From an uncultured Armatimonadota bacterium (GTDB lineage: Bacteria > Armatimonadota > Fimbriimonadia > Fimbriimonadales > Fimbriimonadaceae), in assembly GCA_903833215.1 (NCBI GenBank), contig CAILEM010000060.1, positions 124,001 through 188,000 on the forward strand: 64,000 nt of DNA. Reading direction: 5' to 3'. Positions 1 to 64,000 of the stretch are shown in pieces. The position numbers and the translations under genes are program-made. Position 1 is the stretch's first letter; each line of letters begins with the position of its first letter. The notes under the pieces were generated by a model that made no database searches, was not told where the DNA came from, and saw nothing but the letters and a program-made list of their open reading frames with translations.

Positions 1-1
1 T

Positions 2-379
2 TTCGACGGTGGCCGGGTGTTGATCGTCGATGATAACGAGGTCAATCTGCTCGTTTCCTCACATGTGATTGAGAAATTTGGATGCGAGGCTGTGTGTGCC
101 AACAGTGGAACAGAAGCTCTCTTAACCCTTGAGAATGAAACTTTCGACCTTGTGTTTATGGACGTAAAGATGCCGGGGATGAGTGGGCTGGAAGTGACAC
201 AGGAGGTCCGTCGCCGTGAAGGACAGGGTCGACACACGCCCATTATCGCCCTCACTGCTGGGGCTCTGCTTCAGGAGCAACAGGCATGCTTCGATGCTGG
301 TATGGATGATTTCGTTACCAAGCCGATCAACATCGATTCCATCCAGAATATTCTCAATAAGTGGCTTCCTAAAGCGTAA
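2..379 (+). CDS. C-terminal receiver domain of a hybrid sensor histidine kinase (5' partial)
   Basis: The reading frame is open to the left edge, so only the end of the gene is present. What remains is one complete response-regulator receiver (REC) domain. It has the acidic pair in LIVDDN, the phospho-acceptor aspartate in VFMDVKMPGMSG, a conserved Thr/Ala switch region (IIALTAGA) and the lysine in VTKPIN. The protein stops straight after the domain, with no DNA-binding output domain. This is the usual end of a hybrid histidine kinase, where the receiver takes phosphate from the kinase core and passes it to a phosphotransfer protein. A stand-alone CheY-like protein is possible, but the frame has no stop between the left edge and the domain. 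The kinase half and its sensor lie outside the window. Confidence 0.85.
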   Translation, partial: FDGGRVLIVDDNEVNLLVSSHVIEKFGCEAVCANSGTEALLTLENETFDLVFMDVKMPGMSGLEVTQEVRRREGQGRHTPIIALTAGALLQEQQACFDAGMDDFVTKPINIDSIQNILNKWLPKA

Positions 380-420
380 AAGGTTAGACAAATCGATATC
401 AATTCCATTAACGTAATGGC

Positions 421-906
421 ATGGATGTGAGGGGAAAGGGCAATTCGCCAAACAGGCTCCAAATCGATGTTGAGGACATGATCATGGCGCTTCAGAACCA
501 AGACCGCGAGGGTGTCTTTTATCTTGATCGAGAATCGGGGGAGGTCAAGTTCTATTACGACGGACTCTTTGATGGCGAAGAGGTGGATGAGGATTTCGAC
601 ATTGACGAAGTCATGGACATGCCGCAGTATCAGAGGATCTTGGGAATTTTCTCCTCCGACGCCTACCAAGTCATGGAAGACTTCATTGAAACCGTGAGTT
701 CGGAAAGGCACCAGCAAATCCTTACAAAGGCCATCTCCGGTAGGAAGCCGTTTCGTAGTTTCAAAGACGCCCTCTTCGAACTCGGCGACACCCGCGAACA
801 ATGGTTCAAATTCGAAGAGGCAGCCTACGAACAAATCGCCAAGCACTGGCTAAAGGAACACGACATCGAAGCCGATTTGGTGAAGAAGCCCTGGTCCGCA
901 AGTTAG
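421..906 (+). CDS. UPF0158 family protein
   Basis: This 161-residue acidic cytoplasmic protein resembles the UPF0158 family, whose function is unknown. The family pattern is visible: an N-terminal LQIDVEDMIMAL segment, then FYLDRESGEVKFYY, and a C-terminal GRKPFRSFKDALFELG followed by a W-x-F-x2-E-A helix and a final IAKHWL segment. The conserved N-terminal helix begins only about 12 residues after the ATG at 421, so the later methionines at 478 and 484 would cut into the domain. No clear ribosome-binding site precedes the chosen ATG. The gene follows the sensor kinase by about 40 bases on the same strand, but a shared role cannot be read from the sequence. Confidence 0.75.
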   Translation: MDVRGKGNSPNRLQIDVEDMIMALQNQDREGVFYLDRESGEVKFYYDGLFDGEEVDEDFDIDEVMDMPQYQRILGIFSSDAYQVMEDFIETVSSERHQQILTKAISGRKPFRSFKDALFELGDTREQWFKFEEAAYEQIAKHWLKEHDIEADLVKKPWSAS

Positions 907-1054
907 GTTGGTAAGTATCCGACAAACTTAAGATCGACGCACGCTTCACAAATGGCTGTGGAGATATGTCGATAAAAACGAAAATCATCGACATATCCAA
1001 TCGATGTGTCCACGTTATCGACGTATTGGTGCCGAAAGTCAATTCTCGGTCGAC

Positions 1055-1068
1055 TGCACACGATTGCA
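1055..1068. promoter_or_regulatory. LacI-type operator, copy 1 (upstream of lacI-family gene)
   Basis: The site reads TGCACACGATTGCA. TGCA half-sites surround a central CG, the usual layout of LacI-family operators. An identical 14-mer lies before the GH5 gene at 6530-6543, and a variant lies at 1088-1101. The centres of the two upstream sites are 33 bases apart, about three helical turns, which would suit cooperative binding. That the adjacent regulator binds here is inference. Confidence 0.6.
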
Positions 1069-1087
1069 AACTTCGAGTAAGATTCTC

Positions 1088-1101
1088 TGCAAACGTGTGC
1101 A
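1088..1101. promoter_or_regulatory. LacI-type operator, copy 2
   Basis: The site reads TGCAAACGTGTGCA and has the same TGCA-N2-CG-N2-TGCA architecture as 1055-1068. It lies 18 bases before the ATG of the LacI-family gene, a position where binding would block transcription or translation initiation. Autoregulation is the likely role. Confidence 0.6.
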
Positions 1102-1119
1102 CCTTCGCATGAGAATCTT

Positions 1120-2166
1120 ATGGTAACGCTAGAAGACATCGCCCGAAAAGCAGGAGTCTCACACTCGACGGTGTCGAGAGCGCTCGCCGATAGCCCGCTG
1201 ATCAATCCTGAAACGAAGAAGCGCATTCAGCAATTAGCCGACGAAGCTGGATACCAGGTGAATCAGGTTGCGCGGAATCTTAAGGTCCGGTCCACACGCA
1301 CGATTGGGTTGGTGGTTCCTGAGGTATCCAACCCGTTTTATCCCCGGATCATTCAACTCGTCGCAGACCGGGTCCGCGAGGCGGGATACAACCTACAACT
1401 GCACCTAAGCGGAGCCGAGCAGGAGTCTGAAGTGGCAAGCCTCGCATCGCTTCGCGAACATCGAGCCGACGGCATCTTGCTCGTGACGGGTGAGCATGGA
1501 TTAGTTGCAAAAGAGCAGGTCTCCAAAATGATCCGTTCAGGATTACCGATCGTGCTCATGGGCTGGGTCGAAGGTGCCGACCAAATTGATATGGTAACCG
1601 GCAATGACGCAAGCGGAGGCTATGAACTTGGTCGGCACCTTGTTGACCTCGGCCATCGCCGGATCGCTGTCATCGGCAAGCCACCTCACCGAGGGGTTTA
1701 TGATCGAATGCTCGGCTTCAGGCGTGCGCTGGAGGAGTCTTCGGTGGACCTTCCAGAAAACGTAGTCCTGCCAGCTCGCGACGGTCACCAAGTTCGTGAC
1801 TGTGTTCACCAGTTACTCGCCCTCGCAGAGCCACCCACTGCCATCTTCGCCTATCAAGATTCTCTTGCCGCCCTCGTCTACAAGCACCTCGACGAAGCGG
1901 GAATATCGATTCCTCGAGACATGACCGTGGTCGGATTTGATGACCTCGATCTTGCCACCTACATCTCACCCCACCTGACGACGGTTGGTTTGCATACGGA
2001 GCCCCTCGCATCCGAGTTCGTCCGACTGCTCCTCGAGAGAATTCGATCGAAGGCATCTGACGCTGCCGCTCAACACGTTGTTATCAGTCCACGAATCGTG
2101 GTTCGCGCTTCATCGGCACCACCACGTGGCACGTCGCTTGTGCAAACGCATGAAGCGAGAACCTAA
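1120..2166 (+). CDS. LacI/GalR-family transcriptional regulator
   Basis: This 348-residue protein has the standard LacI architecture. An N-terminal helix-turn-helix and hinge (VTLEDIARKAGVSHSTVSRAL, residues 2-22) is followed by a periplasmic-binding-protein-like sensor domain that starts near residue 60 (TIGLVVPEVSNPFYPRI) and ends with the VVGFDDLDLATYISPHLTT segment typical of the family. The length matches the family norm of about 340 residues. It is the first gene of a co-directional run (regulator, carbohydrate-binding protein, SDR, ThuA, SDR), and the gap to the next gene is only 21 bases. Two TGCA-type operators precede it and one precedes the convergent GH5 gene, so it probably controls itself, the run and the glycosidase in response to a sugar. 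The effector is not identifiable. Confidence 0.92.
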   Translation: MVTLEDIARKAGVSHSTVSRALADSPLINPETKKRIQQLADEAGYQVNQVARNLKVRSTRTIGLVVPEVSNPFYPRIIQLVADRVREAGYNLQLHLSGAEQESEVASLASLREHRADGILLVTGEHGLVAKEQVSKMIRSGLPIVLMGWVEGADQIDMVTGNDASGGYELGRHLVDLGHRRIAVIGKPPHRGVYDRMLGFRRALEESSVDLPENVVLPARDGHQVRDCVHQLLALAEPPTAIFAYQDSLAALVYKHLDEAGISIPRDMTVVGFDDLDLATYISPHLTTVGLHTEPLASEFVRLLLERIRSKASDAAAQHVVISPRIVVRASSAPPRGTSLVQTHEART

Positions 2167-2187
2167 GAAGACAAAGGAGTTAGAAAA

Positions 2188-3306
2188 ATGACCTATCGAA
2201 AACAATCCCCAAGCTGGGGATCGCTGTTAGGCGTGGCAGCCGTCATCTTGGCGGCAGCACCTGCAACGATTTGCACAGCCCAGGGACCACCCGCTGGTGA
2301 AATGCTTGCCAATGGTGGCTTCAACCACGGCTTGACAAAGTGGAAGGTTGAAGAATCAGGAGCCAAAGGATTGGCAGAGGCGGTCAAAGAGGGCCCTTCC
2401 GGTCAATCGGCATTGCGAATAAAGGTGCTGAACGTCGGTAGCGATGCCTGGCGCCTCCAGGTTTACCAAGGTGGCCTTCGAATTGAGAAGGGCAAGAAGT
2501 ACACGCTTGAGTTTTGGGCAAAAGCCGCGGAAGCTGGCGTGATCACCGTGAATTGCATGCAGAACCATGCCCCTTGGGAGCATCACGGAGCCGCCACCGA
2601 AATGGCGCTCGGCACAACATGGAAGCTGATGCACTTCGCATTCGATGGGCCGTGGGATGACAAGGATTCGCGAATTACGTTCACCAATCTCGCAACCAAG
2701 GTGGGCCAGACCTATTGGTTCACCAACTGCTCGCTCAAGGCAGTTCCTGGCTCGAAACCGGCAGCGCCAAAACCAACCATCTCAAAGGGCCGACGCGTCG
2801 TTGTGTGGGATGGCGAGAAAGCGAACGTGGGAAGTGGTTGGGCAAACCCGAAGAGTTCCTCAATCCTGAGAGCAACCGGCGATTCCCACAGCGGAAATAC
2901 CGCCATGGAACTCAAATTCAAAACGTCCCATATCTGGGTTGGGGCCGGTTGGGACTGGTTCGCATGGAAAACGGGGACCGATATAGGAACGGATACCCGC
3001 GAGATGAAGACCCTTTCGTTTTGGATGAAGTCCAAAGGAAAGACAGGCGCTCTCGAAGTCCAGCTTCAGTGCAATGGCGATATCCTCGACACGCCGGAGC
3101 ACCACACTATCAAGGTTAAGGTGGGCAAGTACTGCCCGCAATTCTTGGACGGAAAATGGCATCAGGTCAGAATTCCACTCACCGAACTCACCCAACCCGT
3201 GGGATACGATCCGAGGATCGTAAGCCAAATCCAGTTCGGGTTTATGGCTGAAGGTGAAGTGGACGGCAGTTTTCTATTCGACGACATCTCGTTTGACGAT
3301 AAATAG
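2188..3306 (+). CDS. Secreted protein with two carbohydrate-binding-like domains
   Basis: The protein has 372 residues and starts with a signal peptide (hydrophobic core GVAAVILAAAPATICTA, cleavage probably after CTAQG). Residues about 40-180 look like a CBM4/9-type beta-sandwich (ANGGFNHGLTKWKVE near the start, FTNCSLKAV at the end). Residues about 205-372 form a second beta-sandwich of the same general kind, ending in the FLFDDISFDD segment common in carbohydrate-binding modules. No catalytic domain is visible, so the protein probably binds a polysaccharide at the cell surface. A strong AAAGGAG lies before the ATG. It follows the LacI-type gene and overlaps or nearly touches the SDR gene, as in one operon. 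The exact CBM family and ligand are uncertain. Confidence 0.75.
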   Translation: MTYRKQSPSWGSLLGVAAVILAAAPATICTAQGPPAGEMLANGGFNHGLTKWKVEESGAKGLAEAVKEGPSGQSALRIKVLNVGSDAWRLQVYQGGLRIEKGKKYTLEFWAKAAEAGVITVNCMQNHAPWEHHGAATEMALGTTWKLMHFAFDGPWDDKDSRITFTNLATKVGQTYWFTNCSLKAVPGSKPAAPKPTISKGRRVVVWDGEKANVGSGWANPKSSSILRATGDSHSGNTAMELKFKTSHIWVGAGWDWFAWKTGTDIGTDTREMKTLSFWMKSKGKTGALEVQLQCNGDILDTPEHHTIKVKVGKYCPQFLDGKWHQVRIPLTELTQPVGYDPRIVSQIQFGFMAEGEVDGSFLFDDISFDDK

Positions 3307-3326
3307 TGGTTTCGACCAAGGAAAAA

Positions 3327-4034
3327 ATGAACAAGGCAAATATCAAAGGAAAATGGGCGCTGGTTACCGGCGCAAGCAGAGGAATCGGACGACAGGTTAG
3401 CTTAGGGCTGGCCGACTATGGCTGCAACGTGGTACTCCACAGTCGCAACTTGGCTAACACATCGGCGCTTGCCGAAGAACTTCGGGCAAAGGGAGTTGAG
3501 GTTCGGCAAGTTCATGCAGAACTCTCGGACCCAGCCCAAGTCGAGGCAATGTTATCGAGCCTACTGAGCGAAGGTCCCGCGATCGATATTCTGTACAACA
3601 ATGCCGCGATCCAGATTGGATACCACCCTGACTGGGTGAAGACGCCGATGGATGACTTGCGAAAGAGCTTTGAAGTCAATGTCACCGCCCTTGTTCGGAT
3701 CTGTTTTGCCCTCATCCCTGGGATGGTTGAGCGCGGTTGGGGACGCATCGTCAACGTGACGTCTGGCGTGAAAGATCAGCCGGAGATGACGGGATATGCC
3801 GTCTCAAAGGCAGCGGTCGACAAGTTTGTGCTGGACACGGCCCCGCATCTAAAGGATAAGGGCGTGTTGATGAACCTGATGGATCCAGGCTGGCTTCGCA
3901 CCGACTTGGGCGGTCCGAACGCACCTGGCTCCGTTGAATCCGTAGTACCTGGAGCACTTGTACCTGTACTTATCGACGATGGAACGGTCGCGGTCTTGTT
4001 CCACGCTCAAGACTGGGCCGGTAAGGAAATCTAG
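3327..4034 (+). CDS. SDR-family oxidoreductase
   Basis: This is a classical short-chain dehydrogenase/reductase of 235 residues. The NAD(P)-binding motif TGASRGIG is near the N-terminus, the structural motif appears as NNAA, and the catalytic Ser and Tyr-x3-Lys are in NVTSGVKD and GYAVSKAAV. I chose the ATG at 3327 because it has an AAGGA just upstream. A GTG at 3306 in the same frame would overlap the stop of the previous gene and add seven residues outside the fold. The gene sits between the carbohydrate-binding protein and the ThuA-like gene, so the substrate is probably a sugar or sugar derivative; this is inference from context only. Confidence 0.85.
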   Translation: MNKANIKGKWALVTGASRGIGRQVSLGLADYGCNVVLHSRNLANTSALAEELRAKGVEVRQVHAELSDPAQVEAMLSSLLSEGPAIDILYNNAAIQIGYHPDWVKTPMDDLRKSFEVNVTALVRICFALIPGMVERGWGRIVNVTSGVKDQPEMTGYAVSKAAVDKFVLDTAPHLKDKGVLMNLMDPGWLRTDLGGPNAPGSVESVVPGALVPVLIDDGTVAVLFHAQDWAGKEI

Positions 4035-4046
4035 GAGAAACGTCGC

Positions 4047-4685
4047 ATGTCCTCAACCGAAGTGAAGCGTGTCCTTGTTCTTTGCGGAGATTGCTACCAT
4101 CCCGCCGAAATGGTGATAGAAGGTCTGCGAGCTTCGGTTGGTTCCGAGTTTGCGTTCGAAGTGGCACCGGACGGGACACTTGTTGAGCTTGGCGAGACCT
4201 ACGCCGCAGTTGTCATTGCCAAGCTCAACGTATCTTCTCCCACGGATCCACTTCCGTGGGCAGACGCACGCTCCGATGAACTCCTTCGAGAATTTGTGAT
4301 GACCGGTGGGGGATTGGTTGTCATCCACGGCGGGACTGTCGGCTACCAGGATGCGCCTTCGATTCGACAGCTTACGGGGGGTAAGTTTCTTCATCACCCT
4401 GAAGCTTGTGAAATCACTTTTCAACCTCTTGAAGGTTTTGATCTTGCCGCTGGAACAATCGCCTTTGCCGGACTTGATGAGCACTATTTCGTCGACATCG
4501 ACGGTGGTCAAGAGATCTTTCTCGTTTCTAGGTCTACGCACGGCGAGCAACCTGCGGGATGGACAAGCTCATTTGGAGACGGCCGTGTTTGTGTCCTGAC
4601 TCCTGGCCATGAGGGAGCCGTGTGGAAGCATCCAGAGTTCAAAAAGATCATCAACAAGGGGCTGAATTGGGTCACCCATGGATAG
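4047..4685 (+). CDS. ThuA-like protein (trehalose utilisation family)
   Basis: The protein has 212 residues and matches the ThuA-like fold, a class I glutamine-amidotransferase-like fold. It opens with VLVLCGDCYHPAEMVIEGL, has the GGGLVVIHGGT turn in the middle, and closes with a VCVLTPGHEGAVWKHPE segment and a final helix, all typical of the family. ThuA proteins act with ThuB dehydrogenases in metabolism of trehalose and related disaccharides, probably through keto-sugars. Here the partners would be the two flanking SDR enzymes. A good AGGAG precedes the ATG, and the stop overlaps the next gene by 8 bases, so the two are probably translated together. Confidence 0.82.
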   Translation: MSSTEVKRVLVLCGDCYHPAEMVIEGLRASVGSEFAFEVAPDGTLVELGETYAAVVIAKLNVSSPTDPLPWADARSDELLREFVMTGGGLVVIHGGTVGYQDAPSIRQLTGGKFLHHPEACEITFQPLEGFDLAAGTIAFAGLDEHYFVDIDGGQEIFLVSRSTHGEQPAGWTSSFGDGRVCVLTPGHEGAVWKHPEFKKIINKGLNWVTHG

Positions 4686-5391
4686 AATTGCCCTGGTGAC
4701 AGGTGCCGATCGCGGTCTTGGCCGGGCACTGGTCGGGAGTCTCCTGGCGTCGGGCTGGAAAGTCTTCGCGGGCAGGCATCTGGAGTGGCCCGAGCTCGAC
4801 GAGTTAGCATCACAGTTTGCGACCCAACTCCAAATCATCCCCTTGGACGTCGGTTCGGATAAGTCGGTATCAGACGCCGTTCAACTTGTGGAAGCCTCGA
4901 TATCCCAGATCGATCTTCTTATATGCAATGCCGGAATTCAGCGATCAGCCCACGTGAATTCGGTTCGGGAAGAGTTGAATTTTGACGATATGCTGGGTGA
5001 GTTCAACGTCAACGCCGTCGGTGCGTTGCGGGTCGTACATGCCTTCCTTCCTCTTCTAGATTCGAGCGACCTGAAGAGGCTGTGCTTTGTTTCTTCGGAA
5101 GCAGGAAGTATCGGAGCGAGTACTCGGACGGGTTGGTTCGGTTACTGCATGTCGAAGGCCGCCCTCAACATGGCCGTCAAAAACCTCAGTAACGATTTGG
5201 TGGATCAAGGCTATTCGTTCCGGCTGTACCATCCCGGTTGGATGCGCACCTATATGAGCGGCACCAAGAACACCGAGGCACCCTTAGAACCGGAACAAGC
5301 CGCCGAAGTGGCTCTCCAGCATTTTCTGGATGACAGCAAGTCGAAACCGTTAACCCTCCACGATTGGGAAGGAAACGACCTTCCTTGGTAG
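4678..5391 (+). CDS. SDR-family oxidoreductase (second of the locus)
   Basis: This 237-residue short-chain dehydrogenase has the cofactor motif TGADRGLG at the N-terminus, NAGIQ for the NNAG motif, and the catalytic Ser (CFVSSEAGS) with Tyr-x3-Lys (FGYCMSKAAL). It overlaps the end of the ThuA-like gene by 8 bases and ends the plus-strand operon. It differs clearly from the first SDR of the locus, so the pair may catalyse successive oxidation and reduction steps around the ThuA-like protein. The substrate cannot be read from sequence. The convergent glycosidase gene begins about 100 bases downstream, after a palindromic repeat. Confidence 0.85.
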   Translation: MDRIALVTGADRGLGRALVGSLLASGWKVFAGRHLEWPELDELASQFATQLQIIPLDVGSDKSVSDAVQLVEASISQIDLLICNAGIQRSAHVNSVREELNFDDMLGEFNVNAVGALRVVHAFLPLLDSSDLKRLCFVSSEAGSIGASTRTGWFGYCMSKAALNMAVKNLSNDLVDQGYSFRLYHPGWMRTYMSGTKNTEAPLEPEQAAEVALQHFLDDSKSKPLTLHDWEGNDLPW

Positions 5392-5400
5392 CACCTCTCC

Positions 5401-5487
5401 TTGTAGGGGCAGAGCGCGCGCTGCTTACCCAACGTTGGTCAGTCACAACAGGAGCAAGAAGCGACGCACGCGTCGCCCCTACATTTG
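5401..5487. repeat. Inverted pair of intergenic repeat family B
   Basis: Two related sequences lie here in opposite orientation: 5401-5429, which starts TTGTAGGGGC, and 5452-5487, which contains CGTCGCCCCTACATTT. They can pair into a hairpin in the gap between two convergent genes. Related copies are at 26298-26332 and 58201-58229. The second copy ends two bases before the stop codon of the GH5 gene. The role is unknown; transcription termination or a small non-autonomous element are both possible. Confidence 0.55.
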
Positions 5488-5488
5488 G

Positions 5489-6487
5489 TTAATCTTTTGA
5501 GGTCACCAGGTGATTGAAGACGTAGACGCCTGGCGGAGTTAGGTCGGTGAGGGACGGCCTTCCCGTAACGTGTGTTCCCGGTTTCAACATCGACGTGGTC
5601 TCCGCCTTGTCGTTGAGTGAGAAGTTTGCCCAACTAATCTTGTACTTGTCGAGGAAGTTGAGCCAGACATCGCTCTCGGTCAGGTCCATGCCTCCGTTTC
5701 CAGAGGAGTCACAGGTTCCCCATTCGCTGGCAAACAGGGCCAGCCCGTTTCGCATCGCAGTTTCCGCTTTATCGCGAAGGAACTGTCGATGCGTCCCCGC
5801 GTAGAAGTGCAGGCAATAGGCCAGGTTCTTGAAGCCCTTGATCGGATCCAGCGAAGCAATATCGACATCCTGAGACCACCGTGGCGTGCCAACGATGATG
5901 AGGTTATCGCTCCCGGCTTTTCGAATCGCTCCAATGACCGTCTCCGAGTAAGCCTTGACCGCAGGCCACTGGGGACCATTCGGCTCGTTGTAGATTTCGA
6001 AGATCACGTTCGGGCTCTTACCGTACGTCTTCGCCATCTTTGTAAAGAACTCGGTTGCCTTGACAACGTGACTAGGTGCCTGCTCTTCATGCCAATCGAT
6101 GATCACGTAGATTCCCTTCGCAATCGCCGCGTCCACAACCGTTTTGACCTGATCGAGAGCCTTTGTTGGGTCTTCGAGATAGCCTCCTCGGCCTTCTTCA
6201 GCACCCATAGCGATGCGGACAACGGAGCAGCGCCAGTCCTCGGCAAGGGCATTGATGGTCTGCTTGTTGTAGTACGGCCCCGTCCATTGACTCCAAAACA
6301 GGCTGACTCCCTTGAGCTGGTAAGGCTTTCCGTGCGAATCACAAACATGAGTTCCGATCACTTGAAGCGCCCCGTGGAGTTTCACTGGGGAAGCGTAACG
6401 CCCAACTGGCTGCTTCAGCGGAACTGCCTGTTGGGGAGAATTTTTGGCGGAAGAAAGCATAAGGTGAATTCCGATGAGGGCAAGCAT
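5489..6487 (-). CDS. Glycoside hydrolase family 5 (cellulase-like) enzyme
   Basis: This exported 332-residue protein has a short N-terminal hydrophobic segment (LALIGIHLMLSS) and a GH5 TIM barrel. The acid/base glutamate is in FEIYNEPNG (about residue 168) and the nucleophile in LFASEWGT (about residue 255). Other GH5 landmarks are LKGVSLFWSQW, RIAMGAEEG and VIIDWHEE. The pattern fits the endoglucanase-like subfamily 2, but specificity (cellulose, mannan or another beta-glucan) is not certain. It is convergent with the LacI-led operon, and its promoter region carries an exact copy of the operator found before the regulator, so it is probably part of the same regulon. Confidence 0.88.
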   Translation of the reverse strand: MLALIGIHLMLSSAKNSPQQAVPLKQPVGRYASPVKLHGALQVIGTHVCDSHGKPYQLKGVSLFWSQWTGPYYNKQTINALAEDWRCSVVRIAMGAEEGRGGYLEDPTKALDQVKTVVDAAIAKGIYVIIDWHEEQAPSHVVKATEFFTKMAKTYGKSPNVIFEIYNEPNGPQWPAVKAYSETVIGAIRKAGSDNLIIVGTPRWSQDVDIASLDPIKGFKNLAYCLHFYAGTHRQFLRDKAETAMRNGLALFASEWGTCDSSGNGGMDLTESDVWLNFLDKYKISWANFSLNDKAETTSMLKPGTHVTGRPSLTDLTPPGVYVFNHLVTSKD

Positions 6488-6529
6488 TGTTGTTTCCGGT
6501 CAGTGCATGCAGACCTATTCAGCCGACTG

Positions 6530-6543
6530 TGCACACGATTGCA
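6530..6543. promoter_or_regulatory. LacI-type operator, copy 3 (GH5 promoter)
   Basis: TGCACACGATTGCA is identical to 1055-1068, and the bases just before it (CGACTG) are also nearly shared. The site is 43 bases upstream of the GH5 start codon on the minus strand. A 14-base exact match at two promoters 5.5 kb apart is good evidence for a common regulator. Confidence 0.62.
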
Positions 6544-6706
6544 TTGAATATTACCACCTGTGATTCAGCCCCTCATAGATGATTTTCACGCCGTATGGGA
6601 TGATCCACCGGGGAACATTGAGTTCTAGCCCAAATAACGCTCGCATTTTTGATTTTTGAACCTACACATACACCTGATTCGGAGAGCCTTTCGTATAATG
6701 CAACCC

Positions 6707-9700
6707 ATGTCGAAGGGAACTCTGCGGGTTGACTCTGGCTTTGCTCGCAGAATGACTGGGGCCACCACGCTTTCGAACCGGCTCCTCTTTGCAGGAAGCC
6801 TCGCCATTCTCGGTTACGGAGTCCTCGCTTCGTCGCCCCAAGTGCAGAATCGGGACACGTCAGCCATCTTCGAAGCAAAGATTCGGCCCGTTCTCGATGC
6901 GAAATGTGTTGCCTGCCACGGCGCCAAGCAACAACTCAAGGGTGTTCGCCTCGACAAGCCAATCACAGCAGATGTTGCACAGCGGCTCGCGGACGCGATT
7001 GCCTACACCGGCGAAGTAAGAATGCCTCCGGCAGGAAAGCTGCCCGCCGACGAATTGGCCGCCCTCACGGCTTGGGCAAGAGCTGGAGCACCATGGCCGA
7101 CCGCCGCGGCGCCGGTAAAACCCAAGGGCATCTTCTGGTCGTTTGTTCCACCGAAACGACCTCCGTTGCCCAAAGTCAAAGCCAGTACGTGGGGTCAGAA
7201 CCCGATCGATCGGTTTATCCTCGCCAAGTTAGAAGCCAAAGGATTAAAGCCCGCACCTGTCGCAGACCGCCGAACCCTCATTCGTCGCGCCACCTTCGAT
7301 CTGACCGGACTGCCCCCGACACCCCAGGAAATCGACGCCTTCCTTGCCGACAAGGCACCCAAAGCGTTCGAAAAGGTGATTGATCGCTTGCTTGCCTCAA
7401 CCGCCTACGGCGAGCGCTGGGGACGACACTGGTTGGATGTGGCCCGCTATGCTGATTCCAATGGGCTTGACGAGAACTTGGTTTATCCCAACGCTTGGCG
7501 CTACCGCGACTATGTGATCGCCGCGTTTAATGCCGACAAGCCAATCGATCGCTTCATCCAAGAGCAGTTAGCCGGCGATCTCCTTCCTGGGAGCGGAGAC
7601 GACGGTATTGTCGCGACCGGCTATCTCGCACTTGGTGCAAAGATGCTCGCCGAAGATGATCCCGTGAAGCAAGAGCTCGACGTGATTGACGAGCAGATCG
7701 ACACGACAACCAAGACTTACTTAGGACTGACAGTCGGCTGTGCTCGCTGCCACGATCACAAATTCGACCCGATTCCGTCTCGTGACTACTACTCCTTGGC
7801 TGGGATCTTCAAGTCGACCAAGACCATGCTCAACTATAAGAACATGGCGGAGTGGAACGAACAGCCACTCGGTTCGAAAGTCGATCAAGAAAAGCTCGCT
7901 GCCATTGAGGCTCAGATAAAGCCCCTTTCTGAATCGGCTCGAAAGAAGCGTGAAACTGCCGGTGAGGCCGTGATCAAGGAGGCTACTCCACTCCAGCCCG
8001 TGTACGAAAAGGCAGCCCGCCGGCTCCTTGCCGCAGAGAAGTCAAAAGGAGATCTGCATCCCACTATCGCTACTCCCGATGGAGTAGCGCCCTCCGATGC
8101 GACTGTAAACGAGGCTGAAGATTACGTCTCCGGTAACGTCAACAAAGACAAAGATGGCTTTGGCAAAGGCATCGGTGTGTTGGTTAACCGAGGCGAATAC
8201 CCGAACCGAACGGAGTACGACATCTCGGTTCCCACCGCGGGTCCCTACCAACTCGATTTGCGGTACGCCTCGGGCGATCCAAGACCGATTCGGGTGTTTG
8301 TGAACGGTGCCTTGGTGCTTTCCAACGCCGCCGGTGAAGTGACCGGGGGGTTCTATCCGCAGCACCAAAAGTGGTTTGCCGAGGGCGTTATCCTCCTTCA
8401 TCAGGGGGCCAACCACATCAAGTTTGAGCGGGAAAGCTACTTCCCTCACATCGACAAACTACTCGTCATTCCGCGTCCGGGCCTCCAGCCCATCGAGAGC
8501 CTTGATGCGATCGCCAAAGCAGACAATCTGCACCCAGAAATCGTTCGCGATGTCGCTGACAAGATCAAGGGCGGAATCGACGTCACCATCGAGCTTCCCG
8601 ATAATCCTGATCCCCTGTTCCCTGCCACGTTGCAGACAGAGCTCAAAGCACTCGACAAACAGATTGCCGACCTTGAGAAATCCAAACCGCCGGTGCCAAG
8701 AGCAATGGCAGTGGGAGAGGGCAAACCCACCAACCTCAAGGTTCACCTGCGTGGGAACTATCTCACGCTTGGAGAAGACTGCCCACGACGCTTCCCTTCT
8801 GCCGTCTGCGATCCGAGGCAGGCCGTGGTTCCTGCCGATCATAGTGGCCGACTAGAACTGGCCCAATGGATGACGGACGGCAAGAATCCATTGACCGCGC
8901 GCGTGTTTGTCAACCGCGTTTGGCGGTGGCGATTTGGTCGCGGCATCGTCCCCTCTGTCGATAACTTCGGTGCCCTTGGCGAATTACCAACCCACCCCGA
9001 ACTGCTCGACTGGCTCGCGACGGTGTTTGTAAAGGAGGATGGGTGGAGCCTGAAGAAGTTCCACAAGCGGCTGATGCTCACCAATACCTATATGATGAGC
9101 GGGAAGTTCGACAAGGCTGCGGCAACTGTGGATCCTGACGATCATCTGCTTTGGCGCTTTCCTCGACAACGCCTAGAAGCAGAGGCGATCCGAGACAATA
9201 TCTTGGCTGTCGCGGGCACACTGGATCGCACGCTTGGCGGGACGACCATGAACCTCAAGCCTCGGTCCTATGTCACCAGCACTGCCAACTCGGACCCCTT
9301 GAAGTACGATTCCCTCCGCCGAGCGGTGTATCTGCCCGTCATCCGATCCGCCGTTTACGACGTTTACACGGCCTTCGATTTCGGCGACCCTACCGTGATG
9401 AATGGTGACCGCGCGAGTACGACGGTGGCCCCGCAAGCTCTGTTTATGCTCAACAGCTCAGTGGTATTGGCCGCGACCAAGGCGCAGGCGCAGTCACAAT
9501 TGAAACACACCGACTGGACAGACGCCAAGCGCATTCAGAATCTGTATCTCACTTGCTATGGACGACCGGCTACGGATGCCGAAGTCTCCCAAGCCTCGAC
9601 CTTTCTCAACCGATTCCAAGTCGCCTACGCCAAGGCAAAGGACCCGAAGCTGAGTGCATGGCAGAGTCTATGCAAGTCCATCATCGCCGCGAACGAGTTT

Positions 9701-9715
9701 ATATATGTGGAATAG
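6707..9715 (+). CDS. Planctomycete-type cytochrome c protein with DUF1549 and DUF1553
   Basis: This large exported protein (about 1000 residues) begins with a hydrophobic segment ([18 protein letters not shown]). A PSCyt1 haem-binding domain follows with CVACH, then DUF1549 (from [15 protein letters not shown], with a second CxxCH, CARCH), then a beta-sandwich insert that looks like CBM6/35 (AEDYVSGN onward), and finally DUF1553 ([27 protein letters not shown]). Such proteins are common in Planctomycetota and related phyla and are almost always paired with a DUF1501 gene, as here; their biochemical role is not established. The start is uncertain. A TTG at 6656 and ATGs at 6698, 6707 and 6752 are in frame. 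TATAAT at 6694-6699 overlaps the ATG at 6698, so I prefer a later one. Confidence 0.85.
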   Translation: [1002 protein letters not shown]

Positions 9716-11120
9716 AGAATTCATCTCACGCCGGGAATTGCTGAGAGCGAGCGCCTTGGGTTTTGGCAACATTGCGTTGCTCAGCCTGCTCGCCGAACAA
9801 GCCCTCGCCGACCAAGGCAAACTGGATCCACGCAATCCTCTCGCTCCTAAATCGCCACAGTATCCGGCGCGGGCCAAGCGGGTCATCTTTGTTTTCTTGC
9901 ACGGTGGCCCAAGCCAGGTCGACACATTCGACCCCAAGCCGCTGCTGACCCGTGACCACGGCAAGCCATTTACCGGTGAGATGCCCCGCATCGTGTCGAG
10001 CCCGACCGGAAATCTGCTGAAGAGCCCATGGGAATTCAAGCACTACGGCCAGAGCGGCATCGAGGTCAGCGACCTTTTCCCTCATGTCGGTAGCTGCGTC
10101 GATGACCTTTGCTTGATCCACTCAATGCACGGTTCGAACTCACGCCACGGCGGAGCGTTGCTTGAGTTGCATACCGGTAGCGACACTTTCGTTCGACCGT
10201 CGATGGGCTCGTGGGTGACGTATGGGCTTGGCACCGAGAACCAGAATCTGCCTGGATTCCTGACGATATGCCCGACGTTGACTCATGGCGGCGTCAACAA
10301 CTGGAGTTCGGCATTCCTGCCCGCCTACACCCAAGGCACCCCGATCGGAAACGCAAGTATCGATGCAACGATGGCCAAGATCCCGTTCATACAGAACAGT
10401 GAGACCCCGCCGGATGTGCAGAAGCTGGAGATCGAGCTATCGAAGCACTTGAGTCAGGATCAGCTTGCCCATTTGGGTCCGGATCCGGCTTTGGAGGGTC
10501 GCATCAGTTCGTTTGAACTCGCCTTTCGAATGCAGCTTGCCGCTCCCGAACTCCAGGAGATTACGGGTGAAACGGAAGCGACCAAGAAACTGTACGGTCT
10601 CGACAACCCCAAGACCCGGAACTTCGGCCATCAATGCCTGCTCGCCCGCCGGTTCTCGGAGAAGGGCGTACGGTTCGTTCAAGTCTCGCACTCGTATAAG
10701 TGGGATCAGCACAGCGACCTGCGTCGGGACCACGCCAGCAATGCGGCCGAGGTCGATCAGCCGATCGCGGCCCTGTTAAAGGACCTCAAATCACGCGGCC
10801 TTCTCAAAGACACCTTGGTCGTTATCAGTGGCGAATTCGGACGCACTCCCGTCGCCCAAGGCAGCGACGGCCGCGACCACAACCCCCACGGCTTCACAAC
10901 TATCCTGGCCGGGGGCGGTGTGAAAGGCGGCTTCCGATACGGTGCTACCGACGACTACGGCTTCTACGCCGTGCAAGACAAATGCCACGTCCACGACCTC
11001 CACGCCACCATGCTCCACCTACTGGGCATTGACCATAAGAAACTCACCTACTTCCACAGCGGCCGCAACTACCGCCTGACAGATGTCCACGGCGAGATCG
11101 CAAAGGGGATCTTGGCTTAG
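9705..11120 (+). CDS. DUF1501 protein, Tat-exported
   Basis: This 471-residue protein belongs to DUF1501, which has an alkaline-phosphatase/sulfatase-like fold. The N-terminus has a twin-arginine signal (SRRELLRASALGFGNIALL). Family landmarks are VIFVFLHGGPSQVDTFDPKP, the GEFGRTP loop, and GRDHNPHGFTTILAGGG near the C-terminus, which holds probable metal ligands. I chose the ATG at 9705, which overlaps the stop of the cytochrome gene by 11 bases; an upstream start at 9654 would put 17 residues before the Tat motif. The overlap indicates translational coupling, and the two proteins probably work together in the periplasm or at the cell surface. Confidence 0.88.
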   Translation: MWNREFISRRELLRASALGFGNIALLSLLAEQALADQGKLDPRNPLAPKSPQYPARAKRVIFVFLHGGPSQVDTFDPKPLLTRDHGKPFTGEMPRIVSSPTGNLLKSPWEFKHYGQSGIEVSDLFPHVGSCVDDLCLIHSMHGSNSRHGGALLELHTGSDTFVRPSMGSWVTYGLGTENQNLPGFLTICPTLTHGGVNNWSSAFLPAYTQGTPIGNASIDATMAKIPFIQNSETPPDVQKLEIELSKHLSQDQLAHLGPDPALEGRISSFELAFRMQLAAPELQEITGETEATKKLYGLDNPKTRNFGHQCLLARRFSEKGVRFVQVSHSYKWDQHSDLRRDHASNAAEVDQPIAALLKDLKSRGLLKDTLVVISGEFGRTPVAQGSDGRDHNPHGFTTILAGGGVKGGFRYGATDDYGFYAVQDKCHVHDLHATMLHLLGIDHKKLTYFHSGRNYRLTDVHGEIAKGILA

Positions 11121-11264
11121 GCTTGGCGAACATCGAGAAGTTCTGTGGTGCATACGGATGCGGCAACAGACGGTAAATTACTCTACTGCAAGTTCTGGAA
11201 TGGGCCCTTTTCAGTCTCTCAGAACTGCGTTCTTGAGTAACTTTGTGTAATTCCGGCAAGACAT

Positions 11265-11284
11265 TGACACCATATGTAGTGTCA
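11265..11284. promoter_or_regulatory. Inverted repeat in the hicAB promoter
   Basis: TGACAC and GTGTCA are perfect inverted arms separated by 8 bases. The left arm overlaps a TTGACA that could be the -35 element, and the start codon of hicA is 11 bases after the right arm. HicB antitoxins of the RHH type repress their own promoter, and this dyad is the obvious binding site. Confidence 0.5.
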
Positions 11285-11294
11285 TGGCGTAATA

Positions 11295-11582
11295 ATGGGC
11301 AAGAGTGAGAAGTTAATTCGGGCATGGAGAAATGGCGCCAAGTTTGATGTGGCCAGCGCAGATGTGTTGCTTGTCCTGGAAGAATACGGGTTTGAATTGC
11401 GGCACGACGGCCAAAACCACTGACTCGCAACCCATTCCAAGCTGGAGTCCCACCCTTTGTTTCCTTATGGAAGATTTGGGATCAACTGCCACTACAGGAA
11501 GCAGGGAGTTGTGCACCCGAAGGCAATTGGTGATGTTTTGAAAGCAATCAAACACTTCAAGAATGAAAATGACGAATCGTGA
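11295..11582 (+). pseudogene. hicA: hicA-like toxin gene with an in-frame TGA
   Basis: Read through one TGA at 11421-11423, this frame gives 95 codons with the layout of a HicA-type mRNA interferase: N-terminal GKSEKLIRAW, then LVLEEYGFELRHDGQNH, the stop, and LATHSKLESHPLFPYG followed by HPKAIGDVLKAIKHF. All parts are in one frame, and the interruption sits inside a conserved segment where an aromatic residue would be natural, so TGG to TGA is the simplest explanation. The end overlaps the start of hicB by 20 bases, as in true hicAB pairs. A 42-residue product without the second half would almost certainly be inactive. A sequencing error is the main alternative. Confidence 0.6.
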
Positions 11583-12009
11583 GAAATTGGCTGCCTATAC
11601 CCTGGAAATATCGCCACTTTCCGAAGAAGACGGCGGAGGTTATCAAGTTCTTTATCCTCTTCTTGCTCGTTCTGTAGTGGGTTATGGCGAAACACCGCAG
11701 GATGCAGTTGAAGACTTAGCTTCGAGCCTGGATCTCTTTCTGGCATCCATTGAGGAAGGAGGCGTGCAACTTCCGGCGTCACCTGTTAGGCCTGACTGGC
11801 AAGACTTTAGCGGGAGAGTGACACTGCGATTACCGAAAGCCCTTCACTTTCGTCTGGATCGTTTGGCGGAATCGCAAGGCGTCAGCTTGAATTCTCTGAT
11901 GTCTGATATCCTTCAATCCGCCGCAACTGCGTTGGAAGCCGGTATAGTTTTCGGTGCTGTACCTCCGGCCAAAGGGCAACCCTCACGGCTGAGGGAGCAA
12001 GTGGCTTAA
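11563..12009 (+). CDS. hicB: HicB-family antitoxin
   Basis: This 148-residue protein has the two HicB parts: an N-terminal degraded RNase-H-like domain (YTLEISPLSEEDGGGYQVLYPLL, then GYGETPQDAVEDL) and a C-terminal ribbon-helix-helix DNA-binding segment (VTLRLPKALHFRLDRLAESQGVSLNSLMSDIL). It normally neutralises HicA and represses the operon. Here its toxin partner just upstream carries an in-frame TGA, so hicB is intact beside a broken toxin. The ATG at 11563 lies inside the 3' end of hicA; an ATG two codons later is an equally good start. Confidence 0.85.
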   Translation: MKMTNREKLAAYTLEISPLSEEDGGGYQVLYPLLARSVVGYGETPQDAVEDLASSLDLFLASIEEGGVQLPASPVRPDWQDFSGRVTLRLPKALHFRLDRLAESQGVSLNSLMSDILQSAATALEAGIVFGAVPPAKGQPSRLREQVA

Positions 12010-12030
12010 ATGCGAACGGAGATTAACTAA

Positions 12031-12549
12031 GTGAAATTGATTGGACTGGTGACCACGGCTATTCTTATCCCATTCACAGGAATGGCGGCGGCGCCTTCGG
12101 AGACGGAGTCGGCTCGGAAGTTTGTGCAGGGGTTTTATGATTGGTATACACCTCACGCTTTGAGCCACAAGAGTGGGGCCGCCTGGGATTTGGGTCACAC
12201 TTCGAAGAAATCAGCATTCGCTCCGTCTTTGCTCAGTGCCCTGAATGAGGATTTGAAAGCATCGAAAAAGGTTAAGGATGAGATCGTTGGGTTGGATTTC
12301 GATCCGTTCCTCAGCAGCCAAGATCCGGTGAGCCACTACTCGGTAACAAAGGTTGAAAAACGAGGACAGGCCTATCTGGCCAGCATTAACGGGATGACAG
12401 GTAGCAAGCCCTCCGCAAAAGAGGATGTGATCGCCAGAGTTGAGAAGGTCAAAGGCACTTGGCGATTTACCAACTTCATGTACCCCTCCGGTGAAAACCT
12501 GCTTGGCGTCCTCGCCAAGCTGAAGAAAGACCGCGCTCCCCACAAATAG
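12031..12549 (+). CDS. Secreted DUF3828-like protein
   Basis: The 172-residue product starts with a signal peptide (LIGLVTTAILIPFTGMAAA). The mature part resembles DUF3828, with FVQGFYDWYTPHAL near the start, SLLSALNEDLKASKKV, then DFDPFLSSQD and a beta-rich tail in which KGTWRFTNFMYP fits the family end. DUF3828 proteins are small periplasmic proteins of unknown function. Translation starts at a GTG with a distant GGAG; no better start is available. The gene is 21 bases after hicB on the same strand, but nothing in it suggests a toxin-antitoxin role. Confidence 0.6.
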   Translation: MKLIGLVTTAILIPFTGMAAAPSETESARKFVQGFYDWYTPHALSHKSGAAWDLGHTSKKSAFAPSLLSALNEDLKASKKVKDEIVGLDFDPFLSSQDPVSHYSVTKVEKRGQAYLASINGMTGSKPSAKEDVIARVEKVKGTWRFTNFMYPSGENLLGVLAKLKKDRAPHK

Positions 12550-12710
12550 GACGATAGATAGGATAGCGTGAGGCTGTTAATGGGAGGGTCGCCGTGTCTT
12601 CCCTTCAGCCCTACTAATTCTCGTGCAAAGCCTCTATAACAGCGATAAACACGGTGTTTTTTTGTGGATTATGACAAACTAACTCACTCGTCTGGATTAT
12701 CCCACTGTTT

Positions 12711-15700
12711 GTGAGTAGCGTTTTTGAGAGAGACTTGCCAATCAGTCACGAATTTGTGGGAATGCCAGATACAATCCCAGACAGGCCCATGAAAGAGAAG
12801 TTGCAGGAGCTGATGAGAGGTGATGGGCGCTCGAAGCTGTTGAACGCATTTCGATACCTTGAAGCTCTCAATGACCGCAGGAATCCTCCACCATTAAACA
12901 TAGACCGGTACGACTATCGACTTAATCTGCTTACGCTTCCTGACCATCCCTGCGTACAACGGGGAGAAGCGTTTGTACTAAAGGTAACGCGTCCGCCTTC
13001 GACTCCGTGTCCAACACCTCCGCCAACGATCAGGCAAAGATTGGCCGATGGATGGGAAAAGCCACTCACCGAACCAAAGTTAAAAGACTTGGATCCGTCC
13101 ATTCTGCAGCTCGAATCAGAGAAGAATGAAGAAGATCTACGTGGGCGAGAATACCAATCCTGGCTACGACTGTGGAATCAATGGGCGCTCATCCGGTGAG
13201 TTGAGCTTTCTGTTCAGCGAATATATCAAGACCTCTATGAGCAACATACGGTATTTGAGCGCGAGGGAGAACGCTACGAACTGATTCTTGGAAATGGATT
13301 TGCAAAGGTAAACGGTTCTGCCGGGAACGTGAACCACCCCGTTCTACTCCAACCGATTGAGCTCACGTTCAATCCACAGAACTCTGAATTCCTTATTGTA
13401 GAAACCACAAAACCGGTTGAGTTTTACAGCAGCCCTCTTAAGGGCAGTGAGGATGTATCCCATATCCTTGCGCAACTCCGCCAGCAAGTTCAGGAACGGC
13501 CAGAAATACACCCGTTAGCTGAGGTTGAGCTAACGCCCTTCCTTCATGGTCTAGCTGCATCTCTAGGGGCACAGTTCGTTGAGACACCGCCGATCGGAGC
13601 GACCGAAGAGGTGACTATCTTTGATTCACCCGTCATCTTCAGAAGGAACCGAAATACAGGGTTTGCTCAGGCAATAGACCAGATCCTTTCTGATCTCACA
13701 GAGGATCAAACTGAACACAGCGTACCAAACTGGCTGGAAAACCCTCCGGAAGGCTTGATGCGATTCATGGGAATCGAGACTCGAACCGGAGAGCCGAATG
13801 AGTCAAACGGAGTTCCTACACACAGTCTGGAGGATGACGAAGCGACTTTTTTCACCAAGCCTGCAAACCACGAGCAGTATCAAATTGTTCAAAAACTAAA
13901 GGCAACAGGCTGTGTCTTGGTTCAGGGGCCACCAGGCACCGGGAAAACCCACACGATAGGAAATCTTATCGGCCATCTTCTTGCAGAAGGTAAGTCTGTC
14001 CTCGTGACGAGCCACACTACAAAAGCTCTCTCAGTTGTAACTGAAAAAGTTGTCGAACAACTTCAGCCATTGTGCGTAAGTGTTCTAGAAAGCGACCGCG
14101 AGAATCGAGGTCGAATGGAGGCAGCGGTCAGTGCAATGGCAGACCGGCTTTCAGTGAGCGAGACTGTTTACCAGAGGCGAGCTATGGAGTTCCGCGACAG
14201 GCGGTCAGCCCTGATGTCGACAATTCGCTCGCTTCGGAGTCGATTGAGGTCTGCACGAGCATCTGAGTTCGACCCAATTGCGTATCGCGGAGAGGCTATC
14301 TCTCCTGTGGAGGCAGCGAAGTATGTTGCGAGGCAAGCTGGGAGCGATGGATGGATTCCTGGAGAGATCGAGAGTGTCGACTACCCTTCTTTAACTCATC
14401 AAGATTTCGTTGATCTCTATGAGACAAACGTTACCGTTAGCGCCGAGGACGAGGTCAACTATCCCGATGTTGTGCCAGACATCGGCCGAATTCTGTCTCC
14501 AGAGCACTTTCAGACCACGCTGACACGTGCCGTTGAACTCCGAAACTCTGCGACTGAAATCCCTAAGGACGCAGTTGTTCGGCCACCGACCAACGACCCG
14601 AAGACAGTTGACAGGGCAATTCGCCTGGTCGAAGACGCAATACGTTCTATCAGTGCTGACGAGGCAGGTTGGAAACGGCAAATAATCGAACACGCGCAAA
14701 GAGGAGAAGCTGAATTATGGCTCCGACTCACCCAGGAAGTAGAAGAGCTACGTGCGCGATTGCAGCCTCATGATGAGGCTCTACTCCGAGTAGCACCAAG
14801 TTGGAGTAGCGATATATCGAGAGAGGAGGCAATCGTTCGCTGCATTGAGATTGAACAGCACCTTGGATCTGGCAAGAAGCTAAATGGTCCAACACTATTG
14901 CTCAGACCTGCTTGGCATAAAATTGTTAAGTCCTTGACAGTAGCGGGTTCGCCGCCATCAACTATTGAGCACTTCGCCGTCGCACGCATCTCACTGGAAA
15001 GCCGGAAAACCCGAGAGGAGTTTTCCCGCGTCTGGAATGGTCACATGGCTGAGATTAACGGCCCCCTCATTGAAGATTCCTCTCAAAAACCAGAAAGATC
15101 AGCCCAACCGTACGTTGACGATATCAAACAATGTGTTTCCTGGCATCAAAAAGTCCTCCCAGAAATGGAGTCGGCGGTTTCATCGACGGGACTCTCACTC
15201 AAAGCGGCGGTGCTGACTGTTCAAGCAGGCACATCACGTTCATTGGCGATAGATCGACTCATTCGTAGCCTCAACGATGTTATCTTGGTTGCATTGCGCT
15301 GCATGGCGGCGCGACTTGAGTTGATTGCTGCTGAGGCCGACCTTTCTAGAGCAAAAGGATGGTGTGAAGAACTTAGGCTCAGCCATCCGTCAGTACCCAT
15401 TCTCACACGGTTGGCTGAAGCAGCGAACTCAGAGGACCTTCACGATTACAGACGAGTCTTTACGCAGATAGGTCAAGTGTATGGAAAAGGGCCGATCATC
15501 GTGCGGCGAAGGGCGCTTCTGGGCCAGCTAGGTCAAGTTGCACCGGAGTGGGCACAGGCAGTTCGCTTGCGGTCACCGGATCACGACTCCAAGGAGCTCC
15601 CTGGAGACGTTGAGTTAGCATGGAAATGGAAGCGGCTCGCACAGCATTTACGTGAGCGAGCTGGAGTTTCGATTCAAGACTTGATCTCAGCATTAGCGAG

Positions 15701-17303
15701 TCGGCGTAAGGAATGCGAGGGCGTTACAATTGAACTCGTCGAAGCACTGAGCTTGCAGGGGCTCAAGAAGCGGTCAAATTTGTCAATGCAACAGGCCCTC
15801 ACCGGGTATGTACAGACGCTTCGCAGAATAGGAAGGGGTACCGGCAGGAGAGTTCCACAACTTGTGCTTGAAGCTCAAAAGCTCATGGCAGAGAGCCAGA
15901 AAGCGGTGCCTGTCTGGGTTATGCCACTTTCTAGAATTGTTGATTCATTTAATGTAGGCAAGACGAAGTTCGATGTGGTGATCATCGATGAGGCTAGCCA
16001 GCTAGACTTGAATGGTCTAGTTGCCATGTACATGGCGAAACAAGTAGTAATCGTCGGCGATGATAAGCAGGTCGAACCTCTTGCCGTTGGGTCGAACATC
16101 CTTGAGATACAGTCTCTGATTAACGAACATCTTCGTGGGATTCCCCGATTCCACCTTTGGGATGGCCAACAATCAGTTTATAATCTTGCAGATGGCTCCT
16201 TTGAACCTATCAGGTTGCGGGAACATTTTCGCTGTGTACCGGACATTATTCGCTTTAGTAATCAGCTGTCCTATGATGGGAGCATCTTGCCCTTGCGAGA
16301 GGAAGCAGAAGTTGAGACTCGTCCATTTGTGGCACCCTTCTATGTTGAGGGAGCGCGACTTGAGGGAGGTGTGAACAAGCAAGAAGCTCACATCCTCGTG
16401 GGCCTGATAAAAGCCTGCAGCGAACAACCTGAGTACATAGGGAAGTCGTTTGGCGTCATCCATCTGGTAGGGGATGAATTAAGCGCTCAGAGCCGGTACG
16501 TTGAACAGCTGGTCCGGCAGCATTTAGGTGACATCGAACTTCAAGACAGGAGATTCCGCTGCGGTAATTCTGCTCAGTTCCAAGGTGATGAGCGTAGCGT
16601 AATGTTTCTTTCCGTTGTCGACGTGCCGAGCAACGGTCCCCTGCGAATGAGGCAGGAAGATTTGTTCAAAAAGCGATATAACGTTGCTGCCAGTAGGGCT
16701 CAAGATCAGATGTGGGTTGTTTATTCGCTCAACCCCGACACTGACCTCCAAGCTGGAGACCTGCGCAGAGATCTTATCAAGTTCGCATTGAATCCGAGAG
16801 CTGGAGATCAACTCTTCCAAGCACAAGTCGGTGTCACAGAGTCAGACTTTGAAAAAAGGGTGTTTCGGTACCTCATAGACGCTGGGTATGCGATGGTTGA
16901 GCCACAGTACAAAGTTGGCGCATATCGCCTCGACTTTGCCATTCGGCAAGGCGCACTTAAGATCGCAATTGAGTGTGACGGGGAGCAATTCCACGGAGCA
17001 GACAAACTCGATGAAGACCTTGCCCGTCAGGCTACGCTTGAACGACTCAAATGGCAATTCATACGAATTCGGGGAAGCGAGTTCTACCGAGACGAGACTG
17101 CGACGATTGCCAGAGTTACTCAACTGTTGCGAGACATTGGTGTTGAAAAATCAGATAGCATTCCTCAGGCCCCTATGGAGTCGATTGCACTTTTTGATCG
17201 CGTAAAGCAGCGTGCCTTGGAGTTTGTTTCCGAACTTGGGGCCCCCGATCGAGATAAGGCTGCCCAAGAAGGGCTGTTTGATTTGCTCGATATTTCCCGG
17301 TGA
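12711..17303 (+). pseudogene. Superfamily 1 helicase with C-terminal DUF559-type nuclease domain, one in-frame TGA
   Basis: A single frame runs from a GTG at 12711 to 17303 and is broken only by TGA at 13197-13199. Before the stop are 162 residues with the usual start of long AAA/DNA2-NAM7 helicases (ALNDRRNPPPLNIDRYDYRL, LPDHPCVQRG). Directly after it the frame resumes with LSVQRIYQDLYEQH and continues into the helicase core: Walker A GPPGTGKTHT, Walker B VVIIDEASQLD, GDDKQVEPLAVG, EHFRCVPDIIRF and NVAASRAQDQMWV. The last 120 residues form a Vsr/DUF559-like nuclease with YRLDFAI and IAIECDGEQFHG. Helicase-nuclease proteins of this kind are often antiphage. An internal start at 13329 would give a 1324-residue protein that keeps both active domains, so partial function is possible. 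Confidence 0.65.
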
Positions 17304-17493
17304 CCGTGCACGGGCGTTGGAAACATCTGAGATAGTCAGTGACTGTCCAAGTGGAGCTTTTCGTAAACATGTGCCAACACAAGTTGGCCAAAATGATGAT
17401 CTGCAAATGTTTCGCCCGATTTTTGGCGAAACTGAAAATATCCACGGTGCCAGAAGTGAAGCCAAGATGTCTCAAAACAAATAAGGGGGCGGA

Positions 17494-18084
17494 TTGATTA
17501 CTGACTATGATTGGGCAATCTCAGTTCTCGGCGTTCCACCCAACGCAACTCAGGCTGAAGTTAATGAGGCGTACCGAGACCTCGTTTCGGTCTGGCACCC
17601 AGATAAGCACATGGCTAACGACCGCCTCAGAACCAAAGCTGAGCAGAAGCTAAAAGAACTTAACCTTGCGCGTGAGATTCTCTACTTCCATTTTAATACT
17701 TCAAGGTCTCGCGCAGATGCCAACACTGTTGAGGAAGGCACGTCAGCAGCTGGTTCAGATGAGCCCCCTACCGGGAAAAGTACGCACGAGCCAAGTAACC
17801 AACCAGTCAGTTGGTGGCGTACCCGTAAATTCAAATTAGTATGTATCGCGGGGGTTATCTTGGTGGCAGTTTCAATTATTGCCGGAACGGCGATGGGAAT
17901 TTTGTTGGCAACACGACATCCGGACGCAAGCACGGGCGAATCAAAAACACCTGGCGCAATAAACCGAAGTCAAGAAGAAGACGTGACAAAACTGACCACT
18001 GAACAGCGGGAAAATCTAGCTGCGGAAGGCCGATTCGAAGAGCCGAAGAATGATGAGAAGCCTCCAGATACGACAGCGAACTAA
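17494..18084 (+). CDS. J-domain protein with one transmembrane segment
   Basis: Residues 3-70 form a DnaJ domain with the HPD motif in SVWHPDKHM (residues 35-37). After a polar linker there is one membrane segment at about residues 114-138 (VCIAGVILVAVSIIAGTAMGILL) and a charged, probably disordered tail. J domains stimulate Hsp70 (DnaK), so this protein would recruit DnaK to the membrane; it is not a general DnaJ because the zinc-finger and substrate domains are absent. The start is a TTG preceded by AAGGGGGCGG, a strong ribosome-binding site. It follows the helicase gene by 190 bases on the same strand and may belong with it, but that is only context. Confidence 0.78.
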   Translation: MITDYDWAISVLGVPPNATQAEVNEAYRDLVSVWHPDKHMANDRLRTKAEQKLKELNLAREILYFHFNTSRSRADANTVEEGTSAAGSDEPPTGKSTHEPSNQPVSWWRTRKFKLVCIAGVILVAVSIIAGTAMGILLATRHPDASTGESKTPGAINRSQEEDVTKLTTEQRENLAAEGRFEEPKNDEKPPDTTAN

Positions 18085-18113
18085 GCGAGGTGACTCGGCT
18101 CATTGAGTTCGTA

Positions 18114-18147
18114 GACCGATCCTCAGCAAGCTCACCCGTGATCGGTC
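18114..18147. repeat. Inverted repeat before the GH127 gene
   Basis: GACCGATC (18114-18121) and GATCGGTC (18140-18147) are perfect inverted arms separated by 18 bases. The right arm ends 11 bases before the ATG at 18159. It could be an operator or a leader hairpin for the glycosidase gene. There is no T-run, so a terminator is less likely. It does not match the TGCA-type operator seen at 1 and 6.5 kb. Confidence 0.35.
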
Positions 18148-18158
18148 ATAGTTAGGTC

Positions 18159-20501
18159 ATGCCACGGCACAAGGTCTATTCAACTAGCACCATCCGAATC
18201 GCGCACTTGGTGATAGGTTTGGTTGCTGCTGCTTCAACCACGGCATCGGCACAAGACACCGCGATGCGGGATGTGTTCACCCATGCGAAACCGGGATCAG
18301 TCAAGATCGGCGGACGGTTGGGGAAGAAGCTCGATCAGTGCGTCAACAATCGGTTGCTGACCCAAGACGTGGAGGCGGTGGTGGCACCGTATCGCGCCAA
18401 GACGGAAACGGGGTCGTCGGATTGGCGGTGTGAGTACTGGGGCAAATGGTTCACTTCCCTTACGCTTGCTGATGCCTATCACTCGACCAAGGCTTCGCGA
18501 GCATTACGCGATGAAGCGGCAACCGCGCTAATCGCGACCGCCGCACCGGATGGATATTTGGGGACTCGGATGCCCTCTCATCGGCTCGAAGGCTGGGATG
18601 TTTGGGGTCGCAAATATGCCCTGCTCGGGTTGGTCGCCGACTACGACCGGACGCATGATCCCAAGGTTCTGAATGCGGCTCGACGCCATACCGACACGCT
18701 TATCGACGAGCTTGGCCCGGGCAAAACCGACATCGCTGATGTCGGAGAGTGGAATGGGCTGCCGGCGTCATCGGTGCTGGAACCGGTCGTTTTGCTTTAC
18801 CAGCAAACCCACGAGCAGAAGTATCTCGACTTTGCAAACCACATCGTCGCGAGTTGGAGCAAACTTTCCAAACGACTTCCCGCGGGAATGCGACTCATCG
18901 AAGACTCGATCCAGGGCAAGAAGCCAGATCAGATGTGCGCGCCCAAAGCATACGAGATGATGTCTTGCTTCGAAGGCTTGTGCGAGCTGTACCGAACCAC
19001 TGGGAAGCGCGAATACCTAACCGCGGCCGTGAAACTTGCCAATGGTGTTTTCCGCGAGGAGACGACCCTCATCGGGGTAGGCACGAGCAACGAAGTTTGG
19101 TTCAGCGGAGCCAACAAGCAGACCGACGTTGTCCCGAAGCCGATGGAGACCTGCGTCACGGCGACGTGGATGAAATTGTGCGATCAACTCCTTCGGCTCA
19201 CTGGCGACGTGCGATATGCCGACGAACTCGAGAAGAACCTCTACAACGGGCTCCTCGGCGCGATGATGCCAGACGGGCAATGGTGGGCCTACTTCAGTGG
19301 GCTTATGGGTGTTCGCGTTCCCAGCTATGTGCAGCATGGCGACGTCAACCTGAGTTGCTGCGTGGTGAACGGCCCCCGTGGCCTGATGCTTACCCCGTTT
19401 TGGGCGTTTATGCAAAGTGCGGATGGTCCCGTGGTGAACCTGTATGCACCGGGTTCCGCTCAGATCGGTAGCGTGAAACTGGACATCAACGGCGACTATC
19501 CCGTGAGCGATCATGTCACCATCCGCGTTTCTCCAGAACAGGCGAAGGAGTTCACACTGTCACTACGCATCCCAGCCTGGAGTGAGAAGACCAAGCTTGA
19601 AGTGAACGGAGAGCCTCAAGTGGTAGCTCCCGGTTACACCAAGATTCGACGAACATGGCAGACGGGTGACCTCGTCACGATCAATTTCGATATGCGAGCC
19701 AAGCTGGATTTGCTTAACGGGCAGGTCGCCCTCCATCGCGGTCCAGTCGTGTTATCGCTGGATAGTCGCCTCACTCCAGCCGCTGCTCAACGCGTTTCTT
19801 TGTCCCAAAACCTTGCTTTGAAACCGAACCCAACCGCCGCCAAAAAGATCGGCGCGTGGATGGCATACGATATTGGTGGCCTCACGTTCTGTGACTACGC
19901 GTCGGCCGGTAACGGCTTTAGCGAACAGAATTCGTTCCGCACATGGCTGCCCCAGCCTCTGGATCTGACCAAGGTGTATGAGACAGGTCAGACTTGGCAA
20001 ACCCTCTCTCACGCCCAAACCTGGACAAATCCTCCCAAGCCACGACCGCAGGTTGAAAACCGTCAGAAGGACCTGGCCTTGGCGGTAAACGGCGCGACCG
20101 CAACATCCGACAGCGAATATGACAAGGAGCCGGGCAGCACCGCCAAGCTGATTGACGGAGTGATCGCGACTGCCGAGGACTTCTCCAACCGCTGGCATTC
20201 GTCTGTCGATCTGCCCCATCCGCATTGGGTCGAGATTCACCTCGCCAAGCCGACAAAGGTCCAACGAGTCGTGATCCACTTTGCCGACCCAGCCGGATAT
20301 CCAGTGAGCTTCGATGGCACTGTTCGTGTGAATAGCAAAGACATTCGGGTGATCCACGAGACGGCCAATAAGGAGTCGCGGGTCTATTCAGCGAAGTTTG
20401 AGCCGGTGACGACGGATCGCTTCCGCCTAACGATCGAACGCTCCGCCAACGCGAAGTATCCAAACGCAGCTCAGATCAGCGAAATAGAAATCTATCCCTA
20501 A
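18159..20501 (+). CDS. GH127-type beta-L-arabinofuranosidase-like protein with C-terminal discoidin-like domain
   Basis: This 780-residue exported protein has a signal peptide (LVIGLVAAASTTASAQ) and an (alpha/alpha)6-barrel of the GH127/DUF1680 type. The zinc-cysteine active-site pattern of GH127 is present: Glu and Cys in METCVTATWMKL (about residues 330 and 332) and the Cys pair in NLSCCVVNG (residues 400-401). The last 130 residues form an F5/8 type C-like sandwich (TATSDSEYDKEPGSTAKLIDG to AQISEIEIYP), probably a carbohydrate-binding module. GH127 enzymes release L-arabinofuranose from plant glycans through a cysteine nucleophile, so the same activity is likely but not proven. The gene stands alone after an inverted repeat. 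Confidence 0.88.
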   Translation: MPRHKVYSTSTIRIAHLVIGLVAAASTTASAQDTAMRDVFTHAKPGSVKIGGRLGKKLDQCVNNRLLTQDVEAVVAPYRAKTETGSSDWRCEYWGKWFTSLTLADAYHSTKASRALRDEAATALIATAAPDGYLGTRMPSHRLEGWDVWGRKYALLGLVADYDRTHDPKVLNAARRHTDTLIDELGPGKTDIADVGEWNGLPASSVLEPVVLLYQQTHEQKYLDFANHIVASWSKLSKRLPAGMRLIEDSIQGKKPDQMCAPKAYEMMSCFEGLCELYRTTGKREYLTAAVKLANGVFREETTLIGVGTSNEVWFSGANKQTDVVPKPMETCVTATWMKLCDQLLRLTGDVRYADELEKNLYNGLLGAMMPDGQWWAYFSGLMGVRVPSYVQHGDVNLSCCVVNGPRGLMLTPFWAFMQSADGPVVNLYAPGSAQIGSVKLDINGDYPVSDHVTIRVSPEQAKEFTLSLRIPAWSEKTKLEVNGEPQVVAPGYTKIRRTWQTGDLVTINFDMRAKLDLLNGQVALHRGPVVLSLDSRLTPAAAQRVSLSQNLALKPNPTAAKKIGAWMAYDIGGLTFCDYASAGNGFSEQNSFRTWLPQPLDLTKVYETGQTWQTLSHAQTWTNPPKPRPQVENRQKDLALAVNGATATSDSEYDKEPGSTAKLIDGVIATAEDFSNRWHSSVDLPHPHWVEIHLAKPTKVQRVVIHFADPAGYPVSFDGTVRVNSKDIRVIHETANKESRVYSAKFEPVTTDRFRLTIERSANAKYPNAAQISEIEIYP

Positions 20502-20714
20502 ACCACAGGGCTAAAGGTATCTCAAGAAGGCCGACGCAGGGGCCTGAAAGAAAGCCACGTCACTCCCATGCGAATAACACCCCCACGATTTCCGCGATAG
20601 AAAACCTGTACACCGACGGCCCCTGCACACAGACCAAAAAGGCGTTGCCAAATAGCCATGCGAAGAGAACAGGCGTGAATGCAATCCGGCCGCCTAAACC
20701 ACTATTATTCGGGA

Positions 20715-21710
20715 CTACATCTGCAACGAACTTCTGCCAGCTTTACTGCGCTTCCAGATAAACCGTGCTGCAAGAAGAATAAGTAAAACGGTCGAGACCA
20801 TAAATACAACTGCGTAAGTGGATTTCTGTTGGGCAGCAGAGCGAGAAAATAGCGGATCAAGCACGAGCTTGCCGTTATGAACAAGGTAGACGTTCGATGT
20901 TTCTGACTCGCTGACGCGAGTGCCTTCCTTCCAACTAGGCTGGAACAGTGAATCACTTGCCCCTGGTTTTAAATCCTGGACCTCAAACGTTTTCGTAACA
21001 CCTCGCGAGGATCGGGTAATCATCCTCGATGGCACGTGAACCTTGTCGAGGATTTCAAAATCCGCGATATCAATAGAAAGGGTCTCATTTGCGCCGTTGG
21101 ATTCCTCGGCATGAACGATCTGGTACTCACGGTTTGGATCTATCTGCAACGTCATATTTGCGTGCCCGTTTCCGAATTTAGCCTGAATATAGCTCGTAGC
21201 AGGATCAGAGGTCACCGAAAGGTCACGCGCCTGATTCAACATTTCGTCAACAGGCATATTTTCCAGGAAGTACCCAGCGACTATTGGGGTTTCGTGGTCG
21301 AATCGTGCGGTCCCGAATTTCCCCTGATGCTGGTTAGGCATGTCTAGAAAACTCTTGCCGTCCTTGAGGATTTGCTTTTCACTGATAACCGGAACACCCG
21401 GAGACACGGCACCCATGATGCTGTCCGAGGCGAAATACCTGGCACCGGATTTGTACGCCGAATCGAAGGTACGTTCACCATTCCTGTCCCCCCAGGACGC
21501 GCTGTTGGGGGGTAGGGTTGGCGGTGTGCCCTGAACGGATACTATTTCCTTAACACGAGCGGTCATAGCAGGGAAGGCAGCTCTGTGCTTGGCGATAGTT
21601 GCAATTAAATTACTGCCCGTTTGGGAGGCTGCGATTGACGCAAAACCCAAGCCCAAAGCAATTCCGCAAGAGCGTCCAGCCGCTCTCAGTCGTTTTGGAT
21701 CAGCAACCAT
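20715..21710 (-). CDS. Exported protein with C-terminal membrane anchor, unknown function
   Basis: I do not recognise a family. Counting from the ATG at 21710, the product has 331 residues with a signal peptide (CGIALGLGFASIAASQ), a long extracytoplasmic domain rich in beta-strand patterns, and a C-terminal membrane segment (YAVVFMVSTVLLILLAARFIW) followed by a basic tail (KRSKAGR). The N-terminal helix and strands (NLIATIAKHRAAFPAMTARVKEI) are faintly like LolA/RseB-type domains, but this is weak. It has no cysteine in the mature domain. The chosen ATG overlaps the stop of the cysteine-rich gene by 11 bases and gives a normal signal peptide; in-frame ATGs at 21746 and 21785 are alternatives. 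It is the third gene of a compact operon. Confidence 0.65.
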   Translation of the reverse strand: MVADPKRLRAAGRSCGIALGLGFASIAASQTGSNLIATIAKHRAAFPAMTARVKEIVSVQGTPPTLPPNSASWGDRNGERTFDSAYKSGARYFASDSIMGAVSPGVPVISEKQILKDGKSFLDMPNQHQGKFGTARFDHETPIVAGYFLENMPVDEMLNQARDLSVTSDPATSYIQAKFGNGHANMTLQIDPNREYQIVHAEESNGANETLSIDIADFEILDKVHVPSRMITRSSRGVTKTFEVQDLKPGASDSLFQPSWKEGTRVSESETSNVYLVHNGKLVLDPLFSRSAAQQKSTYAVVFMVSTVLLILLAARFIWKRSKAGRSSLQM

Positions 21711-22041
21711 ATTGCCACGAATCCGTTTCCGATTGAGGCGTCCCATTGCATGCACTACCCCAAAATCCGTAGTAATATTGCGCATGGCATAATATCCAGT
21801 TCATCGTGCAAGAGCTACCACTGTCTGCACCTGCAGCCGTAGCGCAGGTGCCATGGGGGAACCAGGCGTCATAACTATTTATCAACCAGTCGCACCCGTC
21901 CGGCGTGTTACATTGCGGGTTTATACAAACACTGTTTGCAGTGGTGTAAGAGGGATGGGAGGTCACTGTAGACGCGGTAGCAGAAAGAACTGAAATGCTA
22001 GCTAGGATGAGAGGGAGGACAAAGGTTCTATGTATTTTCAT
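21700..22041 (-). CDS. Small secreted eight-cysteine protein
   Basis: The 113-residue product has a clear signal peptide (RTFVLPLILASISVLSATA) and a mature chain of about 90 residues with eight cysteines: three close together (SVCINPQCNTPDGC), then GTC, SSC, ILC, SAC and a cysteine as the very last residue. It is also rich in Trp, Tyr and Gly. An even number of cysteines in a secreted chain suggests four disulfides. No family is recognised. The gene overlaps the MauE-like gene upstream by 14 bases and the anchored-protein gene downstream by 11, so the three are translated together. It may be the substrate that the MauE-like protein helps to oxidise or fold. A modified peptide precursor is a less likely alternative. 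Confidence 0.7.
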   Translation of the reverse strand: MKIHRTFVLPLILASISVLSATASTVTSHPSYTTANSVCINPQCNTPDGCDWLINSYDAWFPHGTCATAAGADSGSSCTMNWILCHAQYYYGFWGSACNGTPQSETDSWQYGC

Positions 22042-22486
22042 TTTTTTGAAACCAAAAATTACGAGTGGTAGCAACGGGTTCGAGGCCAGCGGCCACATGC
22101 GATGCTAAGCCGAGCAGCCCGAGAGACATGACGAGAGAAGCTGCCGGAGGCAATTTAAACAATGCGCCAAAACAGCTACATGGGACGCGAATCCCTTGCG
22201 TTATCCGCCAAATATTGTAAGCGCTGAAAATAGCAAAGAGGATGGTGGCGGCAATCAGCGCCAACCTCCTCGAAAACGAAAAGCCAAGACCAATCACAAC
22301 AGCGAGTTCAGAAGCAACGATAAATTTCGCACCGTACTCGGCCAGATTTCGCGGGACGACGTACGAAGCTATCAATGTGTCTCTTAACTGGCTCATCGCT
22401 TCTAACTTAGATAATGCGGACAGAGTTAGGATTAAGGCAATAATAACGAGTCCATATTGACGTCTATATCTCCGTGTTTTACCCAT
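22028..22486 (-). CDS. MauE/DoxX-like redox-associated membrane protein
   Basis: This 152-residue protein has four hydrophobic segments (YGLVIIALILTLSALSKL, FIVASELAVVIGLGF, LALIAATILFAIFSAYNIW, AASLVMSLGLLGLASHV) and the motif IRVPCSCFGAL in the loop after the third. This is the layout of MauE-like proteins. MauE is needed, with the thioredoxin-like MauD, to form the disulfides of methylamine dehydrogenase small subunit. No MauD, methylamine dehydrogenase or thioredoxin gene is nearby, so the job here must be different. The overlapping downstream gene encodes a secreted protein with eight cysteines, which is a natural client. It is the first gene of the operon. Confidence 0.8.
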   Translation of the reverse strand: MGKTRRYRRQYGLVIIALILTLSALSKLEAMSQLRDTLIASYVVPRNLAEYGAKFIVASELAVVIGLGFSFSRRLALIAATILFAIFSAYNIWRITQGIRVPCSCFGALFKLPPAASLVMSLGLLGLASHVAAGLEPVATTRNFWFQKNENT

Positions 22487-23108
22487 TTGAACTCACTTTG
22501 AAAACGTCGAATACTTTCGGATTTTATCACGAAAATGGAGATTTGTGTGAGCAATTACTGGAATATATCTATTTGTTTTTTTTGTGAATGGGGGTAAAGT
22601 TGATGAGCCATAGGCGTGTTGCGCATCTTTGTCAATCGAGTGTTGTCGACGTGCATTGGGTATTTCGGCTTCCGCCAGTCGATGGTTCCGTGCCTGCCGG
22701 TTCTGTCCATCAAATCAACGGGTCTTGGCATCCGTCGAAGTCGAAGTCTTGCAAGATGTCACGGTGGGTCGTTCTTTGCAGGTCCTTAGATCTGTCGGCC
22801 TTGCCAGCGCTCATGGTTAGGCCGTCTTTGTAGGTCGTGAGGGAAGGGCGGCGATTGACCTGACTCAAATGCCCGGTCTTGCTGGAAGTCAGCTTCGCTT
22901 TCCCGGAGCCATTCCTCGTTCAATTGCCATGTTCTTCAGCTACATTCAAGCCGATTGTCAAGCGATAGACCGGCGTAAAGTTCAGCGCCTATGGCTGAAG
23001 ATCGATGGTAATGGGCTAGTGGAAGAATTCGGCCGGAGAGCACTCGACACATCGCTCCCAAGACCGGCAAAGCCCACGGGAGACGCGCCCCTGGTAAGGT
23101 CAAAGGAT
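22487..23108. other. Region without a convincing gene
   Basis: The first 100 bases are AT-rich and probably hold the promoter of the minus-strand MauE operon. The rest has short open frames on both strands with no ribosome-binding site, no recognisable protein segment and poor codon composition. The open frame that leads into the next gene from 22869 is best explained as chance, because a good signal peptide begins only at 23109. Confidence 0.5.
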
Positions 23109-23894
23109 ATGAGATCCAAAAGTCTTGCCAGCGCGATTGCCATGATCCTTCTCATCCCCTTTGCGGTGGGCACCCCTCACCGTGCCGAGAAATCTGAAAA
23201 GGTTGTGGTCGCGCTGAACGGATGGGTTTTTGGCGTGCGATCCAGCGGAAGGTGGAAAGAGGGTACGAAGGCACTTCACGGCAAGAGCTTACGGTTCTCG
23301 AGCTTCTCGGATACCAAGACTGGCAAGCCCATCCTCTCGACATTGGAGTACACCGAAGGGCCACCCAACCCTTCCGTTGACATGAAAGGCATTGAGCCAT
23401 CCGACACCCAAACGCTCTACGTGTCGGGATCCAATGTCCACTTCACATCTCTTAAGCGAGTTAACAAAACGGACAAAGCGATGCTCGCCCTTGCTAAGAA
23501 ATATGCCGCCAGCAAACACAAATCTTCGTTGCCACTCGAGATCCAAGATGGCGTGGTAGCTGACCTCAACGGCGATGGCAACAAGGAAGTGGTGCTTTCG
23601 ATCGGTTCAGGTTCATCGAATAGCACGAAGAAATCACAGGACTATTCCGCGATCATCGTCTCCACCCTCGTCGATGGAAAGCCAAAGATTCTGGAACTCA
23701 GCTATGAGACCGAATTTGGCATGCAACGCGGTCCGTTCAAGGGCACGTTCATCGCCGCAGGCGACTTCGATGGTTCGCACAAGACCACGTTTGTCATTAC
23801 CTCCGCCGACTCGTGGGGGACCGACGTCAAGATGCTACAACTCTTGAAGAACGGCAAGGTGAAGCAAGTTTGGGCAGCGGGATTTGGTGAGTAA
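23109..23894 (+). CDS. Exported FG-GAP/VCBS-like protein
   Basis: Taken from the ATG at 23109, which has AAGGT 8 bases upstream, the product has 261 residues with a signal peptide (SLASAIAMILLIPFAVGTP). Two segments resemble FG-GAP/VCBS beta-propeller repeats with calcium-binding character: DGVVADLNGDGNKEVVLSIG and FIAAGDFDGSHKTTFVITSA. The number of repeats is too small for a full propeller, so the fold is uncertain. An upstream start at 22869 would add 80 residues with no protein-like features ahead of the signal peptide, so I rejected it. It ends 9 bases before the convergent exonuclease III gene. Function is unknown. Confidence 0.65.
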   Translation: MRSKSLASAIAMILLIPFAVGTPHRAEKSEKVVVALNGWVFGVRSSGRWKEGTKALHGKSLRFSSFSDTKTGKPILSTLEYTEGPPNPSVDMKGIEPSDTQTLYVSGSNVHFTSLKRVNKTDKAMLALAKKYAASKHKSSLPLEIQDGVVADLNGDGNKEVVLSIGSGSSNSTKKSQDYSAIIVSTLVDGKPKILELSYETEFGMQRGPFKGTFIAAGDFDGSHKTTFVITSADSWGTDVKMLQLLKNGKVKQVWAAGFGE

Positions 23895-23903
23895 ATACCG
23901 ACC

Positions 23904-24701
23904 TCAGATATCCAAAACAATGCTGACCGGACAGTGATCGGAACCCATGATTTCGGGGTGGATGTTTGCGGCGGTGACCTTCTCTCGCAGCGCGGCTGAG
24001 ACCAAGAAGTAATCGATCCGCCACCCCACGTTCCGCTCGCGTGCACCTTTCATCAGGCTCCACCATGTGTAGAAGCCGTTGCCTTGTTTGAAGAGTCGAA
24101 GCGTGTCGACAAACCCGGCGTCCATAAATGCTTGGAAGCCGGCCCGCTCCTCGACCGTAAAGCCCTTGTTGCCAACATTGGTCTTCGGATTCGCGAGGTC
24201 CATCTCGGTGTGGGCTACGTTGAGGTCGCCGCAGAAAACGACCGGTTTCGTCTTTTCGAGGTGCTGGCAGTAGGCCAGAAAGGCAGGGTCCCAATGATCG
24301 CGACGAAGGGGAATTCGGCTTAGGTCATTTTTGGCGTTCGGCGTGTAGACGGTGACGACGTAGAACTTCTCATATTCCAACGTAAGCACCCGACCCTCGG
24401 TATTCGGGTCGCCGTAGCCGTCGTCGCCCATGTGGAATTTGGCTTGGATGTCTGCTGGCAAACCGTTGGCAACGCTCAACGGCTTGAACTTCGTGAAAAT
24501 CGCAGTGCCCGAGTAGCCTTTCTTCTCCGCCGAGTTCCAGTACTCCTCATACTCAGGAAGGTCGATCACAGCCTCACCCGGCTGCGCTTTGGTCTCTTGG
24601 AGGCAAAGAATGTCCGGCTGCTCGGACTGGATGAAAGGACCAAAAACGTCTTTGCGAATCACCGCCCGAATGCCGTTTACGTTCCAAGAGTAGAGTCGCA
24701 T
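23904..24701 (-). CDS. xthA: Exodeoxyribonuclease III
   Basis: This 265-residue protein is a typical ExoIII/AP endonuclease of the EEP superfamily. It starts MRLYSWNVNGIRAV and contains the metal and catalytic motifs LCLQETKAQ, YTPNAKND, VFCGDLNVAH, WRIDYFLVS and the terminal GSDHCPVS with the catalytic histidine. It cuts DNA at abasic sites and trims 3' ends during base-excision repair. The length is normal. It is probably transcribed alone, and the upstream spacer carries an inverted repeat. Confidence 0.95.
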   Translation of the reverse strand: MRLYSWNVNGIRAVIRKDVFGPFIQSEQPDILCLQETKAQPGEAVIDLPEYEEYWNSAEKKGYSGTAIFTKFKPLSVANGLPADIQAKFHMGDDGYGDPNTEGRVLTLEYEKFYVVTVYTPNAKNDLSRIPLRRDHWDPAFLAYCQHLEKTKPVVFCGDLNVAHTEMDLANPKTNVGNKGFTVEERAGFQAFMDAGFVDTLRLFKQGNGFYTWWSLMKGARERNVGWRIDYFLVSAALREKVTAANIHPEIMGSDHCPVSIVLDI

Positions 24702-24753
24702 GGGGGAAGAGGTTACTCTGTCTTTGCCTTGATCGACGTTGCTGGATAGCGTG

Positions 24754-24887
24754 CATCACGCAAAGTCCGCAGAGGGGGCGCAAAGGGGAAAGACTTACTT
24801 TTTCGATCAGGGCCTGTTTACCCCCCAGTTCCAAGTTTCCGTCTCAGTAAGAACTCCTTCGCGTTCCTTCGCGACCTTTGCGTGATG
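24754..24887. repeat. Intergenic inverted repeat with CGCAAAG-type arms
   Basis: CATCACGCAAAG (24754-24765) and CTTTGCGTGATG (24876-24887) are perfect 12-base inverted arms about 110 bases apart. Related CGCAAAG and CTTTGCG words also occur just inside and outside them, for example near 24912. The element fills the spacer between xthA and the sugar-binding lipoprotein gene. Its role is unknown. Confidence 0.45.
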
Positions 24888-24934
24888 AAATACCCAATGG
24901 TATAGCCATCGCGCAAAGGACGCCGGGTGATGAC

Positions 24935-25933
24935 CTAGTAGATCGAATCCGGGAAGTAGAAGTCTTTCGCGTTTTCAGGAGTGACCTGATCGAGGTCGAT
25001 CACGATGTGTCGAGGCATGTATCGCTTGGTGAGTTTCACGTCCGCGCGCAGCATAGCGGCGGCGGTTTGGATGCCGAGGCCGATGATGCTGGGTGGATAG
25101 GTGATGTCGGCCGGGAACAGCGGATCCTTATCCATCACACGCTTCACGATGTCTTTCATGCCGCCGCCGCCAAGAATCCAGATGTTCTTGTTTCGGCCCG
25201 CGGCCTTCAGTGCTGACTCTACGCCAAGGGCCATGTCGTCGTCGGCTGCCCAAACCGCATCGATCTGCGGATTGCTGACGAGCATGTTTTGCATCACCTT
25301 CTCCGCCTTCTCACGGTTCCAATTCCCTGCATCTTCGGCGACGATCTGAATTCCTGGGTTGGCAGAGAAGACCTTTTTGGCCGCGGTCACGCGGTCGGTA
25401 TTGACTGTGCATGGGACACCTTCTAGAATGGCGATTTTGCCCTTTCCACCCAGCTTTTGAACCATGAGCTCGGCCGACTTACGTCCGAACGCCACGTTGT
25501 CACCCTCGATGAATACATCGCTGACCGGCTTAGAGAATCCTGCGCTGACATCGACAATCAGGATGCCAGCGGCGTGGAGCTTCTCCGCAATCGGGGTGAT
25601 GGGGGCGCTCTCGGTGGGGACGATCACGAGCGCGTCCACGCCGGATGTTTTCATATTCTCAAGCGCGTTGATCTGGTCGTTCGGGTCCTTGGCGTCCTGG
25701 ATCGTCCACTCGATGTCAGGGTACTGCTTCACTGCCTCGTGAGCCCAATAGCTCAGGCCAGCCGTCCAGCCATGGTCGGCGGCCGGGATCGAAATCCCGA
25801 TCTTGAACTTCTTCCCTGCCTTGGCGACGGTGTCACCGGACTTTGGGGCAGTGGAATCAGTCCCCGCCTGACATCCCCCTAACACGATCGAGGCCAAACC
25901 GACTGCAAAACACCCTAGCGCTTGAAACTTCAT
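24935..25933 (-). CDS. Sugar ABC transporter substrate-binding lipoprotein (RbsB-like)
   Basis: The 332-residue product is a lipoprotein with signal peptide and lipobox (SIVLGGC). The rest is a type I periplasmic sugar-binding domain of the ribose/xylose class: FKIGISIPAADHGWTAGLSYWAHEAV at the start, then VDALVIVPTESAPITPI, IAILEGVPCTVNTDRV and VWAADDDMALGVESAL. Such proteins deliver sugars to an ABC importer of ATPase and permease, but neither gene is near. The start ATG has a GGGA just upstream. The missing transporter may be elsewhere, or the protein may serve a sensor. The ligand cannot be read from sequence. Confidence 0.88.
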   Translation of the reverse strand: MKFQALGCFAVGLASIVLGGCQAGTDSTAPKSGDTVAKAGKKFKIGISIPAADHGWTAGLSYWAHEAVKQYPDIEWTIQDAKDPNDQINALENMKTSGVDALVIVPTESAPITPIAEKLHAAGILIVDVSAGFSKPVSDVFIEGDNVAFGRKSAELMVQKLGGKGKIAILEGVPCTVNTDRVTAAKKVFSANPGIQIVAEDAGNWNREKAEKVMQNMLVSNPQIDAVWAADDDMALGVESALKAAGRNKNIWILGGGGMKDIVKRVMDKDPLFPADITYPPSIIGLGIQTAAAMLRADVKLTKRYMPRHIVIDLDQVTPENAKDFYFPDSIY

Positions 25934-26089
25934 CTTTTCCCGTTCACCCGGAAGCGTCCCTTACGGGGCTTCCAATGGATTGGATAGAAGTCTAGTCGAT
26001 TCTGTGCTCGAGTGCCATCTTCGTTTGAGAATGGGTGGCCGGAATACGCCCATTCTGGCGGAAGCGTCTCCCTGCGATAAATTCAGGAG

Positions 26090-26222
26090 CCCACGTAGTA
26101 GGCGGTGATCGTGCCGACGAGCGGCAGGACGAATCAGGGTGAGCCTTGGCGTAGAACAACCCCAAAATTGATGATCATTCCGACGTCTGCTACGTCGGTA
26201 CGATCACCGCCGGCTACGTGGG
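26090..26222. repeat. Hairpin element of intergenic repeat family A
   Basis: Arms at 26090-26119 and 26193-26222 are 30 bases each and inverted, identical at 27 positions. The core of the right arm is GTACGATCACCGCC. Related sequences occur at 54202-54316 (again as an inverted pair) and 58246-58277. All lie between genes. The 396-base spacer here has no gene, so the element and a family-B repeat are its main content. It resembles a small non-autonomous palindromic element. Confidence 0.65.
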
Positions 26223-26297
26223 CTTTTGGTGATCGTGATTTTTGGCTGAAGCGCACGTTTGGGATGGGCGATTCATCGTCTATCCATGTCCCTTTTA

Positions 26298-26332
26298 AGC
26301 AAGTAGCGAGGCACGCCTCACCCCTACATTTA
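26298..26332. repeat. Intergenic repeat family B, single copy
   Basis: This copy contains GCACGCCTCACCCCTACATT and matches the copy at 5452-5487 over most of its length. As at 5.5 kb, it sits at the 3' end of a minus-strand gene. Here its last bases supply the stop codon of the DUF1501 gene (TAA at 26330-26332 on the minus strand). Confidence 0.5.
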
Positions 26333-27646
26333 TGCTGCGCGGATGACGCCTCGGAAGTCGGCGGCGGAACCGGTGTAGCCAGGGAAGATTTTCGCTAGGC
26401 CCTGGGCACCTAGGTGCTTCATGGCGACTTCGCCGAAAACCGCTCGGAAGTCGGTGGTCAGAGCGAGGTCGCGGTTCTCGTAGAGCTGCTCAGGAGCGAG
26501 ACCGGGCCACTTGCCGAGGACTTTGCCGCCGTTGACATCCCCGCCAAGGGCGAAGAAGCATGTGGCGTGACCATGGTCGGTGCCGTTGGTGCCGTTCGGT
26601 CGAACCGTGCGTCCGAATTCACTCATCGTGAGGATCACGACATCGCTCATCTTGTCGCCAAGGTCGTGATAGAGAGCAGAGATACCGAGTCCGAAATCGC
26701 GAAGCTGCTGGTTGAGCCGAGCGGCCTGACCAGTGTGGGTGTCCCAGCCACCCATCTCAGCGAAGGCGACTTCGACACCGACATCTGCTTTCACCAATTG
26801 AGCAATCTGCTTCATCGACTGGCCAAAACGCCCACCTGGGTATGCGGCTCCGTTGGCGGGAGCGTAACTGCTTGGGTTGATCTTCTTGAGGGCGGCGATG
26901 GCTTCAAAGCTCTCCTTTCCAGTGCCGTGAAGCACATCGCCGACCGCATCGTCGTAAATGGATTCGAATCCATCGACGACCCCCGACTGGCCAGACGCAA
27001 CTGCCTGGCGACCCTTCAAATTCTTCAGTCCGATGCCAAACGACGCGAGATCGGGAATGGCCAATGCCGCCGCATCGCCCTGAAGGCTGCGCGGCAGTCC
27101 GTTATCACATCCCATCGCTACCGCACGGAACGGACTCGACGCGGCTTGAAGTTTCGCTCGATCTTCGGGGCAGGCAAGAACCGCTCGGGACATCCATCCA
27201 TCCGCGAATCGTTTGTCACCCGGAGTTCCTGCCTCCATAAAGTCCTGTGCATCGAAATGCGAACGGGTCGCATCGGGCGAACCGCACGCCTGGATGGCGG
27301 CGAGATGCCCATCCTTGAAAATCGGAAGGAACGGCGCGAGGGCAGGGTGTAGCCCGAAGAATCCGTCGAGGTCCAATGCCGATTGGTTATCCGTTCGTGA
27401 AGGTCGGGCAATCGCGAGTCCTGGTCGATGGGTGTAGAGGTTCGCGTCACCATGGGGCACCACGATATTCAAACCGTCGGCAGCACCACGCTGGAAGATG
27501 CAGATGAGAACCTTTTTGCGCTTCTGAGCGGTAGTCGCCCCAAACGCAGTGCTTCGTAGAAACGTGGGTCCGAACAGTGGGCCGACGCCAACGGAAGCTA
27601 GGGCCAAGGCGCCATTTTTGAGAAATAGTCGTCGAGAGATGCTCAT
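26330..27646 (-). CDS. DUF1501 protein, Tat-exported (second copy)
   Basis: This 438-residue protein starts with a twin-arginine signal (SISRRLFLKNGALALASVGVG) and belongs to DUF1501. It has the landmarks VLICIFQRGAADGLNIVVPHGD, MGGWDTHTGQ, LTMSEFGRTV and NGTDHGHATCFFALGGDV, the last two bearing probable metal ligands. It differs from the copy at 9.7-11.1 kb and has the partner typical of this subtype, a DUF1800 gene 14 bases upstream. DUF1800/DUF1501 pairs are widespread and their function is not established. The gene is second in the operon, and its stop codon falls in a family-B repeat. Confidence 0.88.
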   Translation of the reverse strand: MSISRRLFLKNGALALASVGVGPLFGPTFLRSTAFGATTAQKRKKVLICIFQRGAADGLNIVVPHGDANLYTHRPGLAIARPSRTDNQSALDLDGFFGLHPALAPFLPIFKDGHLAAIQACGSPDATRSHFDAQDFMEAGTPGDKRFADGWMSRAVLACPEDRAKLQAASSPFRAVAMGCDNGLPRSLQGDAAALAIPDLASFGIGLKNLKGRQAVASGQSGVVDGFESIYDDAVGDVLHGTGKESFEAIAALKKINPSSYAPANGAAYPGGRFGQSMKQIAQLVKADVGVEVAFAEMGGWDTHTGQAARLNQQLRDFGLGISALYHDLGDKMSDVVILTMSEFGRTVRPNGTNGTDHGHATCFFALGGDVNGGKVLGKWPGLAPEQLYENRDLALTTDFRAVFGEVAMKHLGAQGLAKIFPGYTGSAADFRGVIRAA

Positions 27647-27660
27647 GGGTTAATCCTTGT

Positions 27661-29592
27661 CTAGCGTCGTTGGAATTCGGGTGAACCAAGTAATAGGGCG
27701 GCGATGGTCGCCGGACTTGTCTTCGGGTCGGCTTGTGCTTCTCGTAGGAGGGTCGCTCGGGTCGAAGCTGAAACCTGGCCATGCAGGATGCGATTCGAAA
27801 CCCGGTTAATCATGGCGTTGACGTCCATCGTGGCTCCGGCATCTTCAGCGGGATCTTCTAGCTTCACGTCGCTAATTCGACCTTGGGTGAGGGCCAGCGA
27901 GAAATTGAGTCGCGAGATCAACGCTCCGCTAGAGACCCACTTCCGCGAGTCCTCTGGGAAACCGGTTGGGGCTTGGTATTGGAAGATCGGTTGTCCCATC
28001 GTGCCGATTTGACCGAGGAAAGTGTTGGTGTTCATGTCGATGTACCCACCGCCTTGAGGGGGTCGAACCATCGAATTAGCTTCGCGTAGGAGTTGTTTGC
28101 GAGACACGAGGGCGTCTGGGTCAAGGGTTCCGTCGAGAGCACGCACCGATGACACCGCGTATTCGAACGGTGACTTGATCTTCTTGCATAGCGCGTCCGA
28201 AGAGTAGAACTCGGGCGATGTAACGATCGTACGAACGATCTCTCGCAGGTTGCCATCGGTGCTTTGCCAAGTTTGAATGCACTTGTTTACGAGTGACACC
28301 GGCGGTTCGTCACACACCAGTCGTTGGCAAAGCTGGGTCGAGATGTGGCGCCACGTCGCACGGTCGCTGGCAAGCAAATCGAGCACGATTTCACCGTCGC
28401 GCATGCCTCCTCCCGCTGGGATGTGGTGGCCGAGCACGACCTTTTCGCCGCTATCGTGGACCATCGGATGGAACTGAAAAACTCCGGCTTCGCTATACCG
28501 ATTGATACGCGCTCGGGTGCCATCGGCCGACCCAATTCCCCAACCGGTAAAGCATCGGGCAACTTCCCGCACGTCTTGTTGGGTGTAGCCGCCGTTCACG
28601 CCGAGGGTGTGCAGCTCCATGATTTCGCGAGCGTAGTTCTCGTTGAGACCCACTTTGCGCTTGGGCGGTACTGAAGGGGTCGGTGTGCTTCCAAGCTGGG
28701 CTTGGCGTCGTTTTCGGAACTTTGTCAGCGCGGGAATTTCGTCAGCCACTGATTGAAAGTTGTCGAGATAGACCAACATCGCTGGGCTCTTGGCACTTGC
28801 TTCTAGTAAGTCTCGGAACTTGCCCCAAACGTGGGGACGGATGACGTTTCGATCATCCAATACCTTCAGCACCCCACACGGTGCCTTGCGGATGTCAATG
28901 TTGAAGTGGTTGCTCCAGAAGTCGACGAGTACCTCTTGAAGCTGACGCTGTGAGTCCACCGCACGGATAAGCTTGTCGGCATTGAACTCCTCGTGCAGCA
29001 ACCCAATCGACTCGGCAAGACGACCGAGTTCCTGGCGGTTCTCCCGCACTTGGCGCATCAGGTCGGGGTCGTCCATCACTGCTTGTCGCATGGCCTTCGG
29101 ATCGGCCTGGGCGGTGCCGGCTGTTGTTGCATCCGCTTTGGCGGGGGTTTTCTCAGCAGCTTGCTTTCTAACTTGTCGCCTAAGCTTTGCCGCCGCTTGG
29201 TCGGCATTGATGAACTCTTTGTATTTAGCGGCAATTTCGGAATCCGATAGGCTCAGTTCGGGATAGCCCTTCAGCTTCTGCTCGACGGCAGAGTCATCGA
29301 TCTCTTCCGGGTGCAACTGCTTCTGGATCCATGCGGAGATGCCAATGCGCTTAACTCTTTCGACGTCATCCGGTCGAGGGCCAAAGCCGAGACGGTTGAG
29401 CACGTGGAGGACCTTGTCGTTTTCCGTCGTCGCAGTTTGGGTTACCTTCGACTTCTTCTGTTGAGGCTGACTTGCGAAAGATGCTTGCGGTGCCAGCATC
29501 GAAAGAAGCACAAGGGCACCGATCGACGGAAGCAAGGCAGATCGCCAAGCTTGCGGATTGGAGTTACGATGAGGATTCTCTAAGGTTTGCAT
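27661..29592 (-). CDS. DUF1800 protein, exported
   Basis: The 643-residue product has an N-terminal export segment (ALLPSIGALVLLSMLAPQASFAS). The DUF1800 signature runs through the rest: VLHVLNRLGFGPRPDDVERV, LVDFWSNHFNIDI, NENYAREIMELHTLGVNGGYTQQDV, FTGWGI and FHPMVHDSGEKVVLG. There is a lysine- and alanine-rich stretch near residues 135-170 (VRKQAAEKTPAKADATT) that is probably a flexible insert. It is the first gene of an operon with the DUF1501 gene, a pairing seen across many bacteria; the role is unknown. It is divergent from the PH-domain genes. Confidence 0.9.
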   Translation of the reverse strand: MQTLENPHRNSNPQAWRSALLPSIGALVLLSMLAPQASFASQPQQKKSKVTQTATTENDKVLHVLNRLGFGPRPDDVERVKRIGISAWIQKQLHPEEIDDSAVEQKLKGYPELSLSDSEIAAKYKEFINADQAAAKLRRQVRKQAAEKTPAKADATTAGTAQADPKAMRQAVMDDPDLMRQVRENRQELGRLAESIGLLHEEFNADKLIRAVDSQRQLQEVLVDFWSNHFNIDIRKAPCGVLKVLDDRNVIRPHVWGKFRDLLEASAKSPAMLVYLDNFQSVADEIPALTKFRKRRQAQLGSTPTPSVPPKRKVGLNENYAREIMELHTLGVNGGYTQQDVREVARCFTGWGIGSADGTRARINRYSEAGVFQFHPMVHDSGEKVVLGHHIPAGGGMRDGEIVLDLLASDRATWRHISTQLCQRLVCDEPPVSLVNKCIQTWQSTDGNLREIVRTIVTSPEFYSSDALCKKIKSPFEYAVSSVRALDGTLDPDALVSRKQLLREANSMVRPPQGGGYIDMNTNTFLGQIGTMGQPIFQYQAPTGFPEDSRKWVSSGALISRLNFSLALTQGRISDVKLEDPAEDAGATMDVNAMINRVSNRILHGQVSASTRATLLREAQADPKTSPATIAALLLGSPEFQRR

Positions 29593-29695
29593 AGCCGTCG
29601 TGAGTCGGATTGACGAACGATCCGCCGAGTTGTTCAGTGTAAATCAAATCGACAATGCAACGAGGATATCAAAAGTCCTGTCGTAAACTGTGCGA

Positions 29696-30157
29696 ATGAA
29701 TGAGATCGAGCGCCCAGACCCAAAAGTGCTGTTTGTTTGGCGAGCTGAGGTCCTAACGACTTGGGGCATCATCCTAGTAATCACTCTTGCTGGGCTGATT
29801 GGTTTCGTTTATACGGTCGGAATGCCATGGTGGTACGTCGGCTTTGCGGCCATCCCACTGCTCTTCGGCGTTCTCTCGCTGAGCTTGCTCAAGCTTCGGT
29901 GGAAATTCTGGACCTTCCAAATCACGCCGGATTCGCTTGAAATGAGTCACGGTTGGTGGATCCGCAAGCGTCGTATTGTGGCGCTGAGCCGCATCCAGCA
30001 CATCGACTTCGACTCCGGGCCGATCGGTCGTAAGTTCGATCTCGTTCATGTCGTGGTTCACACCGCAGGAGCGAACGTTGGCACGATTCCCGGAATCCGA
30101 ACTGAACGGGCGGAACGGTTGCGTAGCGAACTGATGTCGGGCCGGAAAGCTCTGTGA
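29696..30157 (+). CDS. Bacterial PH-domain membrane protein (YdbS-like)
   Basis: This 153-residue protein has two adjacent membrane helices (TTWGIILVITLAGLIGFVYTVG and WYVGFAAIPLLFGVLSLSLL) followed by one bPH2 domain (FQITPDSLEMSHGWWIRKRRIVALSRIQHIDF). This is the YdbS layout, in which a small PH protein is partnered by a larger YdbT-like protein, encoded here by the next gene. The ATG at 29696 is preferred over a GTG six bases earlier; neither has a strong ribosome-binding site. The stop overlaps the next start by four bases. The function of such pairs is poorly defined; protection against antimicrobial peptides has been reported for the Bacillus homologues. Confidence 0.82.
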   Translation: MNEIERPDPKVLFVWRAEVLTTWGIILVITLAGLIGFVYTVGMPWWYVGFAAIPLLFGVLSLSLLKLRWKFWTFQITPDSLEMSHGWWIRKRRIVALSRIQHIDFDSGPIGRKFDLVHVVVHTAGANVGTIPGIRTERAERLRSELMSGRKAL

Positions 30158-31719
30158 GACGGCTCCACTGGGCAACCATCGTGGTCGCGCTGCTTCCCGG
30201 TTTGCGGGAAGCGATTCGCACCACGTTTCCGGTGATCATCGGTGCGTTTGCGACTGGTCACGGAGCCAGTAATGATTGGTTCGCCGGCCTGATTGCCCTT
30301 GTCACTGGTGCGTTTGCCATCAGTGCGTACTGGACCACTCGGTTTTCCATTGAGGACGACCATGTTGCCCACCACACCGGCTGGATCTTCAAGAAAGATC
30401 GACGCATCCCCCTGAACCAGATTCAGAACGTAAACATCCGGCAGAACGTTTTGGAGCGGTTGTTCAAAGTCGCGACGGTCGATGTGGAAACCGCGATGGG
30501 TAAGGGGCGTGATCTGAAACTCACCGTGCTGGGCTTTGCCGATGCCGAGCACTTCCGAGAGCAACTCCTCGGTGCCGCGCATCTTGATGTCTCGACCATT
30601 GTCAAATCGGAAGAGCCGGTAATGCGCCTTAGCAACCACGACCTCTTGCTCGGCGCCGTCACTGAGAATCACATTGCCCAATTCATCACCGGAATCTTCA
30701 CCATCGGCGGACCCTCCATCGGGATCGTGATGAATTTCGGTTCGAAACTGCCGACCCAATACATTCCCCTTGTGTTTGCCGGTGCCTTGATGATCGGCAT
30801 GGTTGGATCATGGATTTGGGGGGCCGGGTCTTATTACCTGAAGTACGGCGGGTTCACTGTTCACATCACCGAGAATATCTTCCGCATCCGGTACGGGCTT
30901 CTGAGCAAGATCCAGTTAGCGATTCGCCCCGGTCGCATTGAGTATTTGAATCTGACCGCTACGATTCCTCAGCGGCTGATGGGCCGAGCGAGCCTTCACG
31001 TGGGAACCGCAGCGACCTTTGGCGAGGCTGGTGTTTTGGCTCCAATGGCGTTGTTCGTGCCCAAGGAAGCCGCCTATCGTGGAGCGAGCGAAGTGATCCC
31101 CGGGTTAGATCTTGGCAGCCTCGCTTGGCAACCCTTTCATCCCACTTTCTATCGTGTGCGCCTCGCGCGTAGCTTCTTTTTCTTCTGCTTCTGGCTTGCG
31201 GGCGCGACGTGGATCAGCTCACTCGGCCGTCACGGCGCTGCTTCTTTCATCTGGCTCTTGTTCGGGCTGATCGTGACGGTCCAGGTTTGTGGAACCATCG
31301 CACTATTCTTGGCTCGGGCCGAAAACGGGTTCGCAATCACCGACGACGCCCTTATCGTTCGACAGGGCTACTATCACCAGGCGATCAACGCGATGCCGAT
31401 TCATCGCATGGAGAATGTCGCCACCACCCAACCTTGGTGGTGGAAGAAGCGCGGTGCGGCGACGCTCATCGTTCAAGCCATGAAGCACCGAGTCCACGTC
31501 GGCGCCCTCCCCGTGGAGGCCATTGAGACACTGATGTCTCTATGGCGCGAGAAGATCCACTATGTCGATTCTCTCCCCGAAGCCGAAGTCCTCGTCGAAG
31601 ACGAGCCAGATATTGAGACATTCGTCGAAGATCTTTCTGAAGTCGTTGAGCCTGCCAACGAGCTCATCAACGAAAGCGCCAACGACGCGGAACCACAAAA
31701 GCCCATGTCAGCGCCATAG
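30154..31719 (+). CDS. Bacterial PH-domain membrane protein (YdbT-like)
   Basis: This 521-residue integral membrane protein carries three bPH2-type domains alternating with membrane helices. The first domain is at about residues 65-130 (RFSIEDDHVAHHTGWIFKKDRRIPLNQIQNV). The second begins near residue 235 (FTVHITENIFRIRYGLL) and the third near residue 390 (FAITDDALIVRQGYYHQAINAMPIHRMENV). The C-terminal 50 residues are acidic and probably disordered. The GTG start overlaps the stop of the smaller PH protein (GTGA), so the two are coupled. A GC-rich hairpin follows the stop codon. Confidence 0.82.
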   Translation: MRRLHWATIVVALLPGLREAIRTTFPVIIGAFATGHGASNDWFAGLIALVTGAFAISAYWTTRFSIEDDHVAHHTGWIFKKDRRIPLNQIQNVNIRQNVLERLFKVATVDVETAMGKGRDLKLTVLGFADAEHFREQLLGAAHLDVSTIVKSEEPVMRLSNHDLLLGAVTENHIAQFITGIFTIGGPSIGIVMNFGSKLPTQYIPLVFAGALMIGMVGSWIWGAGSYYLKYGGFTVHITENIFRIRYGLLSKIQLAIRPGRIEYLNLTATIPQRLMGRASLHVGTAATFGEAGVLAPMALFVPKEAAYRGASEVIPGLDLGSLAWQPFHPTFYRVRLARSFFFFCFWLAGATWISSLGRHGAASFIWLLFGLIVTVQVCGTIALFLARAENGFAITDDALIVRQGYYHQAINAMPIHRMENVATTQPWWWKKRGAATLIVQAMKHRVHVGALPVEAIETLMSLWREKIHYVDSLPEAEVLVEDEPDIETFVEDLSEVVEPANELINESANDAEPQKPMSAP

Positions 31720-31741
31720 GAAACTGGCCATCAAACACCTG

Positions 31742-31769
31742 CGCGGCCCAGGCAACTGCCCGGGCCGCG
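31742..31769 (+). terminator. Probable rho-independent terminator
   Basis: CGCGGCCC (31742-31749) pairs with GGGCCGCG (31762-31769) around a 12-base loop, and a T-rich stretch follows. It lies between the PH-domain operon and the convergent giant gene and could stop the plus-strand transcript. Confidence 0.6.
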
Positions 31770-31783
31770 TTGATTTGCTTTTC

Positions 31784-34700
31784 CTACGGATTGACGGTGA
31801 GGACGGCGGATGCGCTAAGCCCTCCCTGCGTTGCGGTAACCGTAGCTGGGGTCGATGCGGTGACCTTGCTATGTTTCACTGAGAACGTTGCGGATGTCCT
31901 TCCCGCGAGAATCGTTACCGTCGCGGGAACGGTCGCACAACTGGCTGAGCTCGACAGCGAGACCACCATCCCACCAACGGGCGCTGGCCCCGTCAGTTTC
32001 ACCGTTCCCGTCACGACTGTTGCCAAAACCCCACGGACGGCGGTGGGTGAAACGGCTACCGACAGGAGAGTAGGCACCTGTACAGATACGGTCGTCGATG
32101 CCGAACTGGAATCGTAGGTTCCTGTCACGCTGGCGGTGACAGGAGAGGAAACGGCGGTTGTGGTGATCGTGAATGACTCGCTCGACATTCCTACTGCAAC
32201 ACTTGCCGATAATGGCAGCTTGACTGCTGTCGAGCTTGAGGCCAGCTTCACCACCACAGCAGCGGAGGCGGGCACCGCATTGAGAGTAACGGTACCGATG
32301 GAGTCTGCTCCTCCAATGACGCTACTCGGTGTAGCTGTCATCGATGTCACCACAAACGGATTCACCATGAGCGTCGCAGATTGACTCACCCCACCTGCGC
32401 TTGCCGTAATTCCGGCGTTGGTCGCTGCTGATACCCGAAGGTGAGATACCTTGAATGTCGCCGTCACCGCACCCGCCTTGAACAAAACACTGGCGGGAAC
32501 GGTCACCGCTTTCTTGTCAGCACTACTCAAAATAACGGAGTAAGCAGCTACGGGTGGCGCAGACAGGGTCACAGTTCCATTCACAACTGCAGTGGAGCTT
32601 CCCACTACTGAACTGGTGGACAATGTAATCGCAGTTACCGCTGGAGGAAGAAGCCTCATCGGGTTCGTCCCCTTTAGTGTTCCGAGCTTGACCGTGAGTG
32701 TGACGTCTGTTTCCTTTACGACCGGCAATGTTGTAATCGTAAAGTCGACAGACGATGCTCCAGCTGGGATCGTGACTGTTGCAGGTGCCTTTGCATCGAC
32801 GCTACTTGAAGTGACGGTCGCCACCAATCCGCCAGTTGGGGCGGCTCCGCTGAGATAGATTGTTCCGGTTGAAGACGCTCCGTCTCTTACGGCCTGAGGC
32901 GAGATAAGGAACAGGTAGAGGCCAGCTGGAGTGAGGGTCAGCGAGGTGGACTGAGTCACGCCGTCGAGAGAAGCTGAGATCATAACTTGCGTGCTCGACG
33001 CGACTCCGCTGGTTGTTACCCTAAACGTTCCGATACTGGATCCGGCCGGAACAAACAAACTTGGCGGTACGCTTCCTCCAGCCGTTGACGACAAGCTGAC
33101 AGTGACGCCACCCGCCGGTGCCTGCCTTGCCAGAATAACCGATCCTCCGGCGATGTTCCCACCCACAACCTCAGTTGGTAGCACCGCAATGCTAGAAAGC
33201 ATAGGGATTTGCACCGCCAGGGTTGCATAGACCACAGTGACTCCAGAGCCCGCAGTGATTGTCGCGGTGTCGGTATAGTACGCCTTTGTCGTTTGAATCG
33301 TAAACGTCGCAGACGAGCTACCCGCTGGAACTGTTACATTCGCAGGGACGATTGCCCAAGCCAGACTGGAACGGAGGAAAACTGAAAACCCACCAACGGG
33401 TGCGGGTGCGTTCAACGTGACCGTACCTGTGGCTGAGTTTCCGCCGACGACAGCATTGGGCGAAATGGAAAGGCCAGCGACGCTGAGAGGATCGATCGTG
33501 AGCGTTGCCGATTGCGTAATGCCTGCAAGCGTTGCGCTAATCGTCGACGTCGCAGAAAAATCCACAGTGGATGTTGTCACGGTAAACGTTCCGGTGGTAA
33601 CCCCGGTAGGAATCGTTACCGTCGCAGGGACGGTGGCGGCAACGTTGCTTGACTTCAAGCTAACTTGCAGTCCGCCAGGTCCGACCGGACCGTTAAGGGT
33701 CAGGGTTGCCGTTGAACTCGTGCTGCCAAATACCTGGCTCGGTGCCAAGGTGATGCCACTCAAACTCGGTGGGCTGACTTTCAGGTTCGCTGAAACCGTA
33801 ACTCCATTCAGGGTCCCTGATATGGCTGCAACGACTGAAGAGGAGACAGCCACGGTATTGACTGTAAACGTTGCAGTGCTGAATCCTGCCCCCACAAAAA
33901 CCGAAGCAGGAACGGTCGCCGCAACATTGCTCGAACTCAGCGAGACAAGCATGCCGCCGATTGGAGCCGATCCGGTGAGCAATACCGTGCCAATTGACGA
34001 GTTCCCACCGGCAACCGTCGTTGGTGACACGCTTATGCTGGTTAATGCCGGTGGATTAATGGTCAGCAGCGCCTTTTGCAGAGAGGTCCCCATCGATGCC
34101 GATATCGTCGCATAGGTTGTTGTATTAACCGAAGTGGTCGCCACCTGAAACGTAGCCGTCGTTGCTCCCGACGGTACGGTGACGCTGGCTGGGACAACCG
34201 CACTCAGGTTATCGGAAGAGAGGTTCACAATCGAGCCACTGCCGGAAGCAGCGACGCTCAAAGTAACCGTGCCCGTCGAAAAATTCCCTCCACTAACGGT
34301 GGCTGGAGACAATGATAAGCCAGATAGGCCCAGAACAACTACCTTGAGAGGCAGGGAAAATGTCGCATTACCTTGTGTCGCGTTGATCGTTACGGAGGCG
34401 GTAGCCGATAGTGAAGGGTTCCCCGATATGGCAAACGTCGCCGAAGTTGCGCCGGCAGGCACGGTTACCGAGGAGGACACAGTTGCAGCGGACGTATTTG
34501 TGCTTGATAGAGACACGACAAGTCCGCCAGAAGGGGCAGATGAGGAAAGAGTCACGGTTCCGGTCGCTTGGGTTCCAGCCGCGATCGAACTGGGAGCAAC
34601 CGTAAGATTTGTCAACGAAGGAACGATGGCTTGAGGAGGGATTTGTAGCCGCCACAAGCCGCGTCCGTATGTTCCCGCGTTAAGGTATCGCGTTCCGCTG

Positions 34701-37261
34701 ACCGCTACTAAGTCGTCGACTATTACGTTTGGTAGGCCGAGCGTTGCCCCCGCGTTTGTCCATGTTTGGCCGGAATTTGCGGTTTGAAAGACGCCGACAT
34801 CGGTTCCGACATACCAAGTTGAAGCGGGGTTATCGATGTCCCGGGAGATAGCATTCAGGCTTACATCTGGCAACCCCGACCCACCGCTTCCAGAGACACC
34901 AATAAAGGTGACCGTGGCTGAGGTTGTATTCGTGCAACGAAACAGGTGCGATATCCCACGTCCCGTCCCCGAATAGCCCACCAAAATGTCGTTAGGATTA
35001 GTCGGACTCACCGTGATCGAAGTAATCGCAGCCTTCGGGAGGGTCGCCGTGGCCTTGCTCAGTTCGGTCCAGGTAGCTCCCTGATCCTTTGTCATGTAAA
35101 CCGCGCCATCGTTCGAACCCGTATAGATCGTCTTCTGATCCGTTGGCGAAACGGCAATGGCCTGTACCACGGCAGTTTTGCTTGTCTTGTCTGTAAGATC
35201 CTGACCACCTAGAGCGCTGCTCCACTGCTGCTGGGTTTCATCGTATCGATATAGGTAGTTCGTCGCCGAATACATCAGATATTGATTCTGTGGATCCAAT
35301 GTCAGTGCCGTAACGAACGGAGAGTTCTCGTTGGCGGATGCGCCGTTCTTGATAAGCGAACTGGTGTTCCATCCATCAGTCGTCTTGTAAATCAAAAATC
35401 CGTCGATTGTGGCGTACTGAATCAGGGGATTCGCCCGATTGATCGCGCATCCACCGCCATCTCCGCCTGCGACGTTGAGCCAATTAGCAAGGTCGCCTCT
35501 TGAAATTGGGGTGGCGTTGTCTTGGGTTCCACCAAGCATGATGTTCGCGTTGGATGGGTGGAACGCTACCTTGTAGAACATCGTGTTGCCCAGGTACCGA
35601 TTCAATGGCGAGACAGCATTTCGCCCCGTTGCGCTGTTGTAGCTGAGGCTATAGACGCCGCCATCGTTGCTGAAAACAGCCAGATTTGGATTGGTGGGGC
35701 AGACGGCCAAGCAGTGCTGATCGTTATGGGAAATGGCGTTTCCGTTGAGGTCATAGGTTGGCCCTCCAATCGAAGTCCAACTGTTTCCACCATCCACCGA
35801 CTCCGTCAAATCGATTTGGCCAAGAAAGAGGATATCCGTGTTGGTTGTGCCGACGACCCGGTTGCCGCACTCAAGGTGATAGTCGTAGTAGCTCTGTGAA
35901 AAGTTATAGCTGTTCGAGCCCAACGGCAAATTGCCACTCTGATCGGTCCAGGTCGCACCCTTGTTGGTGCTTGTGATCAGTCTCGTGTTCTCCGAGTCGA
36001 GCACATACACCGCGTTTGGGTTCGTCGGCGAGGTCGCGACGCAATAGGCGTAGTGGATGGAACCATCCTTGCTGATTGGGCTGGCGAGCAGTTTCCATGT
36101 TTGCCCATGATCATCAGACGAATAGACTCGCGACGAAACCCCGGTACTGGTTGCGATACCGGCCGCAACGGCATAGAAGCGCACGGCCCCGTTGCTTGGA
36201 ACGCTTGCTGCTAATGCTGGCCATAGGAAATCGGTGCCTCCCACCTGGAGGATCGTCCATGTTTGCCCACCATCCGTCGACCGATATAGGAATCCATAGT
36301 GGCCAACATCTCCAGTCCCGGCTATCAACGTCTGGCTGTTGGTGGGGTCAATGAGTAGCTTAGCAACCCCAACTTGCCCCAAGCTGGCGGATGCTATCTC
36401 GGTCCACGTCACGCCACCTTCAGTGGATTTCATAATCCCATAACTTCCTGCGAGATATCCGTGATAGTCGCCAAGGCAGGCGTAGATCGTCGCGCTATTC
36501 GTTGGGTCGACCACGATCTGGTTCACACCGAGCTGATTCCAAGATGCCGAAAGCCAGGTCCAATTAGCACCTGAGTTTGTGCTCTTCCACACTCCACCTT
36601 GAGCTCCGGCTGCATAGATAATCTGCGCGTTATTTGGGTCATATGCTAGGGCATTGACGCGTCCGTTGATCGGCCCGATGCCGTAGTAGGGGTTGTAGGG
36701 AACCGCAAGGTTGGTAGGTCCTACAAAACTCCATAGATTCTGTGAAGTAGGGTCGGCACCATAGGAATCAAATAGGGTTGGCTTCATTTGGGCAGCGTGC
36801 CCCCATCCGTTAGCCAAACCGTCCCAGTTCACTTTGTCTTTCGGAAATGCCCTCTGATTGATGAAATACCGGTACGCCTTTAGATAGTCGCCTTTGTCCT
36901 TCTCAATTCGCTTATCTGGGCTTGCCTTGGGCTCATCATCATCGCCAAGGTGATCGATCTTGCGACTCAGCGATTCGATCGAGGTCATGTCCACTGGTTC
37001 TTCATCTGCATCCAGCGGATGGACGCCGGGGATAGTGGCAAGGCGCTTCGTTGCGTCCTTATCGTCGACTCCCGCATTCAGTTGAACCAGGAAGACGTGG
37101 GTTCCCCGAAGTCGCGACTCAAGCCTTCCCATCGGGTGGATGGCATTTGCCAATCGCTCGACCGAAAATCCCGGTTTTGTTCGAATGTAGATTTCCGAGT
37201 GATGGATAGCATTAATAAAGCGAGTGCTGGCTAAAGCAATCAAAGCAGAAATTAGCATCAT
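31784..37261 (-). CDS. Giant exported protein: sortilin-like propeller plus ten Ig-like repeats
   Basis: The 1825-residue product starts with a short hydrophobic segment (MLISALIALASTRFI), then a charged pro-region. Residues about 185-890 form a BNR/sortilin (Vps10)-type beta-propeller with many YRSTDGGQTWT-like units and the DPTNS turn. From about residue 895 to the end there are ten repeats of roughly 92 residues, each an Ig-like beta-sandwich of the pattern ISVSPTTVAGG, GTVLLTGSAP, GGMLVSLSS, VPASV and ATFTV. It ends exactly at the last repeat, with no sorting motif or membrane anchor seen. The role is probably adhesion or surface binding. Repeat DNA has diverged enough that misassembly is not obvious. 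The gene stands alone. Confidence 0.85.
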   Translation of the reverse strand: MMLISALIALASTRFINAIHHSEIYIRTKPGFSVERLANAIHPMGRLESRLRGTHVFLVQLNAGVDDKDATKRLATIPGVHPLDADEEPVDMTSIESLSRKIDHLGDDDEPKASPDKRIEKDKGDYLKAYRYFINQRAFPKDKVNWDGLANGWGHAAQMKPTLFDSYGADPTSQNLWSFVGPTNLAVPYNPYYGIGPINGRVNALAYDPNNAQIIYAAGAQGGVWKSTNSGANWTWLSASWNQLGVNQIVVDPTNSATIYACLGDYHGYLAGSYGIMKSTEGGVTWTEIASASLGQVGVAKLLIDPTNSQTLIAGTGDVGHYGFLYRSTDGGQTWTILQVGGTDFLWPALAASVPSNGAVRFYAVAAGIATSTGVSSRVYSSDDHGQTWKLLASPISKDGSIHYAYCVATSPTNPNAVYVLDSENTRLITSTNKGATWTDQSGNLPLGSNSYNFSQSYYDYHLECGNRVVGTTNTDILFLGQIDLTESVDGGNSWTSIGGPTYDLNGNAISHNDQHCLAVCPTNPNLAVFSNDGGVYSLSYNSATGRNAVSPLNRYLGNTMFYKVAFHPSNANIMLGGTQDNATPISRGDLANWLNVAGGDGGGCAINRANPLIQYATIDGFLIYKTTDGWNTSSLIKNGASANENSPFVTALTLDPQNQYLMYSATNYLYRYDETQQQWSSALGGQDLTDKTSKTAVVQAIAVSPTDQKTIYTGSNDGAVYMTKDQGATWTELSKATATLPKAAITSITVSPTNPNDILVGYSGTGRGISHLFRCTNTTSATVTFIGVSGSGGSGLPDVSLNAISRDIDNPASTWYVGTDVGVFQTANSGQTWTNAGATLGLPNVIVDDLVAVSGTRYLNAGTYGRGLWRLQIPPQAIVPSLTNLTVAPSSIAAGTQATGTVTLSSSAPSGGLVVSLSSTNTSAATVSSSVTVPAGATSATFAISGNPSLSATASVTINATQGNATFSLPLKVVVLGLSGLSLSPATVSGGNFSTGTVTLSVAASGSGSIVNLSSDNLSAVVPASVTVPSGATTATFQVATTSVNTTTYATISASMGTSLQKALLTINPPALTSISVSPTTVAGGNSSIGTVLLTGSAPIGGMLVSLSSSNVAATVPASVFVGAGFSTATFTVNTVAVSSSVVAAISGTLNGVTVSANLKVSPPSLSGITLAPSQVFGSTSSTATLTLNGPVGPGGLQVSLKSSNVAATVPATVTIPTGVTTGTFTVTTSTVDFSATSTISATLAGITQSATLTIDPLSVAGLSISPNAVVGGNSATGTVTLNAPAPVGGFSVFLRSSLAWAIVPANVTVPAGSSSATFTIQTTKAYYTDTATITAGSGVTVVYATLAVQIPMLSSIAVLPTEVVGGNIAGGSVILARQAPAGGVTVSLSSTAGGSVPPSLFVPAGSSIGTFRVTTSGVASSTQVMISASLDGVTQSTSLTLTPAGLYLFLISPQAVRDGASSTGTIYLSGAAPTGGLVATVTSSSVDAKAPATVTIPAGASSVDFTITTLPVVKETDVTLTVKLGTLKGTNPMRLLPPAVTAITLSTSSVVGSSTAVVNGTVTLSAPPVAAYSVILSSADKKAVTVPASVLFKAGAVTATFKVSHLRVSAATNAGITASAGGVSQSATLMVNPFVVTSMTATPSSVIGGADSIGTVTLNAVPASAAVVVKLASSSTAVKLPLSASVAVGMSSESFTITTTAVSSPVTASVTGTYDSSSASTTVSVQVPTLLSVAVSPTAVRGVLATVVTGTVKLTGPAPVGGMVVSLSSSASCATVPATVTILAGRTSATFSVKHSKVTASTPATVTATQGGLSASAVLTVNP

Positions 37262-37502
37262 AACTAGTGCACCTTTACACTGCGCGAAGTATCGGCCTTT
37301 ATTTTGCTATTCGGAAGGGCTCACAAAAACAATAGGCCTTTATCGCGAATGTTGGCGGCATTTAGCCTAGTGCCCAAGGTCCTTTTTACCGGGTGTCGTG
37401 CACTTTGGAAGCTGCTTCTCCCTCCTTACTCCTGGGTCATCGCAAGCGGCGAACCGCACAGCCGTCATTCTTCAGCCTCATTCGATGCATCATTGATTAT
37501 CT

Positions 37503-38285
37503 GTGAAGAGGATCGAGTTCGAAGGAATAGTTGTGGAAGTGGATGAAGAGCGGACAGCTCCGCTTTACCAACCGTATTGGCCACCACTCGATTGGTGCCA
37601 GTGCGATGGCTGCACCAACGCTCGAATGTGCCGGATCGATGGATCTCCTACGGAGCAAATCCAAGTTTTGGAAGCTCTGGACATGGACCCTCGAATTCCT
37701 TATTCGACGTCTTCAGTGCGACAATTTCGTCCAAAGTCCCGCCACCATACACAACGAGTCTCCTGCTGGCCCGCATACGGCAAGATCGTGGGATTTGAGT
37801 CCACACCAAAGCGGAGGTTTGACAGGCACAATTCCATGTGGGTGGATAGCCGCTTGAAGATGGTTAAGGCGGCCATCGAGAGCCCGATGCAACCCTTGCC
37901 CGAAGGGCCAGACCTCATCTACATCATTGCGTCCAACCGTCTTCTTTGGCTCTACGGCGAAGTGTGCGGGTTTCGGTCTGACTACGTGTTGAGAGCCTGC
38001 CCAACTTGCCGCGGTGAGTGGCGAGAGACGGGCTATCTCAAGCGGCACAGCTTCATTCCCGACTGGAAACACCTTCCCGAACTCAAGGAAGTCTTACGTC
38101 GGGGCAGACAAAGGGTGTACGTCGAGTTCTGCTCAAAGTGCGGACGCATGGACTACCAAATCGTCGAAGCCAAGCCCCCGTTCCGCACAAAGAGCCATCT
38201 CTACCGAGATAAGCTACGAGCCCTAGAGTCAGGGACCTATCGTTACTCGCTTCTCCAGACCGACCAAGATTCTGGATCGCTGTAG
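37503..38285 (+). CDS. Hypothetical protein with Cys-pair motifs
   Basis: This 260-residue protein is not recognised. Two cysteine clusters suggest zinc binding: CQCDGCTNARMC near residues 32-43 and a CPTC plus CSKC pair in the C-terminal half (RACPTCRGEW and VEFCSKCGRMDY). The surrounding sequence is rich in basic and aromatic residues, without membrane segments, so it is probably a soluble cytoplasmic protein. The start is a GTG with GAAGAG-like bases after it but no good ribosome-binding site; the true start may be slightly downstream. It begins a region of unrecognised small genes that extends to the restriction-modification locus. Confidence 0.5.
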   Translation: MKRIEFEGIVVEVDEERTAPLYQPYWPPLDWCQCDGCTNARMCRIDGSPTEQIQVLEALDMDPRIPYSTSSVRQFRPKSRHHTQRVSCWPAYGKIVGFESTPKRRFDRHNSMWVDSRLKMVKAAIESPMQPLPEGPDLIYIIASNRLLWLYGEVCGFRSDYVLRACPTCRGEWRETGYLKRHSFIPDWKHLPELKEVLRRGRQRVYVEFCSKCGRMDYQIVEAKPPFRTKSHLYRDKLRALESGTYRYSLLQTDQDSGSL

Positions 38286-38405
38286 ACCCGCCCAAGTCCA
38301 TAGCCCGACATGAGTGAGCATTCACGCGTATGCGACTCGACCGCCCCTTCAACGACCGACATTCGCAATGGTCGCAACACTTTCTAACCTCTACTGCATT
38401 TCGAT

Positions 38406-38828
38406 TTAGACCACAGCTTCCGCAGCGATTCGCTCTTTGACGCTTATCTCGTCCACTGCCTTGAGTTCACCACGAATCTCATCTCCAAAGAGTTCGAGTG
38501 TCGTTCGCCTAATAAAAGGAAGGTGACTTCCGAGAAGCTTTGCGAGGTCGCCGTTTAGCTCGAGCGGCTCAAGACTGCAGCGGACAAACAGAAGAGGACA
38601 TTGATCCAACGGCAATCCTTGGTTGTAGAGCTCAACCATCCATTGGAATACTAACCAGTATCCGAACAGCGCCTCCGCACCGTTTACGTGATCTACGGTA
38701 TCGAGATACAACGCCGGAATATCCCCAACAACCACCCACATTCCGGCGTCAGCATTTTCGAGCGGTTCAATTTCGGCGTAGAACACCGCCAGCTTTGGAA
38801 ACCCTCGATCATAGTGAATGTTCTTCAC
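38406..38828 (-). CDS. Hypothetical protein, 140 aa
   Basis: No family is recognised. The 140-residue product is soluble and acidic overall, with a beta-rich start (LAVFYAEIEPLENADAGMWVVVGDIPALYLD), a central helical part (GAEALFGYWLVFQWMVELYNQG) and a charged end. The GTG start is 6 bases after the stop of a 40-codon gene and has GGTGAG just upstream, so the two probably form an operon. The sequence has the look of a small immunity or cargo-type protein, but nothing specific supports this. Confidence 0.5.
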   Translation of the reverse strand: MKNIHYDRGFPKLAVFYAEIEPLENADAGMWVVVGDIPALYLDTVDHVNGAEALFGYWLVFQWMVELYNQGLPLDQCPLLFVRCSLEPLELNGDLAKLLGSHLPFIRRTTLELFGDEIRGELKAVDEISVKERIAAEAVV

Positions 38829-38834
38829 CGACGC

Positions 38835-38957
38835 TCACCATCGCTGGGCCAGCAAGAACTCCCTGGCCTCGTGGACGAGTTCCGCGAGGTCCATGCCCAC
38901 CTCCGAATCCCCACGATCCAGGAGTTCGATAGGAGTCATTTTTGACTTGTCAGTCAT
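38835..38957 (-). CDS. Small hypothetical protein, 40 aa
   Basis: The frame starts at an ATG at 38957 and encodes 40 residues beginning MTDKSKMTPIELLDRGDSE and ending HEAREFLLAQRW. The chain is acidic and helical in pattern, and the reading frame is directly followed by the 140-residue gene with a 6-base gap. This tight arrangement and protein-like composition suggest that it is real. The function is unknown. Confidence 0.4.
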   Translation of the reverse strand: MTDKSKMTPIELLDRGDSEVGMDLAELVHEAREFLLAQRW

Positions 38958-39039
38958 GAAGTTGGTCCGTCTGCGAAGGTGAATTCGCCGTTAATTACGT
39001 AGTTTGCCGTCCCAATTTCGCGCTCCTGTGCTACTTGGC

Positions 39040-39927
39040 CTAGGCGTTGCCTTCCACAATCTGGCGGAGTAAATCAACTTCCTTAGGTGTAAAGGATGCG
39101 CTCAGGAGTTCTTTGGTGTTGATATACGTTGGTGATCCAGCAAGAGAAATCTCGTGGTCAAGGAAGAGGCTTTTTCGTCCAAGCAGATCACGCCATCGTT
39201 GATATATTTCTGGCCCGTTGGGCAGCCAGAGCCAATCCTTATTCAGGGCAAACATCTTTGGATCCAGATTGATCCTTAGGAACTGACAATAAACAAGCTT
39301 CGCATCATGAAAGCTGCAACCGCGAAAGTCGTTTGGCGGCATCTCAGGACAACCAGGATCTTGGCTCCGGAAATCAACCGATTTCAGTAATCCGGAAAAA
39401 GTAGAGCCGACGAATCTGGCACCAAGAAAATTGACCCCGTCCAATCGACAATCGACAAATTGGCACGCTTCATAGAGTTCACATGAATGGGCTGAACTCC
39501 GCAGGTTGCACTTTTCAAATCTAACGTTCTTAAAGAGATTGGGGACCTTTTCTTTCGAAAAGATATCGATGCCTCCAAAGGCACAATGATTCATGTCGCA
39601 TCTTATGAACTGGCAGTCAGTAATATGCGCTTCCCAGAACCCGACGAAAGGCATTTTGCACCGTTCAAAAATGCAATTTGTCCATTCCAAATCCATAAAC
39701 CCGCAGTCTGAGAAATCGCAATCATGGAAGTGCAAATCAGTTAGGTGAGAGTCTCTTACTGTGAGTGGCTTCGTGGTCGCAGCTAACTCACAGCCATCGA
39801 CCAACCCGGTATCTCTCTGAGAAGATTCAGCAACACTTTGACCCCGAATCACGCTTCTATCGGCTACACTCCCGTCTGCCAAATCCGCCAATTCGCCATT
39901 CTCCCGTAAACAATCAATAAAACGCAT
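39040..39927 (-). CDS. Pentapeptide-repeat protein
   Basis: The 295-residue product has a degenerate pentapeptide-repeat region at about residues 55-215. The units have the A(D/N)LxF character with Cys, Phe and Leu at the inner positions: DLHFHDCDFSDCGFMDLEW, CIFERCKMPFVGF, CQFIRCDMNHCAFGG, FEKCNLRSS and VDCRLDGVNFLGARFVGSTF. These form a right-handed quadrilateral beta-helix. The C-terminal 80 residues are outside the helix and carry a helical tail. Such proteins can be DNA mimics that protect gyrase or structural modules; which applies here is not visible. The unusual cysteine content sets it apart from the common quinolone-resistance type. Confidence 0.75.
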   Translation of the reverse strand: MRFIDCLRENGELADLADGSVADRSVIRGQSVAESSQRDTGLVDGCELAATTKPLTVRDSHLTDLHFHDCDFSDCGFMDLEWTNCIFERCKMPFVGFWEAHITDCQFIRCDMNHCAFGGIDIFSKEKVPNLFKNVRFEKCNLRSSAHSCELYEACQFVDCRLDGVNFLGARFVGSTFSGLLKSVDFRSQDPGCPEMPPNDFRGCSFHDAKLVYCQFLRINLDPKMFALNKDWLWLPNGPEIYQRWRDLLGRKSLFLDHEISLAGSPTYINTKELLSASFTPKEVDLLRQIVEGNA

Positions 39928-40015
39928 ATGCCCTTCAATCTTTTTCGGAAGGTGGTTATCGAATGCTGACCTTCCCCATGCCCCGTACTAGGTTAACTGA
40001 CTCAACTATCCACGA

Positions 40016-40561
40016 TCACTCAAACCTAGGATCTGGGCCATATCCCATGGTAAACGCCCGCATCTTCATCAACTTACTCAGATTCCAGTCATCTTCCGAT
40101 CCGACTAAGCGAAGCCCAACGCTCCCATATAATTCCAAGATAGGGTCAAATTCAGCTTTGAACCTATCGGTTCCTACTACGACGGGCTTGCCATAATGGA
40201 CTGAGGATTTTGGTGGGCGGGCGAGCGACCACCTGGCATCCGGATAGAGGGTCAGAAAAGTCTCTCTCCACATTAGGCCAGCATCAAACACCATTGCATA
40301 CGCTCCGTCGTCTAGGATGTCTCGCGACATTACTGAGCCAAGTGTCTTGGCTACATGAGGCGGTAGCTTGCTAAGCTCCGCTTCGAATTCAACTTCAGTA
40401 AGAACATCCAAGGCGCCTACCCGGGCAATCAGGCTTGGAATAAGGTCGATTTCGGCGTCACCTGAGCCTGGCGTTATTCTTTGCCCAAACTCTGAGAAAA
40501 AGAACTCCGATATCCGCTGAACTCTTTGCTGCATTTGGTCAACGATCATCCCAAACGCCAA
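40016..40561 (-). CDS. Hypothetical protein, 181 aa
   Basis: No family is recognised. The chain is soluble, with an N-terminal helix (MIVDQMQQRVQRISEFFFSEFGQR) and alternating hydrophobic strands later (AYAMVFDAGLMWRETFLTLYPD, GKPVVVGTDRF). The TTG start has GGAG six bases upstream, which supports it over the ATG four codons later. It is upstream of the pentapeptide-repeat gene on the same strand with an 88-base gap. The content gives no functional clue. Confidence 0.5.
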   Translation of the reverse strand: MAFGMIVDQMQQRVQRISEFFFSEFGQRITPGSGDAEIDLIPSLIARVGALDVLTEVEFEAELSKLPPHVAKTLGSVMSRDILDDGAYAMVFDAGLMWRETFLTLYPDARWSLARPPKSSVHYGKPVVVGTDRFKAEFDPILELYGSVGLRLVGSEDDWNLSKLMKMRAFTMGYGPDPRFE

Positions 40562-41299
40562 TTGAAGCTCCTTCGGAGATTTGGCCTTGGGCCAGCGACC
40601 AAACGGATTATCATCATAGTCCTAGCTCATTTCAACACCGATAGAACCTGAATTCCAATATTAATCGCCTCTCGGATAACCTTCGGAGAAACTCTCGGAC
40701 AATTTGCCTAAGACTCTTGCCCCTCGTTTGAGTCAACCTCCTATGCAGTATTGGGCTAATATATCCGTGGCACACATGCTATTCACTAGTAGGGTTAGCG
40801 GCTCGCGCGTGTTGCCACGTATTGGACAGTGCGTTAACTTTGCCAGCTATTAGCAGTGAACGAGTTCTGTGTAGACGTCGGTTTGGTGTACGGTGTGTGC
40901 TTCGCTGGCAGCAACTATGTGGCTAATTTCCTTTGCGACAACCTTGTGTTATGCAACAGGCGTGAAGCCGTACCATCCTGTATTAATCGTGTCGCCGGGT
41001 CGTATTGACATGAACGTCGTTGGTGATTTGAACGCACCAAGTACGCAGTCATCGTCGTGCGGGTCGTGGATAACGAGCAGGTATAACAATTCTCGCGATT
41101 CGTTGTCCGTTTGCATTTCGTTGGTCTTGTCAGTGTAGTTGTTCATAGATTACATTATAGCAGTTGGTGGAACTGCGGTTCCGCTGGTACTACTAATAGT
41201 AATGTGGATACGTAGCTACAATTCACTGTGTCTTTAGGTATTATTTTTCGTTGTTGTCAATAGGAATGAACATTGAGGGAACAGAGTAAAGCTCTCGGG
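40562..41299. other. AT-richer spacer before the restriction-modification locus
   Basis: This 740-base stretch has no convincing large gene. One short minus-strand frame at 40949-41146 is listed separately as a possible gene. The rest has no recognisable protein segment, RNA gene or long repeat. The base composition is visibly more AT-rich than the housekeeping part of the window, in line with an accessory region. Confidence 0.4.
40949..41146 (-). CDS. Possible small protein, 65 aa
   Basis: The frame encodes 65 residues with protein-like composition, including ELLYLLVIHDPHDDDCVLGAF and a C-terminal aromatic segment (GDTINTGWYGFTPVA). TATAAT lies about 9 bases before the ATG on the minus strand, which would fit a leaderless transcript. 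No family is recognised and there is no ribosome-binding site, so this is a weak call. The opposite-strand frame over the same bases looks less like a protein. Confidence 0.3.
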   Translation of the reverse strand: MNNYTDKTNEMQTDNESRELLYLLVIHDPHDDDCVLGAFKSPTTFMSIRPGDTINTGWYGFTPVA

Positions 41300-41443
41300 G
41301 TGGTTTCCCTTCTCGGCTGTCGTTGCAGATGCGGCCATGAATGGTTACCTCGTGATAAAAAAGAGAATCCTCGCGTCTGCCCTAAATGCAAGAGCCCCTA
41401 TTGGGACAAACCTAAGAAGAAGGATGTTGATGCAGCAGGGTGA
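41300..41443 (+). CDS. Small zinc-ribbon protein upstream of the methyltransferase
   Basis: The frame encodes about 47 residues with a treble-clef-like zinc ribbon: CRCGHEWLPRD, then RVCPKCKSPYWDKPKK. The two CxC/CPxC pairs and the SPYWDKP tail are a familiar pattern in small zinc-ribbon proteins of mobile and defence regions. The start is uncertain: a GTG at 41300 is used here, and a TTG at 41273 is in the same frame. The stop overlaps the methyltransferase start by 14 bases. The frame is open over the whole motif and its codons fit a protein, which is why I call it despite the weak start. Confidence 0.5.
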   Translation: MVSLLGCRCRCGHEWLPRDKKENPRVCPKCKSPYWDKPKKKDVDAAG

Positions 41444-42473
41444 TGATTTCCAGAAAAACGAACCGGATAGTTCCCCGGCGGCAACCGATGCTAGCAACCG
41501 TTCCTTTAACAGTGTTTGCGCGCCTTGGCTACGAGTGCCAGATCCTGAGATCATGCGCCCTAGAGTTGCGTCGTTCTTTAGCGGAATCGGGGGATTTGAA
41601 CTTGGCTTTGAACGGGCTGGATTTAGCACCAGCTTTTTTTGCGAGAAAGAGCCGTTTTGCCGAGAAATTCTAGCTCGGCACTGGCCTAACGTTGAGCTAG
41701 CTCAAGACATTAAGGAGGTTAGTGGTGCAGAAATCCCTAGATCTGAGGTTTGGACAGGAGGATTCCCCTGTCAAGACGTATCGCTGGCTCGCGCTAGCAC
41801 AAGAGATGGGCTTAAAGGGGGACGATCTGGACTCTTTTATGAGTTCGCTCGGCTTGTTGGAGAGTGCAAACCCGGAGTTGTCGTCATCGAAAACGTCCCA
41901 GGTCTTTTATCTTCCCACGCCGGGCGCGATTTCGGATCAGTCGTCACTACGCTGGGGCAACTCGGGTATGGCGTGGCGTGGCGTGTGCTTAACAGCAAAC
42001 ACTTCGGAGTCCCACAATCTCGCCAGCGTCTCTACATTGTCGGATGCTATCGAGACCCAGTTTCCGCAGGAGAGATACTTTTTGAGCCCGAATGCAGCGA
42101 GGGGGATCATAAGACGAGTCACAAGCCAAAACAGAAGGCTCTTTCCCCCTTTATTGAAAGCTCTCCAGTTACTAGCGGAGGAGCAGTAGTCCCAAAGCTC
42201 GCATTCTGCCTTGCAGCAACCTCCGGACGTCACACAGGAACCGACTGGAGTCGAACTTATGTTGCGTACGAGAAGGCCGTTCGACGTCTTACTCCTAAAG
42301 AATGTGAAAGAATTCAAGGGTTTCCGGATGACTGGACTATGCCGAATCCGGCAACTTTCAGTGACTTGGATAAGCTAGAAAGCAAGAGGTACTACGCTCT
42401 AGGGAATGCGGTATCGGTTCCAGTCGCCCAGTGGCTGGGCCAACGAATTCGGGCTCATTATTGGCCTAAGTGA
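41430..42473 (+). CDS. C5-cytosine DNA methyltransferase
   Basis: This is a Dcm-type methyltransferase of 347 residues. Motif I is VASFFSGIGGFELGF, the catalytic Pro-Cys of motif IV is in TGGFPCQDVS, motif VI is ENVPGL, motif VIII is QSRQRLYIVG, motif IX is RRLTPKECERIQGFPDDW and motif X is YYALGNAVSVPVAQWL. It methylates cytosine C5 in a specific site that cannot be read from sequence. I chose the ATG at 41430, which has AAGAAGG upstream; a start at 41337 would add residues that belong to the zinc-ribbon frame's DNA. It is convergent with the HNH nuclease gene and overlaps it by 8 bases, as expected for a compact type II system. Confidence 0.9.
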   Translation: MQQGDDFQKNEPDSSPAATDASNRSFNSVCAPWLRVPDPEIMRPRVASFFSGIGGFELGFERAGFSTSFFCEKEPFCREILARHWPNVELAQDIKEVSGAEIPRSEVWTGGFPCQDVSLARASTRDGLKGGRSGLFYEFARLVGECKPGVVVIENVPGLLSSHAGRDFGSVVTTLGQLGYGVAWRVLNSKHFGVPQSRQRLYIVGCYRDPVSAGEILFEPECSEGDHKTSHKPKQKALSPFIESSPVTSGGAVVPKLAFCLAATSGRHTGTDWSRTYVAYEKAVRRLTPKECERIQGFPDDWTMPNPATFSDLDKLESKRYYALGNAVSVPVAQWLGQRIRAHYWPK

Positions 42474-43629
42474 GAGTGAGGGCCGCCGTTCGCATGCTCA
42501 AGTAGAGCGGGTTCGGACGATGAGAAACCTTCCTTGGCAAACGATCCGTGGGAATCGTGCCGTTTGGTGGCAAATCCCTTGCTAGTATTGCTAGTGAAGC
42601 TTCGTCAATTTGTTCCCGCACAGCTTCATTGAATTTCGTTCGGTAAGTGCCATTTGCGTAAGTGATTAGAAGTAGCCCTTCGTCGAAAGCCCAGTGGTGC
42701 AGGCGGCAAAGCATTATGCCGTTATCTGCTTCGTCCCCTTCGTAGCGTGCATGTGGAAGAATATGCGCGGCCTCAACTCCTGCACGTTGGCCGGTGGAAA
42801 TCTTCGGAAGCCTAATTCCGCAGGCAAGACAGCGCGATCCATAATTCCGCTGCACCGTGCGCCTAAACTTATCGCTCGTCGGCCCCCGGACACCGACAAG
42901 TGCCTGCTTAAGCTTCTGAAGGCGTTTCTTGACTGCTTTCGGCTCTTCCCAATATCCAGACACAGGTTCTGGGATTCCGGCTGATGCTGAGAGCGACGCC
43001 AAAATCGGGAACGAATCCTGAGATTCAAGATGGTTCGCCATGTCTACGACGTCACCATAGCTGACCGATGCTTTGCATATCCGAGTTACACCTTGTTCGG
43101 CTTCCGCCTGAAGCGGGCCAGTCGACCACGCGGACTTTTTCCACGCTACAACAGATTCTGCTAGTTCAGCTGGCAGCATATCAGCTTGCGCAACCATTGC
43201 GGCTAGTCGGGGCATCCTATCCGATGTCCGGATAACTTCTTCTCCAGTACCGAACTTAGCATGGATCTCTACAACATCAAGCCAAAGCAGACCGCCGTCC
43301 ACATGGAAGGATGGGCAGTCTATGCTTGAAATCCTATAAACCCCCGCAGCGATCATCATTGAATTTGGGTCTATATCACTCCTGGTTGGCTTAGGGAGCA
43401 TCATCGCGGCTGCGACCTGCCGGTGAACATGGATTGTCGCATCGAGCAACTTAATCCGAGGTTTTCCGCCTTGGTTTGTAAGAACCGCGCCGGTTCGGAA
43501 TCTCACTCCTGAGCCCAGGTCAATTGCAATTTCCCGGTCGACGTGCTTCTGATGCTCAAACCCCTCAACGCTACCAGAGAGTTCATAGACGCCCCTGCCG
43601 CCACCGCTTCGGTAAGCAATTCTTATCAA
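42466..43629 (-). CDS. HNH endonuclease, probable type II restriction enzyme
   Basis: The 387-residue protein ends in an HNH nuclease domain: a zinc-binding CLACG knuckle, then VEAAHILPHARYEGDEADNGIMLCRLHHWAFDEG with the catalytic His and Asn. The N-terminal 250 residues are unlike any domain I recognise and probably form the target-recognition part. Its position, convergent to the methyltransferase and directly after an XRE controller gene, argues that it is the restriction enzyme. The overlap with the controller gene is four bases. Confidence 0.82.
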   Translation of the reverse strand: MIRIAYRSGGGRGVYELSGSVEGFEHQKHVDREIAIDLGSGVRFRTGAVLTNQGGKPRIKLLDATIHVHRQVAAAMMLPKPTRSDIDPNSMMIAAGVYRISSIDCPSFHVDGGLLWLDVVEIHAKFGTGEEVIRTSDRMPRLAAMVAQADMLPAELAESVVAWKKSAWSTGPLQAEAEQGVTRICKASVSYGDVVDMANHLESQDSFPILASLSASAGIPEPVSGYWEEPKAVKKRLQKLKQALVGVRGPTSDKFRRTVQRNYGSRCLACGIRLPKISTGQRAGVEAAHILPHARYEGDEADNGIMLCRLHHWAFDEGLLLITYANGTYRTKFNEAVREQIDEASLAILARDLPPNGTIPTDRLPRKVSHRPNPLYLSMRTAALTLT

Positions 43630-43859
43630 GATCCTTCGCCGTCCAGAGACTGCAGCAGATCCCCAGGTCCTACGCCAAGCGCGGTCGCTAGTTTATAAAT
43701 GTTAGCGATAGAGATATTCCGCTGCCCCCTTTCGACGCTGCCTACGTACGAACGGTCTAGTCCTGAGCTTAGGGCTAGTTCTTCCTGGGAGATGGCTTTT
43801 AGTTTGCGAATCTCAGCGACGCGGGCACCAAACCTTTTTTGAACATCCGAATCAGCCAC
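43626..43859 (-). CDS. XRE-family controller protein
   Basis: This 77-residue protein is one HTH_3 domain (VAEIRKLKAISQEELALSSGLDRSYVGSVERGQRNISIANIYKLATALG), the size and form of the C proteins that time expression of restriction genes in type II systems. It is directly upstream of and overlapping the HNH nuclease gene. A palindrome like a C-box lies 22 bases before its start (43881-43901). The start is a GTG, and C genes are often leaderless, which would explain the weak ribosome-binding site. Its role as controller is inferred from position, size and the dyad. Confidence 0.8.
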   Translation of the reverse strand: MADSDVQKRFGARVAEIRKLKAISQEELALSSGLDRSYVGSVERGQRNISIANIYKLATALGVGPGDLLQSLDGEGS

Positions 43860-43880
43860 GCACGATTCTTGCTAGGTAGA

Positions 43881-43901
43881 GGGCTATAAGTCCACGGACT
43901 T
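43881..43901 (-). promoter_or_regulatory. C-box-like operator
   Basis: The palindrome AAGTCCACGGACTT (43888-43901) sits 22 bases upstream of the controller gene. Together with the flanking bases, on the minus strand it reads AAGTCCGTGGACTTATAGCC, which resembles known C-box operators with GACTTATAGTCC half-sites joined by GTG. It probably binds the controller protein and sets expression of both the controller and the nuclease. Confidence 0.55.
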
Positions 43902-44191
43902 TGCGCAACAATCTTCGGGAATAGAGTAGTTGCATGCAGTTCCCACCTAATGGTCCTCCACGGATATCGAGCAAGAACACGTGATCTTCGTCGAACGTGT
44001 AGTAGACCGTGAGTTTTCCTCCGTCCGATGCGTAAGGTCAAAGGTCCAATTTCTTACCAGGTCGTTTATGAACACCGCACAGCTTTCCAGCGCGATAGAG
44101 CCCAAAGAATTGCCCCAAGCAACCCGGAATGGATTGATTTGCTTTTCCCCTCCCCTACGAAGGTCGGCGTTAGAGGCACGCCGCTTCGGAC

Positions 44192-46594
44192 CTACGCGCG
44201 GCTGGTGGTGAACTTCATTTTTAGCAGCGAGCGAATTTGGATGAGGGTGAAGCCGATGAGGATGCTGCCCATGACCCAGGCAGCGGCGGTGGCGTAGCCG
44301 AATTTTAGGAACATGAAGGCGTTTTGCCAGACCTCGAGGCCAATAGTGCGGGTGGCGTTGAGTGGTCCACCTTGGGTGAGGACGAAGATGTTCTCCATCG
44401 CCTTGAAACCACCGATGAAGACACCGAGGAGGTTGATCAGGATGAGTGGTTTGAGACCAGGTAGTGTGATGAACCGAATCTTTTGAACCCAGTTCGCGCC
44501 GTCGAGATCGGCTGCTTCGTACCGCTCGTGGCTGATGTTCTTCAGCGCGGCCAAATACAGAATCGAACCGGCGCCTGCTCCTGCCCAGATACCAGGCAAC
44601 ACCACGGCGAACATCGCCAAACTCGGATTACCGAGCCAGTCGTTAGCGGTCGGCCATGGCTTATGCCCAAAGACACTGAGAATTGGGTTACAGACATGCA
44701 CGATGACTGGTGCCAAAAGAGTGTTGAGCAAGCCGACATCCGTCTTGTCATAGAACTGCCGCCACACCAACGAAACCACGATCGATGACGTCATCGCGGG
44801 CAGATAAAAGATGGTGCGAAACAACACCTTGCCCCGTGGGATTTCGTTCAAAGCCAAAGCCAGAAAGATGGGGAGGAAGAACCCGATCGCAAGACTCAAA
44901 CCTACATAAAGGAAGCTATTTAGGATCGAACGGTAGAACACGGGTTGAGTGAACACGCCGATGAAGTTGTCGAGTCCAACCCACTTCGCAGAACCGATAA
45001 TCCGATAGTCCTGAAACGCAATGACCAGACCACGAGCCAACGGATAGTAGGCCCAAATGAGGATGCTCGCGCCAGCAGGCAGGAGGCACATGCCCATGAA
45101 CAGCCACACCTTGGATCGACTCATTCCGGCAGGCAACCGTTCGATGAATACCTCGCGGTTCCTGCGGGCTCGGTTGATGAAGGTGGCCGCCAAACCCGTT
45201 ACCAGCGCCAAAAAGCAGATGAGGATTCCGAGTGCCCATGCCCGCTGGCGAGCCAGCACCTCCGGTGCGGTGTAACCCAATAACTTCTGATCCATCTCCT
45301 TCTGGGCTCGGGTGAGCATCTCCATCGCCGGCGTATTCGGTTCAAGCGTAGCGCGAGCGAGAAGGTCATCGAGGACGGTGTAGACCTGTTGGCAGTTCTT
45401 TCCGTAAGGTTCGGGATGACCGGTCTCAAACACGGCTTCACTGGCAGCAACGTACGAAGGGTCAACCTGACCGAGGAGGTCGGCATATCCGAATTTCTTG
45501 AGCCACGTGGGGTTCACCATATTGCCCAGACCGAGCTCAACGCACTTCTGGGTATTGACCTGGGCGGCATCATCGCCGGAGAAGTACTTGATGAACCTCC
45601 AGCAGGCAGCAAGCCGAGCGGGATCGGTGACTCTCGAGCTGATCGCCCACATGCCAGCATTAACCTCGTTGCGGTGACCACCTGGACCGGCGGGGAGGGC
45701 AGCAATTCCAACAAGGGATGGCGGCAGTTGACTTGAGGCAAGTAGTACGTCGTTGGTGTACGAAAACCACATCGCTGCCTTGCCTTTGTTTACGTCATCA
45801 GTGAAATCTATCGCGTTGGAGGCGACTGGCCCGACCATCTTCCCGTCAGGTTGGCGCTGTGGCGTTTCCAACTTTCGATAGAAGTCGATCGCTTTGGCAT
45901 TTTCGGGGGAGGCGATGAGGGATCGCCAATTGCCACCTGCGTCAGGACCGACAATCTCACCACCGGCTTGGTAGGCGAGGTTCTGCCAATGGTATCCAGG
46001 CGGGTTGGAGAATTCGAAACCAAAGCGCCCCGGTTTGGTGAGTTTCACCGCGTACTTATAGAATTCGTCCCAATCGCGTGGGGGGCGGTTGGGATCGAGT
46101 CCCGCCTCGATGAAGTAGTCCTTTCGGTAGTAAAGGGCAATCGCTACCTGAAAGAATGGTATTGCATAGGTTTTTCCGTCAAAGCTAGTTAAAACCTTGT
46201 GTACGGCCGGGTTAACTCGGGCGACGGATTCGGGATCTTTGGCAATCAAGTCATCGAGGGGCCGACAGAAGCCTTGCTCCAAAAATGTGTAGTACTGGCG
46301 GAAGTTGACGTAGAACACGTCAGGAGAGGTGCTTCCTGCCATCGACATCAGAAACATGTTGTCGGCCTGATCACCGACAGACTCGAGACCACCGGCATTA
46401 ACCACGCGAATATCGGGGTTCTTTCGGTGAAATGCTTCGAAAACGGTTCGACGCACAATGGCGCTCGTAGTCGTCGCTTCTTTAGGAGGAATTCCGTAGC
46501 TCGCTCCTGCCATCATTCGAATGGTGACGGGACCGTCGGCATACGCCGCGGACATCAAGATCAGCAGTATCAAAAGCGCGTAAATTCGGCGCAT
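44192..46594 (-). CDS. Fused sugar-binding protein and MalF-type ABC permease
   Basis: One 800-residue chain contains two normally separate proteins. Residues 1-430 are a signal peptide (YALLILLILMSAAYA) and a family 1 extracellular solute-binding domain (DVFYVNFRQYYTFLEQGFCRPLDDL, YAIPFFQVAIALYYRKDYF). A membrane helix near residue 460 links to a permease with about six more helices, ending in the ATPase-docking EAA loop (YEAADLDGANWVQKIRFITLPGL). A MalG-like permease and ATPase would be needed to make an importer, and neither follows within the window. A tethered binding domain on a CUT1-type permease is unusual; the frame is continuous, so this is a real fusion. It is divergent from recA. 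Confidence 0.88.
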   Translation of the reverse strand: MRRIYALLILLILMSAAYADGPVTIRMMAGASYGIPPKEATTTSAIVRRTVFEAFHRKNPDIRVVNAGGLESVGDQADNMFLMSMAGSTSPDVFYVNFRQYYTFLEQGFCRPLDDLIAKDPESVARVNPAVHKVLTSFDGKTYAIPFFQVAIALYYRKDYFIEAGLDPNRPPRDWDEFYKYAVKLTKPGRFGFEFSNPPGYHWQNLAYQAGGEIVGPDAGGNWRSLIASPENAKAIDFYRKLETPQRQPDGKMVGPVASNAIDFTDDVNKGKAAMWFSYTNDVLLASSQLPPSLVGIAALPAGPGGHRNEVNAGMWAISSRVTDPARLAACWRFIKYFSGDDAAQVNTQKCVELGLGNMVNPTWLKKFGYADLLGQVDPSYVAASEAVFETGHPEPYGKNCQQVYTVLDDLLARATLEPNTPAMEMLTRAQKEMDQKLLGYTAPEVLARQRAWALGILICFLALVTGLAATFINRARRNREVFIERLPAGMSRSKVWLFMGMCLLPAGASILIWAYYPLARGLVIAFQDYRIIGSAKWVGLDNFIGVFTQPVFYRSILNSFLYVGLSLAIGFFLPIFLALALNEIPRGKVLFRTIFYLPAMTSSIVVSLVWRQFYDKTDVGLLNTLLAPVIVHVCNPILSVFGHKPWPTANDWLGNPSLAMFAVVLPGIWAGAGAGSILYLAALKNISHERYEAADLDGANWVQKIRFITLPGLKPLILINLLGVFIGGFKAMENIFVLTQGGPLNATRTIGLEVWQNAFMFLKFGYATAAAWVMGSILIGFTLIQIRSLLKMKFTTSRA

Positions 46595-46640
46595 GAAGCG
46601 ATTCGGTGGGTTTACCTGATCCCTAACCGCATTCCCCTGC

Positions 46641-46681
46641 TTGTCACACGCTTTATAATACTAGTAGAATAACGACTACTA
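46641..46681 (+). promoter_or_regulatory. recA promoter with an inverted repeat
   Basis: A plausible promoter has TTGTCA at 46641-46646 and TAGAAT at 46665-46670, 18 bases apart. TAGTAG (46662-46667) and CTACTA (46676-46681) form a perfect inverted repeat with an 8-base spacer that covers the -10 element. Such a position is expected of an SOS operator, but the LexA motif of this group is not known to me, so this is a candidate only. Confidence 0.4.
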
Positions 46682-46733
46682 TTATCAGTGACTATCTGTT
46701 CCAGGTAGTCTCCCCGCACAAAGGACCAAAACA

Positions 46734-47831
46734 GTGAGAAAAGCTTCCGGCACTTCCGACAAAACGGCCTCCCTTCCTAGCCTTGGAGCAGAAAGAGAGC
46801 GCGCGCTCGACATGGCACTAAGCCAAGTTGAGAAAGCATTTGGCAAAGGCGCGATCATGCGCATGGGTGACGGTTCGCGTGAAGCAATCGATGTCATCTC
46901 GACCGGATCGCTTAGCCTGGACATGTGTCTTGGTGTTGGTGGATTGCCCAAGGGCAGAATTACCGAGATTTACGGACCAGAATCAGGCGGTAAAACCACC
47001 CTGGCCCTCCACTGCGTAGCCGAGGCACAGCGAGCCGGTGGATTGGCGCTATACGTTGACGCTGAGCATGCGCTTGATACTGAATATGCGCGGGCGCTGG
47101 GTGTAGATGTCGACCGACTTTACATCTCGCAGCCGAATAATGGTGAAGAAGCGCTAGAGATCATGGATGCAATCATCCGGTCGGGTGCGGTCGATATCGT
47201 GGTACTCGACTCCGTCGCTGCTCTCGTCCCCAAGGCCGAAATCGAAGGCGAGATGGGTGACTCCTTCGTCGGCGTTCAGGCGAGAATGATGTCGCAAGCC
47301 CTTCGAAAGTTGGGTGGAAGCCTTAACAAGTCGAAGACAGCGGCCATTTTTATCAACCAGCTTCGTGAAAAGATCGGCGTGATGTATGGCAACCCTGAGA
47401 CGACTCCTGGTGGACGTGCTCTCAAGTTCTGGGCAAGCGTACGACTTGAGGTTCGAAAGGGCGATGCAATCAAGGTCGGAGTCGACCAGATTGGAACGCG
47501 AACCAAGGTCAAGGTCGTTAAGAACAAGGTTGCGCCTCCGTTCAAAACCGCTGAGTTCGACGTGATCTTCGGCAAGGGCATTTCTCGCGCCGGCGACCTT
47601 TTGGATGTTGCCGCTCTCAAGAGCATCGTGGGTCGCTCGGGTACCTATTTCAACTACGGCGAAATCCGCCTCGGCCAGGGTCGAGACAACGCTCGAAACT
47701 ACCTAGAAGAGCATCCTGCCATCTTCCAGGAGATCGACACCAAGGTCCGAGACTTGTTCAAAGCCGAAAAGGCTCTCAAGCCAGCGGAACCTGTAAGCGT
47801 CGACGATCCTGAAGAAGAACCGGAAGATTGA
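46734..47831 (+). CDS. recA: Recombinase A
   Basis: The 365-residue protein is a full-length RecA. It has the Walker A motif GPESGGKTT, the [13 protein letters not shown] segment, the Walker B region [15 protein letters not shown], the L1/L2 loops around [12 protein letters not shown] and [22 protein letters not shown], and a charged C-terminal tail. It catalyses strand exchange and triggers the SOS response. Translation starts at a GTG with AAAGGA 8 bases upstream. recX follows 7 bases later. Confidence 0.98.
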
Positions 47832-47838
47832 TCGGCTG

Positions 47839-48285
47839 ATGCCAGAGGAAGAGCAGTACCATGAGGCGCTGAAACTCGCACTCAAGAAGCTAAGGACCAA
47901 GGACCGCTTTGAAGCGGAAGTCCGAGAGTTTTTGTCAGAGTTCCCGCCCTCGGTCGTAGATCGTGCCATTACGCGCCTCAAAGAACGTAGAATCATTGAC
48001 GATACGAAAACGACATTAAATCTGACCGAGCGCTATTCCGGGAGGCGATCGGTTGGCTTAGAAAAATTACGTACTGAGCTCCTAGAGCGAGGTGCCCCGG
48101 AAGAAATCGTCAATACAGCCCTCTCCGAATTCGCGGATAGCGAAAGCGAGAGGATATTGCTTACGCTAGCGGCGAAATTTTCGCCGACGGATGATGCTCG
48201 CTTAAAAGCAGCTAGATTTCTCTCCTCCCGAGGATTTCAGGAAGAGGGGATTGAGTCTGCGCTTGACCGTTTCTTCCAAAACTAA
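47839..48285 (+). CDS. recX: RecX regulator of RecA
   Basis: The 148-residue protein consists of repeated three-helix units of the RecX type (ALKLALKKLRTKDRFEAEVREFL, VVDRAITRLKERRIIDD, EKLRTELLERGAPEEIVNTAL, LKAARFLSSRGFQEEGIESAL). It binds the RecA filament and limits its activity. Its place directly after recA is the usual one. Confidence 0.88.
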   Translation: MPEEEQYHEALKLALKKLRTKDRFEAEVREFLSEFPPSVVDRAITRLKERRIIDDTKTTLNLTERYSGRRSVGLEKLRTELLERGAPEEIVNTALSEFADSESERILLTLAAKFSPTDDARLKAARFLSSRGFQEEGIESALDRFFQN

Positions 48286-48309
48286 CTGATCCCGGCATTG
48301 AGGTTGATG

Positions 48310-49842
48310 ATGGGCCAAATCTTTGTGGCTATGGGGATCGGTATCGTGACAGTGCTTCTGGCGCTGTGGGGTTGGGTGCGCCCGCTTTATCTGCAAGCAA
48401 TGAAGGCCCAGCAAGATGCCGCTGCCACCGAAAAACGAATCCAACAAGAATCAGAACTTCACAAAAACGCACTCCTGCTCGAGGCGAAAGAATCCGCGAT
48501 CAAGATCCGGGAGCAGGCGGAAGCTGAGGCTCGTGAGAAGCTCGCTGCTTTGGCCAAAACCGAGGATCGCCTTTGCGCCAAAGATGAGTCGTTGGAACTG
48601 AGGCGAACCCACCTCGAAGAGCGAGAGAATAACCTTGCCCGAGATATCCGCAATCTTAGCGAGAAAGAGAACTCGATCGAGGGCCGGATTAAAGATATCG
48701 ACCTCGAAATGCAGCGAATTTCGGAGCTGAATAAGGACCAGGCTCGTGAGCTCTATTTGAGTCAAATTGAGTCTGAGTTCTCGGAAATCGGCCTACGACG
48801 TGCAAAAGAAGTTGAAGCTCAAGCTGTCCTTGAGGCTGAAAAGAAGGCCAAGAAGATCGTGCTCGACGTGATGCAACGATCAGTCGTTGACTACGTCACC
48901 GAAGCCACGCTCGCGGTGGTGGAGTTGCCCAGCGAGGACATGAAGGGACGCATTATTGGGCGAGAGGGCCGAAACATTCGAGCCTTCGAGCAGGTGACTG
49001 GCGTGGACCTGATCATCGACGAGACACCTGAGGCTGTCGTGATTTCCTGCTTCGATCCTGTTCGACGTGAAACAGCGCGGCTGGCCCTCATGAACCTCAT
49101 GGTCGACGGCAGGATCCATCCGGGACGCATCGAAGAGCTGTACGAGAAGGCCCAAGTTGAAGTCAACCGAATGATCTTGGAGGCAGGAGAACGAGCCAGT
49201 GAGCGAGCAAACGTACCGGGACTCTCACCCAAGGTCATCGAGACAATGGGTCGACTAAGGTTCCGAACCAGCTATGCACAGAACGTACTCGACCACTCAG
49301 TTGAAGTTGCTCGCCTGGCGGAGAGTTTGGCCGCAGAAATGGGGCTGAACACTGAAGTCGCCAAGCGCGCAGGCTTGCTCCACGATATCGGAAAGGCCCT
49401 GGGTCCCGAGTGGGAAGGCCCCCACGCCATCACAGGTATGGAGTACCTACGGACCACCGGCGAACGGGAATCTGTTTTGCACGCGGTTGGGGCGCACCAC
49501 CATGAAATTGAGCCAGTGACGGCAGAAGCCGTCCTTGTGATCATCGCTGACTCGATAAGCGCAGCGAGACCAGGTGCACGACGCGAGAACCTAGAGAATT
49601 ACCTAAAGCGGTTGACATCCCTTGAGACCTTGGCTAATTCTTTCGACGGCGTCGAGCGATCTTACGCTGTTCAAGCAGGACGAGAAATTCGGCTGATCGT
49701 CAAGCCGCAAGAAGTCGATGACCTCGGTGCGGCGAGGCTGGCCAACGAAGTCGCCAAGAAGATTGAGAAGGATTTGGAATATCCAGGCCAGATCAAAGTC
49801 ACTGTCATTCGTGAGACGAGAATCCAGCAGATCGCAAAATAG
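48310..49842 (+). CDS. rny: Ribonuclease Y
   Basis: This endoribonuclease initiates mRNA decay at the membrane. The chain has an N-terminal membrane helix (MGIGIVTVLLALWGWV), a long coiled coil to about residue 190, a KH RNA-binding domain (GRIIGREGRNIRAFEQVTGVDLII), and the HD catalytic domain with AGLLHDIGKALG and AVGAHHHEIEP. I chose the ATG at 48310, with GAGG six bases upstream; ATG 48307 and TTG 48298 are in frame. It sits between recX and ymdB, the same order as in many Firmicutes-like operons. Confidence 0.95.
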   Translation: MGQIFVAMGIGIVTVLLALWGWVRPLYLQAMKAQQDAAATEKRIQQESELHKNALLLEAKESAIKIREQAEAEAREKLAALAKTEDRLCAKDESLELRRTHLEERENNLARDIRNLSEKENSIEGRIKDIDLEMQRISELNKDQARELYLSQIESEFSEIGLRRAKEVEAQAVLEAEKKAKKIVLDVMQRSVVDYVTEATLAVVELPSEDMKGRIIGREGRNIRAFEQVTGVDLIIDETPEAVVISCFDPVRRETARLALMNLMVDGRIHPGRIEELYEKAQVEVNRMILEAGERASERANVPGLSPKVIETMGRLRFRTSYAQNVLDHSVEVARLAESLAAEMGLNTEVAKRAGLLHDIGKALGPEWEGPHAITGMEYLRTTGERESVLHAVGAHHHEIEPVTAEAVLVIIADSISAARPGARRENLENYLKRLTSLETLANSFDGVERSYAVQAGREIRLIVKPQEVDDLGAARLANEVAKKIEKDLEYPGQIKVTVIRETRIQQIAK

Positions 49843-49859
49843 GCTCACACACAAATCAA

Positions 49860-50645
49860 ATGGCCACCTACAACATTCTATTTCTGGGTGACGTCGTCGG
49901 ACGTCCCGGCCGAATTGCCATCCAAAACGACTTACCGAAATTGGCAAATCGTTATCGTCCGCTATTCACGATTGTCAATGGAGAAAACGCAGCCGGAGGA
50001 GTCGGCATCACCCCGGACATTGCGGAGGAGATATTCGAGGCCGGAGCCGATGCGATTACCTTGGGCAATCATGCGTTCAACAAGCGTGAGATCAACGATT
50101 ATCTAGAAACGCAGCGTCCGATTGTTCGTCCTTCCAACATGCCCAAGGGCGTTCCTGGAACCGGCCTAAAGTCGATCTCCAAGGATGGAATCAAGCTGGC
50201 AATCATGAACTTATGCGGGAGGGTGTATATGGAGGGGTATGGCGATCCGTTTGCGGAAATCGACCGTCTCTTCGAGACCATTCAGACCCCGCACCGCTTT
50301 GTCGATTTTCACGGTGAAGCGACGAGCGAAAAGGTCGCGATGGGTTGGCACTGTAACGGTAGAGCGACTGCAGTCGTCGGAACACATACGCATATACAAA
50401 CTGCGGATGAAACGGTGCTACCAGGTGGCACCGCGTATATCACGGATGTTGGGATGTGCGGACCAGTAAGGAGCATTTTGGGAATGGACCGTGAGATCAT
50501 CTTGCGGCGATTCCGAACGACCTTGCCACAACGATTCGAGGTTGCAAACGAACCTGGTGTAATCTGTGGGGTAGTAATTGGCGTCGAAAGAGATACGGGA
50601 CGCGCGACAAGCATCGAGCGCATCCAGTTTGGAGAAGCAACGTAA
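49860..50645 (+). CDS. ymdB: YmdB-family metallophosphoesterase
   Basis: The 261-residue protein has the TIGR00282/YmdB signatures: FLGDVVGRPGR with the first metal ligands, VNGENAAGGVGI, TLGNHAFNKREI and VGTHTHIQTADE, and the typical TDVGMCGP near the end. YmdB-type enzymes hydrolyse 2',3'-cyclic nucleotides and affect RNA levels and community behaviour in Bacillus. It follows rny by 17 bases, the conserved arrangement. The ribosome-binding site is weak, so coupling to rny translation is likely. Confidence 0.93.
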   Translation: MATYNILFLGDVVGRPGRIAIQNDLPKLANRYRPLFTIVNGENAAGGVGITPDIAEEIFEAGADAITLGNHAFNKREINDYLETQRPIVRPSNMPKGVPGTGLKSISKDGIKLAIMNLCGRVYMEGYGDPFAEIDRLFETIQTPHRFVDFHGEATSEKVAMGWHCNGRATAVVGTHTHIQTADETVLPGGTAYITDVGMCGPVRSILGMDREIILRRFRTTLPQRFEVANEPGVICGVVIGVERDTGRATSIERIQFGEAT

Positions 50646-50662
50646 ATTCGCGGAGGAATTGA

Positions 50663-51808
50663 GTGAATAGAATTTGGGTGGCATTGATAGCGTCAGCGGT
50701 AAGCGGCTCAGCCTTGGCACAGAGTGCCGTTTTGTATCAGCCTGCGAGAGGCATTAAGGACCAGGGACTCTCAATTAAGTCATGGGGTAGCGGCACAATT
50801 TCCGAGACAGATGAGACTGCGTTCGAAGGCACTCACTCAGTCCGGATTTCGACACACAACTATTTCCAAGGTGGAATCGTCGGATTTAACACCCCAATCG
50901 ACCTCGCAAAGGATTTCAACACGAAAACGAATCTCCTGAAGATTACGTTCAAGGTTGCAGATGCTGGTGTCGTGAATGGCGGTGGTTTCGCTGGCGGCAA
51001 AGGTAAGGGCGGCGGCTTTGGTCCCGGCGGTGCCGGTGGTTTTGGGCCCGGTGGCCCTGGTGGCGCCGGTCCCGGCGGTCCTGGCGGCGGTCAGAAAGGC
51101 GGTTTCGGTGGTTTTGGTCCCGGTGGCCCTGGCGGTCCTGGAGGACCTGGTGGACCGGGTGGTCCCTTCGGAGGCCAGCGAGGCGGTCAGCGTGGCGGAC
51201 CTGGCGGTGGTCAAAAGGGTGGCGGCGGCGGTCAAGCTGGCCTTGACGGCGGCGGTGGTCCAACTGGCGGTAGCAGAGGCGGCGGTTCAGCCGCGGCTGC
51301 TCCTGAGTTCAAGTTCTTCAGACTCATCGTAACAACCAGCGACGCAAAGCGCAGCGAAGTTTACGTTCCTGCCGATACCAGCGCAGCGACGGATCAAGGT
51401 TGGAAGACCGTTTCCATTCCTCTCCAGGCGATTACTGGGCTGGATCGAACCAACAAGACAATCCAGAGCATCGCATTTGCAGGCAATACGACTTCGACTT
51501 TCTATGTTGGCGACCTCCGGGTTGTTGATGATTCAACACCGATTCGCGGTGAACCAAACACCCGTGAATTGAATATGGCGCTCGGCGATGAGTACACCTT
51601 CAGTGCCACTGGATTCGGTGGATCCAGCATCCTGAAGTACACGTGGGACTTCGATGACAAAGACGGTATTCAAGTGGATGCCGAAGGTCAGGCAATCGTT
51701 CGCCGGTTCCGAAAGGCTGGAACCTACACTGTAACAGTAACGATCGCAGACTTCTACGGCCTAAAGCAGCCGTACTCTGCAACCATCAAAGTCACAGTCA
51801 ATCCTTAA
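50663..51808 (+). CDS. Exported Gly-rich protein with a C-terminal PKD domain
   Basis: This 381-residue protein has a signal peptide (VALIASAVSGSALAQ), an N-terminal beta-sandwich-like domain interrupted after about 108 residues by a roughly 105-residue Gly-Pro-rich low-complexity segment (GGFGPGGPGGAGPGGPGG and similar), then the rest of the sandwich (FKFFRLIVTTSDAKRSEVYVP) and a PKD domain (DEYTFSATGFGGS, YTWDFDDKDG, AGTYTVTVTIADFYG). The first domain resembles a carbohydrate-binding module into which the low-complexity stretch has been inserted. GTG start with GGAGG upstream. It lies 17 bases after ymdB and ends at a strong terminator. The role is probably at the cell surface. Confidence 0.72.
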   Translation: MNRIWVALIASAVSGSALAQSAVLYQPARGIKDQGLSIKSWGSGTISETDETAFEGTHSVRISTHNYFQGGIVGFNTPIDLAKDFNTKTNLLKITFKVADAGVVNGGGFAGGKGKGGGFGPGGAGGFGPGGPGGAGPGGPGGGQKGGFGGFGPGGPGGPGGPGGPGGPFGGQRGGQRGGPGGGQKGGGGGQAGLDGGGGPTGGSRGGGSAAAAPEFKFFRLIVTTSDAKRSEVYVPADTSAATDQGWKTVSIPLQAITGLDRTNKTIQSIAFAGNTTSTFYVGDLRVVDDSTPIRGEPNTRELNMALGDEYTFSATGFGGSSILKYTWDFDDKDGIQVDAEGQAIVRRFRKAGTYTVTVTIADFYGLKQPYSATIKVTVNP

Positions 51809-51818
51809 CACAAAATCA

Positions 51819-51854
51819 AAAGGGAGGTCGGCGTCTACGTCGACCTCCCTTTTT
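51819..51854 (+). terminator. Rho-independent terminator
   Basis: AGGGAGGTCG and CGACCTCCCT pair perfectly around a 10-base loop and are followed by TTTT. It lies 11 bases after the stop codon of the PKD protein and closes the run that starts at recA. Confidence 0.88.
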
Positions 51855-51985
51855 CCTGCCCGAATTTCGCGAACTGCACGGAAGCCGCTACATTACGCTT
51901 CCCTTCCGTGTGATCATCGCATACACTGGAAGCAGCCGGGACGTAAATGCACCTTCTGTCCAAGGCAAATCGGAAGATGTATAGG

Positions 51986-52621
51986 ATGGAAAGCCAAACC
52001 GTAAGCGCCCCACCTACCCGGTACGGCTATATGCTCGACGAAGAAGTCGTTGATCTGGCTAGGGCCGGACATTCGACTGCCACCGAGTTCTTGATCACAC
52101 GATATCGCCCATTGGTCGAAACGAAGGCCAAGGCCTATTTCCTCATGGGAGCTGATCGTGAAGACGTTATTCAAGAAGGAATGATCGGTTTATATAAGGC
52201 AATACGCGATTTTCGAGTTGACCGGTTAAATAAATTTCGTCCTTTCGCAGAACTGTGCGTAACGCGGCAAATCATTACCGCAGTAAAGACCGCTACACGC
52301 CAAAAGCACGTACCTCTGAACGGTTACGTCAGCCTACACGGGTCCGGTAGTGGCGAACCCCAAGATTCATCCCTTCTGGATGTGTTGGCCAACCAAGAGT
52401 CACAAAATCCTGAACGTAATGCTCTTTCACAGACTCTGCCACAAAACCTATTGGACTCGATGAATGGGAGCCTCAGTGAACTTGAACAGCAAGTTTTGAA
52501 GTGTTATTTGAACGGTCTTTCCTACCGAGAAATGAGTAGCGAGCTCGCTTGTCATACCAAGTCGATTGACAATGCTCTGCAAAGAGTTAAGCGAAAGATC
52601 GGCGTTCTCCTCAAGGAATAG
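51986..52621 (+). CDS. sigH: SigH-type RNA polymerase sigma factor
   Basis: This sigma-70 family protein closely resembles Bacillus SigH: YRPLVETKAKAYFLMGADREDVIQEGMIGLYKAIRDF in region 2, AELCVTRQIITAVKTATRQKHVPLN, and region 4 SYREMSSELACHTKSIDNALQRVKRKIG. Counting from the ATG at 51986, which has GGAAG 9 bases upstream, it has 211 residues; 51947 and 51977 are alternative starts. In Bacillus SigH runs the transition to stationary phase and sporulation. No spore genes are visible here, so its role is probably stress or stationary-phase control. The next gene is a LuxR-type regulator. Confidence 0.88.
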   Translation: MESQTVSAPPTRYGYMLDEEVVDLARAGHSTATEFLITRYRPLVETKAKAYFLMGADREDVIQEGMIGLYKAIRDFRVDRLNKFRPFAELCVTRQIITAVKTATRQKHVPLNGYVSLHGSGSGEPQDSSLLDVLANQESQNPERNALSQTLPQNLLDSMNGSLSELEQQVLKCYLNGLSYREMSSELACHTKSIDNALQRVKRKIGVLLKE

Positions 52622-52764
52622 CAGATTTAGAGTGCATATTTCAGTACGAATTGGGCTATCCTATTGTTAGGACTCATTCAATTGAGGTTTTTGTGTCTGG
52701 GTTAGCTGATGATGAGAGGGCACAGCAGCCGAAAGGAAATTTTTTAGTGGCTAGAGGGAATCTA

Positions 52765-53376
52765 ATGCGTATCGCTTTGTGTAGTAAGGAAGGGTTGTTC
52801 GGAGAGGCTTTGGCGAGCCTTTTGGACCACCAGGGCAATTTTCAGGTGGTCGCCGCCGAAGATAGTGCCCGCTCGTTGATTAACGCCGCAAAAGACTATC
52901 GTGCCCAAATCCTCGTCGTCGACTCGTTCGAACTTGATCGCAACGACCTTCAGTTCCTTCTTGGCGCTCGAGCATTTGGAGACTTCGCAATTGTGCTCAT
53001 CGTTGGTGAACACGAACGAGAAGAGTTCATTGAAGTGCCGGTTGATCGCCTTATTGGTCGCGGAAGCAGTGCTACCCAACTTTTTGAGGCTCTAGATGAC
53101 TTGGGTGGTAAGGTCAAGATGACTCGCCCATATATTCGAGAGACTCGCAGAAGCTATGGTAACGGAAACGACCTGACTCGACGAGAGTACGAAGTTGCCC
53201 AACTCGTTTCAAAAGGCATGTCCAACCGCAAGATCTCCCAGGTAACTGGTTTGCGAGAGCAAAGCATCAAGAATCTAGTCAGCGTGATCATGCGAAAGCT
53301 GCATTGCGAAAACCGAGTGCAGGTTGCGCTCAAGCTAACCCGTGTTGGCGTTAGCGAAGAAATCGGCGAAGAGTGA
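52765..53376 (+). CDS. LuxR-type regulator with atypical receiver-like domain
   Basis: From the ATG at 52765, with GAGGG seven bases upstream, the product has 203 residues. The N-terminal 115 residues have a receiver-like pattern and one aspartate at the expected place (ILVVDSFELD), but the acidic pair is missing (IALCSKEGLF) and the conserved Lys is not evident (LIGRGSS), so normal phosphorylation is doubtful. The C-terminal LuxR helix-turn-helix is clear (LTRREYEVAQLVSKGMSNRKISQVTGLREQSIKNLVSVIMRKL). A start at 52651 would add 38 residues of poor quality. It overlaps cdsA by four bases. What it senses is unknown. Confidence 0.82.
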   Translation: MRIALCSKEGLFGEALASLLDHQGNFQVVAAEDSARSLINAAKDYRAQILVVDSFELDRNDLQFLLGARAFGDFAIVLIVGEHEREEFIEVPVDRLIGRGSSATQLFEALDDLGGKVKMTRPYIRETRRSYGNGNDLTRREYEVAQLVSKGMSNRKISQVTGLREQSIKNLVSVIMRKLHCENRVQVALKLTRVGVSEEIGEE

Positions 53377-54188
53377 AATCAAGGGTCCTCACCGCGTTCG
53401 GGTTAATGCCTGTCGTGCTGGGGGCCTTTTTTTGCGTCAACCCTTGGCCTTTGGCTCTTCTCACCATTCTCGCTCTCACGATATGCCAACTTGAGCTGAA
53501 CAAGCTTATCAAACGAGAGTGGCCGGTCAGCGTGCCGCTACTTGTGATCCTCTATTTCGGTGTCACAAGACTTCCTGGGCAACAAACCCTTCCCTTTCAA
53601 GTTCTATCCGCACTCATGGGTGTCGGTGGCTTGCTCATAGGTTGCCTGGCGGCTAGGGCATCTAGCCGTGGCAGTAAATCAACCCTTGCCGAAGTATTGG
53701 CACCCTTGTGGTTCGTTGCCCCAATTTGGTCAATCTTTCAGCTCCATGCCCTGGTCTCTGGGTCGCACCTTTGGAACTTTGCCAATCCAATGCTGCTCGC
53801 AGTCGTTCCACTTTGGGGCGGAGATACAGCTGCAATCTTTGTCGGCAAGGCATTCGGAAAACATCCTCTTGCGCCAGCTATTTCACCCAAGAAAACGATT
53901 GAGGGTTCGATCGGAAACCTGCTCGCATGCTTACTGGTCGCTGTGCCTCTAGGAATCTGGATCGGCTACCCCTGGTGGGTCGGAGCATTGTGCGGCGGTA
54001 TCGCTGGAGTCTTCGGACAAATGGGAGACCTATTTGAAAGCTTCATCAAGCGGCAAGCAGGGGTCAAAGATAGTGGGTCGATATTGCCCGGCCACGGCGG
54101 CCTCCTAGATCGCATCGACAGTGTCCTCTTCACCGCTCCCCTTGTACTGAGCATCCTCCTGTTCGTCAGCCCGGATCACATTCGTTGA
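53373..54188 (+). CDS. cdsA: Phosphatidate cytidylyltransferase
   Basis: The 271-residue integral membrane protein makes CDP-diacylglycerol from CTP and phosphatidic acid, the branch point of phospholipid synthesis. It has about eight membrane helices and the CdsA signature near the C-terminus (KRQAGVKDSGSILPGHGG, LLDRIDS), with WGGDTAAIFVGKAFGKHPL and SPKKTIEGSIG before it. The GTG start overlaps the stop of the LuxR-type gene (GTGA), so the two are coupled. No undecaprenyl pyrophosphate synthase, ribosome recycling factor or dxr gene is adjacent, unlike the classic cluster. Confidence 0.93.
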   Translation: MKSRVLTAFGLMPVVLGAFFCVNPWPLALLTILALTICQLELNKLIKREWPVSVPLLVILYFGVTRLPGQQTLPFQVLSALMGVGGLLIGCLAARASSRGSKSTLAEVLAPLWFVAPIWSIFQLHALVSGSHLWNFANPMLLAVVPLWGGDTAAIFVGKAFGKHPLAPAISPKKTIEGSIGNLLACLLVAVPLGIWIGYPWWVGALCGGIAGVFGQMGDLFESFIKRQAGVKDSGSILPGHGGLLDRIDSVLFTAPLVLSILLFVSPDHIR

Positions 54189-54201
54189 TGTACTCACGGT
54201 C

Positions 54202-54316
54202 CCCGTGGGCGACGGCGATCGCACCGAAGAAGTGGCTCTGAAAGCCCCCCCGCTGATAGGCTAGAATCGACAGAATTACGGATCCGGACGTCGGTACAAT
54301 CACCGCCGTCTACGGG
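54202..54316. repeat. Hairpin element of intergenic repeat family A
   Basis: The right part (54284-54316) contains GACGTCGGTACAATCACCGC and matches the family-A arms at 26 kb. The left part (54202-54227) is a degenerate copy in the opposite orientation. Together they form a long imperfect hairpin in the spacer between cdsA and the ABC ATPase gene, as at 26 kb. Confidence 0.5.
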
Positions 54317-54481
54317 TCGCTCTATGTATCCTGGTGGACTTACTATTCGTATCGGCGTATTAGCCCGGAAAGTCTCTCGGCTGACCGGTTGTTGGCCTCA
54401 AACGCGCGGAAATGAGGTGCACCTGTAAAGCGAGGGTTACGAGTGTGAGAACTTCCTATCCTTTTCGGTACATTAGACGCT

Positions 54482-55459
54482 ATGCTCGCAATCGAAACCC
54501 GGGATCTAAAGAAGACTTATGTGTCAAACAAGAAGTCGCCGGGAATCAAAGGCGGCATCAAGTCGCTGTTCAGTCGAGAGAAGACATACGTCGACGCTGT
54601 GAAGGGCGTCGATCTTACGATCGAGAAAGGCGAGATGGTTGGCTTCCTAGGTCCAAATGGAGCGGGTAAGACGACGACCTTGAAGATGCTGAGTGGCATC
54701 CTGTATCCCACGTCCGGACATGCGAGCGTTCTCGGGTTCACTCCCAGTGTCCGCAACCCCGAAATGCTGAGACAAATCTCCCTCGTGATGGGAAACAAGA
54801 TGCAGCTGTGGTGGGATCTACCAGCTTGGGACAGCTTCGTCGTCCTCAAAGAAATGTATGAAGTGGACGATGCTAAGTTCAAACGGCGCGTCGATAACCT
54901 GATTGAGGCGCTACAACTCAGTGATAAGGTGAATACCCAAGTACGAAAGCTGAGCCTGGGCGAACGGATGAAGTGCGAGTTGGTGGCTGCCCTGCTTCAT
55001 GCTCCCCAAATCGTATTTCTTGACGAACCCACCATAGGTTTGGATGTTGTTAGTCAGAAGAGAATCCGAGACTTCTTAAACACCCTCCACAAAGAGGACA
55101 ACTGCACGCTCCTTTTGACGAGTCATTACATGCAGGATGTCCAAGAGCTTTGTGACCGCGTCGTGGTCATTGACCACGGTACGGTGATCTTTGAGGGCAC
55201 GTTGGACGTTCTCACAAGCCGATTTAGCGATGTGCGAAGAATTCGCCTGAGTTTTTCGGAGAATGTATCGGCTGACGAAATTGCGAAGTATGGCAAGTTG
55301 ATCGGCGAAGCATCCGATACGGCAGTGGTAGAAGTCGCTCAGAAGAACACAGCTTCGGCGACGGCTGCAATGCTTCAGTACTTGCCGGTTTCAGATGTCT
55401 CTATTGAGCAGGTTGATATCGAAGAAGTTATTCGAAGCCTATTTACCGAAGGGCGCTAA
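54482..55459 (+). CDS. ABC-2 type transporter ATP-binding protein
   Basis: The 325-residue ATPase has Walker A GPNGAGKTTTLKMLSG, the Q-loop MGNKMQLWWD, signature motif LSLGERMKCEL, Walker B PQIVFLDEPTIGLD and the H-loop LLLTSHYMQD, followed by a C-terminal accessory domain. The insert IKGGIKSLFSREKTYVDAVKGV near the N-terminus is typical of the NatA/DUF990-linked subgroup of exporters. Its permease genes normally follow, but here the next gene is valS, so the ATPase is an orphan in this window. The start ATG has no strong ribosome-binding site. Confidence 0.9.
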   Translation: MLAIETRDLKKTYVSNKKSPGIKGGIKSLFSREKTYVDAVKGVDLTIEKGEMVGFLGPNGAGKTTTLKMLSGILYPTSGHASVLGFTPSVRNPEMLRQISLVMGNKMQLWWDLPAWDSFVVLKEMYEVDDAKFKRRVDNLIEALQLSDKVNTQVRKLSLGERMKCELVAALLHAPQIVFLDEPTIGLDVVSQKRIRDFLNTLHKEDNCTLLLTSHYMQDVQELCDRVVVIDHGTVIFEGTLDVLTSRFSDVRRIRLSFSENVSADEIAKYGKLIGEASDTAVVEVAQKNTASATAAMLQYLPVSDVSIEQVDIEEVIRSLFTEGR

Positions 55460-55481
55460 CTCACGGCCCTCCACAACCCAT

Positions 55482-55497
55482 TGTTTCATGTGAAACA
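55482..55497. promoter_or_regulatory. parS-like ParB binding site
   Basis: TGTTTCATGTGAAACA matches the bacterial parS consensus TGTTTCACGTGAAACA at 15 of 16 positions and keeps its palindromic halves. It lies between the ABC ATPase gene and valS. parS sites cluster near the replication origin, and a possible origin spacer is 6.6 kb away. Confidence 0.72.
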
Positions 55498-55566
55498 TTC
55501 GAGTTGGCCTCCTCCGAGTAAAATGAACCTATCGTTCCACGACATGGAACGGTGGGAGTTACATTA

Positions 55567-58176
55567 ATGGATCTGAGCAACATGCCAACGCGCTATGACG
55601 CGTCTTCGACAGAGCAAAAGTGGTACGACCGTTGGGAGCAAGCCCTCCTATTCCAACCGTCCAACGACGACACCAAACCTGTCTATAGCATCACCATTCC
55701 TCCACCCAACATCACAGGGTCGTTACACATGGGCCACGCCTTGTGTTATCCCATTCAAGACCTTTTGGGGCGCTACAACCGACTTTTGGGCAGGAATGTC
55801 CTGGTTCTTCCTGGCCAAGACCATGCCGGAATCGCAACACAGAGTGTTGTCGACAAGCAACTACGCAAAGCAGGCACCAGTGCAGCCCAACTCGGACGAG
55901 AGAAGTTCGTAGAGAAGGTGTGGGAGTGGCGAAAAGAGAGCGGGGATACCATTCTCAACCAACTCCGGTCTCTCGGCTGCGCTTTTGATTGGTCACGTCA
56001 ACGATTTACGCTTGACGACCAATACGCTGAATCCGTACTCCGAGTTTTCATCAATTGGTACGAGCGCGGATTGATCTTCCGGGGTAAGCGGGTTGTTAAC
56101 TGGGATCCGAAGCTGCAAACCTCTGTATCCGACATTGAAACTCTTCGTGAAACCAGACGAGGCAAGCTGTACCACATTCGATATCCATACTCAGATGGAA
56201 GTGGTGAGATCGTCATTGCCACCACGCGTCCCGAAACGATGCTTGCCGATGTGGCAGTTGCCGTGCACCCTAGCGACGCACGATACAAAGACAAGATAGG
56301 AAAGACCTTACTCCTCCCCCTTAGCAATCGACACATCCCTTTGATCGCGGATATGTACCCCGATCCAGAGTTCGGGACGGGCGCCGTAAAAATCACCCCG
56401 GCCCACGATCCAAACGATTACCAGGTCGGAGTCCGACATAACCTCGAAATGCCGATCATTTTGGACCCACAGGCTCGAATTTGCCAGGAAGGGCCGTATT
56501 TTGGCCTTGACAGGAACGAAGCGCGCAAACAGGTCATCTATGACCTGGAGCAACAGGGCTTTATGGTCAAAATTGAGGATCACGAGATCCCAATCATCAT
56601 AAGCGACCGAAGTGGAGAGGTGATCGAGCCACTGTTAAGTGAGCAGTGGTTCTGTGATCAAGCCAAATTGGCTGAGCCTGTTATTGAGGCGGTAAAGCAG
56701 GGGCAGGTCAAGTTTCATCCAGCGCGATACGAGAGGATCTACCTTGAGTGGATGGAGAACATCCGAGAATGGTGCCTCAGCCGTCAACTCTGGTGGGGGC
56801 ATCGGATCCCTGTCTACTACACCGAGGATGGTTCGCACTTTGCTGCCCTCAGTTGGGAAGAGGCGCAGCAACAAGCGGGAGACAAGAAAATCGTCCGCCA
56901 GGATGACGATGTCCTCGACACGTGGTTCAGTTCCGGCCTCTGGCCCTTCGCAACAATGGGTTGGCCGGAACAAACCGATGACCTCAAGCGCTTCTATCCA
57001 ACGAACTGCCTTATCACCGACCGAAATATCATCAACCTCTGGGTGGCACGGATGATGATGATGGGCTACGACCTCGCCGGTGCTAAGCCGTTCTCAGACG
57101 TGATGATCTATGCCACCGTCATGCGCGAAGACGGAAAGCGCATGAGTAAAAGCCTTGGAACTGGTGTGGACCCGATGGAGATCATCTCGACCATCGGTGC
57201 GGATGCTCTGAGATACACGCTTCTCAGCCAAACCGGTGAGAATCAGGAGCTCCGGTACAGCGAACGCAAGACTGAAGAGGCGAGAAACTTCTGCAACAAG
57301 ATCTGGAACGCCACCCGCTTCGTTCTCATGAACATCGAAGGATCGGTTCCTGAACCGACATCGCTAACAACTGTCGACAAGTGGCTCTTGAGTCGGCTCT
57401 ATCAGACTGAAAAGGCAGTGAAAGCCGCCTACGATGGCTACGATATCCAATCGGCATGCCAAGCCATGTACCGCTTCTTCTGGTCAGAGCTCTGCGACTG
57501 GTACATCGAAGTCTCCAAATCCCGTCTGAACAATCCAGAAGAGAAAGCAACTCCCCAGTGGGTTCTTCTTACGGCGGTTGAGGCCTTCCTCAAGATGATG
57601 CATCCTGTTATGCCTCACATTACCGAGGAGCTCTATAGCCACCTCCCAATCGAGGGCAAGGCACCATTCTTGATGAGTTCAAGCTGGCCCGAGCTACCAA
57701 GTAGCTTCGATCAGCCTCAGTCTGAAACCGACATTGAGAGAATCTTTGAAGTCACGCGGGCTTTACGTGCACTTAGGGCCGAACTAGATCTCCAACCGAT
57801 CAAGGTTATTCCGTCTGTCTACGTCGAGGGCGACCTCAATGGCAATGAATCAGTCCTTGCCTCTCAAGGATGGGTAACAGAAATCATCTACGGCCGGCCC
57901 TCAGAGGGCCGTTTTGTCTCCACAACGGTGTTGGGAGTTGACCTGCACCTGCCAATTTCAGGACTGGTAGACACCGAGAAAGAACTCGCACGGCTTCAGA
58001 AGGAGCAAGACAAAGCAAGCGCCGAGCTTGCCAAGATCGAAGCACGCCTTTCGAACCCCCAGTTCACCGAGAGGGCAAAGCCTGAGGTCGTTGAAAAGGA
58101 AAACGCAACGCTTCAAGCGCTCCGTGACCAACTGGAGAAAATCACGGAACGACGAAAGCTCTTCTCGGCCGATTAG
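55567..58176 (+). CDS. valS: Valyl-tRNA synthetase
   Basis: This class I synthetase of about 869 residues charges tRNA-Val. It has the HIGH motif as SLHMGHA, the KMSKS motif as GKRMSKSLG, the editing domain (CP1) between them with TTRPETMLADVAVAVHP and FGTGAVKITPAHDPNDY, an anticodon-binding domain, and the C-terminal coiled coil (EKELARLQKEQDKASAELAKIEARL). I chose the ATG at 55567, which has GGGAG 8 bases upstream, over a GTG at 55552. No T-box leader was seen in the short upstream gap; a parS site lies there instead. Confidence 0.97.
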   Translation: MDLSNMPTRYDASSTEQKWYDRWEQALLFQPSNDDTKPVYSITIPPPNITGSLHMGHALCYPIQDLLGRYNRLLGRNVLVLPGQDHAGIATQSVVDKQLRKAGTSAAQLGREKFVEKVWEWRKESGDTILNQLRSLGCAFDWSRQRFTLDDQYAESVLRVFINWYERGLIFRGKRVVNWDPKLQTSVSDIETLRETRRGKLYHIRYPYSDGSGEIVIATTRPETMLADVAVAVHPSDARYKDKIGKTLLLPLSNRHIPLIADMYPDPEFGTGAVKITPAHDPNDYQVGVRHNLEMPIILDPQARICQEGPYFGLDRNEARKQVIYDLEQQGFMVKIEDHEIPIIISDRSGEVIEPLLSEQWFCDQAKLAEPVIEAVKQGQVKFHPARYERIYLEWMENIREWCLSRQLWWGHRIPVYYTEDGSHFAALSWEEAQQQAGDKKIVRQDDDVLDTWFSSGLWPFATMGWPEQTDDLKRFYPTNCLITDRNIINLWVARMMMMGYDLAGAKPFSDVMIYATVMREDGKRMSKSLGTGVDPMEIISTIGADALRYTLLSQTGENQELRYSERKTEEARNFCNKIWNATRFVLMNIEGSVPEPTSLTTVDKWLLSRLYQTEKAVKAAYDGYDIQSACQAMYRFFWSELCDWYIEVSKSRLNNPEEKATPQWVLLTAVEAFLKMMHPVMPHITEELYSHLPIEGKAPFLMSSSWPELPSSFDQPQSETDIERIFEVTRALRALRAELDLQPIKVIPSVYVEGDLNGNESVLASQGWVTEIIYGRPSEGRFVSTTVLGVDLHLPISGLVDTEKELARLQKEQDKASAELAKIEARLSNPQFTERAKPEVVEKENATLQALRDQLEKITERRKLFSAD

Positions 58177-58186
58177 TTCAGTTATC

Positions 58187-58277
58187 GGGGCACGCCTCCG
58201 TTGTAAGGGCTTGGCGTGTCCTGCTTACCTTGGACATTCAAGGCACCCGTAGCCGTCGGTGATCGTACCGACGTCCG
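58187..58277. repeat. Composite of repeat families B and A after valS
   Basis: GGGGCACGCC (58187-58196) and GGCGTGTCC (58213-58221) form a hairpin, and 58201-58229 matches the family-B copy at 5401-5429 (both start TTGTA and end CTGCTTACC). Just downstream, 58246-58277 is a single family-A arm whose core GGTGATCGTACCGACG is the reverse complement of the 26 kb right arm. The two families thus sit together here, as they do at 26 kb. Confidence 0.55.
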
Positions 58278-58351
58278 GAGGCTAACCGCTAGTCACCCCC
58301 CTCCGCTGCATCAACGCGATTGGGACGACAACCAAGGGCCCCAGCCGTCTA

Positions 58352-59185
58352 TCACTCGCGTTCAAAACGACCGTTTCGCATTACGAACCGAATGTTGCCT
58401 TCCAGATCGGTTCTACAGGTTTTCACGCCATCCTCTTTCAGACGATTTACGACCTCTGGATGAGGGTGGTGATATTGGTTATTGATGCCGCAGCTAAGGA
58501 TGGCGTATTCCGGCCGAACCGCTTCGATCCAATCCTCCGACGTCGATGTCTTACTCCCATGGTGACCAGCCTTCATGATCTCTGATCGCCAGTCGACAAC
58601 ATGTGAAAACGCCTGTTCGATTTTCGTCGGCGCATCGCCTGTGAACACAACTGAGGCACCACCATTCGCAATACGCAGGATCATCGATCCATCGTTCGTT
58701 TCTTCATCGGGATCGGTTTGAGGGCAATCAAGGCGTATTTCGAAGCCTCCCACCCTACCTTTTAGTTCTGGACCAAGCCATTTCAAGTGGCTTGAGTCAA
58801 TCTTCCATTTTCTTAGTTGCTCTAACAACTGAGCATTGGAGCGGAAACAATTCGAGATCGCAATCGTCGCTTCTGGATAGGCGCGAAGGATTGCACCCGT
58901 ACCTCCGATGTGATCGATGTCTGGATGGGAAAGCAGAATTAGGTCGACTCCATCCACTCCCATCTCCTTCAAGTCGGGCACCACAACCTTCTCACCTGCA
59001 TCGGATTTGGGAGTAACGGGGCCACTGTCAATCAGCACAGTTGTTCCTGCCGTCTGAAATACCGCACAGTCACCTTGTCCCACCGATAAGAAGGTCAAAC
59101 GCGTAGGTTGTGGCCAAACCCAACCTACACCGAAGCCGATAGCCACACAGGAAATCCCTCCTGCAATCACCTTAGGGTTGGACAA
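58352..59185 (-). CDS. ComEC metallo-beta-lactamase part, as a separate gene
   Basis: The 277-residue protein has one N-terminal hydrophobic segment (VIAGGISCVAIGFGVGWVW) and the metallo-beta-lactamase domain usually found at the C-terminus of ComEC: LTFLSVGQGDCAVFQT, the metal motif LLSHPDIDHIGG, VVFTGDAP and MKAGHHGSKTSTSEDW. In ComEC this domain is thought to degrade the non-transforming DNA strand. The start is a TTG with a strong GGAGG upstream, and it overlaps the end of the ComEC membrane-domain gene by 14 bases. A proper ribosome-binding site argues that the split is real and not a frameshift. Confidence 0.85.
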   Translation of the reverse strand: MSNPKVIAGGISCVAIGFGVGWVWPQPTRLTFLSVGQGDCAVFQTAGTTVLIDSGPVTPKSDAGEKVVVPDLKEMGVDGVDLILLSHPDIDHIGGTGAILRAYPEATIAISNCFRSNAQLLEQLRKWKIDSSHLKWLGPELKGRVGGFEIRLDCPQTDPDEETNDGSMILRIANGGASVVFTGDAPTKIEQAFSHVVDWRSEIMKAGHHGSKTSTSEDWIEAVRPEYAILSCGINNQYHHPHPEVVNRLKEDGVKTCRTDLEGNIRFVMRNGRFERE

Positions 59186-60542
59186 CTCGCCTCCGGTAGG
59201 TCATCAACCAAGCTCCATAGAAAGCGACCAGCCAGAACGCACTGAAGGCGGGAACGTCGACTCTTCCCGTGCCGTCGCCCAACCAACCAATCGTCGTACT
59301 GACCCATCCCGCAATAGGCGTGAGAAGATGGGTTGCGATTGCATCCCCGAGCGCAGGTACCAAAAATGAAAGTGCATGGCCCATGAAAGCAACCGTGACC
59401 ATCACTGGCACACACCCGCACAACAGGATGTTCGCAAACAAGGATGTCACCGACACAACCCCAAGGTAATACGCAATTAGCGGGGTCGTGGCAAGTAGAA
59501 TGACGCTCATTAGGTTGACAAATTCCTTAGCTGACCTAATGAATGCACCTTTCAAAGTTTTTGGTGTGATGCGGCTACGGTTATAAAACAGGGCGACGAA
59601 CCCAGCCGTGATAAAGGAGAATTGAAAGCCCATGGCAAACACGGCCTCAGGACGCCAGAGCAGATAGCAAGTACCAGCTAGACACAGCGCCGATAGAGCA
59701 TCTGAGTCACGGCGAAAAAGATAGGCACACATACCAAGGAGGGTCACAACAATAGTTCGAATGACCTGAGGTTGGAGCCCGGTTGCTAGGGCATACACCC
59801 CCAACACTCCAGCCAGCATAAAGATCTGAGTCGACCTTGATATCGGAAGAAACCTAAAGCAAAGGGTGATGAGTAACCCAAAGACGATGACTTGAATGCC
59901 CGCCGAGGAGACGATGTGCACCGCGCCACTGTTTGCCATTTCCTCCTTGGTCAAGGGATCAAGCATCGCGCGTTGGTTAAAGCAGATCGCATCGACAAGA
60001 GATGCACTAGGACCTGAGAGATTGCGCCCAATAAAGTCCATGAACGATCGTCTCCATCCGTCGGCAAACTGGGTAACCCACGAACCCTGTTTCACATTCT
60101 CAAACGAGTCCACTTGAATCCTACGGTCGTAGATTTCAAACCTCTTGGATGGGCCGAGTGACTGAATCGGCTTTGCCGCTCCAACCACCCGAATGCGATC
60201 ACCGATCATCACAGGAGGATCTCGAGGAGCGATCATCAAAAGCCGACGTTCATTGATGTCAAGTTCGCAGATCTGAGTGTCAGAACTCAGTTGTGGGACA
60301 GACGCGACAACACCAACGCCGTGAATGGGAACATTCGCCCGTAACCTCTCGGGGCTCAAGGGTGCCAGTGCCACACCAACGACAAAGGCAACCCCAACAA
60401 CGGACTTCACTTTCATCGGGCGCAAAACCCATAGACCCGCGACCAACCCTATGAGCACCGACGGACAGTAGAAGACTACAAGGCCGAGGATTAAGCCGAG
60501 GAGGGACGCAGCAAGTGGCCGTGCTTCAATCTCTTCCCTCAT
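59172..60542 (-). CDS. comEC: ComEC membrane channel part
   Basis: The product of about 456 residues carries the ComEC N-terminal OB-like domain (VVASVPQLSSDTQICELDINERRL, GDRIRVVGAAKPI) and the competence domain of many membrane helices (LVDAICFNQRAMLDPLTKEEMANSGAVHIVSSAGIQVIVFGLL onward). ComEC forms the channel that brings single-stranded DNA into the cytoplasm during natural transformation. The metallo-beta-lactamase domain is missing from the end and is encoded by the next, overlapping gene. I used the ATG at 60542; a start at 60572 would overlap dciA by 47 bases. The locus order is recF, dciA, comEC. Confidence 0.85.
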   Translation of the reverse strand: MREEIEARPLAASLLGLILGLVVFYCPSVLIGLVAGLWVLRPMKVKSVVGVAFVVGVALAPLSPERLRANVPIHGVGVVASVPQLSSDTQICELDINERRLLMIAPRDPPVMIGDRIRVVGAAKPIQSLGPSKRFEIYDRRIQVDSFENVKQGSWVTQFADGWRRSFMDFIGRNLSGPSASLVDAICFNQRAMLDPLTKEEMANSGAVHIVSSAGIQVIVFGLLITLCFRFLPISRSTQIFMLAGVLGVYALATGLQPQVIRTIVVTLLGMCAYLFRRDSDALSALCLAGTCYLLWRPEAVFAMGFQFSFITAGFVALFYNRSRITPKTLKGAFIRSAKEFVNLMSVILLATTPLIAYYLGVVSVTSLFANILLCGCVPVMVTVAFMGHALSFLVPALGDAIATHLLTPIAGWVSTTIGWLGDGTGRVDVPAFSAFWLVAFYGAWLMTYRRRVVQP

Positions 60543-60939
60543 TCTTCCACTTAGCCAAGCGCCGCTCCGCAATCTCGCGAATGCTCAGTTCCTGCATCAA
60601 TTGTTTCTCTTCTGGCTCGGGCAATTCCTCTTTAGGTTTCACTTTCGCCGGAAGCGGTCGAACACCAAATCGAACATCGGTAAACAACGCCTTCTCTCCT
60701 GAGACCTCATTGAGCCGAATCAGGATCTTCTCCTTCATCATCCGCAGCTCTTGTGCCCAGGCCGATCCTTCGACTGCGACCCAAACTGTTCCACGTCCAA
60801 AGCGATCAGGAAAAGACCGATCCGCCAACATAGGACCCACGACTTCAGGCCATCGTCGCATGGCAGCTTGAGCCCGGGCAATGCGCAGAACTTCGTCGTT
60901 CTCTAGTGCGGCTGGCAACACTTGTCTTAGGCGCCTCAT
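60526..60939 (-). CDS. DUF721 protein, DciA-like helicase loader
   Basis: This 137-residue protein belongs to DUF721, with RRLRQVLPAALENDEVLRIARAQAAMRRWPEVVGPMLADRS and the typical VWVAVEGSAWAQELRMMKEKIL beta-hairpin and helix, then DVRFGV. DciA proteins of this family load the replicative helicase DnaB in bacteria that lack DnaC or DnaI. The ATG overlaps the recF stop (ATGA), which fixes the start and shows coupling. It is the expected neighbour of recF in several phyla. The C-terminal 40 residues are charged and low in complexity. Confidence 0.85.
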   Translation of the reverse strand: MRRLRQVLPAALENDEVLRIARAQAAMRRWPEVVGPMLADRSFPDRFGRGTVWVAVEGSAWAQELRMMKEKILIRLNEVSGEKALFTDVRFGVRPLPAKVKPKEELPEPEEKQLMQELSIREIAERRLAKWKNEGRD

Positions 60940-62081
60940 GACCGTTCCACCCTTCCTGATTCCACATGAAACACGCGTGCTGGATCGAGAATCTTTGAGC
61001 CTGCTGCCGCTGCTTCTGTACAAGTCAGTACCGCCTGACCTGCCTTTTCAAGCACGACTTCCACCAAAAGCCCACGTCGAGATTCGTCGAGATCTGACAA
61101 GATGTCATCAAGCAGCAACAACGGAGGTAGACCAAACTCGTCGTGAGATAGTTGAAGCGTTGCGAGCTTGATTGAGATCACGGCAGTACGCTGTTGGCCC
61201 TGCGATCCGTACAACCTTGCTTCTTTACCGCCTACTTCGATTCGCAAATCGTCTCGGTGGGGACCGACCCCAGTTCCACCCCGCGCAACGTCATGATTAC
61301 GAGTTGAGGAGAGAGCTGCCAGCAATGCCTCTGCATCCAGAGCCGGATCCTTATTTTCCAGTCGTAGACCAATCTGCTCCCCTTCCCCCATCTGCCCATG
61401 AATCTCAGCAGCAGGCGCACACATCCTGGAAATGAATTCTTGACGGGCCAATCGAAGTGCGGCACCATGGGTTGCCATCTGTTCTTCCCACGGCTCGAAG
61501 ATTTCGGTCGGTTGCATCCACTCCTTGGAATCCCTCAGCAAGGCGTTCCGTTGCTCCAGAGCGCGCTTGTACAGGGTCAAGTGCCGTAAGTACGCCTGAG
61601 ACAGTCCAGAAAGCTCCAGATCAAGAAAAAGCCGCCTGTCTGCCGGTTCACCCCGAACGAGTTCCATGTCATGGGCGCTAATACAGACACAAGGCAGCCT
61701 TCCGATCAGGTCTGACGCTCGGGGGAGCGACAAGCCGTTGATCGACGCACGCTTTCGAATTCCCGCTTCCAACAAGATCGAGAGCCTGGTTTCACTGCCA
61801 ACAAGTTCCGCGGTTACTTGAGCTCGTAGATTGCCTTCTAGGATCGCTTCCGCGTCACGCTGTCCACGAAGCAGCCGGGTGGTGGAGAGTAGGTACAGGG
61901 CCTCTAGAAAATTCGTCTTTCCCTGCGCATTTCTCCCCGCAAGCACATTGAATCCAGATCCCAATTCGACAACCTCATGGGCGTAATTCCGAAAGCCCTC
62001 AAGAGAAACGGTCCCCACGGCAAATGCGCGGGTTCCACCGGATGTTTCCCCATCTGTCTTTAAAGGATTCATTTCTATCAT
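60936..62081 (-). CDS. recF: DNA replication and repair protein RecF
   Basis: The 381-residue SMC-like ATPase has Walker A GRNAQGKTNFLEAL, the signature region YGSQGQQRTAVISIKLA and Walker B LPPLLLLDDILSDLDESRR. It loads RecA at single-stranded gaps. It starts the minus-strand operon recF, dciA, comEC. Upstream is an AT-rich spacer with DnaA-box-like sites. dnaN, its usual upstream neighbour, is not adjacent here. Confidence 0.95.
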   Translation of the reverse strand: MIEMNPLKTDGETSGGTRAFAVGTVSLEGFRNYAHEVVELGSGFNVLAGRNAQGKTNFLEALYLLSTTRLLRGQRDAEAILEGNLRAQVTAELVGSETRLSILLEAGIRKRASINGLSLPRASDLIGRLPCVCISAHDMELVRGEPADRRLFLDLELSGLSQAYLRHLTLYKRALEQRNALLRDSKEWMQPTEIFEPWEEQMATHGAALRLARQEFISRMCAPAAEIHGQMGEGEQIGLRLENKDPALDAEALLAALSSTRNHDVARGGTGVGPHRDDLRIEVGGKEARLYGSQGQQRTAVISIKLATLQLSHDEFGLPPLLLLDDILSDLDESRRGLLVEVVLEKAGQAVLTCTEAAAAGSKILDPARVFHVESGRVERS

Positions 62082-62337
62082 TTGAATTTATGGTTACTGT
62101 TAAGCGAAACTTTTCGGTGGAAAACTCTGTGGGAACCTGACAAATTTGCTATCCCTAGCCTCAAAGTGAACCTAAAACTCTCAAAAACCTATACAACCCT
62201 CTCGTGGAAAACAGAGTGGATAACTCTTCCTTTGTATAAGTTTGATTTCGAGGTTCTTAACACATTCCTAACTGTTCACAGATATCCACAGACAATCCCC
62301 ACTCGCCAGTGCGAATATCGGGACAACTTCTTTTGCT
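62082..62337. other. AT-rich spacer with DnaA-box-like sites (possible oriC)
   Basis: This 256-base spacer is clearly AT-richer than its surroundings. It contains sites close to the DnaA box TTATCCACA: AGTGGATAA (62215-62223, one mismatch on the reverse strand), ATATCCACA (62282-62290, one mismatch), and GGTGGAAAA (62116-62124) and CGTGGAAAA (62203-62211, two mismatches each). A spacer beside recF is a common origin location, and a parS site is near. Against this, dnaA and dnaN are not adjacent, and many plus-strand housekeeping genes to the left would be head-on to a fork leaving this point. Confidence 0.4.
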
Positions 62338-63084
62338 CTAAAGCAGTCCCTTTTCACGGCCATATTTCATGACCATCGCTTCCGCCAAATAGATCGGATG
62401 AACGTTTGGTAACGATGGCACATCTGCCTTGTTCGCGATAGGTTGCCACAGCTCCTTGATCATCCTATTTTGGGTGTCAGGAGTGAGTTCTGGGAATCGG
62501 TCACAGAACCGTCGCAGGGCATAGTACTCTTCCGCCGTGACCTTGCGTAGGTCGCCAATATGCGATTCAAGGGGATGAAATCCAACCGTATGGGGCGCGA
62601 CTGCAAATTTCGGAACGGTTCGCTTTTCGTAGCAAACGACGGTTCCTGCGATTAAGTCGCCGACTCGCTGCGAGCGAGGGTTGGTGAATATTGCAAGGAG
62701 TCCAACGAAATATGGGCCAGGCAACATGTCTGCCGGTCGCATGATGTTTCGCCCGAGAGCGGCCAAGAAGGTTATCGGGGTGCCATCTGACATTCGAACT
62801 CGAATTCCAAATGCGCGCTTTCCAACCGTTTGGCCGTTCCACAAACCTTCGAGGAAGATGAAGTATGCGAATGGCAAAGCGAATGCCAAGAATAGAATCA
62901 ACCCACTGGCGAGGTACCGATCCAGCACCATGCCAGCAATGCTAGAAACCAGTGAAACACCGATGAATGTGGCCGTGATGAGCAGAACGTCGATAATATG
63001 CGCGCCAACGCGACTTCCCAGGCCCGCAAGCCGGTAAGTTAGGATGGTTTTCTCTGGGCTTAGGATCGTGAGGTCTTGATCCAT
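62338..63084 (-). CDS. RDD-family membrane protein
   Basis: This 248-residue protein has an RDD domain: an N-terminal YRLAGLGSRVGAHIIDVLLITATFIGVSLVSSI with the conserved Arg and Asp, a second helix pair (LILFLAFALPFAYFIFLEGLWNGQTVGKRAFGIRVRMSDG), and RVGDLIAGTVVCYEKR near residue 145. The C-terminal 100 residues are soluble and contain YYALRRFCDRFPELTPDTQNRM. RDD proteins are membrane proteins of mostly unknown function. The gene is divergent from the DUF58 gene with a gap of 29 bases, which suggests linked regulation. Confidence 0.88.
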   Translation of the reverse strand: MDQDLTILSPEKTILTYRLAGLGSRVGAHIIDVLLITATFIGVSLVSSIAGMVLDRYLASGLILFLAFALPFAYFIFLEGLWNGQTVGKRAFGIRVRMSDGTPITFLAALGRNIMRPADMLPGPYFVGLLAIFTNPRSQRVGDLIAGTVVCYEKRTVPKFAVAPHTVGFHPLESHIGDLRKVTAEEYYALRRFCDRFPELTPDTQNRMIKELWQPIANKADVPSLPNVHPIYLAEAMVMKYGREKGLL

Positions 63085-63113
63085 CAGGGGATGCTACCTT
63101 CGAGGCATTACGG

Positions 63114-64000
63114 ATGGTACCTACCAAAAGATTCTGGGCTTTGGTTGCGGCAGGAATTCCGATTGCTGCGGTGGCCGCGGCTGCCGGATCTCCTATGGTC
63201 GCGGTCGTGTACGACGTACTCCTCATCCTTGTCGCGTACGGTTCAGCGTTTCTCGCACCGTCAACGAGTCGCCTTACGCTCAAGCGAAAATTCGATACTG
63301 TCCTCTCCGTCCGTGCTGCCAACAAGATCACGCTGACTCTGGAAAATGAGGGCCTTGAAACGATTTCGGCAACTTTGCGCGATGAACCCCCTCCCTTATT
63401 CGCCGCCACCCGCAAAGAATTCAAGGTAAAGATCCCATCGCGCCACCCGATCGAGCTGACATACCACGTCACGCCATCGGAAAGGGGATCGGAATCATTC
63501 CGCGGGACCCATCTTCGGGTCGAGTGTCCGTTGGGTCTTGTGCTCAAGGAAGTTCGCCTTGCGACTGAAGAGCCCGTGCGTGTCTATCCCAACGTTCTCG
63601 CCTTGCGAGAGTTCGATCTGCTCAAGCAACATGGACGCCTTAAAGAGTTAGGCATTCGGAAGTCACGATCTCGTGGCCTTGGCACCGAATTTGAGTCTCT
63701 TCGAGACTACGGCGAAGGAGACGACTATCGAAAAATCGACTGGAAAGCCTCGGCTCGACGCGGCAAGCTCGTCGTCCGCCAATTCGAACAAGAGCGCAAC
63801 CAGTGCGTCATCGTTTGCATCGACATCGGCCGGCACATGCTTGCCGAAGTCCACGGTGTGCGCAAACTCGACCACGTGCTCGACGCGCTGCTCATGCTTG
63901 TGAATGCCGCTGCACTCGCTGGTGACTTTGTCGGTCTGTTGGTCTATGCCGACACCGTTCGACGTTATATTCCGCCTCGTAAGGGACGTGCCCAGGTTGG
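63114..64000 (+). CDS. DUF58-domain protein (3' partial)
   Basis: The gene runs off the right edge; 295 codons are present. It starts with two membrane helices (FWALVAAGIPIAAVAAAAGS and VVYDVLLILVAYGSAFLA), a beta-rich linker, and a DUF58 domain whose signature is LRDYGEGDDYRKIDWKASARRGKLVVRQFE, followed by a von Willebrand A-like beginning (CVIVCIDIGRHM). DUF58 proteins are usually encoded beside a MoxR ATPase and take part in the assembly or folding of other complexes. The ATG has GAGG upstream. The partner ATPase would lie outside the window. Confidence 0.9.
   Translation, partial: MVPTKRFWALVAAGIPIAAVAAAAGSPMVAVVYDVLLILVAYGSAFLAPSTSRLTLKRKFDTVLSVRAANKITLTLENEGLETISATLRDEPPPLFAATRKEFKVKIPSRHPIELTYHVTPSERGSESFRGTHLRVECPLGLVLKEVRLATEEPVRVYPNVLALREFDLLKQHGRLKELGIRKSRSRGLGTEFESLRDYGEGDDYRKIDWKASARRGKLVVRQFEQERNQCVIVCIDIGRHMLAEVHGVRKLDHVLDALLMLVNAAALAGDFVGLLVYADTVRRYIPPRKGRAQV

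Follow-up and report, generated by a model that had tools for sequence, protein, structure and literature searches.

Organisation of the locus

Three intact open reading frames lie on the minus strand at positions 20715-22486 of the window, the term used here for the whole 64,000-nucleotide stretch of DNA from an uncultured Armatimonadota bacterium that was analysed. The genes and their parts, with the basis for each assignment, are as follows.

22028..22486 (-): gene 1, MauE-family four-helix membrane protein, 152 aa (PF07291 match; hydropathy)
22166..22186 (-): VPCSCFG motif of gene 1, with CxC in the predicted TM3-TM4 loop (conservation in 13 relatives; topology estimate)
21700..22041 (-): gene 2, putative secreted eight-cysteine protein, 113 aa (start choice; homologues with the same cysteine spacing in at least three families)
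21970..22041 (-): estimated signal peptide of gene 2, residues 1-24 (hydrophobicity heuristic)
22028..22041 (-): overlap of genes 1 and 2, 14 bases
20715..21710 (-): gene 3, putative exported protein with a predicted LolA/LolB/RseB fold and a C-terminal membrane anchor, 331 aa (AlphaFold2 model, Foldseek, VIA)
21700..21710 (-): overlap of genes 2 and 3, 11 bases
20718..20819 (-): C-terminal hydrophobic helix and basic tail of gene 3, residues 298-331, TYAVVF...KRSKAGRSSLQM (sequence and model)

The starts used were 22486 for gene 1 and the ATG codons at 22041 and 21710 for genes 2 and 3, respectively; the listed frame of gene 2 begins at an upstream ATG (22098), but translation more likely starts at 22041. 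These positions give the overlaps of 14 and 11 bases reported in a preliminary description of the locus, and its readings of the three products are borne out as well: gene 1 carries VPCSCFG and belongs to the MauE family, the gene 2 product has by inspection a signal peptide followed by exactly eight cysteines, and that of gene 3 runs from a signal-like N-terminus through a body to a C-terminal helix and a KRSKAGR tail. The obligatory co-expression which that description had read from the overlaps is, however, too strong a term, since the spacing of the genes in relatives varies between -53 and +135 bases and not every locus is complete: L071 and L166 have gene 3 alone, and L069 has genes 2 and 3 without MauE.

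The genes flanking the window trio were not seen adjoining it in the relatives' loci examined, and scans of the locus for promoters and terminators returned no more signals than shuffled sequences. The window locus represents the minimal form of the arrangement, without the C39, prepilin, DUF2079, Wzy_C or GT2 genes that accompany some relatives. A phage or defence origin was considered and set aside, as no plausible PADLOC or PHROGs match was obtained (none in PADLOC and none of significance in PHROGs for genes 2 and 3).

Occurrence of the trio in the Armatimonadota

A total of 121 relatives were searched with each of the three proteins and the resulting loci were examined. The preliminary description had proposed a search of the phylum for the three-gene order, and had held that its reading would fail if the genes were never found together in related genomes or if the cysteine-rich frame were not conserved. 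The trio was identified, in the same order and on the same strand, in at least 18 genomes from at least three families of the Armatimonadota, often as several divergent copies per genome, and the eight-cysteine spacing persists among them, so that neither objection applies. The protein searches recovered it in G008 (three copies), G028, G025, G011, G038, G002, G036, G061, G037 (two copies) and G018, and in G054, which holds two complete or nearly complete trios and further pieces at contig ends; phylum-wide profile searches added G159, G163, G164, G166, G144 and G162 from other families. These profiles detected gene 3 in 34 and the cysteine framework in 15 of the 291 genomes of the phylum. Matching contigs are labelled Fimbriimonadaceae, Fimbriimonadales and Chthonomonas, which places the protein family in the Armatimonadota.

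The association is close. When the 121 genomes were searched with the window protein, the cysteine-rich gene was found directly after MauE at 17 of the 18 MauE places (the only exception being G038:C60), and at those 17 a gene 3 or gene-3-like frame follows wherever the contig continues. A model of the cysteine framework also matched two loci outside its building set, G162 (2.7e-8) and G248 (4.9e-4). The former holds, in a row, MauE, a cysteine-rich frame with an interrupted leader, gene 3, a C39 peptidase gene and two DUF2079 genes, and in the latter the contig ends beside the cysteine-rich gene. The recurrence of the order, together with the recovery of these unused loci, argues that the trio is more than a chance assemblage.

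Pairwise distances of the three proteins are correlated (Mantel r 0.59 for MauE against gene 3 and 0.58 for the cysteine-rich protein against gene 3, both p 1e-4; 0.35, p 0.002, for MauE against the cysteine-rich protein), correlations partly due to species relatedness, though several genomes hold more than one copy. Ka/Ks was uninformative for the G061/G037 pair, in which the three genes are identical. The genome of the window carries a second, divergent trio (G000:C14, L072:2-4059) that comprises a MauE with a C-terminal domain weakly matching the DsbA model and lacking an evident CxxC, an eight-cysteine protein (1203-1601), a gene-3-like frame and an O-antigen-ligase-like gene; the gene-3-like frame has the architecture of gene 3, with no detectable sequence match.

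The eight-cysteine protein

The mature part of the gene 2 product has eight cysteines in 17 of 26 members, with a variance of 0.77 against a mean of 8.2; the members with 7 to 10 are mostly those trimmed by the cleavage heuristic or carrying an extra pair. The spacing, C-x4-C-x5-C-x15-C-x(8-13)-C-x6-C-x10-C-x14-C, is nearly constant and is kept between families that otherwise share 20-30% identity. Cysteine-rich members found beside MauE-DsbA fusions have another spacing and again eight cysteines. That the cysteine count of an exported protein is even and constant suggests disulfides, and the eight mature cysteines of gene 2 would be expected to pair. No plausible Pfam or NCBIfam family, PF02975 included, was found for gene 2, and no related PDB sequences were found for genes 2 and 3; a structure model of the gene 2 product was discarded at pLDDT 40.

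The MauE-family protein and its redox substitutes

Gene 1 matches PF07291 (MauE) with an E-value of 2e-18 and 67.4 bits against a Pfam cut-off of 27. Its product has exactly two cysteines, C103 and C105, both within VPCSCFG, and P102, C103 and C105 are invariant in 13 relatives. Four hydrophobic segments are estimated from hydropathy, with the CxC between TM3 and TM4; the loop would be extracytoplasmic if the Lys/Arg-rich N-terminus is inside. By sequence the protein falls outside the DsbB/VKOR family (PF07884), its Pfam match being to MauE only, though it may resemble these oxidases in function.

A redox role of MauE is supported by three kinds of change observed among the relatives. Fusions of MauE to a DsbA-type domain occur at three loci (G036, G037 and G018), although two of the three fused domains lack CxxC and carry a single-cysteine site, CPYS and CPYT (L079:6170-7276 and L127:6768-8042, +). 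G011:C26 has no MauE; there a VKOR-thioredoxin fusion (PF07884, 2e-10) comes after the cysteine-rich gene and gene 3. In G018, a second pair of cysteine-rich gene and gene 3 is followed by a separate DsbA gene (PF01323).

Other observations weigh against an oxidase. The window MauE has the CxC alone and no adjoining thioredoxin domain, and the gene 2-gene 3 pair of L069 has no redox gene nearby. The MauE of G162 (L200:5712-6634, +) has PANGF in place of the CxC and lies beside the cysteine-rich frame whose leader is interrupted by a stop, a copy that is possibly decaying. The genome of the window also encodes two general VKOR-DsbA fusions elsewhere (L181:5337-6509 and L182:4911-6053, -), so that a dedicated oxidase need not be essential. 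One further gene, L068:8982-9905, appeared VKOR-like by eye and was not counted, as it had no Pfam match.

The trio is read here, with a probability of roughly 0.58, as a dedicated extracytoplasmic disulfide-maturation module for the secreted eight-cysteine protein, with gene 3 as its escort. The preliminary description had already suggested a disulfide-forming or maturation system with a client of its own; the fusions, the substitutions and the eight cysteines lend that suggestion comparative support, while its chemistry is still to be taken conditionally.

C39 peptidases and the possibility of a toxin

In G002, G019, G144, G172 and G162, gene 3 is followed by a gene for a C39 peptidase, and G061 has a gene with a weak likeness to C39. 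The N-termini of these peptidases resemble signal peptides or anchors, and the enzymes are therefore probably exported. A leader of the form L[ST]xxEMxxxxG[GA] precedes the first cysteine in all three loci that have both an intact client and a full C39 gene (L077, L121 and L169; genomes G002, G019 and G144) and in none of the 21 others (Fisher 5e-4). The window locus has neither the GG/GA leader nor the C39 gene.

Leaders of the GG type with C39 peptidases at some loci would also suit a bacteriocin-like pair, in which gene 2 encodes an antibacterial protein oxidised by MauE and the anchored gene 3 product an immunity protein that captures the toxin in the periplasm of the producer. The patchy, multi-copy and fast-diverging distribution (three copies in G008, several in G054 and G011) is in keeping with such a pair, and the tandem or lone gene-3-like copies of L173, L176, L071 and L166 would suit orphan immunity genes. 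The mature proteins are, however, mostly acidic (net charge -6 for that of the window), unlike most antimicrobial peptides; the size of the gene 3 product is on the high side for an immunity protein; and no ABC exporter was noticed among the annotated neighbourhoods, which were inspected by reading rather than systematically. A toxin with its immunity protein is thus considered an unlikely account of the locus.

Prepilin and glycosyltransferase-type genes

The relatives carry several other accompanying genes. Of 19 trio loci, 9 have a prepilin gene no more than 3 kb away, where about 6% would be expected (p 8e-7, with the per-locus expectation drawn from three genomes only); DUF2079, Wzy_C or GT2 genes occur at several loci. 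In L169, a glycosyltransferase family 2 domain and MauE are fused in one frame (3943-5232, +), upstream of a cysteine-rich gene with a clear GG leader, gene 3, an exported C39 peptidase, DUF2079 and a prepilin gene. L173 and L176 (G103 and G194) each contain four gene-3-like frames in a row, with a single cysteine-rich gene in L176; both have a prepilin gene, and a Wzy_C-like gene is present in L173 and, by inspection, in L176.

These genes raise the possibility that the eight-cysteine protein, matured by MauE, is a structural or tip part of a pilus-like or glycosylated surface structure whose true partners are the prepilins and the Wzy_C/DUF2079 proteins. The enrichment of prepilins, the GT2-MauE fusion and the precedent of a C39 peptidase, FapD, which is periplasmic in Pseudomonas amyloid secretion (PMC5557850), are consistent with such a role. 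Nevertheless, no prepilin or glycosyltransferase gene adjoins the trio at the window locus, in G008, G054, G025, G011 and G159 or at others, and we regard an appendage as a distinctly doubtful explanation.

In G163 (L167), a radical SAM gene (3133-4449, -) and a sigma-70-type gene (5976-6545, -) lie near the trio. They could hint at further peptide modification or regulation; the radical SAM gene, found at this one locus only, was not counted as part of the module.

The gene 3 product

The gene 3 product has a body of about 260 residues between the signal-like N-terminus and the C-terminal hydrophobic helix, and a similar helix with a basic tail is found in nearly all its relatives. No plausible Pfam or NCBIfam match was found for any of the 15 and 19 members. 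An AlphaFold2 model built from six sequences (pLDDT 70, pTM 0.62) contains the half-open beta barrel with helices that characterises the LolA/LolB/RseB fold. It matched DUF1329 (4z48) and LolA3 (9tp6) in Foldseek at 7e-8, and DUF1329, LolA and LolB in VIA with Z-scores of 13.5 (over 200 residues), 13.1, 12.8 and 12.6, at about 10% identity. A LolA/LolB/RseB-like fold is thus well supported for gene 3, as far as the model is concerned. The gene 3 of the branch with DsbA fusions is a remote relative (profile-profile E 6e-5, probability 65%, against less than 1% for four unrelated profiles).

A tail-anchored LolA-type domain, as modelled, fits the escort of a client at the membrane; an immunity protein could have such a domain as well, and so could a sensor. 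The sensor reading, in which gene 3 resembles RseB/MucB and responds to redox or envelope stress, with the cysteine-rich protein as ligand and MauE setting the redox state of that ligand, is highly improbable: RseB/MucB are among the fold matches (Z 7.8-7.9) and a sigma-70-type gene lies next to gene 3 in L167 and, as judged by inspection, also in L176, but LolA, LolB and DUF1329 match better, the cytoplasmic tail of gene 3 is short, and no sigma or anti-sigma gene occurs at the window or most other loci.

Proposed mechanism

In the disulfide-maturation module favoured here, the gene 2 protein would be exported by Sec, and the CxC of MauE would hand oxidising equivalents from the membrane, probably from quinone, to the thiols of the client, either directly or via a DsbA-type protein, to yield four disulfides. 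The gene 3 protein, anchored in the inner membrane and facing outwards, would hold or escort the client through folding and release; this role is suggested by the resemblance in fold, at about 10% identity. The exported C39 peptidase of some relatives would cut the pro-leader after GG/GA. The mature peptide, possibly secreted for competition or interaction, may be delivered or decorated by the proteins that the prepilin and glycosyltransferase-type genes encode. The gene order, its recurrence, the fusions and substitutions, the cysteine framework and the link between leader and C39 were observed and the gene 3 fold was predicted; the direction of the oxidation and the client relationship, like the escort role, the purpose of the product and the use of quinone by MauE, are proposed from them.

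A wider generalisation is offered more tentatively, at somewhat less than an even chance. The loci may represent an unnamed, phylum-wide class of secreted eight-cysteine (four-disulfide) Armatimonadota peptides, each with its own extracytoplasmic assembly line of interchangeable oxidases (MauE, MauE-DsbA or VKOR-thioredoxin) and a tail-anchored LolA-fold escort, with one branch using an exported C39 peptidase to remove a GG/GA pro-leader outside the cytoplasm.

Comparison with known systems

MauE and MauD act in the maturation of methylamine dehydrogenase, and the disulfide role of MauE is termed speculated in one report (PMC7794033). The mau cluster resembles the window trio in devoting a MauE-family protein to a secreted, many-cysteine client, its small subunit MauA; the partner proteins differ, and gene 2 of the window does not match PF02975. 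A part in methylamine dehydrogenase maturation was considered and provisionally set aside: the PF02975 (MauA) profile matched none of the 113 genomes of the order, a count to be read beside the control, which gave no match either.

The preliminary description knew of no described system with this set of genes. That view needs qualification, as the decRiPPter report describes three candidate RiPP families of Streptomyces in which mauE accompanies precursors with eight or more cysteines (PMC7794033), in genomes without the mau cluster; a mauE gene adjoining a predicted precursor of this kind is likewise what is found at the window. The Streptomyces families belong to another phylum, the part of the report at hand mentions no LolA-fold partner or C39 peptidase, and the likeness is one of description. 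The view stands for the LolA-like gene 3, the connection with C39 and the Armatimonadota family, none of which was found in Pfam, NCBIfam or the literature searched; nor was a publication on this gene set in Armatimonadota found within that literature.

TMcin clusters provide a dedicated DsbA (TmcD), a membrane escort (TmcE) and a leader protease for a disulfide-bonded secreted peptide (PMC12328743, PMC13252029), and are thus alike in devoting oxidation and escort proteins to one such peptide. They differ in having one disulfide, DsbA instead of MauE, S2P instead of C39, ABC export and Gram-positive hosts, and share no families with the trio. FapD is similarly a stand-alone exported C39 peptidase sharing an operon with a probable secreted client, although its client is an amyloid and not cysteine-rich, and the window locus has no C39 gene. 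DsbB and VKOR are, like MauE, four-helix membrane proteins with redox cysteines, and a VKOR-thioredoxin protein takes the place of MauE at one locus; MauE is nevertheless a separate family with CxC, and its use of quinone is put forward here as a proposal. Gene 3, for its part, differs from the LolA/LolB/RseB superfamily, whose fold it is predicted to share, in its low identity, its C-terminal anchoring helix and its lack of a Pfam match.

MauE proteins are widespread, and their chemistry has been unsettled since the work on methylamine dehydrogenase. Here MauE stands beside one small client, is interchanged with VKOR/DsbA modules and can be expressed away from a mau cluster, and such a single-client setting makes the question of whether it acts as a disulfide oxidase directly testable with one substrate. 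If the assembly-line reading is true, the loci would also be a natural system for establishing whether MauE is a genuine disulfide oxidase. The eight-cysteine framework and the tail-anchored LolA-fold partner are two families new to Pfam and NCBIfam, and a C39 cleavage site is predicted outside the cytoplasm. What is new is the presence of two unnamed families in a widespread, modular arrangement, for which the decRiPPter mauE families and the dedicated DsbA of TMcin are the precedents.

Elsewhere in the window, at 17494-18084 (+), lies a frame judged by eye to encode a protein that combines a J-domain (HPD) with one transmembrane helix.
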